This document shows positions 1 to 64,000 of a stretch of 64,000 nucleotides of DNA, piece by piece. The stretch comes from Terriglobus saanensis SP1PR4. Its GTDB lineage: Bacteria > Acidobacteriota > Terriglobia > Terriglobales > Acidobacteriaceae. The notes beneath the pieces are model-generated. The model was not told the DNA's origin. It was given only the letters and a program-made list of their open reading frames with translations, and did not search any database. Position numbers and translations under genes: made by a program. The stretch spans positions 1,488,001-1,552,000 of the forward strand of contig NC_014963.1 of NCBI RefSeq assembly GCF_000179915.2, written 5' to 3'. The stretch's first letter is position 1. Each line of letters begins with the position of its first letter.

Positions 1-2139
1 ATTCACCATGAGCAGGTGGAAGGCGTTTTCGACTGGAAGGGGCAACGCGATCTTCGTCACTTCGTGGAACTGTGCAAGCAGCACGGTATGTATGTGTATC
101 CGCGCATCGGTCCCTGGGCGCATGCAGAGGTTCGCAACGGAGGTTTCCCTGACTGGTTACTGAAGAAGGGAGTCGTGCGAACGAACGACCCCGCTTACCT
201 GCAGGAGGTGCAACGCTTCTATGCCGAGATCGGTGAACAGTTGCAAGGCCTGCTCTGGAAAGACGGCGGTCCGGTTGTCGGAACGCAGATCGAGAACGAG
301 TATCGCGGCTCCAATAAAGCCGTAGGCGAGGAACACATCCGCACGCTGAAGCAGATGGCGATTGCTGCCGGCATCGATGTGCCTCTCTACACCGTGACGG
401 GATGGGATGGCGCTGCGATTCCTCTCGACGCTGTTCTGCCGGTCTATGGCGGCTACGCCGATGCTCCGTGGGATGCCTCTGCGGAAAAGCTTCCGCCCAA
501 CGAGGTCTATGCCTTTCGCTTCGCGAATCGCATTGCGGGAAGCATGGGCGCGATTGGTGGCAAGGGGCAGAGTGCTGCCGAGAGTTATCGTGGCACCCCC
601 TTTCTAACCGCCGAAGTCGGAGCGGGAACGCAGGACACGTACTTCCGCAGGCCCGTTCTCAGCACCGACGATGTGGCCGCGATGGCGCCAGTGATGCTGG
701 GCAGCGGCGTGAACCTGCTGGGCTATTACATGTTTCATGGAGGCCGCAATTCGAGCGGCGGCAGCATCACCTTGCAAGAGTCACAGAAGACCGGTTATCC
801 CACGGACGTTCCTGTAAAGTCGTACGACTTTCAGGCTCCGCTCGGCGAGTTTGGACAGGAGCGCGACTCTTTGCGGAAGCTGAAACTGGTGCACTATTTT
901 CTGCATGACTTTGGCGACGTGCTGGCTCCCATGACGCCTCACCAGCCGCAGGAGACTCCTATAAATCCAGCGGACGGGACGGTACCCAGAGTCTCTGTGC
1001 GTACTTCGGGCGAGCAGGGCTTTATCTTCTTCAACAATCACGTTCGTGGTCTGGAGATGCCGATACGACGACAGTTCCAAATCGAGGTGAAGTTGCCCTC
1101 TGGAACGGTTCGCGTTCCAGAGACTCCAATCGATCTGCCATCCGGGGCTTATGGAATCTGGCCTCTCAACTATTCGCTGAACGGCACGCTCCTGCGCTAC
1201 AGCACCGCGCAGCTCTTCAAGCGTGTGCAACGCAAGGGAGAGACGTACTATTTCTTCTTCTCTGTCCCAGGCATGCCTTCGGAGTTTCTGTTTGCGGCTG
1301 GGACGAAGTTTCTGAAGATATCGAAAGAGATTACTCTGACTCACACGGCAGACGGAGTTCGACTCCGTTTGGATTCAAACCGGGAAACAGAAGTGCAGCT
1401 TGCTGGCGGAGTACACCTTGTCCTTCTGCCGGAAGCCGAGGCAGAGCAGGTCTGGGCCGTTGACGACCCCGGTGTACTGGTCATGACTCCGGCGGACTTC
1501 TTCTCCGATTCGGGTACGTGGACGCTGCAGTCTTTAGGCAAGGCCGAGATTCCCTTTGCCGTCTTCGGTGACCACGGTGTACCGACCGCAGCGGGAGCGA
1601 AGGTCATCGCAAAGAGAAGGGAAGGCGTCTTCCAGCGATACGGCGTGACATTGCCTGACATTCCTCTCGACGTGAAGGTCACTCCACTTCGGCAGGCGAC
1701 GGAGCGTTCTCCGTGGGAGTTTGGGCCCGCATTTTCGTGGCGTCCTAAACCGACTCCTCTCGCTCCAGAGGACACCGAATTCGAGCATGCTGCGATGTGG
1801 AAGATAGAACTCCCCGATCTTCTCAAGAGCGACCATATCGCGGATGTCCTTCTGCAGATTAGGTACCAGGGGGATGTTGGCCGACTCTATGGAGGAGATT
1901 GTCTTCTGGATGATGATTTCTGGAATGGTCTTCCCTGGACGATAGGGCTACGTGAGCTTCGAGAGGACACCTGCGGCCAAGGAAAGGAGTTTCATCTCTC
2001 CATACTTCCTCTCCCGGAGCGCTATCCGATGTACCTGGAAAAGGCCTCAGAGCTTCACTTCGAAGGTGGCATCGCGGAAAGCCTCGTGAGTATTAGAGCC
2101 ATACCGCAGTATGAGATAAGAATCAGCGCCAGGCATTAG
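1..2139 (+). CDS. Beta-galactosidase, glycoside hydrolase family 35 (5' end outside window)
   Basis: The reading frame is open from base 1 and already encodes conserved GH35 sequence (HHEQVEGVFDW) before the first possible start codon, so the true start lies upstream. GH35 landmarks follow: GPWAHAEVRNGGFPDWLL, the acid/base motif GTQIENEY (catalytic Glu codon 298-300) and the probable nucleophile in FLTAEVGAG (Glu codon 613-615). The C-terminal half is all-beta, as expected for the sandwich domains. GH35 enzymes release terminal beta-galactose from plant or microbial glycans; export cannot be judged because the N-terminus is missing. The TonB-dependent receptor downstream on the same strand suggests a small glycan-use locus, which is inference. 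The family call is firm; the substrate is not known. Confidence 0.9.
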   Translation: MHHEQVEGVFDWKGQRDLRHFVELCKQHGMYVYPRIGPWAHAEVRNGGFPDWLLKKGVVRTNDPAYLQEVQRFYAEIGEQLQGLLWKDGGPVVGTQIENEYRGSNKAVGEEHIRTLKQMAIAAGIDVPLYTVTGWDGAAIPLDAVLPVYGGYADAPWDASAEKLPPNEVYAFRFANRIAGSMGAIGGKGQSAAESYRGTPFLTAEVGAGTQDTYFRRPVLSTDDVAAMAPVMLGSGVNLLGYYMFHGGRNSSGGSITLQESQKTGYPTDVPVKSYDFQAPLGEFGQERDSLRKLKLVHYFLHDFGDVLAPMTPHQPQETPINPADGTVPRVSVRTSGEQGFIFFNNHVRGLEMPIRRQFQIEVKLPSGTVRVPETPIDLPSGAYGIWPLNYSLNGTLLRYSTAQLFKRVQRKGETYYFFFSVPGMPSEFLFAAGTKFLKISKEITLTHTADGVRLRLDSNRETEVQLAGGVHLVLLPEAEAEQVWAVDDPGVLVMTPADFFSDSGTWTLQSLGKAEIPFAVFGDHGVPTAAGAKVIAKRREGVFQRYGVTLPDIPLDVKVTPLRQATERSPWEFGPAFSWRPKPTPLAPEDTEFEHAAMWKIELPDLLKSDHIADVLLQIRYQGDVGRLYGGDCLLDDDFWNGLPWTIGLRELREDTCGQGKEFHLSILPLPERYPMYLEKASELHFEGGIAESLVSIRAIPQYEIRISARH

Positions 2140-2296
2140 CAGCAATTCCTAAAATCTTCCGCCACTCCTACTTTCGGCGGATTTGCGTTGTGCGTGTGGA
2201 AGCTTAGAGTCCCTCTGTCATGGATTTGGCATCACGAGGCGTTCCCGGGCTTCCACAAACCTATCCGGGAGAAGCGTCACCTTTTGGAGGCAACAC

Positions 2297-5200
2297 ATGA
2301 AATGTAATCACCGGACCTGTGCGCACGCACGCAACTTCGTTCGCCGTACGGGTCTTTCCAGCGTTCTTCGCATCACGCTCCTTCTCTTTTTCGTAAGTTC
2401 AGGAGCGGCGTCGCTTCTGGCGCAAGGAGGCAGCGCGACGCTGAGTGGAACGATCGTCGACTCAGCGGGTGCTGCTGTCCCGTCGGCCCACGTCACCGTG
2501 ACGAATGTCGATACGAACTTGTCGCTGCCCGCTGACGCGAATACCTCGGGGCTGTATCGTTTTCCCTCACTCCCTCCGGGCAATTACACCCTAAAGGTGG
2601 AGCAGAAGGGCTTTCAAGGATTTCAACAAACCGGCATTGTTCTAACGGTCAGCCAGCAGGCAACGCTGGATGTTGCTCTGAAGATTGGTAGTGAGTCGGA
2701 GACCGTCAACGTAAGCGCCGACGCGGCCCTCATCAACGCCACGAACGCAGAAGTCAGCAACACGGTAGGCGAACGCGCGATCCGGGAGCTTCCGCTCAAT
2801 GGACGCGATCCTTCCAGTCTGGTTCTTCTCTCGCCGGGTACGGTCAACATCCTGAACACGGGTGGTGGAACACAGCAGGGAGAAACCACTTTTCCAAATG
2901 AATCCGGTGCCTCCGCAGGCGGGGGACGGCAGGGAAGCACCCTCTATCTTCTCGACGGCGTGCCGAACATGGACACCTACATGCTTCTCGCAGCACCCTC
3001 TCCGAACGCCGATGCCACAAGCGAATTCCGCGTCATCTCGAATAACTTCGACGCGCACTACGGATTTTCTCCAGGCGCCATCGTCAGTATCGATACCAAG
3101 AGCGGAACCAACTCTCTCCATGGTGGAGCCTTTGAGTTTCTCCGCAACAGCGCGTTGAATTCGGCGAACTACTTCTCCAAGCAGGTCGACCCGCTCAAGC
3201 GCAACCAGTTCGGTGGCTTCCTGGGCGGTCCCATCATGAAGAACAAGCTCTTCCTCTTCGGCAACTACCAGGGAACGCGCCAGACCTCCACTGCCACGGC
3301 GAACAGCGCCAACACGCCGACCCAGGCCATGTTGAATGGCGACTTCAGCGCTTATCCCACCACGCTCGGCGGACCCTTCACGACAATCAATGGCAAGAAA
3401 AATCAGGTCAGCCCAACTCTCTTCGATCCTGCGTCGGTCAAGATCGCAACCACTGCCTTGCCGCTCGGCCAGGATCCCGCGAGTGGTCTTATTTATTTCC
3501 AAAGTCCCGCATCGAAAGAAACCTTCGACGAAGGTACCGGGCGACTGGACTACACGATCAACGATCGCCAGCGTCTGACTATTCGCAGTTTTAACCAGTA
3601 TTACAACCGCTCAGAAGGTGCGACACCGGGTAACATCCTTTCGGTCAACGCGGGCAAGCAGGGGAAGTACTTCAATGAAGTGCTGAACCACACCTGGACG
3701 ATCACTCCCAGCACAGTGAATGCGCTCTCACTCTTCTGGAATCAGATGCACGTCTTTAACGTCGGCACGCAGCGTGACTCCTCTGGTAACGCCTTCTGTC
3801 TCTCGAAGTACATCAACGTGACGGAGGTGCCTGGCACCTGTTACACCGAAGGCTTCAGTGTGACCGGAGGATTTTCCGGACCATACAACGAGTACACGGG
3901 CGAGATGCGCCACTCCTTCGGCTTCTCCGATTACCTTACAAAGACGATCGGCAATCACACGCTCTCCGCTGGCGCTGACCTCTGGCGGCAGTCCGCGCGC
4001 GAGTTGACTTACTATCCTTCAGACCCCATCGTTGCTTTCAATGGCTACTACACGGGCTTCGGCCTCGCAGATTTCCTTCTTGGCAAGGTCGGTTCTTTCC
4101 AGCAGGGTGCTGGCGAAATTGCAGATGTCACCGGAACGTTGCTCGGTGCCTATGTGCAGGACCAGTTCCGTCTTCGTCCAAACCTGACGATCACAGCGGG
4201 GCTTCGCTGGGATCCAAATCTTGCACCGAAGTCCAAGGCTGGACGTGGCTCTGTCTGGGTTCCAGGGCAGCAGAGCACGATGTTCCCCGGCGCTCCCGCA
4301 GGTCTTCTTTTCCCCGGTGATCCCGGAGTTCCAGATTCGCTGGTGCGGAACAGCTACGGATACTTCGAACCGCGTATCGCCGTCGCTCTCCAGGCCACTC
4401 CAAGGATGGCGATCCGTGCAGGCTTCGGCATGTTCACGGCCCCGCTGCCCTATTCCATCTACAACCACGTTGCAGATATCAGCCCCTTCAGCCCGACTTA
4501 CACCTTCTACGGCAGCAGCACGCAGGACATCCAGTTTTCTAACCCATGGGCCACCTTTACGCCCACCGGTGGTGTCAGTCCCTTTCCTCCGTTCGCGTAC
4601 AGCCTGACTCCACCGCCATCCAACTTTAATTTCGGAAGTCAGACGACCGTTCCCGCTACCTTCTTGCCGAACTTCAAACTCGGCATGACGCAAAGCTGGA
4701 ATCTCTCCATCGAACAGCAGTTCACAAACTCTCTCGTGGCGCATATGGCCTATGTTGGCAGCGAGTCTTACCATCAGACCACTGCAATCGATAGCAATCC
4801 TGGCCAGATTCAAGCAAATGTCCGCGGCGTCCGTCCGAATGCTGAGTTCGGGCAGGTGTTGACCACGACCAGCCTCGGCACCAGCAACTATCACTCACTT
4901 CAACTGCAGATGGAAAAGCGCATGTCTCACGGCTTCCAGATCCAGTCCAGCTTCACCTGGTCCAAGACGATTGATCTTGGCTCTTCAGGAAATGTGACCT
5001 TCGGAAGCCCCGCGCTCGCGAACCCCTACGATGTGGGTTACAACCGCGGCGTCTCCGATCTTAGCTTCCCCTTCGTCTCGGTGACCAACGGTGTCTACAC
5101 TACGCCCGCTCTGCGCGGTTGGAATCCGCTGATGCGTGGTGCTCTTGGTGAGTGGGAGATTTCGGCGATCTACACGCTTCAGTCGGGACGTCCGTTCGGT

Positions 5201-5611
5201 ATCCCCGGCGGCGGCAGTTCGAACAACTCCGGGGCCCTACAGTATCAGGATCGCGCGGATACGACTCCAGGCGTTCCCGTACAAACCCATCAGGGCAGCA
5301 AAGAACAGTGGCTGAATCAATACTTCACCACCTCGGCCTTCCAGCAGAATGCGCCCGGCACCTTCGGCAACAGCGGTCGCAACATCCTTCGCGCCCCTGG
5401 TATCAATTACAGCGATGCCGCCGTCATGAAGAACTGGAGTGCACACGAGCGTTATCGCTTGCAGTTCCGTTGGGAGCTCTTCAACGCGTTCAACCACACC
5501 AGCTTTGGCCTGCCAGATACGAACTCGTCCAGTGGAACGTATGGCCGCATCACGTCCGTGGGCAGCGTCGCTCCACGCGTTATGCAGGCTGGCCTGAAGC
5601 TCACCTTCTAG
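2297..5611 (+). CDS. TonB-dependent receptor, Oar-like, with N-terminal carboxypeptidase-regulatory-like domain
   Basis: An 1104-residue outer-membrane protein. The ATG at 2297 is preceded by GGAGG (2286-2290), so it is preferred over a start 114 nt upstream. A signal peptide (about residues 15-45, ending near SLLAQGG) leads into a carboxypeptidase-regulatory-like beta-sandwich (about 48-130: GTIVDSAGAAVPSA, then GLYRFPSLPPGNY), a plug region (ELPLNGRD, SIDTKSGTNSLHGGAFEF) and a long beta-barrel ending in LKLTF with the C-terminal Phe typical of barrels. Such receptors import large or scarce ligands with TonB energy and are greatly expanded in Terriglobia. The upstream GH35 gene hints at an oligosaccharide ligand. 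A strong hairpin follows the stop codon. Confidence 0.9.
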   Translation: MKCNHRTCAHARNFVRRTGLSSVLRITLLLFFVSSGAASLLAQGGSATLSGTIVDSAGAAVPSAHVTVTNVDTNLSLPADANTSGLYRFPSLPPGNYTLKVEQKGFQGFQQTGIVLTVSQQATLDVALKIGSESETVNVSADAALINATNAEVSNTVGERAIRELPLNGRDPSSLVLLSPGTVNILNTGGGTQQGETTFPNESGASAGGGRQGSTLYLLDGVPNMDTYMLLAAPSPNADATSEFRVISNNFDAHYGFSPGAIVSIDTKSGTNSLHGGAFEFLRNSALNSANYFSKQVDPLKRNQFGGFLGGPIMKNKLFLFGNYQGTRQTSTATANSANTPTQAMLNGDFSAYPTTLGGPFTTINGKKNQVSPTLFDPASVKIATTALPLGQDPASGLIYFQSPASKETFDEGTGRLDYTINDRQRLTIRSFNQYYNRSEGATPGNILSVNAGKQGKYFNEVLNHTWTITPSTVNALSLFWNQMHVFNVGTQRDSSGNAFCLSKYINVTEVPGTCYTEGFSVTGGFSGPYNEYTGEMRHSFGFSDYLTKTIGNHTLSAGADLWRQSARELTYYPSDPIVAFNGYYTGFGLADFLLGKVGSFQQGAGEIADVTGTLLGAYVQDQFRLRPNLTITAGLRWDPNLAPKSKAGRGSVWVPGQQSTMFPGAPAGLLFPGDPGVPDSLVRNSYGYFEPRIAVALQATPRMAIRAGFGMFTAPLPYSIYNHVADISPFSPTYTFYGSSTQDIQFSNPWATFTPTGGVSPFPPFAYSLTPPPSNFNFGSQTTVPATFLPNFKLGMTQSWNLSIEQQFTNSLVAHMAYVGSESYHQTTAIDSNPGQIQANVRGVRPNAEFGQVLTTTSLGTSNYHSLQLQMEKRMSHGFQIQSSFTWSKTIDLGSSGNVTFGSPALANPYDVGYNRGVSDLSFPFVSVTNGVYTTPALRGWNPLMRGALGEWEISAIYTLQSGRPFGIPGGGSSNNSGALQYQDRADTTPGVPVQTHQGSKEQWLNQYFTTSAFQQNAPGTFGNSGRNILRAPGINYSDAAVMKNWSAHERYRLQFRWELFNAFNHTSFGLPDTNSSSGTYGRITSVGSVAPRVMQAGLKLTF

Positions 5612-5630
5612 TGCAATAGTCGTTCAAGCA

Positions 5631-5667
5631 AAAAGCACCGCTCATTCTTAGAATGAGCGGTGCTTTT
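5631..5667. terminator. Bidirectional intrinsic terminator
   Basis: A perfect 17-bp stem (5631-5647 with 5651-5667) with a 3-nt loop; A-runs on the left and T-runs on the right make it work in both directions. It separates the convergent TonB receptor and cupin genes. Confidence 0.88.
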
Positions 5668-5695
5668 GGTTATAATTTGCGCACAAGGTTTTGTA

Positions 5696-6091
5696 CTAAG
5701 CCATGTATTGCTCATCGGTCACATGTTCCATCCAGTCGACGGCCTTCCCGTCGAGCTTCTCCGCAATCGCGATGTGCGTGATCGCTGTGGTCGGTGTCGC
5801 TCCGTGCCAGTGCTTCTCACCCGGAGAAAACCAGACCACATCCCCGGGGCGAATCTCCTCGATGGGTCCACCCTCTCGTTGAGCCCATCCGAAGCCCGCC
5901 GTTACGATGAGCGTCTGGCCCAGCGGATGCGTATGCCATGCCGTGCGTGCGCCGGGCTCGAAGGTGACGATGGCTCCTCCAACACGTGCTGGTTCGGTCC
6001 CCTGGAACGGCTGGTCCAGGCGTACTGTTCCTGTAAACCACTCTGAAGGTCCCTTGGCTGAAGGCTGCGAGCCGATACGTTTGATTTCCAT
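5696..6091 (-). CDS. Manganese-dependent cupin, hydroxynitrile-lyase type
   Basis: A 131-residue single-domain cupin. The start at 6091 (MEIKRIGSQ) has GGGAGA just upstream; a start 30 nt further up is less likely. Seen in the sequence: His53 and His55 in [10 protein letters not shown], Gln59, and His94 in PGEKHWHG. From memory these are the Mn(II) ligands, at identical numbering, of the Granulicella tundricola (R)-hydroxynitrile lyase, which is also 131 residues and ends in the same MEHVTDEQY segment. That enzyme reversibly splits cyanohydrins into HCN and an aldehyde; its natural role is unclear. Position 110 is Ala here, where I recall Gln in the characterised enzyme, so activity could differ. 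Related proteins are often annotated only as 'cupin' or as carboxymuconolactone-decarboxylase-associated. Two dyads lie upstream. Confidence 0.88.
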
Positions 6092-6117
6092 CGTGATCTC
6101 TCCCTTTTGGTAGTGGA

Positions 6118-6148
6118 GCATAAATTTATGCGACGAAACTCTTCGTCG
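6118..6148. promoter_or_regulatory. Two abutting dyads upstream of the cupin gene (candidate operator)
   Basis: Positions 6118-6131 form a perfect 14-base palindrome (GCATAAATTTATGC), immediately followed by a 7-bp inverted repeat with a 4-nt spacer (6131-6137 with 6142-6148). They sit 27-57 nt upstream of the cupin ATG, where a repressor or activator would bind. No regulator gene is adjacent, so the binding protein is unknown. Confidence 0.4.
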
Positions 6149-6522
6149 TGACGGTCAACGACTAAAGGCTTGTTTTTGGCGGGGCTGTTACACTTTCATG
6201 AATGGACTTGATGGACATCTTTGTTCTTTCAAACGGCTCGAACCTGGAAACAGACTCGCCGTCCATGCTTCAGTGTGTTTGCCGCTGTTGTTCTTGTCGG
6301 TAGAACTTCCGAATATCTCTGCTTTTGCGATTCGCTAAGTGTTGAGATTGAAATGCGTTTCACCTTCCATATGCTGGGAAGCACATCATTCTGTTACACC
6401 GTCTCTCTTCCCTCCTAAATTCCGTTTTGCCCTCGAAGCCGAACTGGTTCGGTCGCGAAACGGAACATGAACTCTTGGCAGTGCCGAATCATACTCATAT
6501 CTATTTCTGAAACGAGAGCGAC
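6149..6522. other. Intergenic region between divergent cupin and sulfatase genes
   Basis: About 370 bases that must hold promoters for both flanking genes. It is more A+T-rich than the coding sequence. A 65-codon frame at 6221-6418 has no family resemblance and no ribosome binding site, and I do not call it. I see no RNA gene or further clear dyad. Confidence 0.5.
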
Positions 6523-8010
6523 TTGAATCGACGCGACTTTATAGGACTTTCCTCCTCGGCCGCCGTACTTGCGGCGACACGGGCACTTCCCGCTGCTGCC
6601 TCGAAGAAGGGCGAGGGGCGTCCGAACTTCCTTTTCATGATTGCGGATGACCTGATGTTCCGTACGATCCGGGCGATCAACAACCCGGAGGTGCATACCC
6701 CGAACCTCGACAAGCTTGTCCAGTCGGGCACGCACTTCACGCATTGCTTTCACCAGGGGTCGTGGACAGGTGCCGTCTGCATCGCCAGCCGGACGATGCT
6801 GAATACCGGCTTGACCTGCTTTGAGGCGAGCAAGGTCGAGATGCGTGACCAGTCGAACAACAGTGTGCCGTCGTGGGGTCAGACCCTTCGCGAGGCGGGC
6901 TATGACACCTTCATCACAGGCAAGTGGCATCTGGACGCTGTGACCCTGTCGCGAGCGTTCTCCGAACAATCCGCCGTGGGGCCGGGTTACCTGGCTTCGA
7001 CCAAGGACATGTACGACCGCCCTGCACCCGGCAACACATGGGACCCGGCGAACAAGTCCCTGTTGGGCCACTGGCAAAAGCGTGGCATCTGGAAGAACGA
7101 ACGCGATAATAACGACATCGAGCACTCCAGCGAGATCTACGCCGACGCTGCCATCGAGCACCTCGGCAAGGTTGCAAAGCGCGATGCGCCCTTCTTTATG
7201 TACGTCGGCTTCAATGCACCGCATGACCCGCGCCAGGCGCCTCAGGAATATCTGGACCTGTACCCAGCGGATAAGATCGCCATCCCTCCAAACTACCTGC
7301 CAGAGCACCCATTCGATCAGGGAGAACATAAGACGCGCGACGAACTTCTTGCGCCTTTCCCACGTACGCAGCATGATGTGCAGGTCCATCGCCGCGAGTA
7401 TTACGCGATCATCTCGCACATGGACGCGCAGATCGGCCGCATCTTCGATGCGCTCAAGAAATCGGGCAAGGCCGACAACACGTACATCATCCTCACGGCC
7501 GACCACGGCCTCTCCGTAGGAGAGCACGGCCTGATGGGCAAGCAAAACCAATACGAGCGCTCCATGCGCATGCCCCTCATCCTCTCCGGTCCCGGCATCA
7601 AGGCAGGGAAGCAGGTAGATGAGATGGTCTACCAGCACTCCATGTACGCCACAACCTGTGATCTTGCGGGCGTACCGATTCCGGCGCACGTCGGTTTCCC
7701 CTCGCTCGTTCCAATGTTGAAAGCCGAGAATCCGCAGCCAGTGAACGATGCCATGTTCGGCTGGCTGAACGTGCTTCAGCGCTCAATACGGACGAAGCAG
7801 CACAAGCTCATCTTCTACGCTCCGATCAAGCGCTATCAGGTATTCGACCTGGAAAAAGACCCATGGGAGACGCACGATCTGGTCGACGATCCAGTCTACG
7901 CGCAAATCAAAGTCGAGCTGATCGCCAAACTCAAAGCGAAGCAGAAAGAACTCGGCGATTTCATGGACATCGAAAACACGCAGAAGGTACCGGAGAAGTT
8001 CGACGGTTGA
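6523..8010 (+). CDS. Tat-exported type I sulfatase with CxAxR active-site motif
   Basis: A 495-residue sulfatase with a TTG start; ATG is absent in this stretch, and the N-terminus MNRRDFIGLSSSAAVLAATR is a twin-arginine signal peptide. Alkaline-phosphatase-fold landmarks: NFLFMIADD (metal ligands Asp42-Asp43), the formylglycine motif C86-I-A-S-R90 with Thr95-Gly96 of the longer signature, and a second metal site at TADHG (Asp327, His328). The usual Pro of CxPxR is Ala here; the Cys to be oxidised and the Arg are kept. The enzyme would hydrolyse sulfate esters in the periplasm after its Cys becomes formylglycine. A gene for the modifying enzyme lies 1 kb downstream on the same strand. The layout resembles choline- or heparan-type sulfatases, but the substrate cannot be read from sequence. 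Confidence 0.9.
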   Translation: MNRRDFIGLSSSAAVLAATRALPAAASKKGEGRPNFLFMIADDLMFRTIRAINNPEVHTPNLDKLVQSGTHFTHCFHQGSWTGAVCIASRTMLNTGLTCFEASKVEMRDQSNNSVPSWGQTLREAGYDTFITGKWHLDAVTLSRAFSEQSAVGPGYLASTKDMYDRPAPGNTWDPANKSLLGHWQKRGIWKNERDNNDIEHSSEIYADAAIEHLGKVAKRDAPFFMYVGFNAPHDPRQAPQEYLDLYPADKIAIPPNYLPEHPFDQGEHKTRDELLAPFPRTQHDVQVHRREYYAIISHMDAQIGRIFDALKKSGKADNTYIILTADHGLSVGEHGLMGKQNQYERSMRMPLILSGPGIKAGKQVDEMVYQHSMYATTCDLAGVPIPAHVGFPSLVPMLKAENPQPVNDAMFGWLNVLQRSIRTKQHKLIFYAPIKRYQVFDLEKDPWETHDLVDDPVYAQIKVELIAKLKAKQKELGDFMDIENTQKVPEKFDG

Positions 8011-8149
8011 TCTTCAAACCTTTGCTCCAAAATCGGTTGCGCCCAACGGCAGAACGGCCAAAGGTCGTCGACCACTATGCAACGCATCCACCGAACACTG
8101 CTTTTCCTTTCTCTTCTGGTGCAGATCGCTGCACGCATCACGTTCTAAC

Positions 8150-8201
8150 CTCTTTCAGGTAGGGGCCCGTGCACCGTTGGCGGGCCCATACTTTGAAAGA
8201 G
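8150..8201 (+). promoter_or_regulatory. Bipartite hairpin in the leader of the parvulin/FGE pair
   Basis: Two nested inverted repeats: an outer 8-bp arm (8150-8157 with 8194-8201) and an inner 7-bp G+C-rich arm (8163-8169 with 8181-8187). It lies between the sulfatase stop and the parvulin start and ends 26 nt before that ATG. It has no U-tract, so it is not a simple terminator; an mRNA-processing or translation-control element is possible. Confidence 0.4.
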
Positions 8202-8227
8202 CAAGCGAAGCATGAAACAGTAACGAT

Positions 8228-9055
8228 ATGGCGTACCTGGTAAATGGCGAGTTGGTGAGCGATGAGCTTCTCTTCGGAGAGTTCCATCATCTTGGCGGCT
8301 CGTCGATCGATCCCTCCCAACCCGGCGCGGAACATGAAGCGCGTGTGCTGCGACAGATGGCAGAACAGCGCATTCTCAGTGCAGTTCTGTTGCGGCAGTT
8401 GGCCGTGGGAGCAGGGATCACTGCGTCCGACGAAGAAGTGGATACACGCCGTCGCGCACAGTGGGGAACATCCAGTGCGTCAGTGTGCGGGCCTGGCGTC
8501 TATCTTGCCATTCGCGACAATCTGTTGATTGAAAAATATTCGCAATGGCTCACGCGTCATGAGATGCGGCCCTCGCGTGAGGAAGTCGAGCGCTACTACG
8601 AGCAGCATCGCGTGGAGTTTCATCAGCCGGAGCGGATCGAAGTCGCGCACATCATCTGCAACATCGACCGTCCGGAGGATCGCGCAGTGGCTCAATCGAA
8701 AATGCAACAGGCCGAGATGGAGTTGAACACAGGCAAGCCATTTCAAAAGGTGGCTGAGAAATACTCAGACTGTGGCGGCAAGGTTCCGCTGGGCTGGATC
8801 ACGCGCGGCGTTATGGTCGAAGAGTTCGATGAAGTCGTCTTCACACTGAAGCGCAATGAGCGCTCAGAGATTTTTTCTTCGCGCTTCGGTCTGCACATTG
8901 CTACCGTGCTGAACATTAAACCCGCAGGCTACGAGCCACTGCAGGAAGTAAAGCTCTCCATCGCCAAACGCATGCTGGAAGAGCGGCGACAGAAAACTGT
9001 GCGCCTCGCTGTGGATGAAGCCACGCGACGTGCCGTAATTGAGGTAGTGGCATGA
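8228..9055 (+). CDS. Parvulin-like peptidyl-prolyl isomerase / chaperone (NifM-like)
   Basis: A 275-residue protein without a signal peptide, so probably cytoplasmic. Residues about 1-120 are helical and SurA/NifM-like (ending [20 protein letters not shown]); residues about 135-235 carry a PpiC rotamase fold, with [29 protein letters not shown] and [13 protein letters not shown]. Parvulins catalyse prolyl cis-trans isomerisation and can act as folding helpers for one client. Its stop overlaps the start of the formylglycine-generating enzyme gene by ATGA, which implies coupled translation. I infer that it helps fold that enzyme, or the sulfatase before export; this is not shown by sequence. 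No clear Shine-Dalgarno precedes its ATG. Confidence 0.82.
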
Positions 9056-10008
9056 ACAAGACTCCTTCACCGTGCTGCGTTCCAAGCAAAGCCCGCGCCG
9101 AACGTCTTGAAGCTTCGCAGGTGTACACCCAGCAGCGAAGCCGCGTAACCAACGGTTCGACAGAAGAGATGGTTCTGCTCAACGGCGGCAACTTTCTCAT
9201 GGGTACGGACTACGCCGCAGGTTTTCCTGCGGACGGTGAAGGTCCGGTGCGCCGCGTGACCGTGTCGCCTTTCTGGATCGATCGATACACGGTGCGCAAT
9301 CGCGAATTTGAAAAATTTACAGAAACTACAAACTACCAGACAGAGTCGGAGCGCTTCGGCTGGTCTTTTGTTTTCGAGGGAGATCTGGCTGATGAACTCA
9401 AAGTATCTCAGCAGGTGATCGGCGCCGAATGGTGGCGACGCATCGAGGGTGCGGACTGGCGACATCCCGAAGGGCCGCAGAGCCACATCGATAGCCGAGC
9501 CGATTATCCCGTCGTGCATGTCTCGTGGAACGACGCGTCCGCGTATGCAGTGTGGGCAGGCAAGCGGCTTCCCACAGAGGCTGAATGGGAGTTTGCGGCG
9601 CGCGGCGGATTGGAACAGGTTCTCTATCCCTGGGGCGACGATCTGACGCCGGAGGGCGAATACCGCTGCAACACATGGCAGGGAATCTTTCCCTCGTATA
9701 ACTCTGCGGAAGACGGTTTCGCGAGTACCTGCCCTTCTGACTCCTATCAGCCCAACGGATACGGCCTCTATTGCATGACGGGAAATGTGTGGGAGTGGTG
9801 CGCGGACTGGTTCGATCCCGAATACCATGTACACGCTACGCACATCGATCCGTTAGGACCTCCCCTCGGTTCTGCACGTGTGCTCAAGGGTGGTTCTTAT
9901 CTGTGCCATAAGTCCTACTGCAATCGGTATCGCGTTGCAGCGCGGTCCTCAAACACCCCCGACAGCGCGACGACGAATATGGGCTTCCGTTGCGTACGGG
10001 ATGTGTAG
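9052..10008 (+). CDS. Formylglycine-generating enzyme (sulfatase-activating, SUMF1 family)
   Basis: A 318-residue cytoplasmic protein. Many SUMF1-fold proteins are not true FGEs, but this one keeps the catalytic cysteine pair: Cys285 and Cys290 in [15 protein letters not shown], matching human FGE Cys336/Cys341, followed by [11 protein letters not shown] and GFRC. Other family signatures are [34 protein letters not shown] and GNVWEW. It should oxidise the active-site Cys of sulfatases to formylglycine, using copper and O2, before Tat export; the sulfatase upstream is the obvious client. An N-terminal Cys-Cys (residues 8-9) is present. The gene starts inside the end of the parvulin gene (ATGA). 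Confidence 0.93.
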
Positions 10009-10050
10009 TTTGATCTCGTACATGTTCCATACGTATCTTTGTCCATCGCA

Positions 10051-11871
10051 ATGCGAAAATGGGGAATGAGTGATGCTGAGCAGGTTGAAAGTGTAAAGGA
10101 TGTAGCAGGCAAGAAGAGTCCGCTGTTTGGACGATGGGCTACCGGATCTCTTCTCGTGTTGGCTGCGTTGCTGGTTGCCGGGATCATCTCCGCGTGGCGC
10201 ACGAATGATGTGATGGCGAATCTCCCCTTTCTGCAGAAGGGTGGGAAGACAGGTGTATTAATCGCCAAGCAGAAGACACTCGTAGATGAGACTCCGTGGT
10301 CAACGGCACAGGCCATCGCCGCGCAGGCCGTCACACAGGAAGAACTCTCATACGCGCATGAAGCAGAGCGACTGGCAGACCATGATGTGGACCAGGCCTT
10401 CGCCGCAGCGCTGCGCACCGCCACGCTCCGGCAAAAGACGCTCACGGGCGCTGCCCTCGAAACACAGCAGCGTGTCGCGGAATTGGAAGCCACCGTCGCG
10501 TCGGATGCAGCTTCTATCAAGGACCTGACGGCCAAGGGCGGCGACGATCTGGAGATCGCGCAGGCTCAGCTAAGTTTGGATCAGGATGAACTAAGCGATG
10601 CGCGGGAAGACCTCGCGCGCGCCTCCGGTGATCGACGCGGTGAGATTCAGCAAGAGTTAACAGCGCGGCAAGCGGAGATGAAGAAGTTCGACGCCTCGCA
10701 GGGCACAGGCGAAATGGCTGCGATTTCGCTCAAGCGCTATCGCACGCTGGCGGGCCTGATTGGTGGGTGGCTTCGACAGAACCAACGCATCGCTTTACTC
10801 AATAGCGCAAAGGCTGCCTCAGATCAGGCGGCAGCGAAATTCAACGCAGAACACGACAGGTTAGAAGCCGTAGTGAAGGGGCAGAGCGGTGACGCCACGG
10901 ATGCCACCGCAAAGCGCGTCGCCGGCCTGAAGCGCCTGAGCCTCGAACGGCAACTCATGAGCATCTATGACGATCGCGTTGAGACCGAACAGCGTCTTGC
11001 GGGCGTGTATGACAAATGGGCCGCACAGGTCGCGCTGCAACACCGGCTCCTGGAACATCTCATTGTGGTGCAGGCCACGTGGATTGCGGTCATCCTGATC
11101 GTGGCGATCCTGATCAACGCCGTGGCGCGTCGATTTACAGAACATGAGTCGCTCGACCGGCGGAGAATGAGGACACTGAGCAGAATCTCCCGACTGGTGA
11201 TCCAGGTGCTCGCACTTCTCTCTGTGCTGCTCGTGATCTTTGGTCCACCCGATCAGATATCCACCGTGATCGGTTTGGCCACCGCTGGGTTGACGGTAGC
11301 GTTGCAGGACTTCATCCTGGCCTTTGTCGGTTGGTTCGTCCTGATGGGACGCAGCGGGATCGACGTGGGAGACGTCGTCGAGATCGACGGCGTAGCGGGT
11401 GAGGTTGTGGAGATCGGTCTCTTTCGCACCACGCTTCTGGAGACGGGAAACTGGACGGCCAAGGGACATCCCACCGGGCGTCGCGTCGCCTTCAGCAACA
11501 AGTACGCGATCAGCGGCAAGTTCTTCAACTTCTCAACGGCAGGGCAGTGGATGTGGGACGAACTTACTGTCACCGTGCCGGAGGATGAAGATACCTACGC
11601 GACCATTGAGCGTGTGCATAAAACCGTCGCGGCCACCACTGCGGACGATGCGCGACAGGCAGAGAGAGAATGGAAGAAGGCATCCAATGTCCACGGACTT
11701 GGAAGCTTTACCGCCGAGCCAGCGGTGAATCTACGTCCCTCCGGAAAAGGTGTCGACCTGGTCGTGCGCTACGTCACGCGGGCCAGTCAACGATTCGAAC
11801 AGAGAAACAAGCTTTATCAATGTGTGCTGGAAACCATGCACGCCCCCAAGGACGTAACGACACCGAAGTAA
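10051..11871 (+). CDS. Large mechanosensitive channel, MscS family
   Basis: About 606 residues. The start is uncertain: a TTG at 10039, the ATG at 10051 and the ATG at 10066 are all in frame and none has a clean ribosome binding site. One membrane segment near the N-terminus (TGSLLVLAALLVAGIISAW) is followed by a long helical, probably coiled-coil stretch (about residues 70-325). Then come three membrane helices, the last with the pore-lining type AGLTVALQDFILAFVGW, and the MscS beta domain (SGIDVGDVVEIDGVAGEVVEIGLFRTTLLE). The protein would open under membrane tension in the inner membrane and release osmolytes on hypo-osmotic shock. It begins about 40 nt after the FGE gene and may share its transcript by readthrough. 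Confidence 0.88.
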   Translation: MRKWGMSDAEQVESVKDVAGKKSPLFGRWATGSLLVLAALLVAGIISAWRTNDVMANLPFLQKGGKTGVLIAKQKTLVDETPWSTAQAIAAQAVTQEELSYAHEAERLADHDVDQAFAAALRTATLRQKTLTGAALETQQRVAELEATVASDAASIKDLTAKGGDDLEIAQAQLSLDQDELSDAREDLARASGDRRGEIQQELTARQAEMKKFDASQGTGEMAAISLKRYRTLAGLIGGWLRQNQRIALLNSAKAASDQAAAKFNAEHDRLEAVVKGQSGDATDATAKRVAGLKRLSLERQLMSIYDDRVETEQRLAGVYDKWAAQVALQHRLLEHLIVVQATWIAVILIVAILINAVARRFTEHESLDRRRMRTLSRISRLVIQVLALLSVLLVIFGPPDQISTVIGLATAGLTVALQDFILAFVGWFVLMGRSGIDVGDVVEIDGVAGEVVEIGLFRTTLLETGNWTAKGHPTGRRVAFSNKYAISGKFFNFSTAGQWMWDELTVTVPEDEDTYATIERVHKTVAATTADDARQAEREWKKASNVHGLGSFTAEPAVNLRPSGKGVDLVVRYVTRASQRFEQRNKLYQCVLETMHAPKDVTTPK

Positions 11872-11982
11872 GTCATGCGGCAGACCGTCGATCTTTCGCA
11901 AATCGTTGAGCTGGTGATGCTTCAGGATGGAACTCCCCCGTAACCCGATGTCGATCCCGCATCCCGAGTAAAATAAGAGGTC

Positions 11983-12564
11983 ATGGTATTTGTTCTCGAC
12001 AACTACGACTCCTTCACCTACAACCTGGTCCAGTACATGGGCGAACACGGTGTAGATATCGTCATCCGTCGCAACGATGAAGTCACGCCCGAAGAGGTTG
12101 CGGCCATGAAGCCCGACCGCATCCTCATCTCCCCCGGTCCCTGCACCCCGCAGGAAGCGGGAGCGTCCATCGGGATCATCCAGCACTATGCGAAGAACAA
12201 CATCAGCACGCCAATTCTGGGCGTTTGCCTCGGCCACCAGGCCATCGGCGCAGCCTTCGGCGGCAACGTCATCCGCGCGCCAAAACTGATGCACGGCAAG
12301 ACCAGCCTTGTCGAAAACGATGGCAAGACGATCTTCAAGGGTATACCGCACGAAATCACCTGCACACGCTACCACTCTCTCATCGTCAGCGCAGAGGGTC
12401 TGCCCGATGAGTTGGAGATCTCCGCCCGCACACGCGACGAAGCAGGCGACATCATCATGGGCCTGCGTCACCGCACTTTGCCCATAGAAGGTGTCCAGTT
12501 CCATCCCGAAAGTGTTCTTACTCAGCACGGACGCGAGATCATCGCCAACTTCTTAGCCCTGTGA
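11983..12564 (+). CDS. pabA: Anthranilate/aminodeoxychorismate synthase glutamine amidotransferase subunit
   Basis: A 193-residue class I glutamine amidotransferase. It opens with [16 protein letters not shown]; the oxyanion strand SPGPCTP, the nucleophile Cys82 in GVCLGHQ and the His174/Glu176 pair in FHPES are all present. It supplies ammonia from glutamine to TrpE (anthranilate, tryptophan) or PabB (aminodeoxychorismate, folate). No synthase component is adjacent, so sequence alone cannot decide between trpG and pabA, and it may serve both as in Bacillus. Its stop overlaps the GTG start of the next gene by 4 nt. Confidence 0.92.
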
Positions 12565-13475
12565 TTCTTCAGCCGCACCTCCGCCAAACGTTGCCGACGC
12601 TCTTCGCAGCGTTTCTCGGCATGGCTTGCTGCGGAAAGTCTCATGGTCAAAAGCCGATCGGCACACTCTCCACAAACGACGCGCAGATCTCCGGAACGGT
12701 GAACGTCCAACGCAACTCCGCCGAGATTCAGAGCAGCGGAACCGTGACTGCAGGCGGCAGGACCGCCGAAATCTCCCTCACCCGTGGTGGCAAAGTCCTT
12801 ATCTGCACCACCAGCACGGTGCATCTCACGCAGAGCAATAACGAAAACGCTCCTCTGCTGTTGGCACTCAATCGCGGAGCCTTTGAGATCCACATGAGCG
12901 CCAACGCGCAGGACGCGATTCTCACCCCCGACCTCCGCTTCGATCTCTCGGAAGCGGCTCCGCTCGATCTCCGCATGCGCGTTACGCCCAATGGCGACAC
13001 CTGCGTCGAAAATCGAGGAAAATCTGCTCCAGTGCTGCATGTCACCGAGCAGTTCGGCGGCGGCGGGTACTTCATTAAACCTGGCCAACGTGTCCTCTTT
13101 GAGCACGGAAGCGTGCGCGAAGTCGTCGACCGCGAAAGCTCCAACTGCGGCTGCCCGACGGGTCTCGTCGCCTCCAGCAATGACCCCAAGGCATTCCCCG
13201 AAGCCGTCAGCCAGGGCCTCACTCCGCCGCACGTACCGCAGGCTCCTCCGGGAGAGATGCACGCGCAGGTCTCCGCCACCATCGCCTACAACGGCAACGA
13301 ACCCGTCCCAACCGATACGGCAGCGGCCCCCACGCTCTCCGCAACAAGCGCACAGGCAAGCGCCCCAGCTCCGCAGCAAACCACCCTTCAGCCAGCAGAG
13401 CGGCCGAAGGCGCCAAACCCCTTCCGCGCCATCGGTCACTTCTTCCGCCGGATCTTCGGCGGCGGTGGGAGCTAA
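12561..13475 (+). CDS. Secreted FecR-like/unknown protein with Pro/Ala-rich tail
   Basis: A 304-residue protein of unknown function. The GTG start overlaps the glutaminase stop (GTGA). The N-terminus holds a hydrophobic signal ([20 protein letters not shown]) that suggests export, possibly with lipidation at the Cys pair. Residues about 35-190 are beta-rich and weakly recall FecR-type domains ([19 protein letters not shown], then a C-terminal [16 protein letters not shown]). A Cys-rich SSNCGCPTG and a long Pro/Ala/Thr-rich linker follow, with a basic C-terminus ([17 protein letters not shown]). Downstream genes give no functional hint. The call as a real gene is good; the family call is weak. 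Confidence 0.65.
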
Positions 13476-13562
13476 GCCTCGTAGGCTACAATCGGAGTGC
13501 TAAAGACGTGCGTTTGCTCCGTCTTTTCACGTATTTCTAAAACGGAATCAGGAGTTTTTCTT

Positions 13563-14123
13563 ATGAGTATCCCCGCTACCCAGATGCGTCCGGGCATGAT
13601 CATCAAGCACAACAACGTGCTGCACTCTGTCTTCGCAGTCGAGCACCGCACCCCCGGCAATCTGCGTGCGTTCATCCAGGCCAAGCTGCGCAACCTGACG
13701 TCCAACGCCATGTTCGAGCATCGCTTCCGCTCCGGCGACGCCATCGACCGCGTCATCGTCGACGAAATCGCGATGGAGTACCTCTACAACGACGGCGACG
13801 ACTACTACTTCATGGACACGCAGAACTACGAGCAGACGAACCTGAAGCGTGACACCCTCGGCGACGCTGTAGAGTTCCTGATTCCCAACCTCAACATCAG
13901 CGTCAGCTTCTACGACGGGAAAGCCGTCGGCATCGAACTGCCGGGAGTCGTGGAGATGACCGTCATCGAAACTGAACCCGGCATCAAGTCGGCAACGGCC
14001 TCCTCGGTCAGCAAGCCTGCCAAGACAGAGACCGGCCTCGTCGTTCAGGTGCCTGCTTTTATCAATGAAGGCGAAAAGATCCGCGTCGATACCGCCGAAG
14101 GTGCCTACATGAGCCGCGCATAA
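13563..14123 (+). CDS. efp: Elongation factor P
   Basis: 186 residues in the usual three-barrel layout: KOW-like domain I (about 1-65), domain II with MEYLYNDGDDYYFMD, and domain III ending VPAFINEGEKIRVDTAEGAYMSR. The ATG at 13563 is chosen because CAGGAG lies 12 nt upstream and the protein then begins like other EF-Ps (MSIPATQMRPGMII). EF-P enters the ribosomal E site and rescues stalls at polyproline. The loop that carries the modified Lys34 in E. coli reads RTPGNLRAF here, so the tip residue aligned with Lys34 is Asn33, not Lys or Arg. A terminator follows directly. Confidence 0.95.
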   Translation: MSIPATQMRPGMIIKHNNVLHSVFAVEHRTPGNLRAFIQAKLRNLTSNAMFEHRFRSGDAIDRVIVDEIAMEYLYNDGDDYYFMDTQNYEQTNLKRDTLGDAVEFLIPNLNISVSFYDGKAVGIELPGVVEMTVIETEPGIKSATASSVSKPAKTETGLVVQVPAFINEGEKIRVDTAEGAYMSRA

Positions 14124-14142
14124 ATCCTTCGCAACTTCCATC

Positions 14143-14169
14143 AGCGCGAAGCTTCGGCTTCGCGCTTTT
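14143..14169 (+). terminator. Intrinsic terminator after efp
   Basis: A 10-bp stem (14143-14152 with 14157-14166) closed by a TTCG tetraloop and followed by T residues. Confidence 0.85.
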
Positions 14170-14214
14170 GCTTGCGATACGGATCGTGACAGGTGCATCC
14201 TAGAGGGCATGAGT

Positions 14215-15120
14215 ATGGAACGCGTCAAGACTGAGATGTTGCATCTGGCCTATGAAGACAGCGGCCCTAAAAAAGGCGAGCCCGTTCTCCTTGTACACGG
14301 CTGGCCGGAGTCGCCCCGGTGCTGGGATGGTGTTCTGCCTCTCCTGCATAAAGCGGGCTATCGCACAATCGCGCCCTACCTCCGTGGCTATGGACCCACG
14401 GGGTTTCGCTCGCATCTGATCGGGCGCAATCCCCGGCGCACAGGACAGGCTGTGGCCTTTGCTCAGGATGTCATCGATCTCGCCGACAAGCTCAAGCTGA
14501 CCACCTTCGATTTCGTAGGACACGACTGGGGCGCACGCACAGGCTATGCTCTGTCGGCTCTCTTTCCCCAGAGGCTCAAGAGTCTGACTGCACTCTCCGT
14601 CCCCTTTGTGCCAGGACCGATGAAGGTCACCAGTCTGCCGCTTGCTCGGGCGCTCTGGTACCAGTGGTACCTCTGCAGCCATCCGGGAGCCAGGGACTTC
14701 GCACGCAACCCCATCAAGTTTGCCCGCATGCAATGGGAGACATGGAGCCCTGAAGGCTGGTTTACAGAAAGCCAATTTGAAGAAGCAGCAAAAAGCTGGG
14801 CCAGCGAGGACTTCATCGAAGTCACGCTCCACGCCTACCGTTCACGTTGGGGACATGCACCGACAGATCCGAAGTACGACCTTCTCAACGATCGTTATGA
14901 AAGCACCTTGTCCCTCCCTACACCGACGTTATTGATTCATGGCCTTGAGGATCGCTGCGATCTGGCCGAAACGACCGACGGCGCAGGACGCAGCTTTACC
15001 GGGGGCTACCGCCGCGCGCTACTCGACGGAGTCGGACATTTCGTATCGCGCGAGGCTCCCAGGGAGACTGCCCAGGAGATCCTCTCGCACCTCGCCTACG
15101 TCAGAGAGGTCAGGGCATGA
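14215..15120 (+). CDS. Alpha/beta hydrolase, epoxide hydrolase-like
   Basis: About 301 residues. ATGs at 14209 and 14215 are both possible; GAGGG (14203-14207) is 7 nt from the second, which I prefer. The fold is shown by LLVHGWPES (oxyanion HGWP), nucleophile Asp104 in VGHDWGA, an Asp in GLEDRCD and catalytic His275 in GVGHFVSREAP. An Asp nucleophile together with HGWP points to epoxide hydrolases or haloalkane dehalogenases rather than esterases. The substrate is unknown. The stop overlaps the acylphosphatase start (ATGA), so the two are translated together. Confidence 0.85.
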   Translation: MERVKTEMLHLAYEDSGPKKGEPVLLVHGWPESPRCWDGVLPLLHKAGYRTIAPYLRGYGPTGFRSHLIGRNPRRTGQAVAFAQDVIDLADKLKLTTFDFVGHDWGARTGYALSALFPQRLKSLTALSVPFVPGPMKVTSLPLARALWYQWYLCSHPGARDFARNPIKFARMQWETWSPEGWFTESQFEEAAKSWASEDFIEVTLHAYRSRWGHAPTDPKYDLLNDRYESTLSLPTPTLLIHGLEDRCDLAETTDGAGRSFTGGYRRALLDGVGHFVSREAPRETAQEILSHLAYVREVRA

Positions 15121-15401
15121 TCGTTCGTCACTATCAGGTAGAGGGTCGCGTCCAGGGCGTGGGCTTTCGCTGGTATGTCCATCGCGAGGCGGCCGAAATC
15201 GGACTGCGCGGCTGGGTGCGCAATACCCATGACGGTCACGTGGAAGCCGTGGCCGCAGGCGCGCCAGAGCAGATCGAAGAACTGGAAGTAGCCCTTCGGA
15301 AGGGCTCACGCGGAAGCCGTGTGGACCGCGTGCGCATTCACGATCTCGAAGATGCCGAAGCGGAAAAACTAGGACAGTTCCAGATCGAAGGGGCCTGGTG
15401 A
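15117..15401 (+). CDS. acyP: Acylphosphatase
   Basis: A 94-residue single-domain protein with the two family signatures: GRVQGVGFRWYV (phosphate loop with catalytic Arg) and GWVRNTHDGHVEA (catalytic Asn). It hydrolyses acyl phosphates such as 1,3-bisphosphoglycerate and carbamoyl phosphate in the cytoplasm. It overlaps the preceding hydrolase gene by 4 nt and precedes apt by 27 nt, so an operon is likely. Confidence 0.93.
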   Translation: MIVRHYQVEGRVQGVGFRWYVHREAAEIGLRGWVRNTHDGHVEAVAAGAPEQIEELEVALRKGSRGSRVDRVRIHDLEDAEAEKLGQFQIEGAW

Positions 15402-15428
15402 CGTCGCAAGGTCGTCTAAGATAAGGAA

Positions 15429-15968
15429 ATGCAAAACGCCATCAACTGCGAGCCCTTGAAGGACCTTGTCCGTACCGTTCCCGACTTTCCCAAACCCGGA
15501 ATTCTCTTCTACGACATCACCACTCTCCTCAAAGACAAGGCCGGATTTGCGCAGATGATCGATGCTCTGGCGGCGCATTACATCGGCAAGGACGTCGATC
15601 TCATCCTCGGCATCGAGGCACGCGGATTTATCTTCGGACCTGCAATGGCCTACCGCCTGAATGCAGGATTTGTGCCCGTGCGCAAACCGAAGAAGCTCCC
15701 TGCCCCAACCGCCAAGGTGACCTACGATCTTGAATACGGTTCCGACTCCCTAGAAATTCACCTGGATGCGATTGAACCCGGCCAGCGTGTGGTCATCGTG
15801 GATGATCTTCTGGCAACTGGCGGCACCATGCAGGCGACCGTGCAACTGGTGAAGCAGCTTGGCGGCGAAATCGCGGGACTCGCCTTCGCCGTAGAACTAG
15901 ACTTTCTCCGCGGGCGCCAGAAGTTTGCGGAATATGACGTCTTCAGTCTTCTGCATTACAGCGAATAG
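15429..15968 (+). CDS. apt: Adenine phosphoribosyltransferase
   Basis: 179 residues, the standard Apt length. Seen: [18 protein letters not shown] near the N-terminus, [13 protein letters not shown], and the PRPP-binding loop [15 protein letters not shown]. It salvages adenine by transfer to PRPP, giving AMP and pyrophosphate. It probably forms an operon with the hydrolase and acylphosphatase genes upstream. Confidence 0.97.
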
Positions 15969-15989
15969 CCGGAATCGATAATTCTTCCC

Positions 15990-16014
15990 GCCGCATCTAA
16001 CCTATGGATGCGGC
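15990..16014 (+). terminator. Weak hairpin after apt
   Basis: An 8-bp G+C-rich stem (15990-15997 with 16007-16014) with a 9-nt loop, followed by GTTCT rather than a real T-run. It could attenuate transcription into the dehydrogenase gene. Confidence 0.4.
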
Positions 16015-16052
16015 GTTCTGCCGTCTGCCAAACCCCAGGAGATTCTTCATAC

Positions 16053-17096
16053 ATGCTTCCCTCTCACGGATACGCCGCGCATAGCGCGACTGAATCTCTC
16101 GTTCCCTTTAAGTTTGAGCGTCGCGATGTTGGTCCCGATGATGTCCTGATCGACATTAAGTTCTGTGGTATCTGCCACTCCGACATTCATCAGGCTAAAA
16201 ATGAGTGGGGCAACTCCCTTTACCCGATGGTTCCAGGACACGAAATCGTAGGCGTGGTGACCCAGGTCGGTGCCAACGTTAAAAAGTTCAAGACCGGCGA
16301 CTTTGCCGGTGTGGGCTGTATGGTCAACTCCTGCAAGGAGTGCGATAGCTGCACCGCGGGAGAAGAGCAGTACTGCGATCGTCAGCAGATCGTCTTCACT
16401 TACAACTCAAAAGAGAAGGATGGAAGCCTGACTTTTGGCGGTTATTCGAATCAGATTGTCGTCAATCAGGAGTTTGTCCTCAGCGTATCTTCCAAGCTGA
16501 ATCTGGCAGCCGTAGCGCCGCTTCTTTGCGCGGGCATCACAACGTACTCTCCCCTGAAGCATTGGAACGTCGGTCCCGGGATGAAGGTCGGCGTCGTTGG
16601 CCTTGGTGGTCTGGGTCATATGGCACTCAAGTTTTCGCATGCCTTCGGCGCTAAGACTGTACAGTTCACCACCTCCCCCGGCAAGATTGCAGACGCGAAG
16701 GCCCTGGGCGCGGATGAAGTGGTCGTCTCGAAGAATGCGGACGAGATGGCAAAGCACGCCGGCACGTTCGATTTCATTCTGGACTGCGTCTCCGCAGAGC
16801 ACGATGTGAATGCCTATCTCGCACTCCTTAAACGCGATGGTGCGCTTTGCCTCGTAGGAGCCCCCGAGAAACCAATCTCCGTCGCCGCATTTTCCCTGAT
16901 TCCAGGGCGCAAAGCGGTCGCAGGATCGACCATCGGTGGCATTCGCGAGACGCAGGAGATGCTGGATTTCTGTGCGGAGAAGGGAATTGTCTCTGACTTC
17001 GAGATGACGAGCTTCGACAAACTGGATGAGGCCTATGACCGTGTACTTAAGAGCGATGTAAAGTACCGCTTCGTTCTGGACACCACGACGCTGTAA
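16053..17096 (+). CDS. Zinc-dependent NAD(P) alcohol/aldehyde dehydrogenase (YahK/cinnamyl type)
   Basis: 347 residues from the ATG at 16053, which AGGAG precedes by 11 nt. Catalytic zinc ligands are Cys41 (FCGICHSDIH), His63/Glu64 (PGHE) and Cys159; the structural zinc is held by Cys94, 97, 100 and 108 in CKECDSCTAGEEQYC. The Rossmann motif GLGGLGH is at about 183-189. The order and spacing fit the cinnamyl-alcohol-dehydrogenase/YahK/AdhC branch, which reduces a broad range of aldehydes and usually prefers NADPH. The physiological substrate is not evident from the neighbours. Confidence 0.93.
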   Translation: MLPSHGYAAHSATESLVPFKFERRDVGPDDVLIDIKFCGICHSDIHQAKNEWGNSLYPMVPGHEIVGVVTQVGANVKKFKTGDFAGVGCMVNSCKECDSCTAGEEQYCDRQQIVFTYNSKEKDGSLTFGGYSNQIVVNQEFVLSVSSKLNLAAVAPLLCAGITTYSPLKHWNVGPGMKVGVVGLGGLGHMALKFSHAFGAKTVQFTTSPGKIADAKALGADEVVVSKNADEMAKHAGTFDFILDCVSAEHDVNAYLALLKRDGALCLVGAPEKPISVAAFSLIPGRKAVAGSTIGGIRETQEMLDFCAEKGIVSDFEMTSFDKLDEAYDRVLKSDVKYRFVLDTTTL

Positions 17097-17113
17097 TCAC
17101 GGATCGGCAAGAC

Positions 17114-17148
17114 AAAGGGCGAGGACGCAACAGCGTCTTCGCCCTTTT
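17114..17148. terminator. Bidirectional terminator between convergent genes
   Basis: A 15-bp stem (17114-17128 with 17133-17147, one G-U pair) with loop AACA and A/T tracts on both sides. It ends the dehydrogenase gene on the plus strand, and its edge touches the stop codon of the minus-strand gene. Confidence 0.85.
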
Positions 17149-17410
17149 ATCGTTCTTCTGTAATTTGGAGGGTATCTCCAGCGGCGAGATATTTCTTCCT
17201 GAGAAACCAGGCTTCCATCTTTTCCCGGAGCAGATCCAGCGGAACGCGATGACCCGCCTCCATTACGCCATCCGCGATGGGCAGTGTGTCGTCAAAGATC
17301 GCGTCGTTCGTGAAATTTCGCATGGCGAAATTGTCGATCCAGCCCACAGGACAGGGAATTGCCTTGCCTTCGGGCGAAACGTATTCCACATGCAGGGTGT
17401 GTGCGAACAC
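17147..17410 (-). CDS. Unknown protein, second gene of a minus-strand pair
   Basis: An 87-residue product if it starts at the GTG at 17410, five bases after the stop of the upstream gene. The sequence looks like real protein (FAHTLHVEYVSPEGKAIP, then NDAIFDDTLPIADGVMEAG and LLREKMEAWFLRKKYLAAG) and ends in LQITEER. I recognise no family. No Shine-Dalgarno is visible, so it relies on translational coupling or is the remaining part of one frameshifted gene with the frame upstream. It is soluble, with no signal or membrane segment. Confidence 0.6.
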   Translation of the reverse strand: MFAHTLHVEYVSPEGKAIPCPVGWIDNFAMRNFTNDAIFDDTLPIADGVMEAGHRVPLDLLREKMEAWFLRKKYLAAGDTLQITEER

Positions 17411-17415
17411 GCCGG

Positions 17416-17838
17416 TTAGTCGACCGCGAGTTCGCCCATCAGCAACTCGGGTTTCACATTGGAATCGATCACGGGCAGCGAGGGCAGCAGGGCAGTGCTT
17501 CCAGCTTCGCGAACCACAGCCTCCACGTTTTCCAATACTTCCTCGACCGTCATCGTGTAGATCTCGCGCCCGTTGTCGTAACCGTTCTCGACGATGGTCT
17601 TGAGATACCGTCCCGCAGCCTGCGCGGCGGCGTAATCGGTGATCACGAAGCCCGTCCGGCGCTTCTGTTCGATCCACGCGGTGTTGGGCATGGCGATCCA
17701 CATGGGCCGTCCGTTCACGGCAAAACGGATGTCGGTGGCGTCTGCATGGCGCGTGGCGATGGCGACCATCGTCGCCTTCCAGGTGCAATGCAGGTCTTCG
17801 CCGGTCCAGCGGTCGGTCACATGGAAGTCTTCATACAT
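17416..17838 (-). CDS. Unknown protein, first gene of a minus-strand pair
   Basis: About 140 residues from the ATG at 17838 (MYEDFHVTDRWTGEDLHC); a TTG at 17874 in frame is an alternative and neither has a good ribosome binding site. Features: CTWKATMVAIATRHADATDI, GRPMWIAMPNTAWIEQKRR, an amphipathic helix YTMTVEEVLENVEAVVRE, and a tidy C-terminus LLMGELAVD. There is no signal peptide. I do not recognise the family. It is transcribed away from the TPR gene and directly upstream of the 87-residue gene. Confidence 0.65.
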   Translation of the reverse strand: MYEDFHVTDRWTGEDLHCTWKATMVAIATRHADATDIRFAVNGRPMWIAMPNTAWIEQKRRTGFVITDYAAAQAAGRYLKTIVENGYDNGREIYTMTVEEVLENVEAVVREAGSTALLPSLPVIDSNVKPELLMGELAVD

Positions 17839-18041
17839 GCTGTAAGCGTAATGGCTGGGCAGGACGGAGAGCAAGCGGCTTGCGGAAGGTTGTTGCCAAC
17901 TGTGTTGCTGGGCAAGGATTTGCGCTGGTAGACTTGAGGGGCTGCTGTGGTGTGCGTTCTGGCTCGACCGGGATTGCCTCCGCCCTTCGAAGACCCCTCA
18001 AAATGGATCGAAGCAGACACTTTTTGCAAGAAGGAACACCC

Positions 18042-18752
18042 GTGGAAACGCACATCCGTTCGACCAAGCCAGACCTCGCCCACACGCCTACTATTGCGGA
18101 CTGGGCCAACCAGAATCGCCAGAAGCTCGTTTTCGCGGTTTCGGCGCTGCTGGTCTTGATCCTCGTCGTGGTCGGTTCCGTCTTGATCTACAACACCCGT
18201 TCCGCCAGCGCGCAGCAGCAGTTTGACGCCGCTATGCGAACCTACGAGTCGCCCGTCGCTTCCCCAGGACAGCCACTTCCTCCGGGAACGAAGAGCTTTT
18301 CTTCCGATGCGGAGAAGGCAAAGCAGGCAAACAGCGAATTTTCTGTCGTGGCCGATAAGTACGGTATGACCTCCGCCGGTCGCAACGCCAAGTACATGGC
18401 CGGAGTCACGGCTGCGGAGAGCGGACAGACCGCCACCGCCGAAAAGACGTTGAAGGAAGTCGCTTCCGGCTGGAACGGCGACACCAGTTCGCTTGCTAAT
18501 TTGGCCCTCGCGCACCTCTACCGTCAGAGCGGTCGCGACGCCGATGCAATTGCGATCTACAAGCATCTCAGCGAGAAGCCGACGACCGTCGTTCCTGCAG
18601 GCCTGGCTCAGATGCAGCTCGCCGACCTCTATGAAGCGGAGAACAAGCCCGCCGAAGCCAAGAAGATCTATGCGCAGCTGAAGGACAAGGACGCGAAGTC
18701 CGCCGCTGGCGAAATGGCCGCGCAAAAGCTCTCCGGCGCTCCGGTTCAGTAA
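18042..18752 (+). CDS. Membrane-anchored TPR protein, YfgM-like
   Basis: 236 residues from a GTG at 18042 that follows AAGGA by 6-7 nt; an ATG at 18003 is in frame but lacks this signal. A cytoplasmic N-terminus (TIADWANQNRQ) leads into one membrane helix (LVFAVSALLVLILVVVGSVLI), then a TPR-like helical domain (about 45-230) with pairs such as ANLALAHLYRQSGRDADAIAIY and MQLADLYEAENKPAEAKKIY. This matches the tetratricopeptide family of YfgM, which works with SecYEG and periplasmic chaperones in E. coli. That role is only inferred here. Confidence 0.8.
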   Translation: METHIRSTKPDLAHTPTIADWANQNRQKLVFAVSALLVLILVVVGSVLIYNTRSASAQQQFDAAMRTYESPVASPGQPLPPGTKSFSSDAEKAKQANSEFSVVADKYGMTSAGRNAKYMAGVTAAESGQTATAEKTLKEVASGWNGDTSSLANLALAHLYRQSGRDADAIAIYKHLSEKPTTVVPAGLAQMQLADLYEAENKPAEAKKIYAQLKDKDAKSAAGEMAAQKLSGAPVQ

Positions 18753-18754
18753 GC

Positions 18755-18979
18755 ATGCAGGACCTCGGACGGCTGCTTCTGGGCGCAGGATTACTTCTCT
18801 GCGTCCTCGGAGCAGCCGTTCTTCTCTTTGGCCGGATGGGCGTGCCCCTCGGCCGCCTACCCGGAGATATGAATTGGCGTGGCAAAGGATGGTCTGTTTC
18901 CTTCCCGCTCATGACGTCCATCCTCTTCAGCGTCGTCCTGTCGCTTTTGTTCTACCTCTTTGGCCGGATCCGCAGATAA
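18755..18979 (+). CDS. DUF2905 small membrane protein
   Basis: 74 residues: a first hydrophobic helix (LLLGAGLLLCVLGAAVLLFG), a conserved loop GVPLGRLPGDMNWRGKGWSV and a second helix (LMTSILFSVVLSLLFYLFG). That loop is the hallmark of the DUF2905 family, whose function is unknown. It starts 2 nt after the TPR gene stop and is clearly cotranscribed. Confidence 0.85.
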   Translation: MQDLGRLLLGAGLLLCVLGAAVLLFGRMGVPLGRLPGDMNWRGKGWSVSFPLMTSILFSVVLSLLFYLFGRIRR

Positions 18980-19014
18980 CAAGACTCCGCTCCGCTGCTA
19001 GACTTTCCTTTGCT

Positions 19015-20529
19015 ATGGCTGCTGACGAATCCACGCCGACATCGCTGGCCGCGTTTCACAAGCGCCCACGAAAAGCCGCGCCCGCCCGCCAACCCGCAAC
19101 TACAGACGTCCAGGGACAACTAGGACTCCTCTTTGTAGAGCAGACCGAACCCTCGCCGAAGATCGCCAAAATCGACCCGCCCAAAAAGGAACGCAAGGTC
19201 TGGACCGTGCGCTCACTCGTCGCGGATCTGCGTGGACACGTGGAAAAGGACTACTCCGACGAGTGGGTGGAAGGCGAGATCTCCAACTGCCGCTCGGCAC
19301 CCAGCGGACACTTTTATTTCACGCTGAAAGACGGCGATGCGCAGTTGCCGGTAGTCCTCTTCCGCAGGCAGGCGATGCTTTTGCGTTGGAAACCGGAGGA
19401 TGGCCAATCGGTCCTCGTGCGCGGAAGCGTCTCTGTCTACGAGAGTCGCGGCCAACTGCAGCTGATTGCAGAGACACTGGAGCCTCGCGGCGAAGGTGCA
19501 TTGCGCCTGGCCTACGAACAACTGCGTCAAAAGCTTCTGGCCGAAGGTCTCTTCGACGCCGAACGCAAGCGCGCTCTTCCGCGTTTCCCCAAAACCATTG
19601 GAGTCATCACTTCGACAGCGGGTGCTGTCCTGCGCGACATCGCCAACATCTCCAAACGCCGGCACGCCTGCCTCAACCTGCTCATTTATCCGGCCCTGAT
19701 GCAGGGCGCGGAGTCGGCCGACGAGGTACGAGCGGCCATCGCTTACTTCAATTCAGAAGCAGCGCCCAAAGTAGACCTGATCCTCATCGCACGTGGCGGA
19801 GGATCGACGGAAGACCTCTGGGGATTCAACAATGAAGCCCTCGCGCGCGCCATCGCTGCGAGTGGTCTTCCCGTTGTCTCCGCCATCGGACACGAGACCG
19901 ACTTTACGATTGCAGACTTCGTCGCCGACCTCCGAGCGCCCACCCCATCCGCTGCTGCCGAACTCATCACCGAGCATCAGCACCGCGTAGGGGAACAGGT
20001 CGACATGCTGGAAACCAGGCTGGAGCGCGCGATGCGCTATCAGCAGATGCATGCGCGGCAGAGCTTTGCTCGGCTTAACTCCGCAATCGCAGTGAGCCGT
20101 GTGCGCGACGCCGTAGAACGCCGCCAGCAGCATGTCGACGCCCTGCGCTTCCGCGCGGAGAATGCCATGTCCACCCTGCTCCAGCGGCACAATGTCCTCC
20201 TGACCGGGGTGCAGCACAGGCTGGCGCGGCAGGATGCCGGACGTCGTGTGGATGCGGATCGAAGACTCTTTACGCTGTTGGAGCAAAGATTGGGCGCGAG
20301 CATGATCGCTCCGTTGCAGCAGATGCGTATGCATCTAAGGACCGAGGACGCACGTCTGCGCGCCTTGAGCCCGGAATCGGTGCTGCGTCGCGGCTACGCC
20401 CTGGTCTTCGACGCGAAGGGAAGATTGTTACGGAACGCCGCAGAGGTTCAGGATGGTGATGCTATCGTGGCCAGGCTGGCGTCCGGCGAGATTAAAGCCC
20501 GCGTGACGGACGACGAAGGAAACGCATGA
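19015..20529 (+). CDS. xseA: Exodeoxyribonuclease VII large subunit
   Basis: About 504 residues from the ATG at 19015; the frame is open further upstream but overlaps DUF2905. A roughly 60-residue Lys/Pro-rich extension precedes the OB-fold domain (WTVRSLVADLRGHVEKDYSDEWVEGEISN). The catalytic core carries RFPKTIGVITSTAGAVLRDI, LILIARGGGSTEDLWGFN, VSAIGHETDFTIADFVAD and RAPTPSAAAEL; a long coiled coil and the C-terminal SPESVLRRGYALV follow. It degrades single-stranded DNA with XseB in repair. No small-subunit gene is adjacent. Its stop overlaps glmM (ATGA). Confidence 0.95.
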   Translation: MAADESTPTSLAAFHKRPRKAAPARQPATTDVQGQLGLLFVEQTEPSPKIAKIDPPKKERKVWTVRSLVADLRGHVEKDYSDEWVEGEISNCRSAPSGHFYFTLKDGDAQLPVVLFRRQAMLLRWKPEDGQSVLVRGSVSVYESRGQLQLIAETLEPRGEGALRLAYEQLRQKLLAEGLFDAERKRALPRFPKTIGVITSTAGAVLRDIANISKRRHACLNLLIYPALMQGAESADEVRAAIAYFNSEAAPKVDLILIARGGGSTEDLWGFNNEALARAIAASGLPVVSAIGHETDFTIADFVADLRAPTPSAAAELITEHQHRVGEQVDMLETRLERAMRYQQMHARQSFARLNSAIAVSRVRDAVERRQQHVDALRFRAENAMSTLLQRHNVLLTGVQHRLARQDAGRRVDADRRLFTLLEQRLGASMIAPLQQMRMHLRTEDARLRALSPESVLRRGYALVFDAKGRLLRNAAEVQDGDAIVARLASGEIKARVTDDEGNA

Positions 20530-21869
20530 GAAAGCTGTTTGGGACCGATGGAATTCGTGGAGTGGCCGGTGTCGCTCCTTTGGATAAACGCACGATCTTC
20601 GCCATTGGCGTGGCCATGGCGCATCACGTGACCAGCGATGGAGCACAGCCGAAGATCATGCTCGGCATAGACACACGCGAGTCCAGCGAATGGATCTCTG
20701 CCACCATCACCGCAGGTCTCCGCAAGGGCGGGGCCGCCGTGGAGAGCGCGGGCGTAATCACCACGCCGGCCATTGCCTTCCTCACGCGCACACACGGCTT
20801 CAGCGCAGGCATCGTCATCTCTGCGTCGCACAATCCCTGGCAGGACAACGGCATCAAGGTCTTCGGTCCGGATGGATACAAGCTCGCGGATGCTACCGAA
20901 CTTGCCATCGAAGAAGAGATCTTCAAGATCCTCGCCTCCGATGTCCTCGAGACGGAAGCCGTACCGCCAGAGGTCGAAGAGTCCGATCGCGCCGAGTATG
21001 TGCTGGCATTGAAAGCTGCTGTGGACGGCCTCTCGCTCGATGGCAAGCGGATCGTGATCGACTGCGCCAACGGAGCAGCGTCCTCCGTTGCGGCCCAACT
21101 CTTTGCCGGTCTGAGCGGTGAAGTCCGCATTCATAACGCGAGTCCCGATGGCCGCAACATCAACGAAAACTGCGGTGCTCTGCATCCCGAAGTCGTCGCG
21201 AAGATGGTTCTCGCGGAAAAGGCCGATCTAGGCATCACCTTCGACGGCGATGCCGACCGCGTCCTCTTCGCAGATGAGAACGGCAAAGTCGTCAATGGCG
21301 ACGCCGTCATGCTCCTCGCCGCGCGCGATCTCAAAGAGCGCGGCCTGCTTCAGGGCGATCTCGTCGTGGCCACCACAATGAGCAATATGGGGCTGGAAGC
21401 CGCACTGAAACGCAGCGGCATCCGCATGGTGCGTGCCAACGTCGGCGACAAGTACGTACTCGAACAGATGATCAAGACGGGCGCATCGCTCGGCGGAGAG
21501 CAGAGCGGACACATTCTCTTCAGCGGCCGTTCCACCACGGGAGACGGTCTCCTCACCGCACTCCTTCTGCTGGACATCCTGCATCGCTCGCGGAAATCCC
21601 TTGCCGAACTGACCAGCGATCTCAAGGTCTTTCCGCAGGTCATCGTGAATGTGAAAGTGCGCGAGAAGAGAGCACTCGACACCATTCCGACCGTGGTTTC
21701 TTCGATCTCAGCCGCCGAAATCGATCTCGCGGAGAGCGGTCGGGTGGTCATCCGTTACTCGGGAACGGAAGCCTTGGCCCGCGTCATGATCGAAGCAGAG
21801 GATGAAGCGCTGATGCGGCAACATGCCAACGCCATCGCCGCGGCGATCCAGACAGAGCTTGGACTCTAG
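20526..21869 (+). CDS. glmM: Phosphoglucosamine mutase
   Basis: 447 residues, typical length. It begins KLFGTDGIRGVAG. The phosphoserine loop is ISASHNPWQDNGIK with Ser101, the metal loop is TFDGDADRVLF, the sugar loop GGEQSGHILF, and the phosphate-binding loop RYSGTEALARVMIE. It converts glucosamine-6-phosphate to glucosamine-1-phosphate for UDP-GlcNAc, and so for peptidoglycan and LPS. Its start is coupled to xseA through ATGA. Confidence 0.97.
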   Translation: MRKLFGTDGIRGVAGVAPLDKRTIFAIGVAMAHHVTSDGAQPKIMLGIDTRESSEWISATITAGLRKGGAAVESAGVITTPAIAFLTRTHGFSAGIVISASHNPWQDNGIKVFGPDGYKLADATELAIEEEIFKILASDVLETEAVPPEVEESDRAEYVLALKAAVDGLSLDGKRIVIDCANGAASSVAAQLFAGLSGEVRIHNASPDGRNINENCGALHPEVVAKMVLAEKADLGITFDGDADRVLFADENGKVVNGDAVMLLAARDLKERGLLQGDLVVATTMSNMGLEAALKRSGIRMVRANVGDKYVLEQMIKTGASLGGEQSGHILFSGRSTTGDGLLTALLLLDILHRSRKSLAELTSDLKVFPQVIVNVKVREKRALDTIPTVVSSISAAEIDLAESGRVVIRYSGTEALARVMIEAEDEALMRQHANAIAAAIQTELGL

Positions 21870-21872
21870 CTT

Positions 21873-22256
21873 TCAGTCTCCCCGGAAGCTATGAATCATG
21901 CGGCGGTCCTTTTTGGTCGGGCGCACGCTCGGCTCAAAGTGGGCCAGAGCCTTACGCTCTGCTTCAGCTTTGGCGCGTAGTTCTCGGCTGGCTTTCGTCT
22001 CTTCAAAGAGCGTCTGTGCTACCGTCGCCGGGCCGCGCATTTCGCTAAGGAGAAGAACTTTCACCTCGTAATCTCCGGCGGGAGAGCTGATCCGAAGCAT
22101 GTCTCCTACGCGAACATCGCGTGCTGGCTTCGCCGTATGCCCGTTGGACTGGACGCGGTTCAGTTCGCAGGCGCGAGCCGCCAGCGCGCGGGTCTTGAAG
22201 AAGCGCGCTGCCCAGAGGAACTTGTCCATGCGGATGGAATTGGAGCTTTCGGGCAT
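21873..22256 (-). CDS. hslR: S4-domain RNA-binding protein, heat shock protein 15 family
   Basis: 127 residues. The N-terminal S4 fold (about 8-70) reads RMDKFLWAARFFKTRALAARAC and then VQSNGHTAKPARDVRVGDML. The basic C-terminal tail SVRPTKKDRRMIHSFRGD is characteristic of Hsp15. In E. coli Hsp15 binds 50S subunits with stalled nascent chains and helps recycle them. It converges on glmM, with 3 nt between the two stop codons. Confidence 0.88.
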   Translation of the reverse strand: MPESSNSIRMDKFLWAARFFKTRALAARACELNRVQSNGHTAKPARDVRVGDMLRISSPAGDYEVKVLLLSEMRGPATVAQTLFEETKASRELRAKAEAERKALAHFEPSVRPTKKDRRMIHSFRGD

Positions 22257-22311
22257 TGACCTTCGCTTGCTGATGTTTCAGGACTCAATGAAATTCTAAC
22301 GTGGCCGCGCG

Positions 22312-23208
22312 TCAGTTCGGTACATACCGGTTAAGGATGTGCTGACCATCGCTTCTGTTAATCAACCAGCGCAGCTCACCATTTTTGAAGTCAAGGCCTT
22401 CATACTCTCCAGAAAAAGGAGCCTGATGCAGCTTCCGTTCCTCGCCATCCGCCAGACGCAGCCCGTACAGCCCACCGTTGTTGTCGGCGATATAGAGAAA
22501 GCCGCCGTTATAGGTGATTCCCTGGATCAACGCGACCGGCGTCGGAAGCGGGATCGTGCGTGTGAGTTGGAAGCCGGGCAGGGAATAGACAAAAAGCTTT
22601 CTGCCATCGCAGTAGGAAGAGACTACAGCCTCGTTCGTATCCGGCAGGATGGTGATGCTGGAGGTCTCGTGGTGGCTCAGGGTGATATCCGTGAAGTAGA
22701 GCCGGTTGAGCGTTTGTGCGTCAAAGACGACAATCGCGGCGCGGGAGGGTGGCGCTGCACACCCCTGCCAGTTTTCTACGATGCCGTAGACCTTCCCTGC
22801 GTAGTAGGCTCCGTCACCCAGATGGATCGTGCCATCGATCAGGGGACTGTAGTTCGCCGCGACGGGGATGTTCTGGAGGTAAGAGCTACTCTTGAATAAA
22901 GCTCCGGTGTCGAAAAAGTAATGCGCGTCCGCGCCGTCCGTGGCATAGCCCTGGTAAACCCCCGTGTTGCCCGATTGACCGATCCACGTGAAGCCATTCA
23001 CCCAGGCTGGCAATACTGTGGGGGAAGGGTCGGGAGTAGTCGGCGCAGAGGGTGAAATGACGGGGCTTCCGGGTTGTGTCACAACCGTGGCGCAGGACGC
23101 GAACGCGGCGCAACCGTCCACAATCCCCGATCCGCAGCCAGCGAGGGGAAGCAACAGCAGAAACAACGGCCCGCGAAACCAGGAGCCGAAAGAACAGATG
23201 CGAACCAT
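22312..23208 (-). CDS. Lipoprotein of unknown function, beta-propeller-like
   Basis: 298 residues. The signal ends in the lipobox LLPLAGC, so it is probably a lipoprotein. A Pro/Ser/Thr-rich linker (about 40-68) is followed by repeats rich in aromatic and Gly residues (VYQGYATDGADAHYF, IVVFDAQTLNRLYFTDITL, GFLYIADNNGGLYGLRL) that look like blades of a propeller or other repeated beta-sheet. No catalytic motif is recognisable. It may be a lineage-specific surface or periplasmic protein. Confidence 0.7.
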   Translation of the reverse strand: MVRICSFGSWFRGPLFLLLLPLAGCGSGIVDGCAAFASCATVVTQPGSPVISPSAPTTPDPSPTVLPAWVNGFTWIGQSGNTGVYQGYATDGADAHYFFDTGALFKSSSYLQNIPVAANYSPLIDGTIHLGDGAYYAGKVYGIVENWQGCAAPPSRAAIVVFDAQTLNRLYFTDITLSHHETSSITILPDTNEAVVSSYCDGRKLFVYSLPGFQLTRTIPLPTPVALIQGITYNGGFLYIADNNGGLYGLRLADGEERKLHQAPFSGEYEGLDFKNGELRWLINRSDGQHILNRYVPN

Positions 23209-23387
23209 GATGCGGCAGACCTCGAAAGAGAAAGCAACACAGAGTGACCATGCGCTCGGCGGTGCTCAGATGGAGCAAAGGTGCATGTACTTTGGGGACA
23301 ATCGAAGCATACATCTACCGGCTAAAAGTCGCCATACAATCCGCGGCTTTCCTATCAGGTCAAAGCGCTTTCAATAAAATCCCATAG

Positions 23388-23807
23388 TTACCGGCCCACT
23401 TTCACGTAGGCCCATCCCGCCTCTTGCTTACGGACCAGTTCCACAACGCCGGACGGGACAGATGTGACGCCTGGCAGCAGGTCGGCCTTCGTGAGATTGT
23501 GGCCCCGCATGGCGTTTTCGCAGGCGACAAAGTGGACGCCGAGCTTCAGCAGGTCGGCGAGTTGCGGTGCGGTGGGCGCGCCCTTGGCCAGGATGGAGAT
23601 ACCAGGGCCGTAGGCGAGCACCTCGACTTCTGTGGCTTCCGGCTTGATACCCGAGAGGAAGTGATCGGCGAGGACCATCGCCGTCTGCCAGTCAGCTTGA
23701 TCGCCGGAGGTCACAACGAAGACGACGTGGTGGGTTTTGCTTTTCGCGTGAAGCGGCGTGATGGCCAGGGCAAGGGCACAGAGAAGAAGGAAAGATTTCT
23801 TGAACAT
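23388..23807 (-). CDS. Periplasmic DsrE-family protein
   Basis: 139 residues with a clear signal peptide (FLLLCALALAITPLHA). The mature part has the DsrE/DsrF fold: HHVVFVVTSGDQADWQTAM, EVLAYGPGISIL, and FVACENAMRGHNLTKADLLPG with the single conserved Cys. DsrE-type proteins bind or relay sulfur or act in small-molecule transfer; the exported clade has no assigned role. It lies 27 nt upstream of, and on the opposite side from, nothing recognisable in sulfur metabolism. Confidence 0.8.
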   Translation of the reverse strand: MFKKSFLLLCALALAITPLHAKSKTHHVVFVVTSGDQADWQTAMVLADHFLSGIKPEATEVEVLAYGPGISILAKGAPTAPQLADLLKLGVHFVACENAMRGHNLTKADLLPGVTSVPSGVVELVRKQEAGWAYVKVGR

Positions 23808-23834
23808 CTGTCCATCATGTCATTCTTCTCGGTA

Positions 23835-24881
23835 TCAGGGTTTCGGAGGTCTGCCTTGTTCCGCTTTCCTCGTCGCGATCAAAAGATCCAGAGCAGAGCT
23901 TTGAATGCCAGCGTTCGTGTGCGTGTAGGGTCCGGACCATCGTTCGTCGAATGCGGTTTTCGGGCCTTGCGCCTTTTCCCAGAGTGACTGGCTGTTGCGC
24001 TGTAATGCGTCTCGGTAGGTTTGGGAGATAGGAAGATCTGAAAGGTTGCGAACGAAGATGCCTTTGAACTGAATGCCATCTTCGCCGCAGTTGGGCTCGC
24101 AGGGATCGTGAAGCACCCCGGCAGGATCTACCAGATGAACCAGCGTAGCCGAGGTGATGGTATTCGCGGTGCTGATCGCCGTTGCATCGTGGTTGAGTGC
24201 CGCGAAACCAGCAAGTGCACCCAGAATGACTCCCTGGTTATACGTCCAGGTGGTTTTGCCATTGTTCTTGCACTCTTTGGTCAGACCGTCGTTAATCAGG
24301 TGATCGGAGTTGATCATGCCCGTTTGCCGAAACCACTTCCACTCACGTTCGGCCCAGTCGCGATAGGCAGCTTGTGGTGCGCCCTGGGTGCGAAGGGCGA
24401 GAGAAGTTGCGACGGAGAAGAAAAGCTCATTCGCGATGGCGTTTTTATATGCGCGCTTCTTGCTCCACCAGATGCCGCCGTCGCACGTCTCGTCCCAGCC
24501 GGTGGTCATGTCCTGAAAGATGGCCTCTGAGGTCTTGAGGTACTTCTCGTCCTTCGTGACGTCATAGACGCGGATCCATGCCAGCGCCCACCAACCTTCA
24601 TCGTCATAGAACTCGTTGAGAAAGCCCGGGAACTTTTTGGGCGCTTGCACAAGTGTGTTTTCGAAGACAGGAAAGTACCGGCGAGTGTGAAGCGTAAGGG
24701 ACAGGTCCGCCAGTGTAGTGATTGAGTTGGCCGAATTCCACCACCCAGCCGTGCTGTAAAGGCCGGTTGTCTTGTTGTAGTCCCTCTGTAGCTGTTTTGC
24801 CGCTGCAGTGAGCTGTTTTGGAGAGGCTTGTGCGATTGCGGGTATGGCAAGGAGGCATGCAAAAAGCAGGAGTCTGCGCAT
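23835..24881 (-). CDS. Glycoside hydrolase family 76 (alpha-1,6-mannanase type), secreted
   Basis: 348 residues from the ATG at 24881 (MRRLLLFACLLAIPAIAQA, a signal peptide); a longer frame upstream lacks sense. The GH76 hallmark, two adjacent Asp residues, is at Asp93-Asp94 in NEFYDDEGWWALAWI. Further family features are DETCDGGIWWSKKRAYKNAIANELFF and TWTYNQGVILGALAGF, which fit the (alpha/alpha)6 barrel. Family members cut alpha-1,6-mannan of fungal walls or act on related cell-wall glycans. Ser/Thr-rich ends are absent, so it is probably soluble in the periplasm or secreted. Confidence 0.87.
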   Translation of the reverse strand: MRRLLLFACLLAIPAIAQASPKQLTAAAKQLQRDYNKTTGLYSTAGWWNSANSITTLADLSLTLHTRRYFPVFENTLVQAPKKFPGFLNEFYDDEGWWALAWIRVYDVTKDEKYLKTSEAIFQDMTTGWDETCDGGIWWSKKRAYKNAIANELFFSVATSLALRTQGAPQAAYRDWAEREWKWFRQTGMINSDHLINDGLTKECKNNGKTTWTYNQGVILGALAGFAALNHDATAISTANTITSATLVHLVDPAGVLHDPCEPNCGEDGIQFKGIFVRNLSDLPISQTYRDALQRNSQSLWEKAQGPKTAFDERWSGPYTHTNAGIQSSALDLLIATRKAEQGRPPKP

Positions 24882-24936
24882 GCCCAAAGGATACAGGTCG
24901 GAGATGTTGCCAGAGGAACGCGGCAAGCTTTGTTCG

Positions 24937-26142
24937 CTACGGACGTACTTCAATACTGATTGCGTCTGGAAGCGCGATGCCAGCAATGTCATCGAAGCCG
25001 GCCCGCACAAGATTGCCGCCGGATCGCTTGCCTGTGTAGAGAGCCTGGTCGCACATCAGGAGAAGATCATCCCAGGTGGTAGCAGAGCCCCGTGCAGAGG
25101 CGAGACCGAAGCTTGCAGTCACTTTGGTCTGAACCTCGCCGTAGACGATCACGAGCTCGGCAACGCAGGAACGGAGCCGTTCGGCAGTCTCTGCCGCCTC
25201 TTCTATGGGGGAGCCAGGAAGCAGAATGGCAAACTCGTCTCCTCCCAGGCGGGCGAGATGATCCGTCTTGCGCAGGCCCTTCTTGAGGCACCCTGCCACA
25301 GCGATCAGGGTAGCGTCCCCACAATGGTGCCCATAGGAGTCGTTGACCGTCTTGAAGTCATCCAGGTCGATGACGATGGCGCACAGGGGTGTCAGAACCT
25401 TACTGCAAAAAGCCAATTCCCGCTCCGCCGCCAGTTCCATGGCACGACGGTTGAGTAACTTCGTGAGTGGATCGGTCGAAGCCTGCGTCTCCAGCTCCGT
25501 TCGCAACAGGCCTGCCGTCATCCAGACATAGGCCACCATGGCGCCACACTGCAGGCAGGAGTTGGCGATCAGAATCGATTGGAAAAAATGCCCGGCACGC
25601 AAATAGTTTGAGGGTGCTCCCCACGAAGTCGTTCCAAAGAGCCGGACCAGATTAGTGCAGGCTAGCGCCGCCATAACTAATGCCATCGGCGTCCCGATCG
25701 GGCGGAGGGTCCCATCCTTCTTGCGGCAGATAAAGATGGCGATATGGGCCTGCTGGCAGCAGAGCACGATGCTGTAAGCGATCAGTCGCGCCTGTGTGTC
25801 GGGATGGATCAAGCCATATTGCACCATGGTGACGACCGCCACGACGATGCAGCCCAGTTGCCAGTAAATCTGTGAGGCCCTTCGTCCGAAAAGTGCGGCA
25901 AGAGACAGGAAGAGTGAAAAGTAGCCCGCAACCACAAACAGATTCCCCCCCAGTATGGAGAGACCATCCGGTATGTGTCCGCGAAGCGCAACGGCGATGG
26001 CGCCCAGAAGAGCGAACAGGTTGTAAAGAGAAAACCAGTGGATGCCGCGTAGACCTTTATAGGTCAAGGAGTTTGTGACCGCCAGAAGGGTATAGAGAGC
26101 CAGCAGCCATACATGCTCGAGATGTAAGACGTGGATCTCCAT
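24937..26142 (-). CDS. Membrane diguanylate cyclase (GGDEF), active-site intact
   Basis: 401 residues. The N-terminal 210 residues hold about six to seven hydrophobic helices, an uncharacterised membrane sensor. The GGDEF domain starts at about residue 220 (TDPLTKLLNRRAM), with the active motif GGDEF at 300-304. The inhibitory I-site RKTD (291-294) lies the usual five residues upstream, so c-di-GMP feedback is expected. It should make c-di-GMP from two GTP in response to an unknown membrane signal. No EAL domain is present. Confidence 0.92.
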   Translation of the reverse strand: MEIHVLHLEHVWLLALYTLLAVTNSLTYKGLRGIHWFSLYNLFALLGAIAVALRGHIPDGLSILGGNLFVVAGYFSLFLSLAALFGRRASQIYWQLGCIVVAVVTMVQYGLIHPDTQARLIAYSIVLCCQQAHIAIFICRKKDGTLRPIGTPMALVMAALACTNLVRLFGTTSWGAPSNYLRAGHFFQSILIANSCLQCGAMVAYVWMTAGLLRTELETQASTDPLTKLLNRRAMELAAERELAFCSKVLTPLCAIVIDLDDFKTVNDSYGHHCGDATLIAVAGCLKKGLRKTDHLARLGGDEFAILLPGSPIEEAAETAERLRSCVAELVIVYGEVQTKVTASFGLASARGSATTWDDLLLMCDQALYTGKRSGGNLVRAGFDDIAGIALPDAISIEVRP

Positions 26143-26654
26143 GGCTCTTCTCTACTCCATTGGTACTTCTGACGTGTGACCCTACTACAACATAACCTGT
26201 GGGGATGGATTGCTAGTGTAACGCAGCCAACCTATCTCTTCAGGAGAGAAATAGATAGTGCAACTTAAGGTAATAGATTTGGTGCGCCCTCGCGAATCGG
26301 CTCGATCCCCGATCGGTAAGCCGCAGGTAGGTGTACCCCCACCTTTCTCCGTCCATCGAATAAAAACAGTGGTTCAAAGAAGCAAAGGATTAGACACTCA
26401 ACTAAGGCAATCTCTCTGCATGCTTACGCATGCTTCCATCGATGTAAAGGTAAAATTAACGTAAGATACGTTGTTCGCTACGCTTCGTTAATCCTTTTAA
26501 ATCAATATGTTACAGTAGCCATCCTATATTTACCGTAAGTCCCTTGCGACCCTTGATCGCTCCTCCCTAAGGTGTGCTCGAAACGAATGTCCCTCTCTTG
26601 TCGTTCCCTATTGAATGGCAGGTAAAGGGATCTCGTTTTCAGAGAGGCCTTTCT
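26143..26654. other. Intergenic region between divergent cyclase and TonB-receptor genes
   Basis: About 510 bases, A+T-richer than the flanks, that must contain both promoters. The only structure I can point to is a short inverted repeat near 26455-26490 (ATTAACG with CGTTAAT). I looked for a c-di-GMP riboswitch because a cyclase is adjacent and saw no convincing match. AGAGAGG at 26641-26647 is the ribosome binding site of the receptor. Confidence 0.5.
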
Positions 26655-29600
26655 ATGAACATGATTCACAAAGTTGAACCGGCATCGAACGCCGGGCGAC
26701 TCTATATGAGCGATGCATCTGAGCATCGCCTGCGAACATTGGTGAAGCACCTCACGCTTCCGCTGATGATTCTCTTTCTTGCAACCATCTCCGCACTGGG
26801 CCAGCTGACCACATCCGACATCCTGGGAACCGTCACCGACAGCACCGGTGCAGAAATAACTAACGCCACCATTACCATCCGCAATTTGGATACAAACGAT
26901 ACCCGCACCGTGAAGACCAACGGTAACGGTGACTACTCCTTTAATCTTCTCCAGCCAGGTCACTACAACATTCGCATTGAAGCGCCCGGGTTCAAATCTT
27001 CGAATACGGCAAGCCTCGCGGTAGAAGCTGGCGATCGAGCCCGTGCCGATGCCCATCTCGAACCCGGAGCCTCCAGCGAAACCATCACCGTCGAAGCGCA
27101 GACGCCGCTACTCCAGGCAGACACGGCCACCGTCAGCTCCACCGTTACGGCAAAGGCGGTACAGGACCTTCCGCTCAACGGTCGTAACTTCGTTCAGCTG
27201 GTTCAGCTCACCCCAGGTGCGAACGAAGGTCCCGGTAATGGTCTCTCCAGTGGCGGCCGTCCAGACGATCGTCGCTCCAATGCAGCTGGCATCTCGGTTA
27301 ACGGGCAGGATGACACCCTCAACAACTGGGTAGTCGACGGCATCGATGACAACGAACGCATCATCGGATCCATCGGTGTCAAACCGAATGTCGAAGGCAT
27401 TCAGGAGATCACCGTGCAGACGAACAGCTACGCGCCGGAGGCCGGCCGTACCGCCGGAGGCGTCATCAACATCGTCACCCGCTCTGGAACGAACCAGTTC
27501 CACGGCAGTGTCTATGAGTTCTTCCGGAATGACATCTTCGATGGGCGCAGCGTTCTGCAGACCAGCGGAGACAAACCCCGGCTTCGGCAGAACCAGTTTG
27601 GTGGCAGCATCGGTGGTCCGGTCATCAAGGACAAAGCTTTCTTCTACTTTGACTACGAAGGTCTGCGGCAGGTCGTAGGTCTCACCTATACCAAGACTGT
27701 CCCTACGCTTTCCGAGTACAACGCCATCAACAGTATCGGCGGAAGTACGCCCCAGTCTCTGTTGTCAGCCGACAACGGTACGGCAGGGCTTCCCATTGAC
27801 CCGATCGCGCTGAACTACCTTAAACTCTTTCCGGCCCCCAATGCTGGACCCGTCGGTCAATTGACCAACAACTACATTACAAGTCCCAGCAAAACCCAGA
27901 GCAGCAACACCTATGATGCTCGCGTTGACTTCAAACTCAACGACAGCAATCAACTCTTCGCGCGTTTCGCATACAACACCGTAACAACGTTCACCCCTCC
28001 GGGTCTCGGCACGCAGAACGGTTTACAGATCAGCGGCGGTCGGTACGACTTCGACGGTCCCGCGACCGATATTGCGCAGCAGTATGCTCTGGGCTATACC
28101 CATATCTTCAGTCCCAGACTAGTTCTCGACCTCCGGGCCGCGTTCACCCGAATCAACAATCTCTCTCTTCCGCTTAACTACGGAAAGGGCGCGGACACAC
28201 AGGTCGGCTTTCCTGCGGGACACATAGCATTTAGTCCGTTCGCCGATTCGCTTACTCCCGTTTCTGTAGGTCCCTTCGCGGATATTGGAGACGGTGCCTA
28301 TGTTCCTCTGCAGGACATCGACAATACCTTCCAATACCTCGGAACCATCAGCTGGACGAAGGGCAACCACAACATCAAGGCCGGGCTCAGCTTCCTTCGT
28401 CGGCAGGCGCGTAACGTCCAAAGCGCTTCCGCGACGGGTGCCTACCAGTTCAACCTTCCAACAGACACCGTCAACGTGCCGGTCGTCACGAATGCGAGTC
28501 TGTTGCTCCAGCAAGACCATCAACTTGCGTCTACACTCGTGGGAGCTTTCGCAAGTACTACGCGTAACTTCAACCTGAGCCCCCCTGACTACCGTAGTTA
28601 CGAACCCAGCGGCTTCGTGCAGGACAGCTGGAAGATCACTCCAAAGCTAACCTTTATTTACGGTCTTCGTTACGATGTCTTTACGCCCTTCACCGAAGCG
28701 CATAACCGGATTTCGAACTTCGACTTCCCGCAGGCACTCACCCTCAATGCACAAAACATCAGCTCTGCTTTGAAGATCGCTGGCCAGAACGGCGTCGACT
28801 CCAAGGTGAATATTCCCACCGATTACTCCAACGTTGCTCCACGCGTCGGCTTCTCCCTGTCGCTCGCGCCTACCACTGTCCTCCGCGGCGGCTACGGCCT
28901 GAGTTTCTTCCCCGGCAACTACACCTCCAACGCCGACCTGAAGAACGCGCCATTCACCTCCAACTTCAGTCCGGCCTGCCAGTCTCAGATTGCTGTAAAC
29001 ATTGAAACTGCGAAAAACCAACTTGCTGGTCAGAATGGAAGCTGCGCCGCCATCCCAGGCGCACCATCTACTCTGGCTCAGGGACTGCCGGTTCCAGCCG
29101 CTCCGGACATCACGAACCTGGCCGCTATTTCAGGTCTCTCGTTCGTAGCCGAAGCTCCTAAGTTTCGTTCGGCTCTCATCCAGCAGTTTAATCTGCAGGT
29201 GCAGCAGCAGGTCGGTCCGAACGTCTTCACCATCGGCTACGTTGGAAACATCGGTCAACATCTGCCGGAGTCCATCAATAATATCAACCAGCCGAAGCCC
29301 TATAACCCATTGGCACCGGTAGGAAGCGCGGCCAATCCCGTAGGCGGAGCGCGTCCACTCAATTCGGTACTTCCGAACCTCTCCGGCGTCAGCTATATCG
29401 ACAGCGGAGGCGTCTCGAACTACAACGCTCTACAGGCCTCTTTCCAGCGTCGCTTCGTGAGAGGTCTGGCCTTCGATGCGAACTACACCTGGGCCAAGGC
29501 GCTCAGCGACATCACTGGCTTCTCCCAGCAGGGAAGCAACCAGGGTTGGAGTAACGCCGATCCTACGCGCATCCGTCAGATCGAATACGCCATCGCAGAA

Positions 29601-30197
29601 AACGATATCCAAAATCGCTTCGCTCTCTCGCTGAACTACGAGTTCCAGTTCGGAAAGAGCTTCCAGGGTTTCAAAAGAGCGCTCTTTTCCGGATGGCAGG
29701 CAAATACAATCACCGTCTGGCAGAGTGGTAAACCCTTCACGATCACCAGCACTGGAAGCGGTGTCGACAATCCCATTGAGAGCGATGGCAAACCACATGG
29801 CTTCAGCAATCGCGCCACACCGCAGAACAGCGGAGGCAACGATCGTCCCAACCAGCTTGGAGACGCGCGCGGCTCCAAGTCCAACAGTCAATTCTTCAAT
29901 ACAGCTGCGTTCGCTCCGCAACCACTCGGAACGGTGGGATCCGCTCAGCGCAACTCGCTGTTTGGCCCCAACTTCCGCCATGTGGATCTCTCTCTCTTCA
30001 AAACCTTTCCTGTCACAGAGCGTTTGAACGTGCAATTTCGTGCGGAAAGTTACAACATCTCCAACACGCCGAACTTCTACATCGGGAACGGCACCTCCAC
30101 GTCACAGTTTGGCAGCGCGACCTTCGGTCAGATCTCACAGACCGATCCAAACTACACCCCAAGGCTGTATCAGTTCGCCCTCAAAGCGCAGTTCTAA
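26655..30197 (+). CDS. TonB-dependent receptor, Oar-like, with carboxypeptidase-regulatory-like domain
   Basis: 1180 residues from the ATG at 26655, preceded by AGAGAGG at 7 nt; the frame is open upstream but lacks such a signal. The order is: a signal segment (LTLPLMILFLATISALGQ), a regulatory-like domain (about 50-135: DILGTVTDSTGAEITNA, GDYSFNLLQPGHYNI), a plug (VQDLPLNGRNFVQL, GGVINIVTRSGTNQFHGSVYEF) and a barrel ending LYQFALKAQF. It resembles the receptor at 2297 in architecture but is longer and diverged. The ligand is unknown, with no glycan-use gene next to it. A hairpin follows the stop. Confidence 0.92.
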   Translation: MNMIHKVEPASNAGRLYMSDASEHRLRTLVKHLTLPLMILFLATISALGQLTTSDILGTVTDSTGAEITNATITIRNLDTNDTRTVKTNGNGDYSFNLLQPGHYNIRIEAPGFKSSNTASLAVEAGDRARADAHLEPGASSETITVEAQTPLLQADTATVSSTVTAKAVQDLPLNGRNFVQLVQLTPGANEGPGNGLSSGGRPDDRRSNAAGISVNGQDDTLNNWVVDGIDDNERIIGSIGVKPNVEGIQEITVQTNSYAPEAGRTAGGVINIVTRSGTNQFHGSVYEFFRNDIFDGRSVLQTSGDKPRLRQNQFGGSIGGPVIKDKAFFYFDYEGLRQVVGLTYTKTVPTLSEYNAINSIGGSTPQSLLSADNGTAGLPIDPIALNYLKLFPAPNAGPVGQLTNNYITSPSKTQSSNTYDARVDFKLNDSNQLFARFAYNTVTTFTPPGLGTQNGLQISGGRYDFDGPATDIAQQYALGYTHIFSPRLVLDLRAAFTRINNLSLPLNYGKGADTQVGFPAGHIAFSPFADSLTPVSVGPFADIGDGAYVPLQDIDNTFQYLGTISWTKGNHNIKAGLSFLRRQARNVQSASATGAYQFNLPTDTVNVPVVTNASLLLQQDHQLASTLVGAFASTTRNFNLSPPDYRSYEPSGFVQDSWKITPKLTFIYGLRYDVFTPFTEAHNRISNFDFPQALTLNAQNISSALKIAGQNGVDSKVNIPTDYSNVAPRVGFSLSLAPTTVLRGGYGLSFFPGNYTSNADLKNAPFTSNFSPACQSQIAVNIETAKNQLAGQNGSCAAIPGAPSTLAQGLPVPAAPDITNLAAISGLSFVAEAPKFRSALIQQFNLQVQQQVGPNVFTIGYVGNIGQHLPESINNINQPKPYNPLAPVGSAANPVGGARPLNSVLPNLSGVSYIDSGGVSNYNALQASFQRRFVRGLAFDANYTWAKALSDITGFSQQGSNQGWSNADPTRIRQIEYAIAENDIQNRFALSLNYEFQFGKSFQGFKRALFSGWQANTITVWQSGKPFTITSTGSGVDNPIESDGKPHGFSNRATPQNSGGNDRPNQLGDARGSKSNSQFFNTAAFAPQPLGTVGSAQRNSLFGPNFRHVDLSLFKTFPVTERLNVQFRAESYNISNTPNFYIGNGTSTSQFGSATFGQISQTDPNYTPRLYQFALKAQF

Positions 30198-30212
30198 CCC
30201 AAACGTATCGAC

Positions 30213-30247
30213 CCATCGGCGAGAGCATTCCGTGCTCTCGCCGATGG
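30213..30247 (+). terminator. Hairpin after the TonB-receptor gene
   Basis: A perfect 15-bp stem (30213-30227 with 30233-30247) and 5-nt loop starting 15 nt after the stop codon. The T-run is short (ATCATTT). Confidence 0.7.
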
Positions 30248-30278
30248 ATCATTTAACTCTCAAATCAACCAAAGAATT

Positions 30279-30518
30279 GGGTGCCCTTTACATCGCGCTT
30301 TCGCGATGTGTGGGCTATGCGCGAAGCGCGGTGCAGGAAAGATTGCGCGGGAACCTCACTTTGTCATCCCCCTGGCATTGCGATCTGCTTTCCGTCTAGT
30401 GCCCCATTCTTTCGCGCTCTTGCGAAAGGGTGGGGTCGCGCGGAGCGCACAAGCAGATCTCACCCGGGAAAAGAGACCGGTGGCTGGGTGCCCATACATC
30501 GCGTCCTTGCGATGTGGG
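30279..30518. repeat. Cluster of three palindromic REP-like hairpins
   Basis: Two related units start GGGTGCCC and centre on ACATCGC/GCGATGT stems (30290-30309 and 30496-30515), each followed by GGGCTAT and GCGAAG. Between them is a different hairpin, 30402-30434, pairing CCCCA..CTTTCGC with GCGAAAG..TGGGG. The repeated head and tail sequence shows that the first and third are copies of one element. No protein is encoded. Such intergenic palindromes are frequent in Terriglobia genomes as far as I recall. Confidence 0.7.
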
Positions 30519-30629
30519 CTATTTGCGAAGTACATCCCGTTTCAGTCTCGGTTTGCAGGAAAAGAAAGGAAATGATCGTACTCTTACCGAGCCTATAGAA
30601 AGTACCTGGCGCTAGATAAGCAGAGCAAA

Positions 30630-30708
30630 TCAAGATTGAGGTCGGTGAAGAACTCGACAAAAGAGGGAAATGAAGATGCTATCTTGATGGAACCCAAATC
30701 AATCTTGA
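30630..30708. promoter_or_regulatory. Three related half-sites upstream of the Mrr-like gene (candidate operator)
   Basis: TCAAGATTGA at 30630-30639 is the exact inverse complement of TCAATCTTGA at 30699-30708, and ATCTTGAT at 30681-30688 repeats the core in the second orientation. The last site ends 14 nt before the ATG at 30723. The spacing suits a repressor that loops or spreads over the promoter. Confidence 0.4.
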
Positions 30709-30722
30709 AATAGGACCTGCCA

Positions 30723-31346
30723 ATGTTCGAGAAGCGGATAACACATTCTGAGCTTAGTGCTTATCGAGTAGTTCGCGCGCAAAGTGAGTACGATCTCGAA
30801 AGAATCGCTGCCGCTCAGATAGCGATCTGGAACGACAGATGGAAAAGGAAGCAAGAAGCTGACCGCAATCGTGAATCACGGACCAACAGCCTAAAGGCGC
30901 GTGCTTTGAACGCCACTCAAGCGGCCACAGCTAAATCGCTTGCACTTGAACAAACTAGGGAGCTTGAGGCTGAACGGAATTATCTTGAAAACCTACTGCA
31001 ACCAGCTCTTTCCCGTGATGCCCGAGTTGATTGGGAAGTAAAGAAGACACATGTGAAGTTTCCAGTTTCCCGGCCTTCACCGTCTCAAGCCATCCCTTTA
31101 CCAAACCTTCCAGATCAGACGAACTTTGTATATAACCCGAGCCCTATCCAACCGAAATTCAACTTCATAGACAGAATCTTAACTAATCGAAAATTGAAGA
31201 AGATCGAAGAGGTCGAAAAGCTGAATGCTGATGCTATAGCCAAGGCAAAGGCAGCCTTCGATGTTGCGCTGCAGGTCTGGAGTGAAAAAAAGAAGCGGTC
31301 GAGACAGCCAACCTTGAACTCTCGAAGCGTTTTGACATCGAGTTGA
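30723..31346 (+). CDS. Mrr-like restriction endonuclease, N-terminal part (frame 0)
   Basis: 207 residues if translation stays in frame. It is charged and mostly coiled coil (AQSEYDLERIAAAQIAIWND, EKLNADAIAKAKAAFDVALQ) with a Pro-rich break in the middle. This matches the N-terminal coiled coil of a large single-chain restriction endonuclease family with a C-terminal Mrr catalytic domain. The frame ends in about 18 residues of out-of-register sequence after an A AAA AAG heptamer at 31286-31292, while the neighbouring -1 frame continues the coiled coil without a break. Either ribosomes shift, or one A has been lost from the run. The G+C content here is visibly lower than in the flanking genes. 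Confidence 0.75.
   Translation: MFEKRITHSELSAYRVVRAQSEYDLERIAAAQIAIWNDRWKRKQEADRNRESRTNSLKARALNATQAATAKSLALEQTRELEAERNYLENLLQPALSRDARVDWEVKKTHVKFPVSRPSPSQAIPLPNLPDQTNFVYNPSPIQPKFNFIDRILTNRKLKKIEEVEKLNADAIAKAKAAFDVALQVWSEKKKRSRQPTLNSRSVLTSS
31286..31325 (+). other. Candidate -1 programmed frameshift signal (A AAA AAG plus stem-loop)
   Basis: The heptamer 31286-31292 is A AAA AAG read in the zero frame as AAA AAG, the slippery sequence of E. coli dnaX. AGGT (31273-31276) lies about 10 nt upstream, like the stimulatory Shine-Dalgarno of dnaX. Six nt downstream, TCGAGA (31299-31304) can pair with TCTCGA (31320-31325) across a 15-nt loop; this 6-bp stem is weak. Confidence 0.45.
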
Positions 31347-32446
31347 AGCGCTGGGACTTGCAGAAGAGCGAATTCGAAACGCAGCAAGAGGCGAGAAACA
31401 AGGAGATAGATTGCCAGCGTTCAGCGTATGAGGCTAAGAATCAAGACGCGATCAATACTTACCTTGAGGAGGTACTGAGTCAGTCGGAATACCCAGACAC
31501 CTTTCCGCAAGAGCACTACTTCGAATACAAGAGCTCAACTGGGAATCTCGTTTTAGACTATGAGCTTCCTAGTAGGGATGTGATGCCGTCAGTGAAGGAT
31601 GTTAAGTATATTGCCAGTCGGTCTGAATTTCAGAAGTCCTTAGTGCCAGATACCTGGGTAAGGAAGACTTACGATGAGATGCTTTATCAGATCGCCCTGC
31701 GCACGTTATACGAGATGTTTCAGAGTGACGCCTGTGACGCCTTGGTCTCGGTGGTTTTCAATGGTTGGGTTCGTTCGGTTGATCGGGCGACGGGGTCACC
31801 CGTACACGCCTGCGTGATGAGCATTGAAGCAAGAAAAGACGAATTTTTGGCTATAAATCTCGATCGTGTAGATCCTAAGGCGTGTTTCAAAAAGCTTAAG
31901 GGCGTTTCGGCTAGCAAATTGATTGAACTCAGTCCTATCAAGCCAATCGTCACTTTGAATAGAGAGGATCGTAGATTCGTAGAAGGGTACGACGTCGCCG
32001 ACTCCTTGGACGAACGAACCAATCTCGCGTCAATGGATTGGATGGATTTCGAAAACCTTATACGCGAAGTTTTTGAAAAAGAATTTAGTAAAGGTGGAGG
32101 AGAGGTCCGCATCACTCAGGCGAGCCGGGATGGAGGGGTCGATGCTGTTGCCTTCGATCCCGATCCCATCAGAGGAGGAAAGATTGTTATTCAGGCAAAG
32201 CGATACACAAACACGGTCGGAGTATCGGCAGTGCGTGACCTTTACGGTACCGTTCACAATGAGGGCGCTAACAAAGGAATATTGGTCACTACATCCGACT
32301 TTGGACCAGACGCTTATGCATTCGCAAAAGACAAGCCTCTTACTCTATTGAGCGGAGCAGAACTACTGTATCTTCTCGGACAGCATGGTCACGCAGCCAA
32401 GATTGACCTTGCGGAAGCGAAGCGGCTCGCAGCTGAGGCACTCTAA
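31292..32446 (+). CDS. Mrr-like restriction endonuclease, catalytic part (frame -1)
   Basis: About 384 residues counted from the shift point; a TTG at 31343 that overlaps the upstream TGA (TTGA) could also start it. The first part finishes the coiled coil (EAVETANLELSKRFDIELKR), then a middle domain (NLVLDYELPSRDVMPSVKD, VVFNGWVRSVDRATGSPV) leads to the Mrr_cat nuclease: DFENLIREVFEKEFSKGGG, SRDGGVDAVAF (Asp codons 32129 and 32141) and VIQAKRYTNTVGVSAVRDL (Gln-x-Lys, codons 32192-32200). All catalytic residues are intact. Mrr nucleases cut modified or foreign DNA. Joined with the upstream part the protein has 574 residues. No methyltransferase gene is adjacent, which fits a type IV-like enzyme. 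Confidence 0.8.
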   Translation, partial: EAVETANLELSKRFDIELKRWDLQKSEFETQQEARNKEIDCQRSAYEAKNQDAINTYLEEVLSQSEYPDTFPQEHYFEYKSSTGNLVLDYELPSRDVMPSVKDVKYIASRSEFQKSLVPDTWVRKTYDEMLYQIALRTLYEMFQSDACDALVSVVFNGWVRSVDRATGSPVHACVMSIEARKDEFLAINLDRVDPKACFKKLKGVSASKLIELSPIKPIVTLNREDRRFVEGYDVADSLDERTNLASMDWMDFENLIREVFEKEFSKGGGEVRITQASRDGGVDAVAFDPDPIRGGKIVIQAKRYTNTVGVSAVRDLYGTVHNEGANKGILVTTSDFGPDAYAFAKDKPLTLLSGAELLYLLGQHGHAAKIDLAEAKRLAAEAL

Positions 32447-32480
32447 ACTTCTACGATGTTTGATTTTCGAATTTATTGAC

Positions 32481-35285
32481 CTATTTCGCGTCTCTCCAGT
32501 TCGGTCCCTTCCCAACTTCGGCCACAATCGGAATCGAAAGCGAAACCACCCCCTCCATCTCCAGCTTTACAAGTGCAGCAACCTCCTCCGTTTCACCCAC
32601 CGGCGCATCGAAGAGTAGTTCATCATGCACCTGGAGCGTCATGCGCGTCGCCAGCTTCCGCTCCGTAAGCGCTGCGTCGATCTTGAGCATGGCGATCTTG
32701 ATCATGTCCGCAGCGGTGCCCTGGAGAGGCGTATTCACCGCAGTGCGCTCTGCGAATCCCCTCTGATTAGGGTTCCGTGAACCGATATCGGGAATGGGAC
32801 GCGTGCGTCCGAAGAGCGTAGAAACTTTCCCCGTCGAGCGTGTGTCTGAGATCGTCCGTTCGATGAAGGCCGTCACCCCGGCATAGCGCTCACGATAGCG
32901 TTCGATATAAAGCTTGGCCTCGCCCTGCGGGATACCCAGTTGCGCCGCCAGACCAAAGGGCGAGATGCCATAGACGATGCCGAAGTTCACGGCCTTCGCG
33001 CGGTTGCGTGTTTCCTTGTCCATCGTCTCAGGATCGACTTCGAAGACCTCTGCTGCCGTAATGGTATGGATGTCCTTGCCCGTGCGGTATGCGTCGAGCA
33101 GCAAGGGATCCTGCGAGAAGTGCGCCATCAGCCGCAGCTCGATCTGCGAATAGTCCGCGGAGAGGAGGACGTTTCCCTCAGCCGGAATGAAGGCCGCACG
33201 GATCTCACGACCAAGTGCGGTCCGCGTCGGAATGTTCTGCAGATTCGGGTTCGTGGAGCTGAGCCGCCCGGTCGCGGTGCCCACCTGATTGAACGTCGTA
33301 TGGACGCGTCCTTCGCGGTCGGCCAGTTGTGGAAGCTGCTCCGTGTAGTTGCTGCGCAGCTTCGCCAACTGCCGGTACTCCAGCACCAGCGCTGGGGCCT
33401 CGTGGTGCGCCGCAAGCTCTTCCAGAACATCCTGTGCAGTGGAGACGACCTTACCCTTGCCGTACTTCATCGGCTTGGGGAGATCCATCTTGTTGAAGAG
33501 AACATCTCCCAGCTGCTTAGGCGAGTTGATATTGAAGCGGTGCCCGGACATCGCATAGATGCGCTCGGCCAGAGCATCCATGTCCACGGCCAGCTTGGAG
33601 CTCATATCGCGCAGCACCTGCGAATCGATACGGCATCCCACCTGTTCCATCCGCAGCAGAACCGGAACCAGAGGAAGGTCGATCTCCTCATAGGGCTTAA
33701 GAAGCTCGCCTTCTTCGGCTTGTATGCGAAGCGCGGGCGCGAGCCGGTGGATCGCAGAGGCGGCTTCAGGGAGTGCTGTCGCGGGTGGCGTCTGATTTTT
33801 TACCAGCGGCGTAATACTCTGGCCCATCCGCGCGGCGACGTCCGCCAGCTTATGCGAGCCGTGCGTTGGATTAATAAGGTAGCTATACAGCATGACGTCG
33901 TGGGCGACATTCGCGATCTCGAGGCCGCGCTGTCCGGCCGTATGAAGCAGCGACTTCAGATCGTGGGTCGTTTTGGGAAGGGCCGGATCCTTGAGCGCAT
34001 CTCGTATCGCGGTCGCCTCGGGGGCGTTGAGATCGAGGAGCAGGGCCGTGTTATCGTCCGCTGCCAGACCGGCCATGAGCGTATTGCCGGTCGGCTCGGC
34101 TGCGGTGATGGCTGGTATCTCTGGTTCAGGCGCGCCAAAGAGAGACATATTTTCCGTTGGCGGTGGTTCCGGCTCTTCTCCTTCGGTCGATTCGGAGCTG
34201 TCGTCGGCGCAGATCTCTGCAGCCAGGGCAGCTTCGGACTCCTGGAGAAATATAGTCAGATTCTGCCTGCTTCTCGCTGATTGCAAAAGGGTTGAGATTT
34301 CCTCTGCATTTGGCTTGGTGATCAGATTCGCCTTCTCGGCAGTCGCAGGAGGTGCCAGCTCCTTAAGGAGAGTCGTGAACTCCAGCTCAGAGAACAGCGC
34401 TCGCAGAAGGACAGGTTCCGGCTCAGTTGTAGTCATGTCTTCGAGCGAAAACTCCATCGGCAGATTGCAGTGGATCGTTGCCAGTTCCTTTGAGAGCAGC
34501 ACCATCTCGCGGTTGTTCTGGAGCGATTCGCGCTGGGTCTTCTTTTTTACGTCGGCTGCCTTGTCCAGAGCGTTTTCAACAGAGCCGAAGGCCTGGATGA
34601 GTTCCACGGATCCCTTGTCGCCGATGCCCGGTGCGCCCGGGATGTTGTCAATAGAATCTCCGCGAAGGGCCATTACGTCAACGACTTGCCGGGGCGGGAC
34701 GCCCAACACCTCTTCCACCTTGGCTGGGTCGAGAATCAGGTTGTCCTTCATCGGGTTAAGGATGGAAACGTTCTCATTCACGAGCTGCATCATGTCCTTA
34801 TCCGAGGAGACGACGTAGACGTGATGCCCCTGCTCCGCCAGCCGACAACTCAGCGTGCCGATGACGTCGTCAGCCTCGTAGCCCTCGTAAGACAGGATCG
34901 GAATACGGAAGGCTTCGAGCGCACGGCGAATATAAGGCTGCTGCTGTTCCAGATCGGGCGGGGTTTCTGAACGATTGGCCTTGTAGCCGAGGTAGTCAAC
35001 CTCATCAAACTGCTGGGTTTTGATGTTGAACTTCCGCATCGTCTTCATCTCGGCGGCCAGCTCGTTGCGGTGTACCGGTGCACCGCCTTCGTAAATCGCC
35101 GCCAGATAATGGGGCGCGAAGTCGCGGCGGAGCTTATTGATCATATTGACGAAGACATAGGTAGCCGCCGTGGGAATACCGGTGCGTGTCGACATGGGGC
35201 GCGAGCGCTGCATGGCATGATAGGCGCGGAAAACGAAGGCCATGGTATCGAGCAGGTAGACGGGCGGCTTGGTTGAGGGGGCCAT
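32481..35285 (-). CDS. polA: DNA polymerase I, proofreading domain degenerate
   Basis: 934 residues from the ATG at 35285 (MAPSTKPPVYLLD). The 5' nuclease domain (about 1-300) keeps YEGYEADDVIGTL, SSDKDMMQLV and the helix-hairpin region ALRGDSIDNIPGAPGIGDKG. At the site where other PolA proteins read VFDxxxxxFRHE it reads AIYEGGAPVHRNE, with an extra stretch of about 15-20 residues before LGYKANR. The 3'-5' exonuclease fold is present but its DxE metal motif is missing, so proofreading is probably lost, as in many bacteria. The polymerase motifs are intact: SADYSQIELR (A), RAKAVNFGIVYGISPFG (B) and LQVHDELLFD (C). It acts in repair and Okazaki-fragment processing. Confidence 0.97.
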   Translation of the reverse strand: MAPSTKPPVYLLDTMAFVFRAYHAMQRSRPMSTRTGIPTAATYVFVNMINKLRRDFAPHYLAAIYEGGAPVHRNELAAEMKTMRKFNIKTQQFDEVDYLGYKANRSETPPDLEQQQPYIRRALEAFRIPILSYEGYEADDVIGTLSCRLAEQGHHVYVVSSDKDMMQLVNENVSILNPMKDNLILDPAKVEEVLGVPPRQVVDVMALRGDSIDNIPGAPGIGDKGSVELIQAFGSVENALDKAADVKKKTQRESLQNNREMVLLSKELATIHCNLPMEFSLEDMTTTEPEPVLLRALFSELEFTTLLKELAPPATAEKANLITKPNAEEISTLLQSARSRQNLTIFLQESEAALAAEICADDSSESTEGEEPEPPPTENMSLFGAPEPEIPAITAAEPTGNTLMAGLAADDNTALLLDLNAPEATAIRDALKDPALPKTTHDLKSLLHTAGQRGLEIANVAHDVMLYSYLINPTHGSHKLADVAARMGQSITPLVKNQTPPATALPEAASAIHRLAPALRIQAEEGELLKPYEEIDLPLVPVLLRMEQVGCRIDSQVLRDMSSKLAVDMDALAERIYAMSGHRFNINSPKQLGDVLFNKMDLPKPMKYGKGKVVSTAQDVLEELAAHHEAPALVLEYRQLAKLRSNYTEQLPQLADREGRVHTTFNQVGTATGRLSSTNPNLQNIPTRTALGREIRAAFIPAEGNVLLSADYSQIELRLMAHFSQDPLLLDAYRTGKDIHTITAAEVFEVDPETMDKETRNRAKAVNFGIVYGISPFGLAAQLGIPQGEAKLYIERYRERYAGVTAFIERTISDTRSTGKVSTLFGRTRPIPDIGSRNPNQRGFAERTAVNTPLQGTAADMIKIAMLKIDAALTERKLATRMTLQVHDELLFDAPVGETEEVAALVKLEMEGVVSLSIPIVAEVGKGPNWRDAK

Positions 35286-35419
35286 ACTCTCAGGATAGAT
35301 CGGCAAGGATTTTGTTGCTTGCGGCCATTTGAGATAATACGATGAGGCAAATTTTAGAGACTGCAGATGAAGTAGAGGCTACGAACTCTTACTCATGAAG
35401 ACACTTTACGAGGTGGCAG

Positions 35420-37000
35420 TTGAGTTCTTTAAATAGTCGGCGAGCGATGGGAGAATCCCAAAGTGCACGGCTTTGGTTTTATTTTCTTTTGGTCGTTGCG
35501 TCAGGACATATTGCTTGCTCTCTACTGACTCCCAGGCAGGGTTGGGTGACCTGTTGCTTTCTTGCGCTCGCATATGCGAGTGGCGTCGGTCTGTCGGTGC
35601 AAAAGGCGCGGATGGCAGTGGGTGCGCTTCGTCTGAAGTGGTTTATGGCAGCGGCCAGTTTCACCCTCTTCATCGCAGGCTATCTGTCGATTCTGTATGG
35701 CCACCTTCCTGGGGTGGGTCCCTATGGAACATCCATTCACGCTGTTCTCTTCGCGTTTCGTGGGCTTCCGCTTCTCTTCGCCCTCTGTAAGAGCGAAGAC
35801 GGAGAAGAACCCTCCGCGTTTGCGTGGATCGACGGAGCCCAACTGGCTCTTGTCTGCTTTCTGTTTGTGACGCTGCTGTATCCCGGCTTCACCATGAACC
35901 TGCAGGGAATCCGTCCGCCGTTGCAGGATTTCGCCGCGATGCATTATCTGGATGTCGAAAACTTCCTCTTGCTCGCACTGGCGACGGCGCGGTTCTACGC
36001 CGCGCGCTCTATTGACGATAAGGTGTACTGCCGCGCTCTCTGCTGGTTTCTCTGGCCCATGAACTTGATCTGGTTCTTCCTGACCCATGTGGCCGTTTTC
36101 AAGTGGGATGTGCCGGCTGGATCGGTCTGGTTTGTTCTGGCCGATCTCCCGGTCATCTGTTTCGCTGCGATGACGGTCTTCCACTTCCGCTTCCGCATCG
36201 AGCAGGAGAGCAGTACTCACGTGGAAGCTTCCGCACTCATTCGGATCGGAAGTTCGGTCTTTCTGCCCGTGTCTGTTCTTCTTCTCTGCCTGGCGATCGC
36301 CAGTGCTGGTCACTTTGCGCTGATCCCGGTGATCTGCAGCATGCTTGCGATTTTTCTCTTCGCGATCAGGTCGTCGTATCTCCAGTTCCGATATCAGAAG
36401 TCGCAGAGCAGACTCATTGACGCGCGGAATGTCATGGAGATGATCTCTCACACCGACCCCCTCACGGGCGTGCATAATCGCCGTTGGTTCGATCTTGCAC
36501 TCCTGCGGGAGTGGAAGCGTGCCCAGCGCGGCAAGCAGCCCCTGACGCTTCTCCTGATCGATATCGACCACTTCAAGGCATTCAACGACACGTTGGGCCA
36601 TCTGCAGGGCGATGACTGCCTGACGGCAGTGGCGCAGAAGTTGATGTCCAATCTTCAGCGAGACGGCGACTCCATCGTGCGGTATGGAGGGGAGGAGTTC
36701 GTCGTCATCCTTCCCCAGACCGATATCCGAGGCGCGTTGACGGTAGCGGAGAACATGAGGCAGGCCATTGCCAGGATGGCGTACCCCCACCCAGGAGCCC
36801 CGAGCGGCATTGTGACGGTCAGCGTGGGCGCGGCGACCCAATCGGACTACTCCATGGAAGACACTTCTGAGGAGTTGCTGATCGCTGCGGATACGGCGCT
36901 CTATCGGGCCAAGAACGGTGGTCGTAATCGCGTAGAGTGCGAAGAGCTCTCCAATGGCGATGAGGCCCCGCCTCTTTCCGAGGCCATTCCCGTGAGCTGA
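35420..37000 (+). CDS. Membrane diguanylate cyclase (GGEEF)
   Basis: 526 residues from a TTG at 35420, with AGG(TGG) 6 nt upstream; an ATG at 35447 is less well supported. About eight hydrophobic segments (residues 17-320) form an unassigned membrane sensor. A short helix (SRLIDARNVMEMISHTDPLTG) joins the cyclase domain, with DIDHFKAFNDTLGH, active motif GGEEF at 423-427 and I-site RDGD at 414-417. It should synthesise c-di-GMP with product feedback. It converges on queA, with 3 nt between stops. Confidence 0.92.
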   Translation: MSSLNSRRAMGESQSARLWFYFLLVVASGHIACSLLTPRQGWVTCCFLALAYASGVGLSVQKARMAVGALRLKWFMAAASFTLFIAGYLSILYGHLPGVGPYGTSIHAVLFAFRGLPLLFALCKSEDGEEPSAFAWIDGAQLALVCFLFVTLLYPGFTMNLQGIRPPLQDFAAMHYLDVENFLLLALATARFYAARSIDDKVYCRALCWFLWPMNLIWFFLTHVAVFKWDVPAGSVWFVLADLPVICFAAMTVFHFRFRIEQESSTHVEASALIRIGSSVFLPVSVLLLCLAIASAGHFALIPVICSMLAIFLFAIRSSYLQFRYQKSQSRLIDARNVMEMISHTDPLTGVHNRRWFDLALLREWKRAQRGKQPLTLLLIDIDHFKAFNDTLGHLQGDDCLTAVAQKLMSNLQRDGDSIVRYGGEEFVVILPQTDIRGALTVAENMRQAIARMAYPHPGAPSGIVTVSVGAATQSDYSMEDTSEELLIAADTALYRAKNGGRNRVECEELSNGDEAPPLSEAIPVS

Positions 37001-37003
37001 GGG

Positions 37004-38074
37004 TCAACTCAGAAACATGCAGTCACCGTAAGAGAAGAACCTGTACCTTGATTCCACGGCATGCCGATATGCGGCGAGCACTTGCTCCCGCCCCGCGAAG
37101 GCGGAGACGAGCATCAGCAGGGTCGACTGCGGAAGATGGAAGTTTGTCAGCAGGGCATCGACCACCCGAAACTCATAGCCCGGCGAAAGAAAGATTGAGG
37201 TCGTACCGGAATGGGGTGCGAGGGGTTGGCCGGGATCCTGGGAAGCGCAGTGCTCCAGCGTACGGACGGTCGTTGTTCCCACGGCAACAACGCGGCGACC
37301 TTCGGCCTTGGCCCTGTTGATGGCCTCGGCTGTCGACTCGGGCAGAGTATAAGGCTCTTCGTGGAGACGGATCTCAGAGAGATCTTCCACGCGCAGAGGC
37401 TGAAAGGTTCCAAGTCCTACATGTAGCGTTATTTGTTGAACTTGTACACCTTTGCTTTGAATCTTGTTTAAGGTTTCTGGGGTGAAGTGCAGGCCTGCCG
37501 TCGGCGCAGCCGCTGAGCCCTTTAGTTCCAAATCGGAGAAGACCGTCTGGTAGCGAGACCGGTCTTCGGCGGAATCGGCGCGGTGGATATATGGCGGCAG
37601 AGGCATGTGGCCAATGCGCTCCAGCGTGGCGAAAAAGTCCGGGTTGGGAGCAAAGCGCAGGGTGCGCTCGCCGAACTCTCCGGTCTCCATGACTTCCGCT
37701 TGAAGCTCGTCTTCTCCGAAGACCAGGCGCTCTCCGACCTGGACTTTTCGACCAGGCTTCACCAGCGCACGCCAGCGGCCTCCGCCAAAGGGCTGTGTGA
37801 GGAGGACTTCGATCTGTCCGCTCGGGGCAGGAGAGCTACTCTGCGTCCGAAGCCCTGCACGGCGTGCGAAGAGCCGCGCAGGAATCACACGGGAGTTGTT
37901 GAGGACGAGGAGGTCACCTTTCCGCAGTAGATCAGGAAGGTCGAGGAAGTTCTTATCCTCCAGGTGACCGGTCGACCGGTCGACGGTCAGCATCCGTGCC
38001 GCGTCGCGCTCGACGGGAGGCTTCTGGGCGATCAGTTCAGGCGGAAGGTCGAAGTGGAAGTCGGAGACGCGCAC
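37004..38074 (-). CDS. queA: S-adenosylmethionine:tRNA ribosyltransferase-isomerase
   Basis: 356 residues, typical length. It begins [19 protein letters not shown]; other family signatures are [54 protein letters not shown] and [18 protein letters not shown]. It moves the ribose of SAM onto preQ1 in tRNA to form epoxyqueuosine. The DUF374 gene follows upstream on the same strand, 33 nt away, so they may be cotranscribed. Confidence 0.97.
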
Positions 38075-38107
38075 TCTTTTAGTTTAGGTTCAGCTGCGGC
38101 GAGATGC

Positions 38108-38764
38108 TCACGCGGTGACCGCCATCTGCGTGGCGCGCTCCATCATCTGCTGTACCCGAACTAGGGCTTCGGCCAGATCGGCGTCTGGAGCGATCAGGAC
38201 ATGCGCAGGCCAGGAGACCGTCACACGGCTGAAAGGTTTGGGGATAAAGAAGAGATCCCAGCTCTTCAGTTTCCATGCGCTGGAGGGATGGAGATGGAAG
38301 GCTCCAGCGTCCCCGGTTGTGCGCTGCGCCAACTGGGTGAGGCCGGGTTTGGCAACGTACACAGGACCTCGGGGGCCATCCGCAGTGAAGGCAGCAAGCA
38401 GGCCTGACTTCACCGCACGTTCCATCTGCAGCAGGGCAACCGCTCCACCGCGCGAGGAGGAACCCCGAATCGCGACGAAGCCAAGGCGTTCCACCGTGCG
38501 GGCAATGAGTTCGCCATCGAAGGACTGCGAGATCAGGATCGCGATGCCCATGTTCCGGAAGCGGTAGGCCGCCATCAGGAGCGAGCGGTGCCAGAAGCCA
38601 AAGACTCCCGGCGGCGGTATGAGATGGCCCGGAGTTACGCCAGGATCGCAGACGTCACGGAAGCGAAGCGTGCACCCAAGCAGACGGATGAGACCGCTGG
38701 CGAGCGGCGGGACTACGGCGAGGAGCACGCGCTGCGTACTCGTGAAATTTGGAGTTGCAGGCAC
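38108..38764 (-). CDS. DUF374 / lysophospholipid acyltransferase-like protein
   Basis: 218 residues from a GTG at 38764. DUF374 landmarks: PGVFGFWHRSLLMAAYRF, ILISQSFDGELIARTVERLGF, RGSSSRGGAVALLQM, and AFTADGPRGPVYVAKPG. The family belongs to the glycerolipid acyltransferase fold but shows a His-Arg in place of the usual HxxxxD, and is thought to act on a membrane lipid or lipid A. Its first codons and upstream flank are partly repeated about 720 bp away at 39443-39496. Confidence 0.85.
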   Translation of the reverse strand: MPATPNFTSTQRVLLAVVPPLASGLIRLLGCTLRFRDVCDPGVTPGHLIPPPGVFGFWHRSLLMAAYRFRNMGIAILISQSFDGELIARTVERLGFVAIRGSSSRGGAVALLQMERAVKSGLLAAFTADGPRGPVYVAKPGLTQLAQRTTGDAGAFHLHPSSAWKLKSWDLFFIPKPFSRVTVSWPAHVLIAPDADLAEALVRVQQMMERATQMAVTA

Positions 38765-38784
38765 AGAGGCATTGTATGCGGACA
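38719..38784. repeat. Direct repeat copy A, over the DUF374 gene start
   Basis: Shares with 39443-39496 the core CGTGAAATTT(G/A)GAGTTGCAGGCA and flanks CGAGGAG and TTGTATG..GACA, with a 7-nt and a 2-nt gap. This copy spans the GTG start of the DUF374 gene. Confidence 0.6.
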
Positions 38785-38904
38785 GGTCAGGCTGTTAAGA
38801 AACTTGGTTTAAATCGGGGCTCTGTAGCTCACGAAAATCACTTGATGACGGTCAGAGCTCTATCAGCTCCTGCCGCAAAATTCTGTTTCAAGGAAAGTCG
38901 TCGC

Positions 38905-39426
38905 ATGACAAAACACTTCGCAATTGCTCTTGCTCTGACAGTCGCTTCAGCGGGATTAGCTCAATCGTCAGCTCATAGTTCTGATCCTGTGACAAGACAC
39001 TACCGCCTCATCTTCGTAGTCGATTCCGGCGAGGGCGAAATGGGGAAGCAAAGTTTTGTGCTGGATGTTCCGGTCGCACCGAGCAAGATGGGAGTAGCGC
39101 GGGCAAACCTCATATCAGGGAGTGATAGAGATAAACAATCTGTTACTCAGCAGCTCTTTGAATGTAGCAATGTCCACGCATCTTCCACGGGTCTAGCACT
39201 GCATATCGCGATGCAGTCCGACCGTGAAGCTCCAGCGATTCCGGGCCTTGTCTCGGCGAGACATCAACATGGAGAATTTCAGCGATCAGTCGATCTGCAG
39301 CTTGGCAAGCCTACGGTCGTGACACAGGAGATGCACTTCAGAGTGCTTGGCAATACTGATCCCGAACTAGCTTCAAAGTTGAAGCAGCCCGCTCCTACGA
39401 TCACCGTCACTGCCGAAGCTCTTTAG
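38905..39426 (+). CDS. Small secreted protein of unknown function
   Basis: 173 residues from the ATG at 38905, preceded by AAGGAAAG. A signal peptide (KHFAIALALTVASAGLAQSS) precedes a predicted beta-rich domain (THYRLIFVVDSGEGEMG-like start, SFVLDVPVAP, LALHIAMQSD, SVDLQLGKPTVVTQEMHF). The C-terminus is PAPTITVTAEAL. I recall similar short exported proteins in Terriglobia but know no function. The gene lies between the two copies of a 54-66 bp direct repeat. Confidence 0.7.
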   Translation: MTKHFAIALALTVASAGLAQSSAHSSDPVTRHYRLIFVVDSGEGEMGKQSFVLDVPVAPSKMGVARANLISGSDRDKQSVTQQLFECSNVHASSTGLALHIAMQSDREAPAIPGLVSARHQHGEFQRSVDLQLGKPTVVTQEMHFRVLGNTDPELASKLKQPAPTITVTAEAL

Positions 39427-39442
39427 CCAGCCAGAGTCACCG

Positions 39443-39496
39443 CGAGGAGTGTGCGCGTGAAATTTAGAGTTGCAGGCAAAGGTGTTGTATGTAGAC
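39443..39496. repeat. Direct repeat copy B, downstream of the secreted-protein gene
   Basis: An imperfect copy of 38719-38784. Read on the minus strand it still encodes a decayed version of the DUF374 N-terminus (PATLNFTRT against PATPNFTST), which shows it derives from that gene. Confidence 0.6.
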
Positions 39497-39518
39497 ACAA
39501 CGCGGGTCTCTGCTACGG

Positions 39519-42143
39519 TCAGTTGCTACGGAGAGCCATCATCGGATCGATGCGTGAAGCCCGCCGAGCAGGAAGATAACCTGCCATAAAGGCCACACCC
39601 GTCAAAAGCATGATCATGGCGGCAAAGGTGATCGGATCGGTTGGCTGCGTGCCGAAGAGCATCGAACTGATCGCTCTTGCTACCACCAGAGAAGCCACGA
39701 TCCCGACCGCGACTCCGATCAGCGCCATGCGTAATGTCTTCGAGATCACACCGAACTGCACGCGCTCCCGCGTAGCTCCCAGCGCCATGCGAATGCCGAT
39801 CTCTCGGGTCTGCCGCGTCACGGAATACGAGATGACTCCGTAGATTCCGAGCGATGCGAGGAGAAGTCCGAGCGCGGCGAAGATCCCGACCAGCAGGGCA
39901 AAGAATTTTCGCGGTGAAGTGGCGTGATTGACCACGCTCTGCATGGGACGAAGCTCCGCCGCAGGCTGCTCCGGGTTGATCTGCCGCAGGGTCCTTATAA
40001 TACCTGGCGCAAGCACTTCGGTTGGCAGCTTGGATCGGACGACGAGAAGGTTGCCGCCGCCCCACTGCGTCGCCGGCAGATACATTTCGCGCCCCGACTT
40101 TTCTTCGATGTTGATTCCATGGACGTCAGCGATCACACCGACGACGCGCAGATCTCGGCCCTGTAGGACTGCAGTCCGTCCGACGGCGTCTTCACCCGGC
40201 CACATGGCGTCCGCCGCTGTCTGATTCAGGATGATCGTGCCTTCGGCTTTCGTATTGTCCGACCAGGCAAAATCGCGGCCACGCAAGCGCAGCCCGATGG
40301 CCTTCAAATATCCCGGATAGGTGATGTAGACGAACGCCGACGGATCCTCGCCTTTGGCGTAGCTCCTGCCCTTGACGGTTGGTGCGCTCCAACTCCGATT
40401 GCGTAGAAGGGGCAGGTTATCCGAGATCCCGGCGGCCTCTACGCCGGGAAGGGCGCTTATTCGTTGCGATAGGTCCTGCACAAGCGCATTGCGTTGTTCG
40501 ATGGAGGCGTTGCTGTTGTAGTCCACGTTGCTGGTGTACTCGATGTTGATGGCCGAGCTCTGGCTTGGCTGAAATCCCAGATCGGCGCGCATGACCTGTA
40601 GAAAACTGCGCAGAAGCAGGCCCGCGCCAATGACCAGGACGCAGGCCAGCGCGACCTCTGAGATGACGAGGAAATTCCGCAGACGTTCATGCTTCGGACT
40701 ATCGCCCGTGCCCGTACCAGCATCCTTGAGCGACTCCTGCAGATTCCCGCTGGACATCTTCAGACCGGGCGCAAGTCCAAAAAGCAGACCTGCTGCAATC
40801 GCGATCCCGACCGTCCATGTAAGAACAACGCCGTCGACACGAACCGTGCTCATGAGAGGGAGAGCGATCGATCCCTGGTGCGAGAGCCAAAGCGTTGCGC
40901 CATAAGCCAGGCAGAGACCCAGCGCGGCTCCCGCTCCTGAGAGGACGAGGCTCTCCGTGAGTAGTTGCCGCACCAGTCGCCCGCGACCCGCGCCTAACGA
41001 GATACGCAGCGCAAACTCCCGGCTACGGGAAGCAGCTCGCGCGAGAAGAAGGTTGGAGAGATTTACGCAGACGATGAGTAGGATCATTCCCACGGCGCAC
41101 CAGAGGACAATAAGAGACCGCCGCAGAGCTCCGCTGACGTAGTCCTTCAAGTAAATGGGTCTTGCGCGATCTTTGTAGACGCCGAGGGATTCCGGAGAGA
41201 GCTTGCTCCAATAGAACTTTGGAAAGAGTGTCGTTGCCTCGTTCTGCGCTTGTCCCAGGGTGACTCCCGGCTTGAGTCGACCGATGAACGCCAGCGTGTT
41301 TCCATTGTTGCGCAGATCTTTCATCACCTGCGGATCGAACATATCGACCTTCGACCCAGGAGAAAAGACTGCGCCAAAATCGAAGCTCTCCGGAAGCACA
41401 CCGACGACCTGGACAAGATGGCCGTTGAGCCGAATGGCTTTGCCGACGATGTTGCGGTCGCCGCCAAACTGCCGCTTCCAGTAGCCATGTGTGAGCAGAA
41501 CCACGCCGCCCGTGCGCGTCTCTTCTTCTGTGAATGTACGACCAAGTTCGGCGGAGACTCCGAGGACATGGAAGAAGTTCCCGGCGACCGAGATGTCTGT
41601 CACAGGGCTTGGCTCGCCATATCCCGTGAGCTTGAGGTTGTCCGGTGTCGAGAACGCAAAATACGCTGTCACGTCTTCGTACGATTTATTCATGGAGCGC
41701 AGATCGTCGTAGGCGTCAGAGGAATACGTCGCACCGGAGAGATCGTGGCCGCTTCCCGGCGGCGCGATCCAGACAAGATTCTGCGACTGATAAAAGGGAA
41801 GCGGACGCAGCAGGATGGCGTGCACCACGCTAAAGACCACGATGTTCGCACCAATGCCCAGCGCGAGGATTACTACCGCAACAAAGGTGAAGCCGCGGTC
41901 GCGCCCCAATGTGCGGAGAGCGTAACGCAGGTCTTGCGCAAGCTGCTCCAGCCGGAGCCATCCCCATCGCTCACGGGTTACATCCGCGACGAGAGGGATG
42001 TTTCCGAACTCGCGCCTGGCTTCCTTCTGTGCAGTTTCGGGAGATTCTCCCCGCGCGATGCGGTCGGCGATGGCCATCTTCAAATGGCTTTCGATTTCTT
42101 CCGCCAGGTCTGACTTGTGCCGCGAAAACCGAAAGAACTTCAT
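39519..42143 (-). CDS. Acidobacterial duplicated orphan permease (ADOP), MacB/FtsX type
   Basis: 874 residues. A short helical N-terminus (DLAEEIESHLKMAIADRIARG, TAQKEARREFGN) leads to the first membrane helix (FTFVAVVILALGIGANIVVF), a large periplasmic MacB_PCD domain, three helices (FtsX unit 1), a second periplasmic domain and three more helices ending YLPARRASRIDPMMALRSN. The duplicated FtsX layout without an ATPase gene defines the ADOP family. It may assemble with an ATPase encoded elsewhere, in export or lipid/peptide signalling. The start is coupled to the PadR gene by ATGA, the arrangement usual for this family. Confidence 0.93.
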   Translation of the reverse strand: MKFFRFSRHKSDLAEEIESHLKMAIADRIARGESPETAQKEARREFGNIPLVADVTRERWGWLRLEQLAQDLRYALRTLGRDRGFTFVAVVILALGIGANIVVFSVVHAILLRPLPFYQSQNLVWIAPPGSGHDLSGATYSSDAYDDLRSMNKSYEDVTAYFAFSTPDNLKLTGYGEPSPVTDISVAGNFFHVLGVSAELGRTFTEEETRTGGVVLLTHGYWKRQFGGDRNIVGKAIRLNGHLVQVVGVLPESFDFGAVFSPGSKVDMFDPQVMKDLRNNGNTLAFIGRLKPGVTLGQAQNEATTLFPKFYWSKLSPESLGVYKDRARPIYLKDYVSGALRRSLIVLWCAVGMILLIVCVNLSNLLLARAASRSREFALRISLGAGRGRLVRQLLTESLVLSGAGAALGLCLAYGATLWLSHQGSIALPLMSTVRVDGVVLTWTVGIAIAAGLLFGLAPGLKMSSGNLQESLKDAGTGTGDSPKHERLRNFLVISEVALACVLVIGAGLLLRSFLQVMRADLGFQPSQSSAINIEYTSNVDYNSNASIEQRNALVQDLSQRISALPGVEAAGISDNLPLLRNRSWSAPTVKGRSYAKGEDPSAFVYITYPGYLKAIGLRLRGRDFAWSDNTKAEGTIILNQTAADAMWPGEDAVGRTAVLQGRDLRVVGVIADVHGINIEEKSGREMYLPATQWGGGNLLVVRSKLPTEVLAPGIIRTLRQINPEQPAAELRPMQSVVNHATSPRKFFALLVGIFAALGLLLASLGIYGVISYSVTRQTREIGIRMALGATRERVQFGVISKTLRMALIGVAVGIVASLVVARAISSMLFGTQPTDPITFAAMIMLLTGVAFMAGYLPARRASRIDPMMALRSN

Positions 42144-42499
42144 GCTTCACCTCTCGTAGATGTCATGATGGCCTCAATCGTCGCGACCATCTTTCCCCAC
42201 CGCTCATAGTCGGAGGCGAGCTGTTCTTTGCCGAGCGCGGTGATCTTGTAGAACTTCGCCCGCTGGTTGCTCTCGCTTTTCTTCCACTCGGCTTTCACCC
42301 AATCCTGGCGTTCCAGCCGATGAAGGGCCGGATAAAGCGATCCCGTCTCCACCTGCAACACTTCCCCCGAAGTGGCACGGATCGCCTGGCTGATGCCATA
42401 ACCATGTTGTTCACCCCATTGCAGGGTCTGCAGGATCAACATGTCCAGCGTTCCCTGGAGAAGTTCGATCCGGTTCTGGTAGCCGCTTTTCTTCGCCAT
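42140..42499 (-). CDS. PadR-family transcriptional regulator
   Basis: 119 residues: a winged helix with the PadR signature LLQGTLDMLILQTLQWGEQHGYGISQAI (shown in two parts as LLQGTLDMLILQTL and HGYGISQAI), recognition region GSLYPALHRLERQDW and wing KSESNQRAKFYKITALGKEQL. PadR proteins mostly repress a neighbouring membrane protein and themselves. Here the target is the coupled ADOP gene. A 37-bp palindrome begins 4 nt upstream of its start codon. Confidence 0.95.
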   Translation of the reverse strand: MAKKSGYQNRIELLQGTLDMLILQTLQWGEQHGYGISQAIRATSGEVLQVETGSLYPALHRLERQDWVKAEWKKSESNQRAKFYKITALGKEQLASDYERWGKMVATIEAIMTSTRGEA

Positions 42500-42503
42500 A
42501 GGG

Positions 42504-42540
42504 TGTAGACCTTCTACATGAACTATGTAGAAGGTCTACA
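42504..42540. promoter_or_regulatory. PadR operator covering the ribosome binding site
   Basis: Two perfect 16-bp arms (42504-42519 and 42525-42540) around a 5-nt spacer. Each arm is itself a dyad (TGTAGA-CCT-TCTACA), so there are two sites, and the pair contains the ATGT/ACAT ends known for PadR operators. The only Shine-Dalgarno-like AAGG of the padR mRNA lies inside the proximal arm. Confidence 0.8.
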
Positions 42541-42718
42541 TCCTCTCAGGCAAGAAGCGCAAGGTATTTTTTTCGCACTAGAATGATCCGGCTGTTGACC
42601 GGGGAAACTTTAGGTACCCGAACGACCAAGAAATAGGGCATCCACCCTGTCCAGGTTACGTCCAACCTAAGGTGCCCTCGGGCGAAAGTAGTTGAAATGA
42701 AAGGCAAGGCGAAGTGGT

Positions 42719-44002
<1,284 letters not shown>

Positions 44003-44021
44003 CGGCTTGTGTGAGGGTTGA

Positions 44022-45125
44022 ATGAAGGGTCTGGTCTTTTCTGTTTTGTTGGTCGCCGGGATGGTACACGCGCAGGCTGGGAACTCTCCTGCCGGGAGTA
44101 AGAGTGGCGCGGAAACGGTCCGCCTGAACTCCAAAGTTTCGCCGGAAGGTTCAGGTCAGGCCAACAATCCTATGGACAAGCCCGAGGTGCGAAAGCTTGC
44201 GGAGGCGGTCCTGAAGAAGATTGAGCCCGGCGCGGTCTGGAACGACGAGAATGGGAAGCCGATCCAGGCGCATGGCGGCGGGATTCTGAAGCAGGGTGCG
44301 TTCTGGTACTGGTTCGGCGAAGACCGCACACAGGGGCTGGACAAGAGCAAGCGCTACATCAGCTGCTACCGATCCAAGGACTTGACGCAGTGGGAGACGA
44401 AGGGGCGCGTTTTGGAACTGTCTGAGCCAGACGAGTATCGAAAGCAGTTCGGAGAGAACTGGCAGGCCGAACGTCCCAAGGTCTTCAAGATCAGCCCGCG
44501 GAAGTTTGTGATGTATATCCACCTGGATGCGGCCTACAAAGCCGCCGAGGTGGGTGTCGCGGTGAGTGAAAACATAGAGGGTCCTTACCGCCTAGTGAGG
44601 CACTTCCGCCCGCTGGGCAAAGAGAGTCGCGATATCGGACAGTTTGTCGATGACGACGGACGAAACTATCTGATCTTCGAGAGCCGACCCACGGGAGGGT
44701 TCTACATCGCGCAGCTGAACGACGACGGGATGGATGTCACCGAGACCGCCTTTGTACACGCGCCTCTGGAGGGTGGAGCGATTGTGCATTATGAGGGGCT
44801 CTACTACGTGCTCGGATCGCACATGACTGGATGGAAGCCGAATCCCAACGTCTATGCGACGTCAAAGAACCTAAAGGGCCCGTGGAGCGAGTTCAAGGAT
44901 GTTGCCCCGCCAGAAGCCAACACCTACGGGACGCAGTCCTCCATGCTGATCAAGGTCAAGGGCAAAACGAAAACAACCGTAATCTATGTGGGCGACCAGT
45001 GGAAGCCAGAGGCGCTCTGGGATTCACGCTACGTCTGGATGCCGCTCGAAATCGGTGACGGAAAGATGAAGTTGCCGCAACCGAAGCCCTGGACCATCGA
45101 TATCGATACCGGTGAAGTCCACTAA
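44022..45125 (+). CDS. Secreted glycoside hydrolase, GH43-like five-bladed propeller
   Basis: 367 residues with a signal peptide (GLVFSVLLVAGMVHAQAG) and GAGGG-like Shine-Dalgarno (GAGGG) 5 nt before the ATG. The propeller part has IQAHGGGILKQGAFWYWFGED, ISCYRSKDLTQWETKG, AERPKVF, SRDIGQFVDDDGRNYLIFES and VHAPLEGGAIVHYEGLYYVLGS. The AHGGG..YWFGE entry and the following motifs recall GH43 galactan 1,3-beta-galactosidases. The precise subfamily and substrate are uncertain. Confidence 0.78.
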   Translation: MKGLVFSVLLVAGMVHAQAGNSPAGSKSGAETVRLNSKVSPEGSGQANNPMDKPEVRKLAEAVLKKIEPGAVWNDENGKPIQAHGGGILKQGAFWYWFGEDRTQGLDKSKRYISCYRSKDLTQWETKGRVLELSEPDEYRKQFGENWQAERPKVFKISPRKFVMYIHLDAAYKAAEVGVAVSENIEGPYRLVRHFRPLGKESRDIGQFVDDDGRNYLIFESRPTGGFYIAQLNDDGMDVTETAFVHAPLEGGAIVHYEGLYYVLGSHMTGWKPNPNVYATSKNLKGPWSEFKDVAPPEANTYGTQSSMLIKVKGKTKTTVIYVGDQWKPEALWDSRYVWMPLEIGDGKMKLPQPKPWTIDIDTGEVH

Positions 45126-45376
45126 GGTGCTATTGGTCCAGAGCCCTCTCTGCGGTAAAACCACAAGAGTCCCAAAAAATAATTCCAGTAGATGAATCCC
45201 ATAGCGGGAAGATGTGCCTCAGGTGCGTCCTTGCCCTGCTGGGCCCCGTCTGTATGAGATACAGTAATCGTTTGTTCCCACAGAACCGTAAAGCGGTCCT
45301 TATGTTCTGCGCTAGTCCTTTGCAGCAATGATGTACTTCTGCGTTCTTTTCCTGAGTCCAAGCCTGGAGCAATCTT

Positions 45377-46846
45377 TTGACTTTTGAGTTCCTAAAGAAG
45401 CGAAGCTTCTGGGTTTCCACAGCGCGCTATCTTGTCGCTGCATTTCTGTTTAATCTGCCCTTTGTCTATGCGCGCCACGAGATCAATATGCGCGTGGCCG
45501 AGATCAATCTCGACTATCTTGTGCTTGTTCTGCTCTATATCGTCGCCGGACGCTTCCTTGCGGGCGTTGGTTTCTTCCTGGTGTATGTCGTTGAGATATT
45601 GAAGGTCTTCGACAAGATTTATTTCTTCACGCAGGAAGATCTGGCCTACGCGGTTCGTTTTGCCTTTCAGGTGCAAACGGGCACGCTCATCGGCGGTGTG
45701 TCGGCGGCGCTTCTCTTCTGCGCTCTGTTTACCTACCTTTGGTTGAAGGTTCTGCCCGGTAGGGATGGGGTTCGTCTTGGGCTGTGGGCCGCAGCGCCTT
45801 CCGCCGTTCTGATGGTGCTTCTGCTGGGCGTGGATACATTGAAGGGCTACAACCCGATCACGCGCTCCGGTGGTCAGCGCTGGGGTACGCATCTGGTAGG
45901 GGAGACCTTCTACCGGACCTCGATGTACATCGTGGCTTCGCTTCGCTACGACCCGCCTCCGGGAACGCCGATTCCTTCCGCGTCGGATGTGCTGCGGCCT
46001 TTGAAGGGCGACAACCGCTACGCAAAGCTCAATATCGTGCAGGTTCTTGTGGAGTCGATGGGACTTCAGCTCAATGCGGGCGAAGGCACGCGCGAGTTCG
46101 CCATGTTTCACAGTCCGGAGATTCTGCAGCGCTATCGGTTGACCGAAGGAAGCGTACCCTTCGACGGACCGACGGTTCCCGGCCAACTGCGGGAGTTGTG
46201 TGGACTACAACTCGGTGTCCGTGTGGACGCCAGTGTAGCAGCGCAGTCAGAACGGTGCCTTCCCAGGCAACTGCGGTCGCTTGGCTATGACACTGAGGCC
46301 ATCCACGGCTACACGGGAAGCATGTTTCACCGGTCGATCTGGTACCGCGACTTTGGTTTTCAAAAGAGCGTCTTTCTGGAGCAGATGAAGGACACTCCTG
46401 GCATGCATGTCTGCGAGGGAGCGTTTGAGGGAATCTGCGACGCGGACATCGCACAGATGATTCATAAGCAGTTGCTGGCATCCCGCAAGCATCCTCTCTT
46501 TGTCCATTGGATGACGTTGAACTCCCATCTTCCTGTTGAGGAAGAGGGAGCACCGGAATACTCCTGCCCAACGGGCTATGCCGAGGATGTCTGCAACCAA
46601 CTCGGCTATGTTCACGTGGCCCTCGAGAGCATTGCAAAGATTGCCGCAGATCCGACAATTCCTCCAACGACGTTTGTGATCGTGGGAGATCATGCGCCTC
46701 CTTATATCGAAGGTGAGAAGCGTAATCTGTACGATCAGGCGAATGTTCCCTATCTCTTGCTGCAACCGAAGAGTGCCAGTGAAGCCGCTGGCGGTTCAGG
46801 AAGTTTAGAAATGCCGCATCAGAAAAATGGCGTATTGCGCCCGTAG
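45377..46846 (+). CDS. LTA-synthase-like membrane sulfatase-fold phosphotransferase
   Basis: 489 residues from a TTG at 45377, with TGGAG 8 nt upstream. The N-terminal 160 residues form about five membrane helices, then an outward-facing alkaline-phosphatase-fold domain: LNIVQVLVESMGLQL, FDGPTVPGQLRELCGL (nucleophile region), HGYTGSMFHRSIWYRDFGF, HWMTLNSHLPV and the metal loop VIVGDHAPPY. It has no CxPxR motif. Such enzymes move phosphoglycerol or phosphoethanolamine from a phospholipid onto a glycan or lipid. The next gene, pgsA, makes the precursor of phosphatidylglycerol, a fitting donor. Its 3' end overlaps the frame leading to pgsA. Confidence 0.82.
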   Translation: MTFEFLKKRSFWVSTARYLVAAFLFNLPFVYARHEINMRVAEINLDYLVLVLLYIVAGRFLAGVGFFLVYVVEILKVFDKIYFFTQEDLAYAVRFAFQVQTGTLIGGVSAALLFCALFTYLWLKVLPGRDGVRLGLWAAAPSAVLMVLLLGVDTLKGYNPITRSGGQRWGTHLVGETFYRTSMYIVASLRYDPPPGTPIPSASDVLRPLKGDNRYAKLNIVQVLVESMGLQLNAGEGTREFAMFHSPEILQRYRLTEGSVPFDGPTVPGQLRELCGLQLGVRVDASVAAQSERCLPRQLRSLGYDTEAIHGYTGSMFHRSIWYRDFGFQKSVFLEQMKDTPGMHVCEGAFEGICDADIAQMIHKQLLASRKHPLFVHWMTLNSHLPVEEEGAPEYSCPTGYAEDVCNQLGYVHVALESIAKIAADPTIPPTTFVIVGDHAPPYIEGEKRNLYDQANVPYLLLQPKSASEAAGGSGSLEMPHQKNGVLRP

Positions 46847-46925
46847 ATCGCCTCCGCTTGACTACAGGGCGAGGACAAGGAAGGATGCTGACAGATGCCG
46901 AGAAAGAAGTTGCAAGGATGACCGT

Positions 46926-47570
46926 GTGAATCTGCCCAACTCCATGACGATGAGTCGGATCGCCTGCATCCCTCTGCTGATCTGGATGCTGTCGCCGCAC
47001 TTCTTCGCGCGTGGTATCCATGGAGAGCAGGAGATTCTCGCCTCGGGGCTCTTTATTGTTGCGTCGATTACGGACGGCCTCGACGGTTATCTCGCTCGCC
47101 GGCGCGGGCAAATCACCACGATGGGGATTCTTCTGGATCCGCTTGCCGACAAACTGCTGGTCACGGCGGGGTACATCTGCCTTGTGGCCATGAACCCGTC
47201 CATCGTAAAGCCCTGGATCGCGGTACTGGTGATCGGGCGCGAGTTTCTTGTGAGCGGGCTGCGGTCGATCGCCGCAAGCGAAGGCTTCACGATCGAAGCC
47301 AGCGAAATCGGCAAACTGAAGACCGTTATTCAGATTGTCTCTGTGGTCGCCGCGATTCTGGATCATCGCTGGTACCAGTGGAACTGGGGTGGTTTTATTG
47401 TGCCGGTGCATTTGGTGGCAATCAACGCCATCTACTGGATGACAATCGTCTCCATCATCTCCGCTGTGGATTATTTTGTCGGCTTCTGGAAGAAGATCGA
47501 CCACGCCAGCGGAAAGCGGCGTCGGCGGAAGAGTTTCGTTCTGAGCCGGAAGAAGGCTGAGTCCGCATAG
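46926..47570 (+). CDS. pgsA: CDP-diacylglycerol-glycerol-3-phosphate 3-phosphatidyltransferase
   Basis: 214 residues from the GTG at 46926, with AAGGA 7 nt upstream (VNLPNSMTMSRIACIPLLIW). The CDP-alcohol phosphatidyltransferase motif is complete: TDGLDGYLARRRGQ, then GILLDPLADK with its two Asp. It has about five membrane helices and a basic C-terminus (KRRRRKSFVLSRKK). It makes phosphatidylglycerol phosphate at the inner membrane. It follows the LTA-synthase-like gene by 79 nt. Confidence 0.93.
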   Translation: MNLPNSMTMSRIACIPLLIWMLSPHFFARGIHGEQEILASGLFIVASITDGLDGYLARRRGQITTMGILLDPLADKLLVTAGYICLVAMNPSIVKPWIAVLVIGREFLVSGLRSIAASEGFTIEASEIGKLKTVIQIVSVVAAILDHRWYQWNWGGFIVPVHLVAINAIYWMTIVSIISAVDYFVGFWKKIDHASGKRRRRKSFVLSRKKAESA

Positions 47571-47586
47571 TGAGATAGGAAGTGGA

Positions 47587-47625
47587 AAGACGAAGGGCAC
47601 GGAGAAATCCGCGCCCTTTGTCTTT
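47587..47625. terminator. Terminator between pgsA and the GvpF/L gene
   Basis: A 17-bp stem with two imperfect pairs (47587-47603 with 47608-47624) and a GAAA loop, followed by TCTTTCTTTG. It lies between convergent genes. Confidence 0.75.
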
Positions 47626-47644
47626 CTTTGTCCTTAGGAAGAGA

Positions 47645-48379
47645 TCAGCCTGCAGTCGGGGTGTTGGACTTCGCCACAAAGTGGTACGGAGGCCATGGGC
47701 CGGAGAGCTGCATGCTGCACTCCTTCATGCTGGTTTGCGCGGAGGAGTACTTGTTCTGGTAGCGTTCGATGGTCTTGTTATCGATCAGGTGGGCGATATC
47801 GAGCAACATCTTGCCCGCATCGGTTCGCTTGCAGGTAATCTCTGTCGCCAGCGGCAGGAACATCCGCTGCATCTGGACAGAAAGTGCGCGCGCACGCGAC
47901 TGGCGCTCGCGCTGCTGTGAGGCATTTTCGCGGAGGCTTTCGAGATATTCCTTGCCGACACTGCCGTTGAGAATCTTGTGAGTCTCAGGGCAGGTGTCGT
48001 CGACGAGTACCTTGAGATGCATCTCAGCCTTGCCGCGCAGACGCTCGACATTGGCGGAGAAGTGCCTGTGATTGGAGCGGACGGAGCGACGAAGGGCATC
48101 GTCGTCCTCAAAGGTGGTGTTGAATCGGAAGGGAAGCACCGTGGAGTGTTTGAAGCAGTCCGCAACCACGCGGGCGTGTTCTTTTTGGCACTGTTGCGTG
48201 AGACGTGCGTTGTCTTCTGGAGAATGCTCGGAAACGATGACGGTAAGATCTGCCGCGGGGAAGAGGAAGGTCTGATTTCCAAATAAGCCGTGAATCCCCT
48301 CAAGGGGCATTGGACGGCGGTGACGGGACATTTGTGGAAAAGCGCTTCGTTCTGCAATGCAGTACGCGTACCAGGACAT
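47645..48379 (-). CDS. GvpF/GvpL gas-vesicle-family protein, orphan
   Basis: 244 residues. The GvpL/F family is shown by the N-terminal WYAYCIAE, then KEHARVVADCFKHSTVLPFRF, a central charged helix region (HLKVLVDDTCPETHK, YLESLRENASQQRERQSRA) and the signature C-terminus LSGPWPPYHFVAK. In gas-vesicle clusters these proteins nucleate vesicle assembly. No gvpA, gvpN or other gvp gene is in the window, so the usual role is doubtful. The start ATG at 48379 is clear. Confidence 0.85.
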   Translation of the reverse strand: MSWYAYCIAERSAFPQMSRHRRPMPLEGIHGLFGNQTFLFPAADLTVIVSEHSPEDNARLTQQCQKEHARVVADCFKHSTVLPFRFNTTFEDDDALRRSVRSNHRHFSANVERLRGKAEMHLKVLVDDTCPETHKILNGSVGKEYLESLRENASQQRERQSRARALSVQMQRMFLPLATEITCKRTDAGKMLLDIAHLIDNKTIERYQNKYSSAQTSMKECSMQLSGPWPPYHFVAKSNTPTAG

Positions 48380-48565
48380 GGCTGTATCACTCCGGTTCGC
48401 TGCGGGTCGATGCCCGGCAGCTGATCTTGTAGAAATCTTTTGGTAACAAATGGCCGTGCGATCACACAGTTTTTATAAAAAGTGAGCTATGCCGAACGCG
48501 AGTCGGATACTATGCCGACGGAATCACGTTTGGCAATAGGTTATTTCTCAGGTTCGCAGGTATTT

Positions 48566-49252
48566 TTAGGGGATTCGGTCGACAGCCCGCGTTCGCCAGC
48601 CGAAACGTACGGCAAGCAGCCGAAGCGCGAAGCCCACACCGGTAGCGACACCTGTGGCCACATTGTCCGGCACGCCCACTTTGTGCAGTAAAAGAAACAC
48701 AAGGGCCGCTATGGCCGCCACCAGGGCGTAGAGTTCGCCTTCCTGGAAGATGCTGGGCGGGTGTCCGCTGAAGAGATCGCGCAGCGATCCTCCACCAACG
48801 GCCGTCGTAATGCCCAGGAGCAGGCAGGGCAGAAATCCAAGGCCGGCGTTCAGGGCTCGCGTCGCGCCGGCAACCGTATAGAAGCCGAGACCGGCTGCAT
48901 CCACGATGAGCATGAGAGTCTGCATGCGGTGTCCGACCATGCTTCCGAAGAAGAGTGCGAGGACTGCACCTGCCAGCGCCAGCGCCAGATAGTGAGGGTG
49001 CTGCAGTGCCAGCGGTGGACCGTCGCCGAGCAGGACATCTCGCGCAATACCTCCACCTACGCCGGAGATGAGACCCAGGCCGAGGACTCCTGTGAAGTCG
49101 TAGTTGTAGGCTTTGTCCCGGCGTACGGCGAGCGCTCCACCCAATGCCCCGAGGATGATGCTGGACGTTTCCATCGTGCGGAAGAGCGACGCCGACAGGT
49201 GGGCGCGATCTGGCAGAGCGGCTGGAAGGCGCGGAAGATCAACGAAATGCAT
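48566..49252 (-). CDS. Trimeric intracellular cation channel family protein (UPF0126, YadS/YvgT-like)
   Basis: 228 residues from the ATG at 49252, with GGAGG 10 nt upstream. It is made of two repeated units of three hydrophobic helices, each with a Gly-rich conserved loop: LISGVGGGIARDVLLGDGPP and ITTAVGGGSLRDLFSGHPP. This is the bacterial TRIC/UPF0126 family, a K+-permeable trimeric channel or transporter in the inner membrane. It is divergent from the DUF481 gene, with 58 nt between starts. Confidence 0.9.
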   Translation of the reverse strand: MHFVDLPRLPAALPDRAHLSASLFRTMETSSIILGALGGALAVRRDKAYNYDFTGVLGLGLISGVGGGIARDVLLGDGPPLALQHPHYLALALAGAVLALFFGSMVGHRMQTLMLIVDAAGLGFYTVAGATRALNAGLGFLPCLLLGITTAVGGGSLRDLFSGHPPSIFQEGELYALVAAIAALVFLLLHKVGVPDNVATGVATGVGFALRLLAVRFGWRTRAVDRIP

Positions 49253-49310
49253 TTGGGTCCGGCCTCCAGATATTCTGATGATGACGTACTTTTTTGGGAA
49301 AGGCGAGACT

Positions 49311-50495
49311 ATGGGGAATCTTTGCGGGTGGATGTTGGGGTTGGGAATATTGGTGGGGGTGGGGACGCAGCAGTTGAAAGCGGAGGACAAGGCGGTGCCG
49401 CCACCGGCGAAAGCAGAGGATAAAGCGGCAGCTCCCTTACCGGACGTGATTGTTTTTACCAACGGAGATCAGCTCAGTGGGGCCCTGGTCCGCGGCGTGG
49501 GTGATTCCGTCGTCTTCAAGAGCGATATGGCAGGCGAACTGACGATCCCGCTGTCCAAGGTGCGAGAACTGCGGTCGAGCGGCAGTTTTGCCGTCCTGAA
49601 GAAGAACGCTCCCGTATCCCGCGGCGACCTCCATCCCGGAACCCTGGAAGTGACCGATGGAACCGTCGTCGTCGCCAGCCCCATGGGAGCACCGGAGCAG
49701 ATGCCGATTAAAGACGTGGCCTACATCCTGGACCAGACGACTTTTGATCGTGAAGTGGAGAAGAAGGCAGGTCCGCTTTATGGCTGGACGGGCGCTGTGA
49801 ATGCTGGAGCGACGTTTGTTCAATCCACACAGCATGGAGGAACATTCAACGCCGGTCTGACCCTCGCACGCACCGTTCCGACCGTAACTTTCCTGAATCC
49901 ACGGAACCGTACCCTGTTGGATGTCTCAGAAACCTATGGCAAGCTGACAACTCCTACGATCCCACAGACCGAACCGACGCCAACCCCGGATTCCGTGGTG
50001 AAGACGAGTGTCTTCCATGCGGACCTGGAGCGAGATCAGTACTTCACGCAAAGGTTCTATGCGTTGGCCAATACGAGCTTTGACCACAACTTCTCCCAGG
50101 GCCTGCAGTTGCAGAGCGTTTACGGTCTTGGTATCGGTTGGACCCCGATCTCGACTCCAAAGCAGCAGTTGGATGTAAAGGCCGATCTGCACTATGAAGG
50201 CCAGGGATTTCAGGACCCCAGCACGAACCTGGACCTGATCGGTTCCACCCTCGCTGAAACGTATAAGAGAACGCTGCCTCGCAAACTGGTGCTGACAGAG
50301 CAGGCGTCTGTGCTTCCGGCGTGGAATAACTTCAATGCCTATTCTGCGAACGGAAGCATCGGCCTCTCGCTTCCGCTCTTCAAACGCCTGAGCGTCGCGC
50401 TGACGACCACCGACAACTTTATCAACAACCCCAGCACCGGCTACAAAAAGAACAGCTTCCAGTTTGTGACGGGCATTACTTATTCGTTGAAGTAG
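49311..50495 (+). CDS. DUF481 outer-membrane barrel protein
   Basis: 394 residues from the ATG at 49311 (Shine-Dalgarno GGGAAAGGCGAG). The signal peptide is GNLCGWMLGLGILVGVG. An N-terminal beta domain (VIVFTNGDQLSGALVRGVG, TIPLSKVRELRSSGSF) is followed by the DUF481 barrel (LYGWTGAVNAGATFVQST, FHADLERDQYFTQRFY, GLGIGWTPI) and a C-terminal VTGITYSLK. The DUF481 family is salt-stress-linked in E. coli YdiY; its role is unknown. The last 20 nt overlap the convergent cytochrome gene. Confidence 0.87.
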   Translation: MGNLCGWMLGLGILVGVGTQQLKAEDKAVPPPAKAEDKAAAPLPDVIVFTNGDQLSGALVRGVGDSVVFKSDMAGELTIPLSKVRELRSSGSFAVLKKNAPVSRGDLHPGTLEVTDGTVVVASPMGAPEQMPIKDVAYILDQTTFDREVEKKAGPLYGWTGAVNAGATFVQSTQHGGTFNAGLTLARTVPTVTFLNPRNRTLLDVSETYGKLTTPTIPQTEPTPTPDSVVKTSVFHADLERDQYFTQRFYALANTSFDHNFSQGLQLQSVYGLGIGWTPISTPKQQLDVKADLHYEGQGFQDPSTNLDLIGSTLAETYKRTLPRKLVLTEQASVLPAWNNFNAYSANGSIGLSLPLFKRLSVALTTTDNFINNPSTGYKKNSFQFVTGITYSLK

Positions 50496-51081
50496 ACAGG
50501 ATTCTGCGGACGGGATCTGGCAGTTCCAGCGCCGAGCTTTCGAGCAAAAGGCTGAGCTGCCAGATCTGCGTGTCGCTGAGTTGGTCCTTGTAGGCCGGCA
50601 TGCCCTGGTGAGGAAGGCCATTGGCGATGATTTCGTAAACCTGTGCCGACTTCCTGGCAGTAAGGGCATGCGGGTGTTTGCCGTAGAAGAACTGCCCTGC
50701 GGGAGGATTCATCTCCAGCCCTGTGTCTGCGGTCAGGCGTGTGTCACCGTGGCAGGAAGCGCACCGGGCCATGTACGTGTGCGCCCCGCCCTCAAAGACA
50801 TCTTCGCTGGGGCTGAAGGGGGCATCTTTCGCGACGGTAGCCATTTTCTGAGCCAGTTTGCGGGTTGGCGCAGAGGGCTGGGTGATTGGCGCGGTCGCGG
50901 GGAGCGTGCTGGTGCCTGGATGAGGACGATGCAGCAGCGGCGTCAGGACCGAGGTGTAACGGTAGAGCCCGTAAACTGCTCCAAGTGTGAGCACGATTCC
51001 CAGAAGCACACCAAGGAAAACCTTTCCGCCGGAGCTTTTTTTGCCCCGCGAGCGGGAAGAGGTGGATTTTGTTTTGGCCAT
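50476..51081 (-). CDS. Membrane-anchored c-type cytochrome, monoheme
   Basis: 201 residues with AGGAG 7 nt before the ATG. A basic N-terminus (KSTSSRSRGKKSS) and one membrane helix (KVFLGVLLGIVLTLGAVYG) anchor it, then a Pro/Thr-rich linker leads to one cytochrome c domain: heme site CASCH (107-111), distal Met161 in HQGMPAYKD and DTQIWQLSLLL. It carries electrons on the periplasmic face; the partner is unknown. The 3' end overlaps the DUF481 gene by 20 nt. Confidence 0.9.
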   Translation of the reverse strand: MAKTKSTSSRSRGKKSSGGKVFLGVLLGIVLTLGAVYGLYRYTSVLTPLLHRPHPGTSTLPATAPITQPSAPTRKLAQKMATVAKDAPFSPSEDVFEGGAHTYMARCASCHGDTRLTADTGLEMNPPAGQFFYGKHPHALTARKSAQVYEIIANGLPHQGMPAYKDQLSDTQIWQLSLLLESSALELPDPVRRILSTSTNK

Positions 51082-51233
51082 AGCTTGCTCCTGCTGTGTT
51101 CGGTGCCGCGATTCGGGGCGGCGGATGTTCTAATAAGAGAGGACACGCGGTGAGGTTCAACCCGCCAGCTTCCAAGCTACCAAGTGGCGACATCGGGTAG
51201 AAGTGCTTGTTGATGTTCAAGGAGTGTTTGTTG

Positions 51234-51956
51234 ATGTTCCGTTTCTCTTCACGGGCGCGTTTGGCGCTCACCGTTGCGCTGGGAGTATCTCTGGCGAGCT
51301 TTTTTTCTCTACATGGACAGACTTCGCGTCAGCGGCGCATCAATGCCACCCGCCAGGCACGCATTGCACGCACGATCGAACAGACCTACACCCACAAATG
51401 GGAAGTAGCGGGCGGCGGCGGTTATCTGCGTTTTCGTAGCGGAGAGTTTCTCCAGAAAAATAATGAAGTCACCTGGGCGACCAGCCTGACGCGGAACTTC
51501 ACCCCGGAGTGGAGCGTCGTCGGCGACGTGCGCGGAGCCTACGGCAACGCCAAGATCGGCAACAATATTTTCAACATCAAGAATCCGCTGATCACGGAGT
51601 ACACCTTCATGGCTGGGCCGCAGTACCGCTTCTACCGTAAAGAGAAGACGGCGATCAGTGCTCACGTCTTGGCAGGCGCGGCCATGGGCAACTTTGACGG
51701 CGGATCGAAGGCCATTCCGGCCTACCGCCTCGGCATGTGGGATACGTCCACAGTGGCTGCCTTCTCGGTAGGAGTGAACTTCGATTACAACCTCTACCAT
51801 GACCTCGCGTTCCGCATTACGCCGACGTATGTCGGCACACTGTTTCGCGGCGCTCCCATCGACGACAATACGAACCGTCTTTCGGGTTCGACGGGATCGG
51901 TCCAGAACAATGTGGGCGTGAATGTCGGTGTGGTTTACCGGTGGGGACACCAGTAG
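51234..51956 (+). CDS. Predicted outer-membrane beta-barrel protein
   Basis: 240 residues from the ATG at 51234, with AAGGAG 9 nt upstream; the ATG at 51213 is less likely. A signal peptide (ARLALTVALGVSLASFFSLHG) is followed by alternating aromatic/Gly strands (WEVAGGGGYLRFRSGEFL, YTFMAGPQYRFYRKEK, FSVGVNFDYNLYHDLAFRI) and the end VNVGVVYRWGHQ. This fits an OmpA/OmpW-like eight- to ten-stranded barrel, common and functionally unassigned in Terriglobia. A strong terminator follows. Confidence 0.75.
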   Translation: MFRFSSRARLALTVALGVSLASFFSLHGQTSRQRRINATRQARIARTIEQTYTHKWEVAGGGGYLRFRSGEFLQKNNEVTWATSLTRNFTPEWSVVGDVRGAYGNAKIGNNIFNIKNPLITEYTFMAGPQYRFYRKEKTAISAHVLAGAAMGNFDGGSKAIPAYRLGMWDTSTVAAFSVGVNFDYNLYHDLAFRITPTYVGTLFRGAPIDDNTNRLSGSTGSVQNNVGVNVGVVYRWGHQ

Positions 51957-51971
51957 CGTTTTTCGATCTGC

Positions 51972-52002
51972 AAAAGGGCGCCGGCGACGCTGGCGCCCTT
52001 TT
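51972..52002. terminator. Bidirectional terminator
   Basis: A perfect 11-bp stem (51972-51982 with 51992-52002) with A-run and T-run flanks, between the convergent barrel and aspartase genes. Confidence 0.9.
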
Positions 52003-52012
52003 TATTTGCGCG

Positions 52013-53407
52013 CTAGATCGTTTCGCGCGGCTCGGTCATTGCCAGGGGATCGAGGATCTCGCTGATCTGCTCCTCTGTGAGGAGTTTTTTCTCGCGGGCG
52101 AGATCGAGGATCGAGCGTCCAGTGCCGACGGATTCTTTGACGATCTCTGCAGCGCTGGCGTACCCGATGTAGGGATTTAATGCGGTGGCGAGCGAGACCG
52201 TGGACTGCGCGTAGAAGTTGCAGCGGGGCGTGTTGGCGGTGATGCCGCGGATGCAGCGATGGTCGAGCTCATGCAGGGTGTGCGTGAGGATGGTGATGGA
52301 CTGCAGGACGTTGTGGGCCATGGTGGGCATCATGACATTGAGTTCGAGCTGGCCCGCCTGCACTGCAAGGGCTACGGCAGTGTCGTTGCCGATGACCTGA
52401 AAGCCCACCATGGCAGCGAGCTCGGGCAGAACAGGATTGACCTTGCCGGGCATGATGGAGCTGCCGGGCTGAAGACCGGGGAGACCGATCTCGTTGAAAC
52501 CGGTGTTCGGTCCGGAAGAGAGCAGGCGAAGGTCGTTGGAGATGCGGATGATCTCCAGCGCCAGGGTGCGGAGCGCGCCGGAGATCTCCGACATCGGCGC
52601 GCAGGATTGCATGGCGTAACGCATGTCCGCTGCGGGTGTGAGCTCCTGCTTCGTCAATTTGGAGAGATTCGCGATGGCCTTCGCGCGATACTGCGGATGC
52701 GTGTTGATCCCTGTTCCGACGGCGGATCCACCCAGCCCTAGCTCTCGAAGCGACTCAGAAGTCGTGCGGAGGTGACGCAATGATTTTGCTATGGCTACGC
52801 CATAGGCGGCGAACTCCTGGCCCAGCCGGATCGGCGTTGCATCCTGCATGTGGGTACGGCCGGATTTGAGGATGCCGTCGAATTCTTTGGCTTTTTCCTC
52901 GAAGGAATTTCGCAGGGATTCGAGAACCGGATAAAGATCCTCCAGCGCCAGCAGCGCGGAAAGCCGCATGGCGGTAGGGAAGACGTCGTTGGTGCTCTGG
53001 CCGTAGTTGACGTGGTCGTTGGGGTGGACTTTTTTATAGGAGCCGAGGGGATCGCCGAGGATCTGTCCCGCGCGGTTCGCGATGACCTCGTTCGCATTCA
53101 TGTGAAAGCTGACGCCCGCGCCTGCCTGGAAGACGTCCACGGGGAAGGCGTCGTGGTGTTGGCCGTCGAGGATCTCCTGCGCGGCCTGTTCGATGGCATT
53201 GGCCTGTTCTGCGGTGATGAGCTTCAGATCGGCGTTGGCCTGCGCTGCTGCGAGCTTTATGGCGGCGATCGCGCGGATGAGGGCCGGGTTGGCGCGAAGT
53301 CCGGAGATAGGGAAGTTCACGATGGCGCGGGCTGTTTGTGCGCCGTAGAGGGCTTCTGCTGGAACTTCGACGTTGCCGAGGGAATCTTTTTCGGTTCGAA
53401 TGGCCAT
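52013..53407 (-). CDS. aspA: Aspartate ammonia-lyase
   Basis: 464 residues from the ATG at 53407, with GAGGGA upstream. It belongs to the aspartase/fumarase superfamily: VHPNDHVNYGQSTNDVFPTA, GRTHMQDATPIRLGQE and the flexible catalytic loop PGSSIMPGKVNP (Ser316/317). FQAGAGVSFHMNANEV, with Gly-Ala-Gly rather than the Gly-Ser-Gly of FumC, favours aspartase over fumarase. It deaminates aspartate to fumarate and ammonia. The class I fumarase gene 2 kb away would carry the product to malate. A class II fumarase function is not fully excluded. Confidence 0.85.
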   Translation of the reverse strand: MAIRTEKDSLGNVEVPAEALYGAQTARAIVNFPISGLRANPALIRAIAAIKLAAAQANADLKLITAEQANAIEQAAQEILDGQHHDAFPVDVFQAGAGVSFHMNANEVIANRAGQILGDPLGSYKKVHPNDHVNYGQSTNDVFPTAMRLSALLALEDLYPVLESLRNSFEEKAKEFDGILKSGRTHMQDATPIRLGQEFAAYGVAIAKSLRHLRTTSESLRELGLGGSAVGTGINTHPQYRAKAIANLSKLTKQELTPAADMRYAMQSCAPMSEISGALRTLALEIIRISNDLRLLSSGPNTGFNEIGLPGLQPGSSIMPGKVNPVLPELAAMVGFQVIGNDTAVALAVQAGQLELNVMMPTMAHNVLQSITILTHTLHELDHRCIRGITANTPRCNFYAQSTVSLATALNPYIGYASAAEIVKESVGTGRSILDLAREKKLLTEEQISEILDPLAMTEPRETI

Positions 53408-53480
53408 AGTGTTAGTGTCCCTCATATCACTAGATGCCGGTGCATATGCCACCGGGATAGATGGTCTAAAGGAGAAAAGC

Positions 53481-53903
53481 ATGTCGAAGCAGGATAATCA
53501 GGCGGTACTCGGTAAGTTTGCCGAAGCGGCGGGCACAGGCAAATTTGAGCTGTTCGACGAAGTGGTTGCGGCGGATTCGGTCGATCACGATCCTGCTCCG
53601 GGACAGGTTGCCGGACCCGACGGCTATCGGCTTGTGTTTACCGAGTTGCATACGGCGTTTCCCGATATCAAGATCGAATTGGCGACGGCGGTGGCGGACG
53701 AAGATTCGATTGCCTTTGCGTATACCCTCACTGGAACGCATACGGGGCCCTACCTGGGAATTCCGGGCACAGGCAAGAGCGTGAAGGTACGCGGGCTGCA
53801 GATCTCCAAGTTCAAAGACGGCAAGATGGTGGAGCGGTGGGGAAGCTCCGATCAACTTGGCATTCTGCAACAGATCGGCGCGACGGAACTGCCGAAGGCA
53901 TAG
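53481..53903 (+). CDS. SnoaL/NTF2-like ester-cyclase-family protein
   Basis: 140 residues with AAAGGAG 7 nt before the ATG. The NTF2-like cone fold of the SnoaL 'ester cyclase' group is indicated by DEVVAADSVDHDP, FTELHTAFPDIKIEL, TGTHTGPYLGIPGTGKSV and FKDGKMVERWGSSD. Members bind small molecules and some catalyse cyclisation or isomerisation; the substrate here is unknown. It is divergent from aspA, with 73 nt between starts, so they share a promoter region. Confidence 0.82.
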   Translation: MSKQDNQAVLGKFAEAAGTGKFELFDEVVAADSVDHDPAPGQVAGPDGYRLVFTELHTAFPDIKIELATAVADEDSIAFAYTLTGTHTGPYLGIPGTGKSVKVRGLQISKFKDGKMVERWGSSDQLGILQQIGATELPKA

Positions 53904-53921
53904 CTTTCGATCTTAGTAGAG

Positions 53922-53953
53922 CATGGCGCGCAGAACTTTTGCGCGCCATGTTT
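53922..53953 (+). terminator. Terminator before fumA
   Basis: An 11-bp G+C-rich stem (53922-53932 with 53940-53950), 7-nt loop and TTT tail, just after the SnoaL-like gene. Confidence 0.8.
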
Positions 53954-54008
53954 CATGGCCGAAAGCTGCGGGCCAGCTGTAGGCGTAAGCGGGTAGAATC
54001 TGTGAGTC

Positions 54009-55532
54009 ATGACCACGATCCCCCAGGAAGACTTCGTCCAGAGCATCGCCGACGCGCTGCAGCACATCAGCTACTACCATCCCGTCGACTACGTGACGAA
54101 CCTTGCCCGGGCCTATGAGCTCGAAGAGAGCATCGCGGCCAAAGACGCGATGGCGCAGATCCTTATCAACAGCCGCATGTGCGCGGAGGGCCACAGGCCC
54201 ATCTGCCAGGACACCGGCATTGTGACGATCTTCCTGAAGATCGGCATGGACGTGCGCTTCGATGCCGAGCTGGATGTGCAAGGGATGTGCGACGAGGGGG
54301 TTCGCCGGGCCTACGCTCTGCCGGAGAATGTGTTGCGTGCCAGTGTTCTGGCGGATCCGGCTTTTGGACGGAAGAATACGAAGGACAACACGCCGAGTTG
54401 TGTTGTGGTGGAACTCGTCAAGGGCGACCGGGTAGATGTGACCGTCGCGGCAAAGGGTGGTGGGAGCGAGGCAAAGAGCAAGTTTGCCATGCTGAATCCG
54501 TCGGACTCCGTTGCTGAGTGGGTGTTGAAGATGGTGCCGACGATGGGTGCGGGATGGTGTCCGCCGGGGATGCTGGGCATTGGCATAGGTGGTACAGCGG
54601 AAAAAGCGATGCTGCTGGCGAAGCAGGCATTAATGGACCCGATCGACATGCAGGACCTGCTGGCCCGTGGGCCTGCGAACAAGATTGAAGAACTACGCAT
54701 CGATCTCTACAAGCGCGTGAATGCGTTGGGTATCGGAGCGCAGGGTTTGGGCGGCCTGACCACTGTTCTTGACATCAAGATTTTGGATTACCCCACGCAC
54801 GCGGCGAACCTTCCCGTGGCGATGATTCCGAACTGTGCGGCGACACGCCACGCGCACTTTGTGCTGGATGGCAGCGGAGCAGCGACAATTCCCGTCCCAA
54901 GCCTGGAAGATTGGCCGGAGCTGACCTACTCGCCCATGAACGCAAGGCGCGCAGATCTGAACACAATCACACGTGAGCAGGTAGCCGAGTGGAAGACGGG
55001 CGAGACGGTCCTCCTCAGTGGCAAGCTGCTCACGGGCCGTGACGCGGCGCACAAACGGATGATCGATATGCTGAACCGCGGCGAGAAGCTGCCCGTGGAT
55101 TTCACGAACCGGTTTATCTACTACGTTGGTCCTGTCGATCCGGTCCGCGAAGAAGTCGTTGGGCCCGCGGGACCTACGACTGCGACGCGTATGGATAAGT
55201 TCACGCGACAGATGCTCGAACAAACCGGGCTTCTGGGGATGGTCGGGAAGAGCGAGCGTGGACAGATCGCGATCGATGCAATTCGGGACAACGGCGCGGT
55301 GTATCTGATGGCGGTGGGTGGAGCGGCTTACCTGGTGTCGAAGGCGATCAAGGGATCGAAGGTACTGGCATTTGAGGACCTCGGCATGGAGGCTATCTAC
55401 GAGTTCGACGTGAAGGACATGCCGGTGACCGTTGCGGTCGACGCACGCGGTGTAAGCGTCCACGAGACCGGACCAGCGGAGTGGAAGGCACGCATCGCGG
55501 GAGAGTTTGGCGGAGTTGCGATTCTTCAGTAG
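54009..55532 (+). CDS. fumA: Fumarate hydratase class I (iron-sulfur)
   Basis: 507 residues, both alpha and beta domains fused as in E. coli FumA. Three cysteines for the [4Fe-4S] cluster are visible: Cys66 (RPICQDTG), Cys184 (GAGWCPPGM) and Cys276 (IPNCAATRH). Other motifs are GGSEAKSKFAML, KLLTGRDAAHKRM and GPTTATRMD. It hydrates fumarate to malate in the TCA cycle and is oxygen-sensitive. A tartrate-dehydratase-like activity is possible for the family. A terminator follows. Confidence 0.93.
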   Translation: MTTIPQEDFVQSIADALQHISYYHPVDYVTNLARAYELEESIAAKDAMAQILINSRMCAEGHRPICQDTGIVTIFLKIGMDVRFDAELDVQGMCDEGVRRAYALPENVLRASVLADPAFGRKNTKDNTPSCVVVELVKGDRVDVTVAAKGGGSEAKSKFAMLNPSDSVAEWVLKMVPTMGAGWCPPGMLGIGIGGTAEKAMLLAKQALMDPIDMQDLLARGPANKIEELRIDLYKRVNALGIGAQGLGGLTTVLDIKILDYPTHAANLPVAMIPNCAATRHAHFVLDGSGAATIPVPSLEDWPELTYSPMNARRADLNTITREQVAEWKTGETVLLSGKLLTGRDAAHKRMIDMLNRGEKLPVDFTNRFIYYVGPVDPVREEVVGPAGPTTATRMDKFTRQMLEQTGLLGMVGKSERGQIAIDAIRDNGAVYLMAVGGAAYLVSKAIKGSKVLAFEDLGMEAIYEFDVKDMPVTVAVDARGVSVHETGPAEWKARIAGEFGGVAILQ

Positions 55533-55540
55533 TCCAGAAG

Positions 55541-55572
55541 ATGGGTGCCTTTCCGAAAGAGAAGGCACCCAT
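55541..55572. terminator. Hairpin between fumA and nitroreductase gene
   Basis: An 11-bp stem (55541-55551 with 55562-55572) with a 10-nt loop, 8 nt after the fumA stop. It has only a short T-run (CTTCGTT). Confidence 0.7.
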
Positions 55573-55587
55573 GCTTCGTTAAGTTAA

Positions 55588-56211
55588 TTAGAACTCGACG
55601 CCTTCGCCCCAATCCGTGAACACGAACTCATCCAGCTCTTTCCGTGAGCGCGGAGCGAGTTCGGGTGCCTTGAAATGCTCCGGCAGGGTCTCCGGATCGC
55701 CGAGATATCCGAGCGCCCAGACCGCAACCGGATCGAAGTCGGCAGGGATCGCGAAGGAGGCGCGCAGCGTCTCTGGATCGAAACCACCCATGCCGTGGGT
55801 ATGGATGCCGAGTTCAATCGCTTGAAGGCAGGCCGTGGCCGAAGCTGCGCCTACGTCATGCTTGGCAACCTTGTTCGGCGCACCGTTGGCACTGAAGGTG
55901 TTTTTTGCAACGGCGGCATAGAGGACCGGAGCCGACTGCGCCCACTGCTGATTGACTTCCATCAGACTGCTGAAGATCTTCTTGTAGGCCTCGCCGTGGT
56001 CGGGATCGTCCTTGATGCCCAGCAGGTAACGCCAGGGTTGTTCGTTGTAGCTGGAGGCGGCCCATGCGGCGGCGGTGAAGATCTTGCGGAGATCGTGTTT
56101 GGAGACAGGCTTGGCCGCAAAGGCACGCGGGCTCCAGCGCTTGAGAATGAGGTCTTTGACGCCGCTGGAGGCGGGGCCGTGCTTGAGGGTTTCGAGCGAA
56201 CTATCGGACAT
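55588..56211 (-). CDS. Nitroreductase family protein
   Basis: 207 residues. The FMN-binding fold shows as LILKRWSPRAFAAKPVS, AAWAASSYNEQPWRYLLG, and the C-terminal half VGAASATACLQAIELGIHT with VAVWALGYLGDPETLP. The family reduces nitroaromatics, quinones and flavins with NAD(P)H as homodimers. No neighbouring pathway narrows the substrate. Confidence 0.88.
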   Translation of the reverse strand: MSDSSLETLKHGPASSGVKDLILKRWSPRAFAAKPVSKHDLRKIFTAAAWAASSYNEQPWRYLLGIKDDPDHGEAYKKIFSSLMEVNQQWAQSAPVLYAAVAKNTFSANGAPNKVAKHDVGAASATACLQAIELGIHTHGMGGFDPETLRASFAIPADFDPVAVWALGYLGDPETLPEHFKAPELAPRSRKELDEFVFTDWGEGVEF

Positions 56212-56307
56212 AAGAACTCCTTAAACAGTGGGATGCGCTGAGACGCCTCGCGGGTACATGGCTTTTTGTTATCAGAAGTCCGGGCTGGAGGATGTTTGAA
56301 TAGAAGG

Positions 56308-57318
56308 ATGACGACTTCTGCGGAATTTGATGTGCTGGTAATTGGAGCGGGGCCTACCGGTCTGGCGTGTGCGATTGAAGCGCAGAGGGCTGGGCTGCGC
56401 GTGGTCCTGGTGGACAAGGGCTGCCTGTGCAATTCTCTCTTTCATTATCCCGCGCACATGACGTTCTTTACCACGCCGGAGTTGCTGGAGATCGGCAATA
56501 TGCCCTTCAGCAGCCCGAACCAGAAGCCGACGCGGAGCGAGGCACTGGAGTATTACCGCAAGGTGGCGGAACATTACGCTCTGGACGTCCGCCAGTACCA
56601 CCGCGTGGAGGGCGTCACCGGCGGAGACGGCGACTTTCAGGTGAAGACCGTAGATCGCTTTGAACGTGTTGTAGAGATGCATGCGAAGAAGCTTGTCATC
56701 GCGACCGGATATTACGATCTGCCGAACTATCTCAGCATCGAAGGCGAAGACCTGCCGAAGGTGCAGCACTATTACAACGAACCGCATCCGTACTTCGGAA
56801 TGGATGTTCTTGTCATTGGGGGAAAGAATTCGGCGGCCATTGCGGCGCTCGATCTGTGGCGTCACGGGGCCAAGGTGACGCTGGTGCATCGCGCGGCCGA
56901 GATGCATCGGCACGTCAAGTACTGGATTCTTCCCGATATCAACAATCGTGTAAAGAACGGCGAAGTGACCGCCTACTTCTCCTCAACGGTCACGAAGATC
57001 GATGAAGACACGGTAACGCTGCAGACGCCCGAAGGTGAAAAGACGATTGAAAACCAGTTTGTCTTTGCTCTGACTGGATATCACCCGGACTTTACTTTCA
57101 TTGAAAACCTGGGCGTGCGATTGGATGCAGAGAACGCGCGCTGCCCGATCTGCGATCCCGAAACCCTGGAGAGCAACGTTGCCGGAATTTACCTTGCGGG
57201 CGTCATCGTCGCCGGGGAACGGACCAACGAAATCTTTATTGAGAACGGACGTTTCCATGGAGCCCAAATCGCGAAGGATCTTGCGATGAAATTCGCTTCA
57301 GCGAGTCCAACCAAGTGA
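56308..57318 (+). CDS. YpdA-family FAD/NAD(P)H disulfide-reductase-like flavoprotein
   Basis: 336 residues from the ATG at 56308. The FAD-binding motif is DVLVIGAGPTGLACAIEAQ, the NAD(P)H motif VLVIGGKNSAAIAALDLW; other family features are FHYPAHMTFFTTPELLEIG, FALTGYHPDF and AGVIVAGERTNEIFIENGR. It resembles putative bacillithiol-disulfide reductases (YpdA/Bdr). The Cys reported as critical in Bacillus and Staphylococcus YpdA lies in GGGPCGL; here that position is Thr17 (GAGPTGL). So either the thiol partner or the mechanism differs. A sensor kinase gene follows after 20 nt. Confidence 0.85.
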   Translation: MTTSAEFDVLVIGAGPTGLACAIEAQRAGLRVVLVDKGCLCNSLFHYPAHMTFFTTPELLEIGNMPFSSPNQKPTRSEALEYYRKVAEHYALDVRQYHRVEGVTGGDGDFQVKTVDRFERVVEMHAKKLVIATGYYDLPNYLSIEGEDLPKVQHYYNEPHPYFGMDVLVIGGKNSAAIAALDLWRHGAKVTLVHRAAEMHRHVKYWILPDINNRVKNGEVTAYFSSTVTKIDEDTVTLQTPEGEKTIENQFVFALTGYHPDFTFIENLGVRLDAENARCPICDPETLESNVAGIYLAGVIVAGERTNEIFIENGRFHGAQIAKDLAMKFASASPTK

Positions 57319-57338
57319 AAGAGATAAAGGCATAAGCG

Positions 57339-59219
57339 ATGGTGATCTCCAAGCGTGGATGGGTTCCACGGACGATTCTCGGGCAGCTTCTCCTGGGCAC
57401 GGTCCTGTTGCAGATCTCTGTACTCACGGTATTTTTGTGGATGAGTATGCGGTCGCAGATGCGAACGATCCATCGGCACGATATGGCGCGCATCGAAGCG
57501 CAGGCCCGTTTATTGGCCCGCCTGAGTGTCAATCCTCTTCGTCGAGGAGACAGGGCGGAACTGGGACGGCTGGCGGAGGCTATGCGGTCCTCTACCTCCG
57601 TAGTGGGTGCACGCATTACAGATATGCAAGGCAACGTCCTGGCTACGAGCGAAGGTGGGGGCTCCGGTCTGGATGCTGATGAAACCTACGCGTTAAATCG
57701 CCAGGACCGCGTTCCGCACTTCGATGCCCTCACGACGCGGAGAGGGAGCAGCGAGGGGATGGCGGAGGTGATGGTCGATGGGCAGCCCGCGGCGGTCGTC
57801 TGGCTGCTACCCGACGAAGACATCAACCTGCGTTCGCTGAATGCTTTTGTCAGCAATGCCCTGGTGTATGCGTCTTGCGCCTTGCTTGCGGACTTCTTTT
57901 TGATCGGTCTGCTGGCCCGCTCCGTCTCTCGGCCCTTGCGCATCTTGAATCGGGCGACAGAGAGTCTGAGCCGCGATCCCGAAGCCCTCGGCGCATTTCC
58001 GCTTCCCGTCACCACGCGGAACGAAGCGGGACGACTCACGCAGAGTTTTAACGCGATGGTCCATGATCTGGAAGTCCAGAGGAGCGGTCTGCGTGAAACT
58101 CTGGCCCTGCTGGACTCTATGCTGGGCAACGCCCCGATCGGGTTTGCCTTCTTCGATCGGAAGCACCGGTATGTGCGCATCAATGAGTTCCTCTCTCGCA
58201 TCAGCGAGCGTCCAGCGGCTGACCATCTTGGACGAACCATGCATGAGATGTATGTCGATCAGGATCTTGCTGGTCGGATCGAAGAAGTCACAGAGCAAGT
58301 GTTTAGGACCGGCGAAGTGGTCCATGACATGGAACTCACGGGGAACTTCGGAGATCCCGGTCTGTCCACGGCAAAGCGCGTGTGGATCTGCAACTTCTAT
58401 CCGGTGCGGACTGGAGAGCATGTTCGTTGGGTCGGTCTCGTGGTGACAGAAGTAACTGAGCGTGCGCGGGCGGAAGAGGCGATGCGTCGCTCCGAGAAGC
58501 TGGCTGCGGCAGGACGGCTTGCGGCGTCTATCGCGCATGAGATCAATAATCCGCTCGAGAGTGTTACAAACCTTCTGTTTCTCCTGCAACATCATCCTTC
58601 GCTCGATCCTGAAGCGCTGGAGTACGCCGCTCTGGCACAGCGTGAGTTGTCGCGTGTGGGAGAGATCACCCAGCAGACGCTGCGGTTCTACCGTTCTTCT
58701 TCCAGGCCAGAGATGGTGCGTCTGGTCGATGTAGTGAACTCGGTTCTGGCACTGCACACGGGACGCATGCAGAGTGCCGGTGTGAGGGTAGAGCGACGCG
58801 TCGATGCGACGGCGGAGATCTTTGGATTCACCGGCGAACTTCGGCAGCTACTGGCGAACCTGGTAGGCAACGCGGTGGACGCGATGTCACCCGATGGCCT
58901 ACTGCGTATCCGCGTGCGCAAAGCGACGTTGCATGGTGTCGAGGGCGTTCGCGTCACCGTAGCGGATACAGGCACCGGTATGAGCGAGGAAGTCCGCCAA
59001 CGCATCTTCGAGCCATTCTACACGACGAAAGAAGCGACAGGAACGGGGTTAGGGCTCTGGGTCAGTGCTGAGATTGTCGAAAAACACCAGGGTGTCTTGC
59101 GTCTTCGCAGCAGCCAGATTGAGGCAGGCAGCGCCTGCTCTGGAACGGTCTTCAGTATCTTTTTTCCACAACAGGCTGTTTCGGAAGTTCCTGTGATCGT
59201 TCTGAACGCTAGCCGATAA
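57339..59219 (+). CDS. Membrane sensor histidine kinase (HAMP-PAS-HisKA-HATPase)
   Basis: 626 residues. Membrane helices at about 15-35 and 170-200 enclose a periplasmic sensor of about 130 residues. HAMP (about 200-245) and PAS (about 255-375: LDSMLGNAPIGFAFFDRKHRY) follow, then HisKA with His400 in ASIAHEINNPLESV. The ATPase domain has the N-box LVGNAVDAM, G1 DTGTGMSEEV and G2 GTGLGLWVSAEI. It should autophosphorylate on His400; no response regulator is adjacent, so the partner lies elsewhere. It is probably cotranscribed with the YpdA-like gene, which hints at redox sensing. The last 11 nt overlap the convergent ABC permease gene. Confidence 0.93.
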   Translation: MVISKRGWVPRTILGQLLLGTVLLQISVLTVFLWMSMRSQMRTIHRHDMARIEAQARLLARLSVNPLRRGDRAELGRLAEAMRSSTSVVGARITDMQGNVLATSEGGGSGLDADETYALNRQDRVPHFDALTTRRGSSEGMAEVMVDGQPAAVVWLLPDEDINLRSLNAFVSNALVYASCALLADFFLIGLLARSVSRPLRILNRATESLSRDPEALGAFPLPVTTRNEAGRLTQSFNAMVHDLEVQRSGLRETLALLDSMLGNAPIGFAFFDRKHRYVRINEFLSRISERPAADHLGRTMHEMYVDQDLAGRIEEVTEQVFRTGEVVHDMELTGNFGDPGLSTAKRVWICNFYPVRTGEHVRWVGLVVTEVTERARAEEAMRRSEKLAAAGRLAASIAHEINNPLESVTNLLFLLQHHPSLDPEALEYAALAQRELSRVGEITQQTLRFYRSSSRPEMVRLVDVVNSVLALHTGRMQSAGVRVERRVDATAEIFGFTGELRQLLANLVGNAVDAMSPDGLLRIRVRKATLHGVEGVRVTVADTGTGMSEEVRQRIFEPFYTTKEATGTGLGLWVSAEIVEKHQGVLRLRSSQIEAGSACSGTVFSIFFPQQAVSEVPVIVLNASR

Positions 59220-60042
59220 CGCGGCGAAGAAATCCGCGTATGCCCAGCCATGTGAGCAGCGCCAGAAATCCGACCAGCATGAACAGAATTCCAGCTTCGT
59301 TCATGTGAGGAAGCGCTGGCGTCAGGGCGGCACGCAGACCTTCGGACATGTACACAATCGGATTCACCAGCACACCAATCTGCAACCAACGGATATGGAT
59401 CAGTGCGGCCCAGGGGTAGTAGACACAGCCGAGGAAGGTGATCGGCATGACGACCACGCCGAAGATCAGGCCGATCTGCTGCGGCTTGACGGAGGTTCCA
59501 ATGGTCATTCCCAAAGCGCCTGCAGTCAGCGAAGCCAGAACCAGCACAGCGATCAGGAAGGGCCAGCTGGTGACGTGAAAGAGGGGATGCTGCGTCGGCA
59601 CATAGTACGCGAGAGGGAAGACGACGATGGCAGCGATCATGCTTTGCATGGCGGAGAAACAGATCTTCTCGATGGCGACGGCGCCCGTTGGCAGAGGGCA
59701 CATGACGCGGTCATCGATCTCGCGCGTAATCCCGAACTCCTGAGCCAGCGGAAGCGCCACGGCGGCGATACCCGAGAACATGATGGCCACCGCCATCAAT
59801 CCGGGCAGCAGCACCGTCGAGAAGCCCGGACCGGCCATGCCTGCAGTCGGCGAAAGGCTCGCCCCGCCGGACATGTGCGGCATGATGTAGGTGAAAACGA
59901 AGAGAAACAGAAGCGGATTCATGCAGACGCGAATGACGAAGGGAAACATCTCGCGGCGCAGCACATAGAGGTCGCGCAGAAAGAGACCGCGAAAGGCGCG
60001 CGCGTACTGGGTAAAGGGTCGGGTTGCTATCTCGGTGCTCAT
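59209..60042 (-). CDS. ABC-2 type exporter permease
   Basis: 277 residues from the ATG at 60042 (MSTEIATRPFTQYARAFRG). Six hydrophobic helices and the ABC-2 layout are clear: FPFVIRVCMNPLLFLFVFTY, LLPGLMAVAIMFSGIA, FPLAYYVPTQHPLF, GVVVMPITFLGCVYYPW and NPIVYMSEGLRAAL. It pairs with the ATPase gene that ends 8 nt before its start. Such DrrAB/NodJ-like exporters move drugs, lipids or polysaccharide precursors outward. Confidence 0.92.
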   Translation of the reverse strand: MSTEIATRPFTQYARAFRGLFLRDLYVLRREMFPFVIRVCMNPLLFLFVFTYIMPHMSGGASLSPTAGMAGPGFSTVLLPGLMAVAIMFSGIAAVALPLAQEFGITREIDDRVMCPLPTGAVAIEKICFSAMQSMIAAIVVFPLAYYVPTQHPLFHVTSWPFLIAVLVLASLTAGALGMTIGTSVKPQQIGLIFGVVVMPITFLGCVYYPWAALIHIRWLQIGVLVNPIVYMSEGLRAALTPALPHMNEAGILFMLVGFLALLTWLGIRGFLRRVIG

Positions 60043-60050
60043 GGACGCTG

Positions 60051-61022
60051 TTACTCTCTCAGGTCGCGCCCGGTCAGGCGGATAAATACGGTTTCCAGCG
60101 TGGGCTGGGTGATGCGCATATCGCGCAGGCCAAAGGGCTGTGCGGAAGATACGATCTCCGAGAGCAGGCCATCCGAGGAGTGCGCCAGGACGCGAAGGAG
60201 TTTGCCGGTGCATTCGACGTTCGCGACGCCGTTCATCTGCGCAAACCGCTGGAGAAGATCGTTCGCGTCGTCGCGAAGGTCAAGCTCGTAGATCGTCTCT
60301 GCGCCAACGGAGTTCTTCAGAGCTTCAGGTGTGTCTTCCACCAGGATGCGGCCATGGTCGATGATCGCAAGACGGTCGCAGAGTTCGTCGGCCTCTTCCA
60401 TGTAGTGCGTGGTCAGGACGACGGTGATGCCTTCTTCATGGAGACGCTTGACCGCGTCCCACATGGCGATACGACTCTGCGGATCGAGACCTGCCGAGGG
60501 TTCGTCGAGGAACAGAACGCTGGGCCTGTGTGCAATCGCACGTGCGATTTGAACACGCTGAGCCAGGCCGCCGGAGAGCTCTGAAGGATACGCGGATGAA
60601 CGCTCCGTGAGGTGAAACTGCTCCAGAAGCTGGCGGGTGCGTGCGGTTGCTTCTACAGAAGAGAAACCGAAATACTGGCAGTGAAAGTGGATGTTCTCAA
60701 AGATCGTACAGGCGCGGTCGAGGGTGTTGTACTGCGGCACTACACCGATGTGCTTGCGCGCCATGGAGGGGTTGCGAACCACATCGATGCCAGCGATCAT
60801 CGCGGTGCCTGCTGTGGGCAAAGCGCGTGTGGTGCAGATCGAGATCGTGGTGGTCTTGCCTGCACCGTTCGGGCCCAGCAGACCGTAAATCTGTCCCGGC
60901 CGAACATCCAGATCGATATTATCGACGGCGGTTACAGGCTGTTTCCCCTCATAGACTTTGCGGAGGCCGCGAAGAGAGACGATAGCGCTTTGGGATGGCC
61001 CAGTTTGATCCTGAAATGTCAC
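60051..61022 (-). CDS. ABC exporter ATP-binding protein (DrrA-like)
   Basis: 323 residues: Walker A GLLGPNGAGKTTT, Q-loop VVPQYNTLD, signature ELSGGLAQRVQIARA, Walker B VLFLDEPSAGLD, and switch His in VVLTTHYMEEAD. The C-terminal ~80 residues (LDLRDDANDLLQRFAQ, ITQPTLETVFIRLTGRDLR) match the extra domain of DrrA-type ATPases. It powers the permease encoded 8 nt downstream. Confidence 0.95.
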   Translation of the reverse strand: MTFQDQTGPSQSAIVSLRGLRKVYEGKQPVTAVDNIDLDVRPGQIYGLLGPNGAGKTTTISICTTRALPTAGTAMIAGIDVVRNPSMARKHIGVVPQYNTLDRACTIFENIHFHCQYFGFSSVEATARTRQLLEQFHLTERSSAYPSELSGGLAQRVQIARAIAHRPSVLFLDEPSAGLDPQSRIAMWDAVKRLHEEGITVVLTTHYMEEADELCDRLAIIDHGRILVEDTPEALKNSVGAETIYELDLRDDANDLLQRFAQMNGVANVECTGKLLRVLAHSSDGLLSEIVSSAQPFGLRDMRITQPTLETVFIRLTGRDLRE

Positions 61023-61060
61023 GTACCGATTTTAGTGCCTTCCTGTGGTAAGTAGGTCTA

Positions 61061-61092
61061 AAGTCCTAATTTTTCCAAAAGAATTAGGACTT
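61061..61092 (-). terminator. Hairpin at the end of the RND adaptor gene
   Basis: An 11-bp stem (61061-61071 with 61082-61092) that includes the adaptor stop codon, with a 10-nt loop able to extend the stem by two or three A-U pairs. It separates the efflux operon from the ABC operon transcribed in the same direction; the T-run is weak. Confidence 0.6.
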
Positions 61093-62295
61093 TTCCGGCT
61101 CGACTTTTGCGCCATCGACCACTGCATCGCCGGGGCTGATGACCACAACATCTCCTGGTTTCAAGCCGGAGACCACCTCTGTGTATGCACCGAAGTCGCG
61201 ACCGAGAACGATCGCACGGTAATGCACGATATGGTTGGCATCCATCACGACGGCCTGCGGCCCCACGGAGCGGACCACGAGCGCATTGGCGGGAAGCAGG
61301 ACCGGCTTCATGGCAAGGGGAGTATCGAACTGGACGTCGGCGTACATGCCGGGCAGGATCTTGCCGTCGGGATTCGGAAGATCGATCTCGGTCAGCAACG
61401 TCCGCGTGGCGGGATCGAGAGAGTTTGAAGTCCGCGTGATGGTGCCGGGAAAGGTGCGTCCTGGAAGCTCGCGCACGTGGATGGTGGCGGACTTCGCGGC
61501 AGAGACAGCGCCCGCCATCGACTGCGGGACATTGGCAAAGATACGCACCATGCTGGCCTGGCCGATCGTGAACATCTGGGTCACGGAGTTCAGCGAACCC
61601 GAGCTAATGAGCGAACCCGTGTCGATGTTGCGCGAAAGAACGATACCGGCAAAGGGAGCTGTAACCCTGGAAAAGCCGGCCTGCTCTTCCAGCGAGCGGA
61701 CATTGGCTTCTGCTGCGGCGATATTGGCGCGAGCGGCCTCCACGGCTGCATCATTTGCACCGGACTCCGCAGTGCGGGTCTCCGCGTCGACCTTTGAGAC
61801 CACACCCGCCTGGTAAAGCTGCTGCCACCGGGCGCCGTTTGCTGTGGAGAGCTTTGCGTTGGCCTGCTGCTGCATAAGCTGCGCCTTCATCTGCAACACG
61901 GTCGCCTGCGCCTGCCGCAGGGACTGCTGGGTGGTGGGATCTTCGATGATGGCAAGGAGCTGACCCCTTTTGACGTGGTCGCCGATGTCCACGAAACGCT
62001 TGGTCACATAGCCAGACGTACGCGCGAAGACGGGCGTCTGTTCAAACGCCTGCACCGTTCCGGGCAGGTCCAGCTTGGTGTCCGCTGTTCCGGAGGCGAT
62101 CACGACCGTATGCACGGGGATCTCAGTCGTCGTCTGGACGGCCTGATCGGCGAGTTCATGGTTGTGATGCAACTTCGGAATCAAAAAGACGATCCCGACG
62201 AGGACCAGCAGAAGAAACGCGCCTCCAGCAACGGCGACAGGGCCGCGACCAGCGGGCTTCACGGGTTGAACGGTATCGGACATCGTATGAGACAT
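61084..62295 (-). CDS. RND efflux periplasmic adaptor (membrane fusion protein)
   Basis: 403 residues from the ATG at 62295, with CAGGAG 5 nt upstream; in-frame ATGs at 62331 and 62283 are alternatives. One membrane helix (GPVAVAGGAFLLLVLVGIVF), a lipoyl/barrel-sandwich half (LDLPGTVQAFEQTPVFARTS, VDIGDHVKRGQLLAII), a long helical hairpin (residues about 130-200) and the second half (FSRVTAPFAGIVLSRNIDTG) are clear. It links the inner-membrane pump encoded just upstream to an outer-membrane channel. Confidence 0.92.
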   Translation of the reverse strand: MSHTMSDTVQPVKPAGRGPVAVAGGAFLLLVLVGIVFLIPKLHHNHELADQAVQTTTEIPVHTVVIASGTADTKLDLPGTVQAFEQTPVFARTSGYVTKRFVDIGDHVKRGQLLAIIEDPTTQQSLRQAQATVLQMKAQLMQQQANAKLSTANGARWQQLYQAGVVSKVDAETRTAESGANDAAVEAARANIAAAEANVRSLEEQAGFSRVTAPFAGIVLSRNIDTGSLISSGSLNSVTQMFTIGQASMVRIFANVPQSMAGAVSAAKSATIHVRELPGRTFPGTITRTSNSLDPATRTLLTEIDLPNPDGKILPGMYADVQFDTPLAMKPVLLPANALVVRSVGPQAVVMDANHIVHYRAIVLGRDFGAYTEVVSGLKPGDVVVISPGDAVVDGAKVEPEKS

Positions 62296-62323
62296 CGTGC
62301 TCCTGGTGTTTTCGTGCGAGGAA

Positions 62324-64000
62324 TCAGGCACCGGCTTCTACCTCTTGTTCCTGGGATTCGGAGGTATCTTCCATAAGACCTGGGGCGTTCTTGCGAAGAA
62401 GGCTGTAGAAGATGGGGACAATGACCAGCGTAGTCGCGGTTGCAACGAGAAGTCCACCGATGACGGCGCGGCCCAGCGGAGCGTTTTGTTCTCCGCCCTC
62501 ACCCATACCGAGGGACATCGGAAGCATGCCGAGAATCATGGCCAGCGCGGTCATCATGACCGGTCGAAGCCGTGTGAATCCCGCCGACGAGGCAGCCGAC
62601 AGCGAATCCATGCCGAGGGCGCGTTGATCGTTGGCAAAGGTCACCATCAGGATGGAGTTGGCCGTGGCGACGCCGATCGTCATAATCGCTCCCATCAGCG
62701 AGGGCACGGAGAAGGTCGTCCCCGTAAGGAAGAGGATCCACAAAATACCGCAGGCAGCGCCGGGCAGCGCCATCAGGATGATGAAGGGATCGAGCCAGCT
62801 TTGGAAGTTGACGACCATCAGTAGGTAGACGAGGGCTACGGCAAAGATCATGCCGAGGCCGAGGCCGGTGAAGCTGTCCTGCATGCTGCGCACCTGTCCG
62901 CGAACGGTGAGCGTGGCTCCCTTGGGAAGCTCCTTCCGCAACGGCGTCAAGACATTGTCGATGTCGCGCGCCACGCCACCCAGATCGCGTCCCTGCGTAT
63001 TCACGAAGACGTCGTAGACGGGCTGCACGTTGTAGTGGCTTGTGATGGAGGGGCTCGACGTATGGACGATGTCCGCCAGGTTCGAGAGCATCTGCGCCTG
63101 GTTGATCGGCGGCGTGATCTGGTTCGCAGAGGCGGAGGCCATGCCCTGTGCCGCCTGCGATCCGGTTCCCGTGATGGGCATGTTTTGCAGTGAATCGACG
63201 GAGTCGATCTGGTACTGCGGAACCTGTGCCACGACGGAGTAGTTCACACCGTTCTGCGGATTTAGCCAGTAGTTCGGCGTCGCCGTTCCGCTGCCAGCCA
63301 GGGCGTAAAGAACGCTGTTGGCTACATTGTTTTCGGTCAGGCCGACGGTCTGCGCGCGCGTGCGGTCAACATTGACGCGCAGCTCAGGGGAGTACAGCAC
63401 CTGATGCACGTGAACGTCCGCAGCACCGGGAACTCTCGCCACAGCTGCGCGGATCTTCTGGGCCATGGCATAGTTCTGGTCGGCCAGGCGACCGCTGACC
63501 TGAATGTCGATCGGGGCCGGAAGACCGAAGTTCAGGATCTGGTTCACGATATCCGAGGCTTGGAAGTAGAAGACGTCGTCGGGATACTTCTCGCGCAGCA
63601 CCTTGCGCAGGCGATTGCGATAGATCTCAGTCGGATGATGGTCTTCTTTGAGAGAGAGAAGGATTTCACCATCTTGTACGTCCGTCAGTGAGCCGTCGCC
63701 GAAGGCGAGGTTGAACGATCCGTTGGGGATACCGATATCGTCCATGATGTTGTCGATCTCAGAGGCGGGAATGACCTCGCGAATGGTTCCTTCGACATCG
63801 CCAAAGATCCGCTCGGCCTCTTCAAGACGTGTACCGGGGGGAGTACGGACGTGGAGACGGAAGCTGCCTGCATCCACCTGCGGAAAGAAGTCCTGACCGA
63901 TAAAGGGCACGAGACAGGCAGAGAGAAGGATGAAGAGGCCGAAACAGGTCAGCACAAACGTGGTATGCGCAAGCGCCCAGTTCAGGCTGCGATGGTAGGC
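62324..64000 (-). CDS. RND multidrug/efflux pump, C-terminal part (5' end outside window)
   Basis: 558 residues are visible; the frame is open to base 64000, so the N-terminal half lies beyond the edge. It corresponds to the second AcrB-type repeat: a membrane helix (CFGLFILLSACLVPFIG) followed by FFPQVDAGSFRLHVRTPPG, the large periplasmic porter domain, and the closing helices (GMIFAVALVYLLMVVNFQSW, IGVATANSILMVTFAND, LRPVMMTALAMILGMLP). It exports hydrophobic compounds or metals by proton antiport together with the adaptor encoded 28 nt downstream. Confidence 0.93.
   Translation of the reverse strand, partial: AYHRSLNWALAHTTFVLTCFGLFILLSACLVPFIGQDFFPQVDAGSFRLHVRTPPGTRLEEAERIFGDVEGTIREVIPASEIDNIMDDIGIPNGSFNLAFGDGSLTDVQDGEILLSLKEDHHPTEIYRNRLRKVLREKYPDDVFYFQASDIVNQILNFGLPAPIDIQVSGRLADQNYAMAQKIRAAVARVPGAADVHVHQVLYSPELRVNVDRTRAQTVGLTENNVANSVLYALAGSGTATPNYWLNPQNGVNYSVVAQVPQYQIDSVDSLQNMPITGTGSQAAQGMASASANQITPPINQAQMLSNLADIVHTSSPSITSHYNVQPVYDVFVNTQGRDLGGVARDIDNVLTPLRKELPKGATLTVRGQVRSMQDSFTGLGLGMIFAVALVYLLMVVNFQSWLDPFIILMALPGAACGILWILFLTGTTFSVPSLMGAIMTIGVATANSILMVTFANDQRALGMDSLSAASSAGFTRLRPVMMTALAMILGMLPMSLGMGEGGEQNAPLGRAVIGGLLVATATTLVIVPIFYSLLRKNAPGLMEDTSESQEQEVEAGA

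Follow-up and report, generated by a model that had tools for sequence, protein, structure and literature searches.

The nuclease locus and its two reading frames

The window analysed here, a stretch of 64,000 nucleotides from Terriglobus saanensis SP1PR4, contains a nuclease locus that is divided between two frames, 30723-31346 and 31286-32446. The first piece closes with 18 out-of-frame codons, the last of which is its stop, and the -1 frame opens directly after TGA 31283-31285 and continues to a stop that ends at 32446. As the two frames overlap by 61 nt, any join between them must fall inside 31286-31346. The features of the locus are the following:

30712-30715, plus strand: AGGA, Shine-Dalgarno-like, 7 nt upstream of ATG 30723
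30723-31346, plus strand: first piece, 207 aa with an ATG start, comprising the N-terminal nuclease part and the first part of the coiled coil
31273-31276, plus strand: AGGT, a weak Shine-Dalgarno-like core 9 nt upstream of the heptamer
31285-31291, plus strand: seven consecutive A, the probable place of a one-base indel
31286-31292, plus strand: heptamer A AAA AAG, in register with the first piece
31286-31346, plus strand: overlap, 61 nt open in both frames
31286-32446, plus strand: second piece, read in the -1 frame and open for 386 codons, comprising the remainder of the coiled coil, a central domain and the Mrr catalytic domain
31299-31325, plus strand: weak 6-bp stem UCGAGA/UCUCGA with a 15-nt loop, its arms at 31299-31304 and 31320-31325, 3' of the heptamer
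32024-32377, plus strand: Mrr_cat (PF04471), full model 1-115, residues 245-362 of the piece read from 31292

The GC content of the nuclease gene is 48.4%, against 57.5% in the whole window. No strong match to the nuclease was found in 18 other genomes of the genus, some of them incomplete, three of which gave remote Mrr-domain matches only, and a nuclease adjoining polA was absent from 10 same-genus stretches, two of them just 6-7 kb long. The gene was probably acquired laterally. A literature search found no published description of the split-nuclease locus of T. saanensis.

Near the locus, at 30395-30540, is an intergenic repeat that occurs dispersed through the genome; its strong hairpin (30399-30460) has a folding energy of -31.4 kcal/mol (z -3.79). 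Counting this one, the genome has at least 42 matches to the repeat (40 of 201 initial candidates were scored), and one copy is located about 100 bases upstream of the dnaX match. Searching the window against Rfam gave no match at gathering scores.

One protein of the Mrr type

Against a profile of five intact homologues, the first piece aligns to positions 1-166 (E 7e-19) and the second to positions 186-558. The break is flanked by two tryptophans: four residues follow the last tryptophan of the first piece up to the end of the heptamer, and 20 precede the first tryptophan of the second. Abutting the pieces gives W-x24-W, and a spacing of 24 is the commonest in the family (18 of 45 homologues, followed by 35 in 13; 46 homologue sequences were examined, of which 45 have both tryptophans, with W169 and W194 of L031:4431-6125 as the reference). 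The profile matches and this spacing bear out the claim of the preliminary description that the two frames form one continuous protein, and its account of the break, which falls on the in-register A AAA AAG with the -1 frame open onward, agrees with the sequence. As judged from the sequence, then, both frames are predicted, beyond chance, to encode one Mrr-type nuclease. The length of the coiled coil between the conserved tryptophans is discrete, being 24, 31, 35 or 42 residues in 41 of the 45 homologues; length steps of 7 and 11 would suit coiled-coil growth by heptads and hendecads.

The second piece matches Pfam Mrr_cat over the full model (E 1.1e-32) and the PADLOC model mREase_IV PDLC03663 (E 4.9e-71). 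The intact homologue L031 covers positions 34-528 of the 544 of PDLC03663, and all 46 homologues submitted, out of 82 full-length ones, match both PDLC03663 and Mrr_cat. All 70 invariant columns covered by the C-terminal piece are kept; the catalytic set of Mrr_cat comprises D and QxK. The gene is predicted to be a type-IV-like Mrr-type restriction nuclease with an N-terminal part, a long coiled coil, a central domain and a C-terminal nuclease domain. It resembles the type IV methyl-directed systems described by mREase_IV PDLC03663 and PF04471 in that its C-terminal piece matches both models, but differs from them in the interrupted reading frame of T. saanensis; its activity and specificity are predictions from sequence. 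Going by the family names, intact members probably cut modified (foreign) DNA. A sequence search of solved structures returned four matches at E 0.5-0.81, which are not meaningful, and an NCBIfam search of the nuclease gave no useful match. Around the homologues, PADLOC matched one of 10 neighbouring ORFs (6 of 7 loci), an AbiLi-like one beside L053, so that the defence context is weak.

Conservation of the reading frame in relatives

With a strong match defined as E at most 1e-60, 10 of 398 genomes in the family besides T. saanensis were strongly matched, each with a single uninterrupted frame 546-642 aa long, versus 386 for the longest open frame at the T. saanensis locus; the profile match spans the break site in all 10. 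In the class, 10 of 399 other genomes were strongly matched (2 already counted in the family) at 11 places, all of them single-frame and 544-846 aa long. Nine of these places, in 8 genomes, are new, and the profile match spans the break site in 8 of them, the ninth (L007) being single-frame with an N-terminal part too divergent for a profile match. Family and class places together are thus single-frame in 19 of 19 cases, 18 of them with a profile match across the site.

A GTDB search found 182 relatives, of which the best 80 were fetched. Seventy-two of these loci run through in one frame; three more (L086, L099, L108) run through with no match to the first 47-60 profile positions, three are broken (L037, L076, L087), and two (L105, L109) are cut by a contig end, L105 stopping short of the break site. 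At the position of the T. saanensis break, 78 of the 79 assessable loci among these best 80 of 182 are unbroken. The ranking by the C-terminal piece favours loci whose C-terminal part is intact, so breaks in that part are under-counted. The viral-contig loci (n = 13) comprise 10 that are full-length and single-frame and 3 partial matches. A plasmid search matched 189 records, 15 of them covering at least 80% of the query; these speak to presence only and stand outside the frame counts. Some loci represent the same contig from two sources (e.g. L002 and L032), and others form look-alike pairs (L040/L079, L049/L136, L093/L138), so all counts are of loci and not of independent events. Some of the nuclease loci from the viral collection (L134-L146) look like chromosomal ones (L136/L049, L138/L093), and the copies in this collection are perhaps prophage-borne or prophage-adjacent.

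The sole locus broken at the site, L076 of Paenibacillus oralis, has its break at about 4988-5050 within the coiled coil. It was considered as a recurrence on account of the same coiled coil and two in-register homopolymers in the overlap, and was rejected because about 40 codons are deleted in comparison with L070 of P. macerans. The break of L087 lies near profile position 45. L037, from the draft assembly of a Desulfobacteraceae MAG, is broken at an A run (about 4787-4850) away from the T. saanensis site, and this run is one base longer or shorter than its counterpart in the intact L044, which indicates that A-run indels do occur in this nuclease family.

A slip-type break at the T. saanensis site was found at no other locus in the 200 relatives, GTDB, viral contigs, family and class. 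The preliminary description had proposed a programmed -1 frameshift or a one-base deletion, and had asked whether the break and heptamer recur. They do not recur in the relatives searched; the frame is continuous in the 19 family and class places and, at the position of the break, in all but one of the assessable GTDB loci. This speaks against the programmed frameshift and for the deletion: with the closest known relatives in one piece, the break looks like an ordinary mutation of recent date or a slip in sequencing, not a control switch. The collections searched held no homologue closer than about 62-64% identity, and the frameshift keeps a small probability for that reason.

The relatives also bear on the suggestion that translation restarts at TTG 31343, within the TTGA overlap, to make a separate nuclease subunit from a second gene. 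The overlap of stop and start does resemble translational coupling; however, the homologues are fused, a restarted product would have its N-terminus midway along the coiled coil, and the TTG has no Shine-Dalgarno-like sequence just upstream, in contrast to ATG 30723 with its AGGA. The restart is weak on these grounds, and two genes are highly implausible.

The slippery heptamer and its surroundings

Under a programmed -1 ribosomal frameshift, translation would mostly yield a 207-aa coiled-coil protein, possibly a restraint on the nuclease, and the nuclease itself would be made in the minority of cases. An in-register heptamer and an open, homologous -1 frame fit this reading, but two of the three registers of any 7-base run yield an X XXY YYZ heptamer by simple arithmetic, so a break on a slippery heptamer is weak evidence; a one-base loss leaving a 7-base run would create an in-register heptamer two times in three, and unless it is conserved such a match carries almost no information. 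The window contains 8 copies of AAAAAAG where 5.5 are expected, a count reached by 19 of 100 shuffles. The same heptamer is in register in the intact polA next door (34548, minus strand), which counts against a programmed event, and in three other long open frames of the window, which are at most putative genes, and it is out of register (offset 1) in ORF 50476-51081.

More favourable to a programmed event is the Shine-Dalgarno-like sequence: of the 8 AAAAAAG in the window, only that of the nuclease gene has such a core within 16 nt, namely the AGGT already listed, with GGAG as a second core in the same interval. Cores of this kind (AGGA, GGAG, GAGG or AGGT) at a spacer of 8-12 nt are found at 6.9% of window positions, and two cores within 16 nt at 4.2%. 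The AGGT and the 6-bp stem are both present as the preliminary description gave them, but the stem is not special. The downstream RNA at 31293-31372 is no more stable than its shuffled versions (z -0.18), and other folds of downstream sequence gave z values of -0.23, -1.28 and +0.46, all computed for structures free of pseudoknots; 21 of 200 shuffles fold as well as the best of the first three (z -1.28). This failure to exceed shuffled sequence counts against programmed frameshifting.

In E. coli, A AAA AAG is among the most slip-prone heptamers, which counts against a plain indel, and heptamers lacking stimulators reach at most about tenfold over a mean background of 0.055%, according to the available part of PMC4066793. 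These unstimulated rates are a further point against a programmed event and, if carried over, would put the leak at the nuclease heptamer below 1%.

Homopolymers of at least 7 were counted in the 82 homologues that span profile positions 10 to 550 (72 of the 80 GTDB loci and 10 of the 13 viral ones), giving 74 in 55.7 kb of N-terminal parts and 15 in 81.2 kb of C-terminal parts. The frequency of such runs in the N-terminal parts speaks for a one-base indel and lessens the weight of the heptamer. That 74 of 89 such runs fall in the N-terminal half of the family is consistent with a phase-variable switch, in which the A run would slip back and forth between generations and turn the nuclease on and off, and a host-harming nuclease would presumably gain from switchability. 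By inspection, however, the runs lie at many different places across the homologues, coiled coils rich in K and E would be expected to produce A runs anyway, and a run of seven is short by the standards of contingency loci. Phase variation is therefore regarded as improbable.

Host translation machinery

A sole lysine tRNA with the UUU anticodon favours slipping on AAG, although it is not strictly required; the T. saanensis genome encodes both tRNA-Lys UUU and tRNA-Lys CUU (L169, L170). The CUU species is expected to reduce slipping on AAG, as stated in the accessible portions of PMC4066793 and PMC5009743, and this weighs against a programmed frameshift. On the other side, the accessible portion of PMC4066793 reports that 46 of 83 species with both lysine tRNAs still hold insertion sequences with such motifs, so the presence of both tRNAs does not appear to preclude frameshifting. 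The frame of the host's own dnaX (L111) contains neither six equal bases in a row nor an X XXY YYZ heptamer in register; the lack of one of the A AAA AAG type in this gene is another point against programmed recoding.

Age and cause of the lesion

In an alignment of 46 homologues, hand-picked from the 82 to limit its size, all 75 invariant columns covered by the two pieces are kept, as are 66 of 70 nearly invariant columns. The rest of the nuclease gene carries no stop codon and no further frameshift, and no invariant residue has been lost, any of which would mark further decay; the lesion is thus either recent or absent from the organism. With the gene intact elsewhere, the absence of decay at conserved residues is also what would be expected of a maintained recoded gene, which favours programmed frameshifting and counts against an indel.

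Homopolymers are the classic error of 454 sequencing, and the gene is otherwise undamaged, as would be seen if the A run had been misread or misassembled and the organism itself had an intact gene. Reads from 454 are indeed in the data: the available text of PMC3570800 describes a finished genome from 454 (39x) and Illumina (180x, for base correction) and counts 99 pseudogenes. The finished state and the base correction speak against such an error, and together with the pseudogenes they make a real mutation likelier; an error in the assembly is unlikely, though a serious contender.

The best explanation, with a probability of about 0.85, is an ordinary single nuclease gene that recently gained or lost one base, the A run being the simplest place for it; this figure includes the assembly error and phase variation as sub-cases. 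The event would be a slip in the A run, representing a mutation of the strain or, less likely, an error of assembly. Following a real indel, ribosomes would start at ATG 30723 and, after the A run, terminate at 31346, giving the 207-aa fragment devoid of the nuclease; a few of them may shift into the -1 frame at A AAA AAG and yield the full-length enzyme, by accident and not by design. Production of the nuclease would be abolished or almost abolished by the indel, apart from the traces of enzyme that leaky slippage may supply.

Comparison with recoded genes and meaning

The dnaX gene of E. coli has the same in-register heptamer, a Shine-Dalgarno-like core at a similar distance, going by the known distance of that core to the heptamer in dnaX, and a downstream stem. 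The T. saanensis nuclease differs from it in having no conservation, no significant structure and a host with two lysine tRNAs. Furthermore, the shift in dnaX ends a shorter product, whereas the nuclease could be completed only by way of a shift. A closer likeness may lie in corrective or leaky frameshifting over homopolymer indels, as presented in the accessible part of PMC5009743, in which a one-base indel in a run is possibly compensated in few translations; the nuclease shares the one-base run indel, with the difference that its compensated product is only putative.

For annotation, the locus is best treated as one broken or mis-sequenced defence gene, not as two genes and not as recoding, and as such it has little wider import. 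A lineage-specific form of recoding is conceivable, and improbable, in which leaky -1 slippage following the indel would keep a dangerous nuclease at trace level, with the coiled-coil fragment binding and restraining it. If true, trace-level expression of this kind would offer a simple means of dosing a nuclease that endangers its own host.
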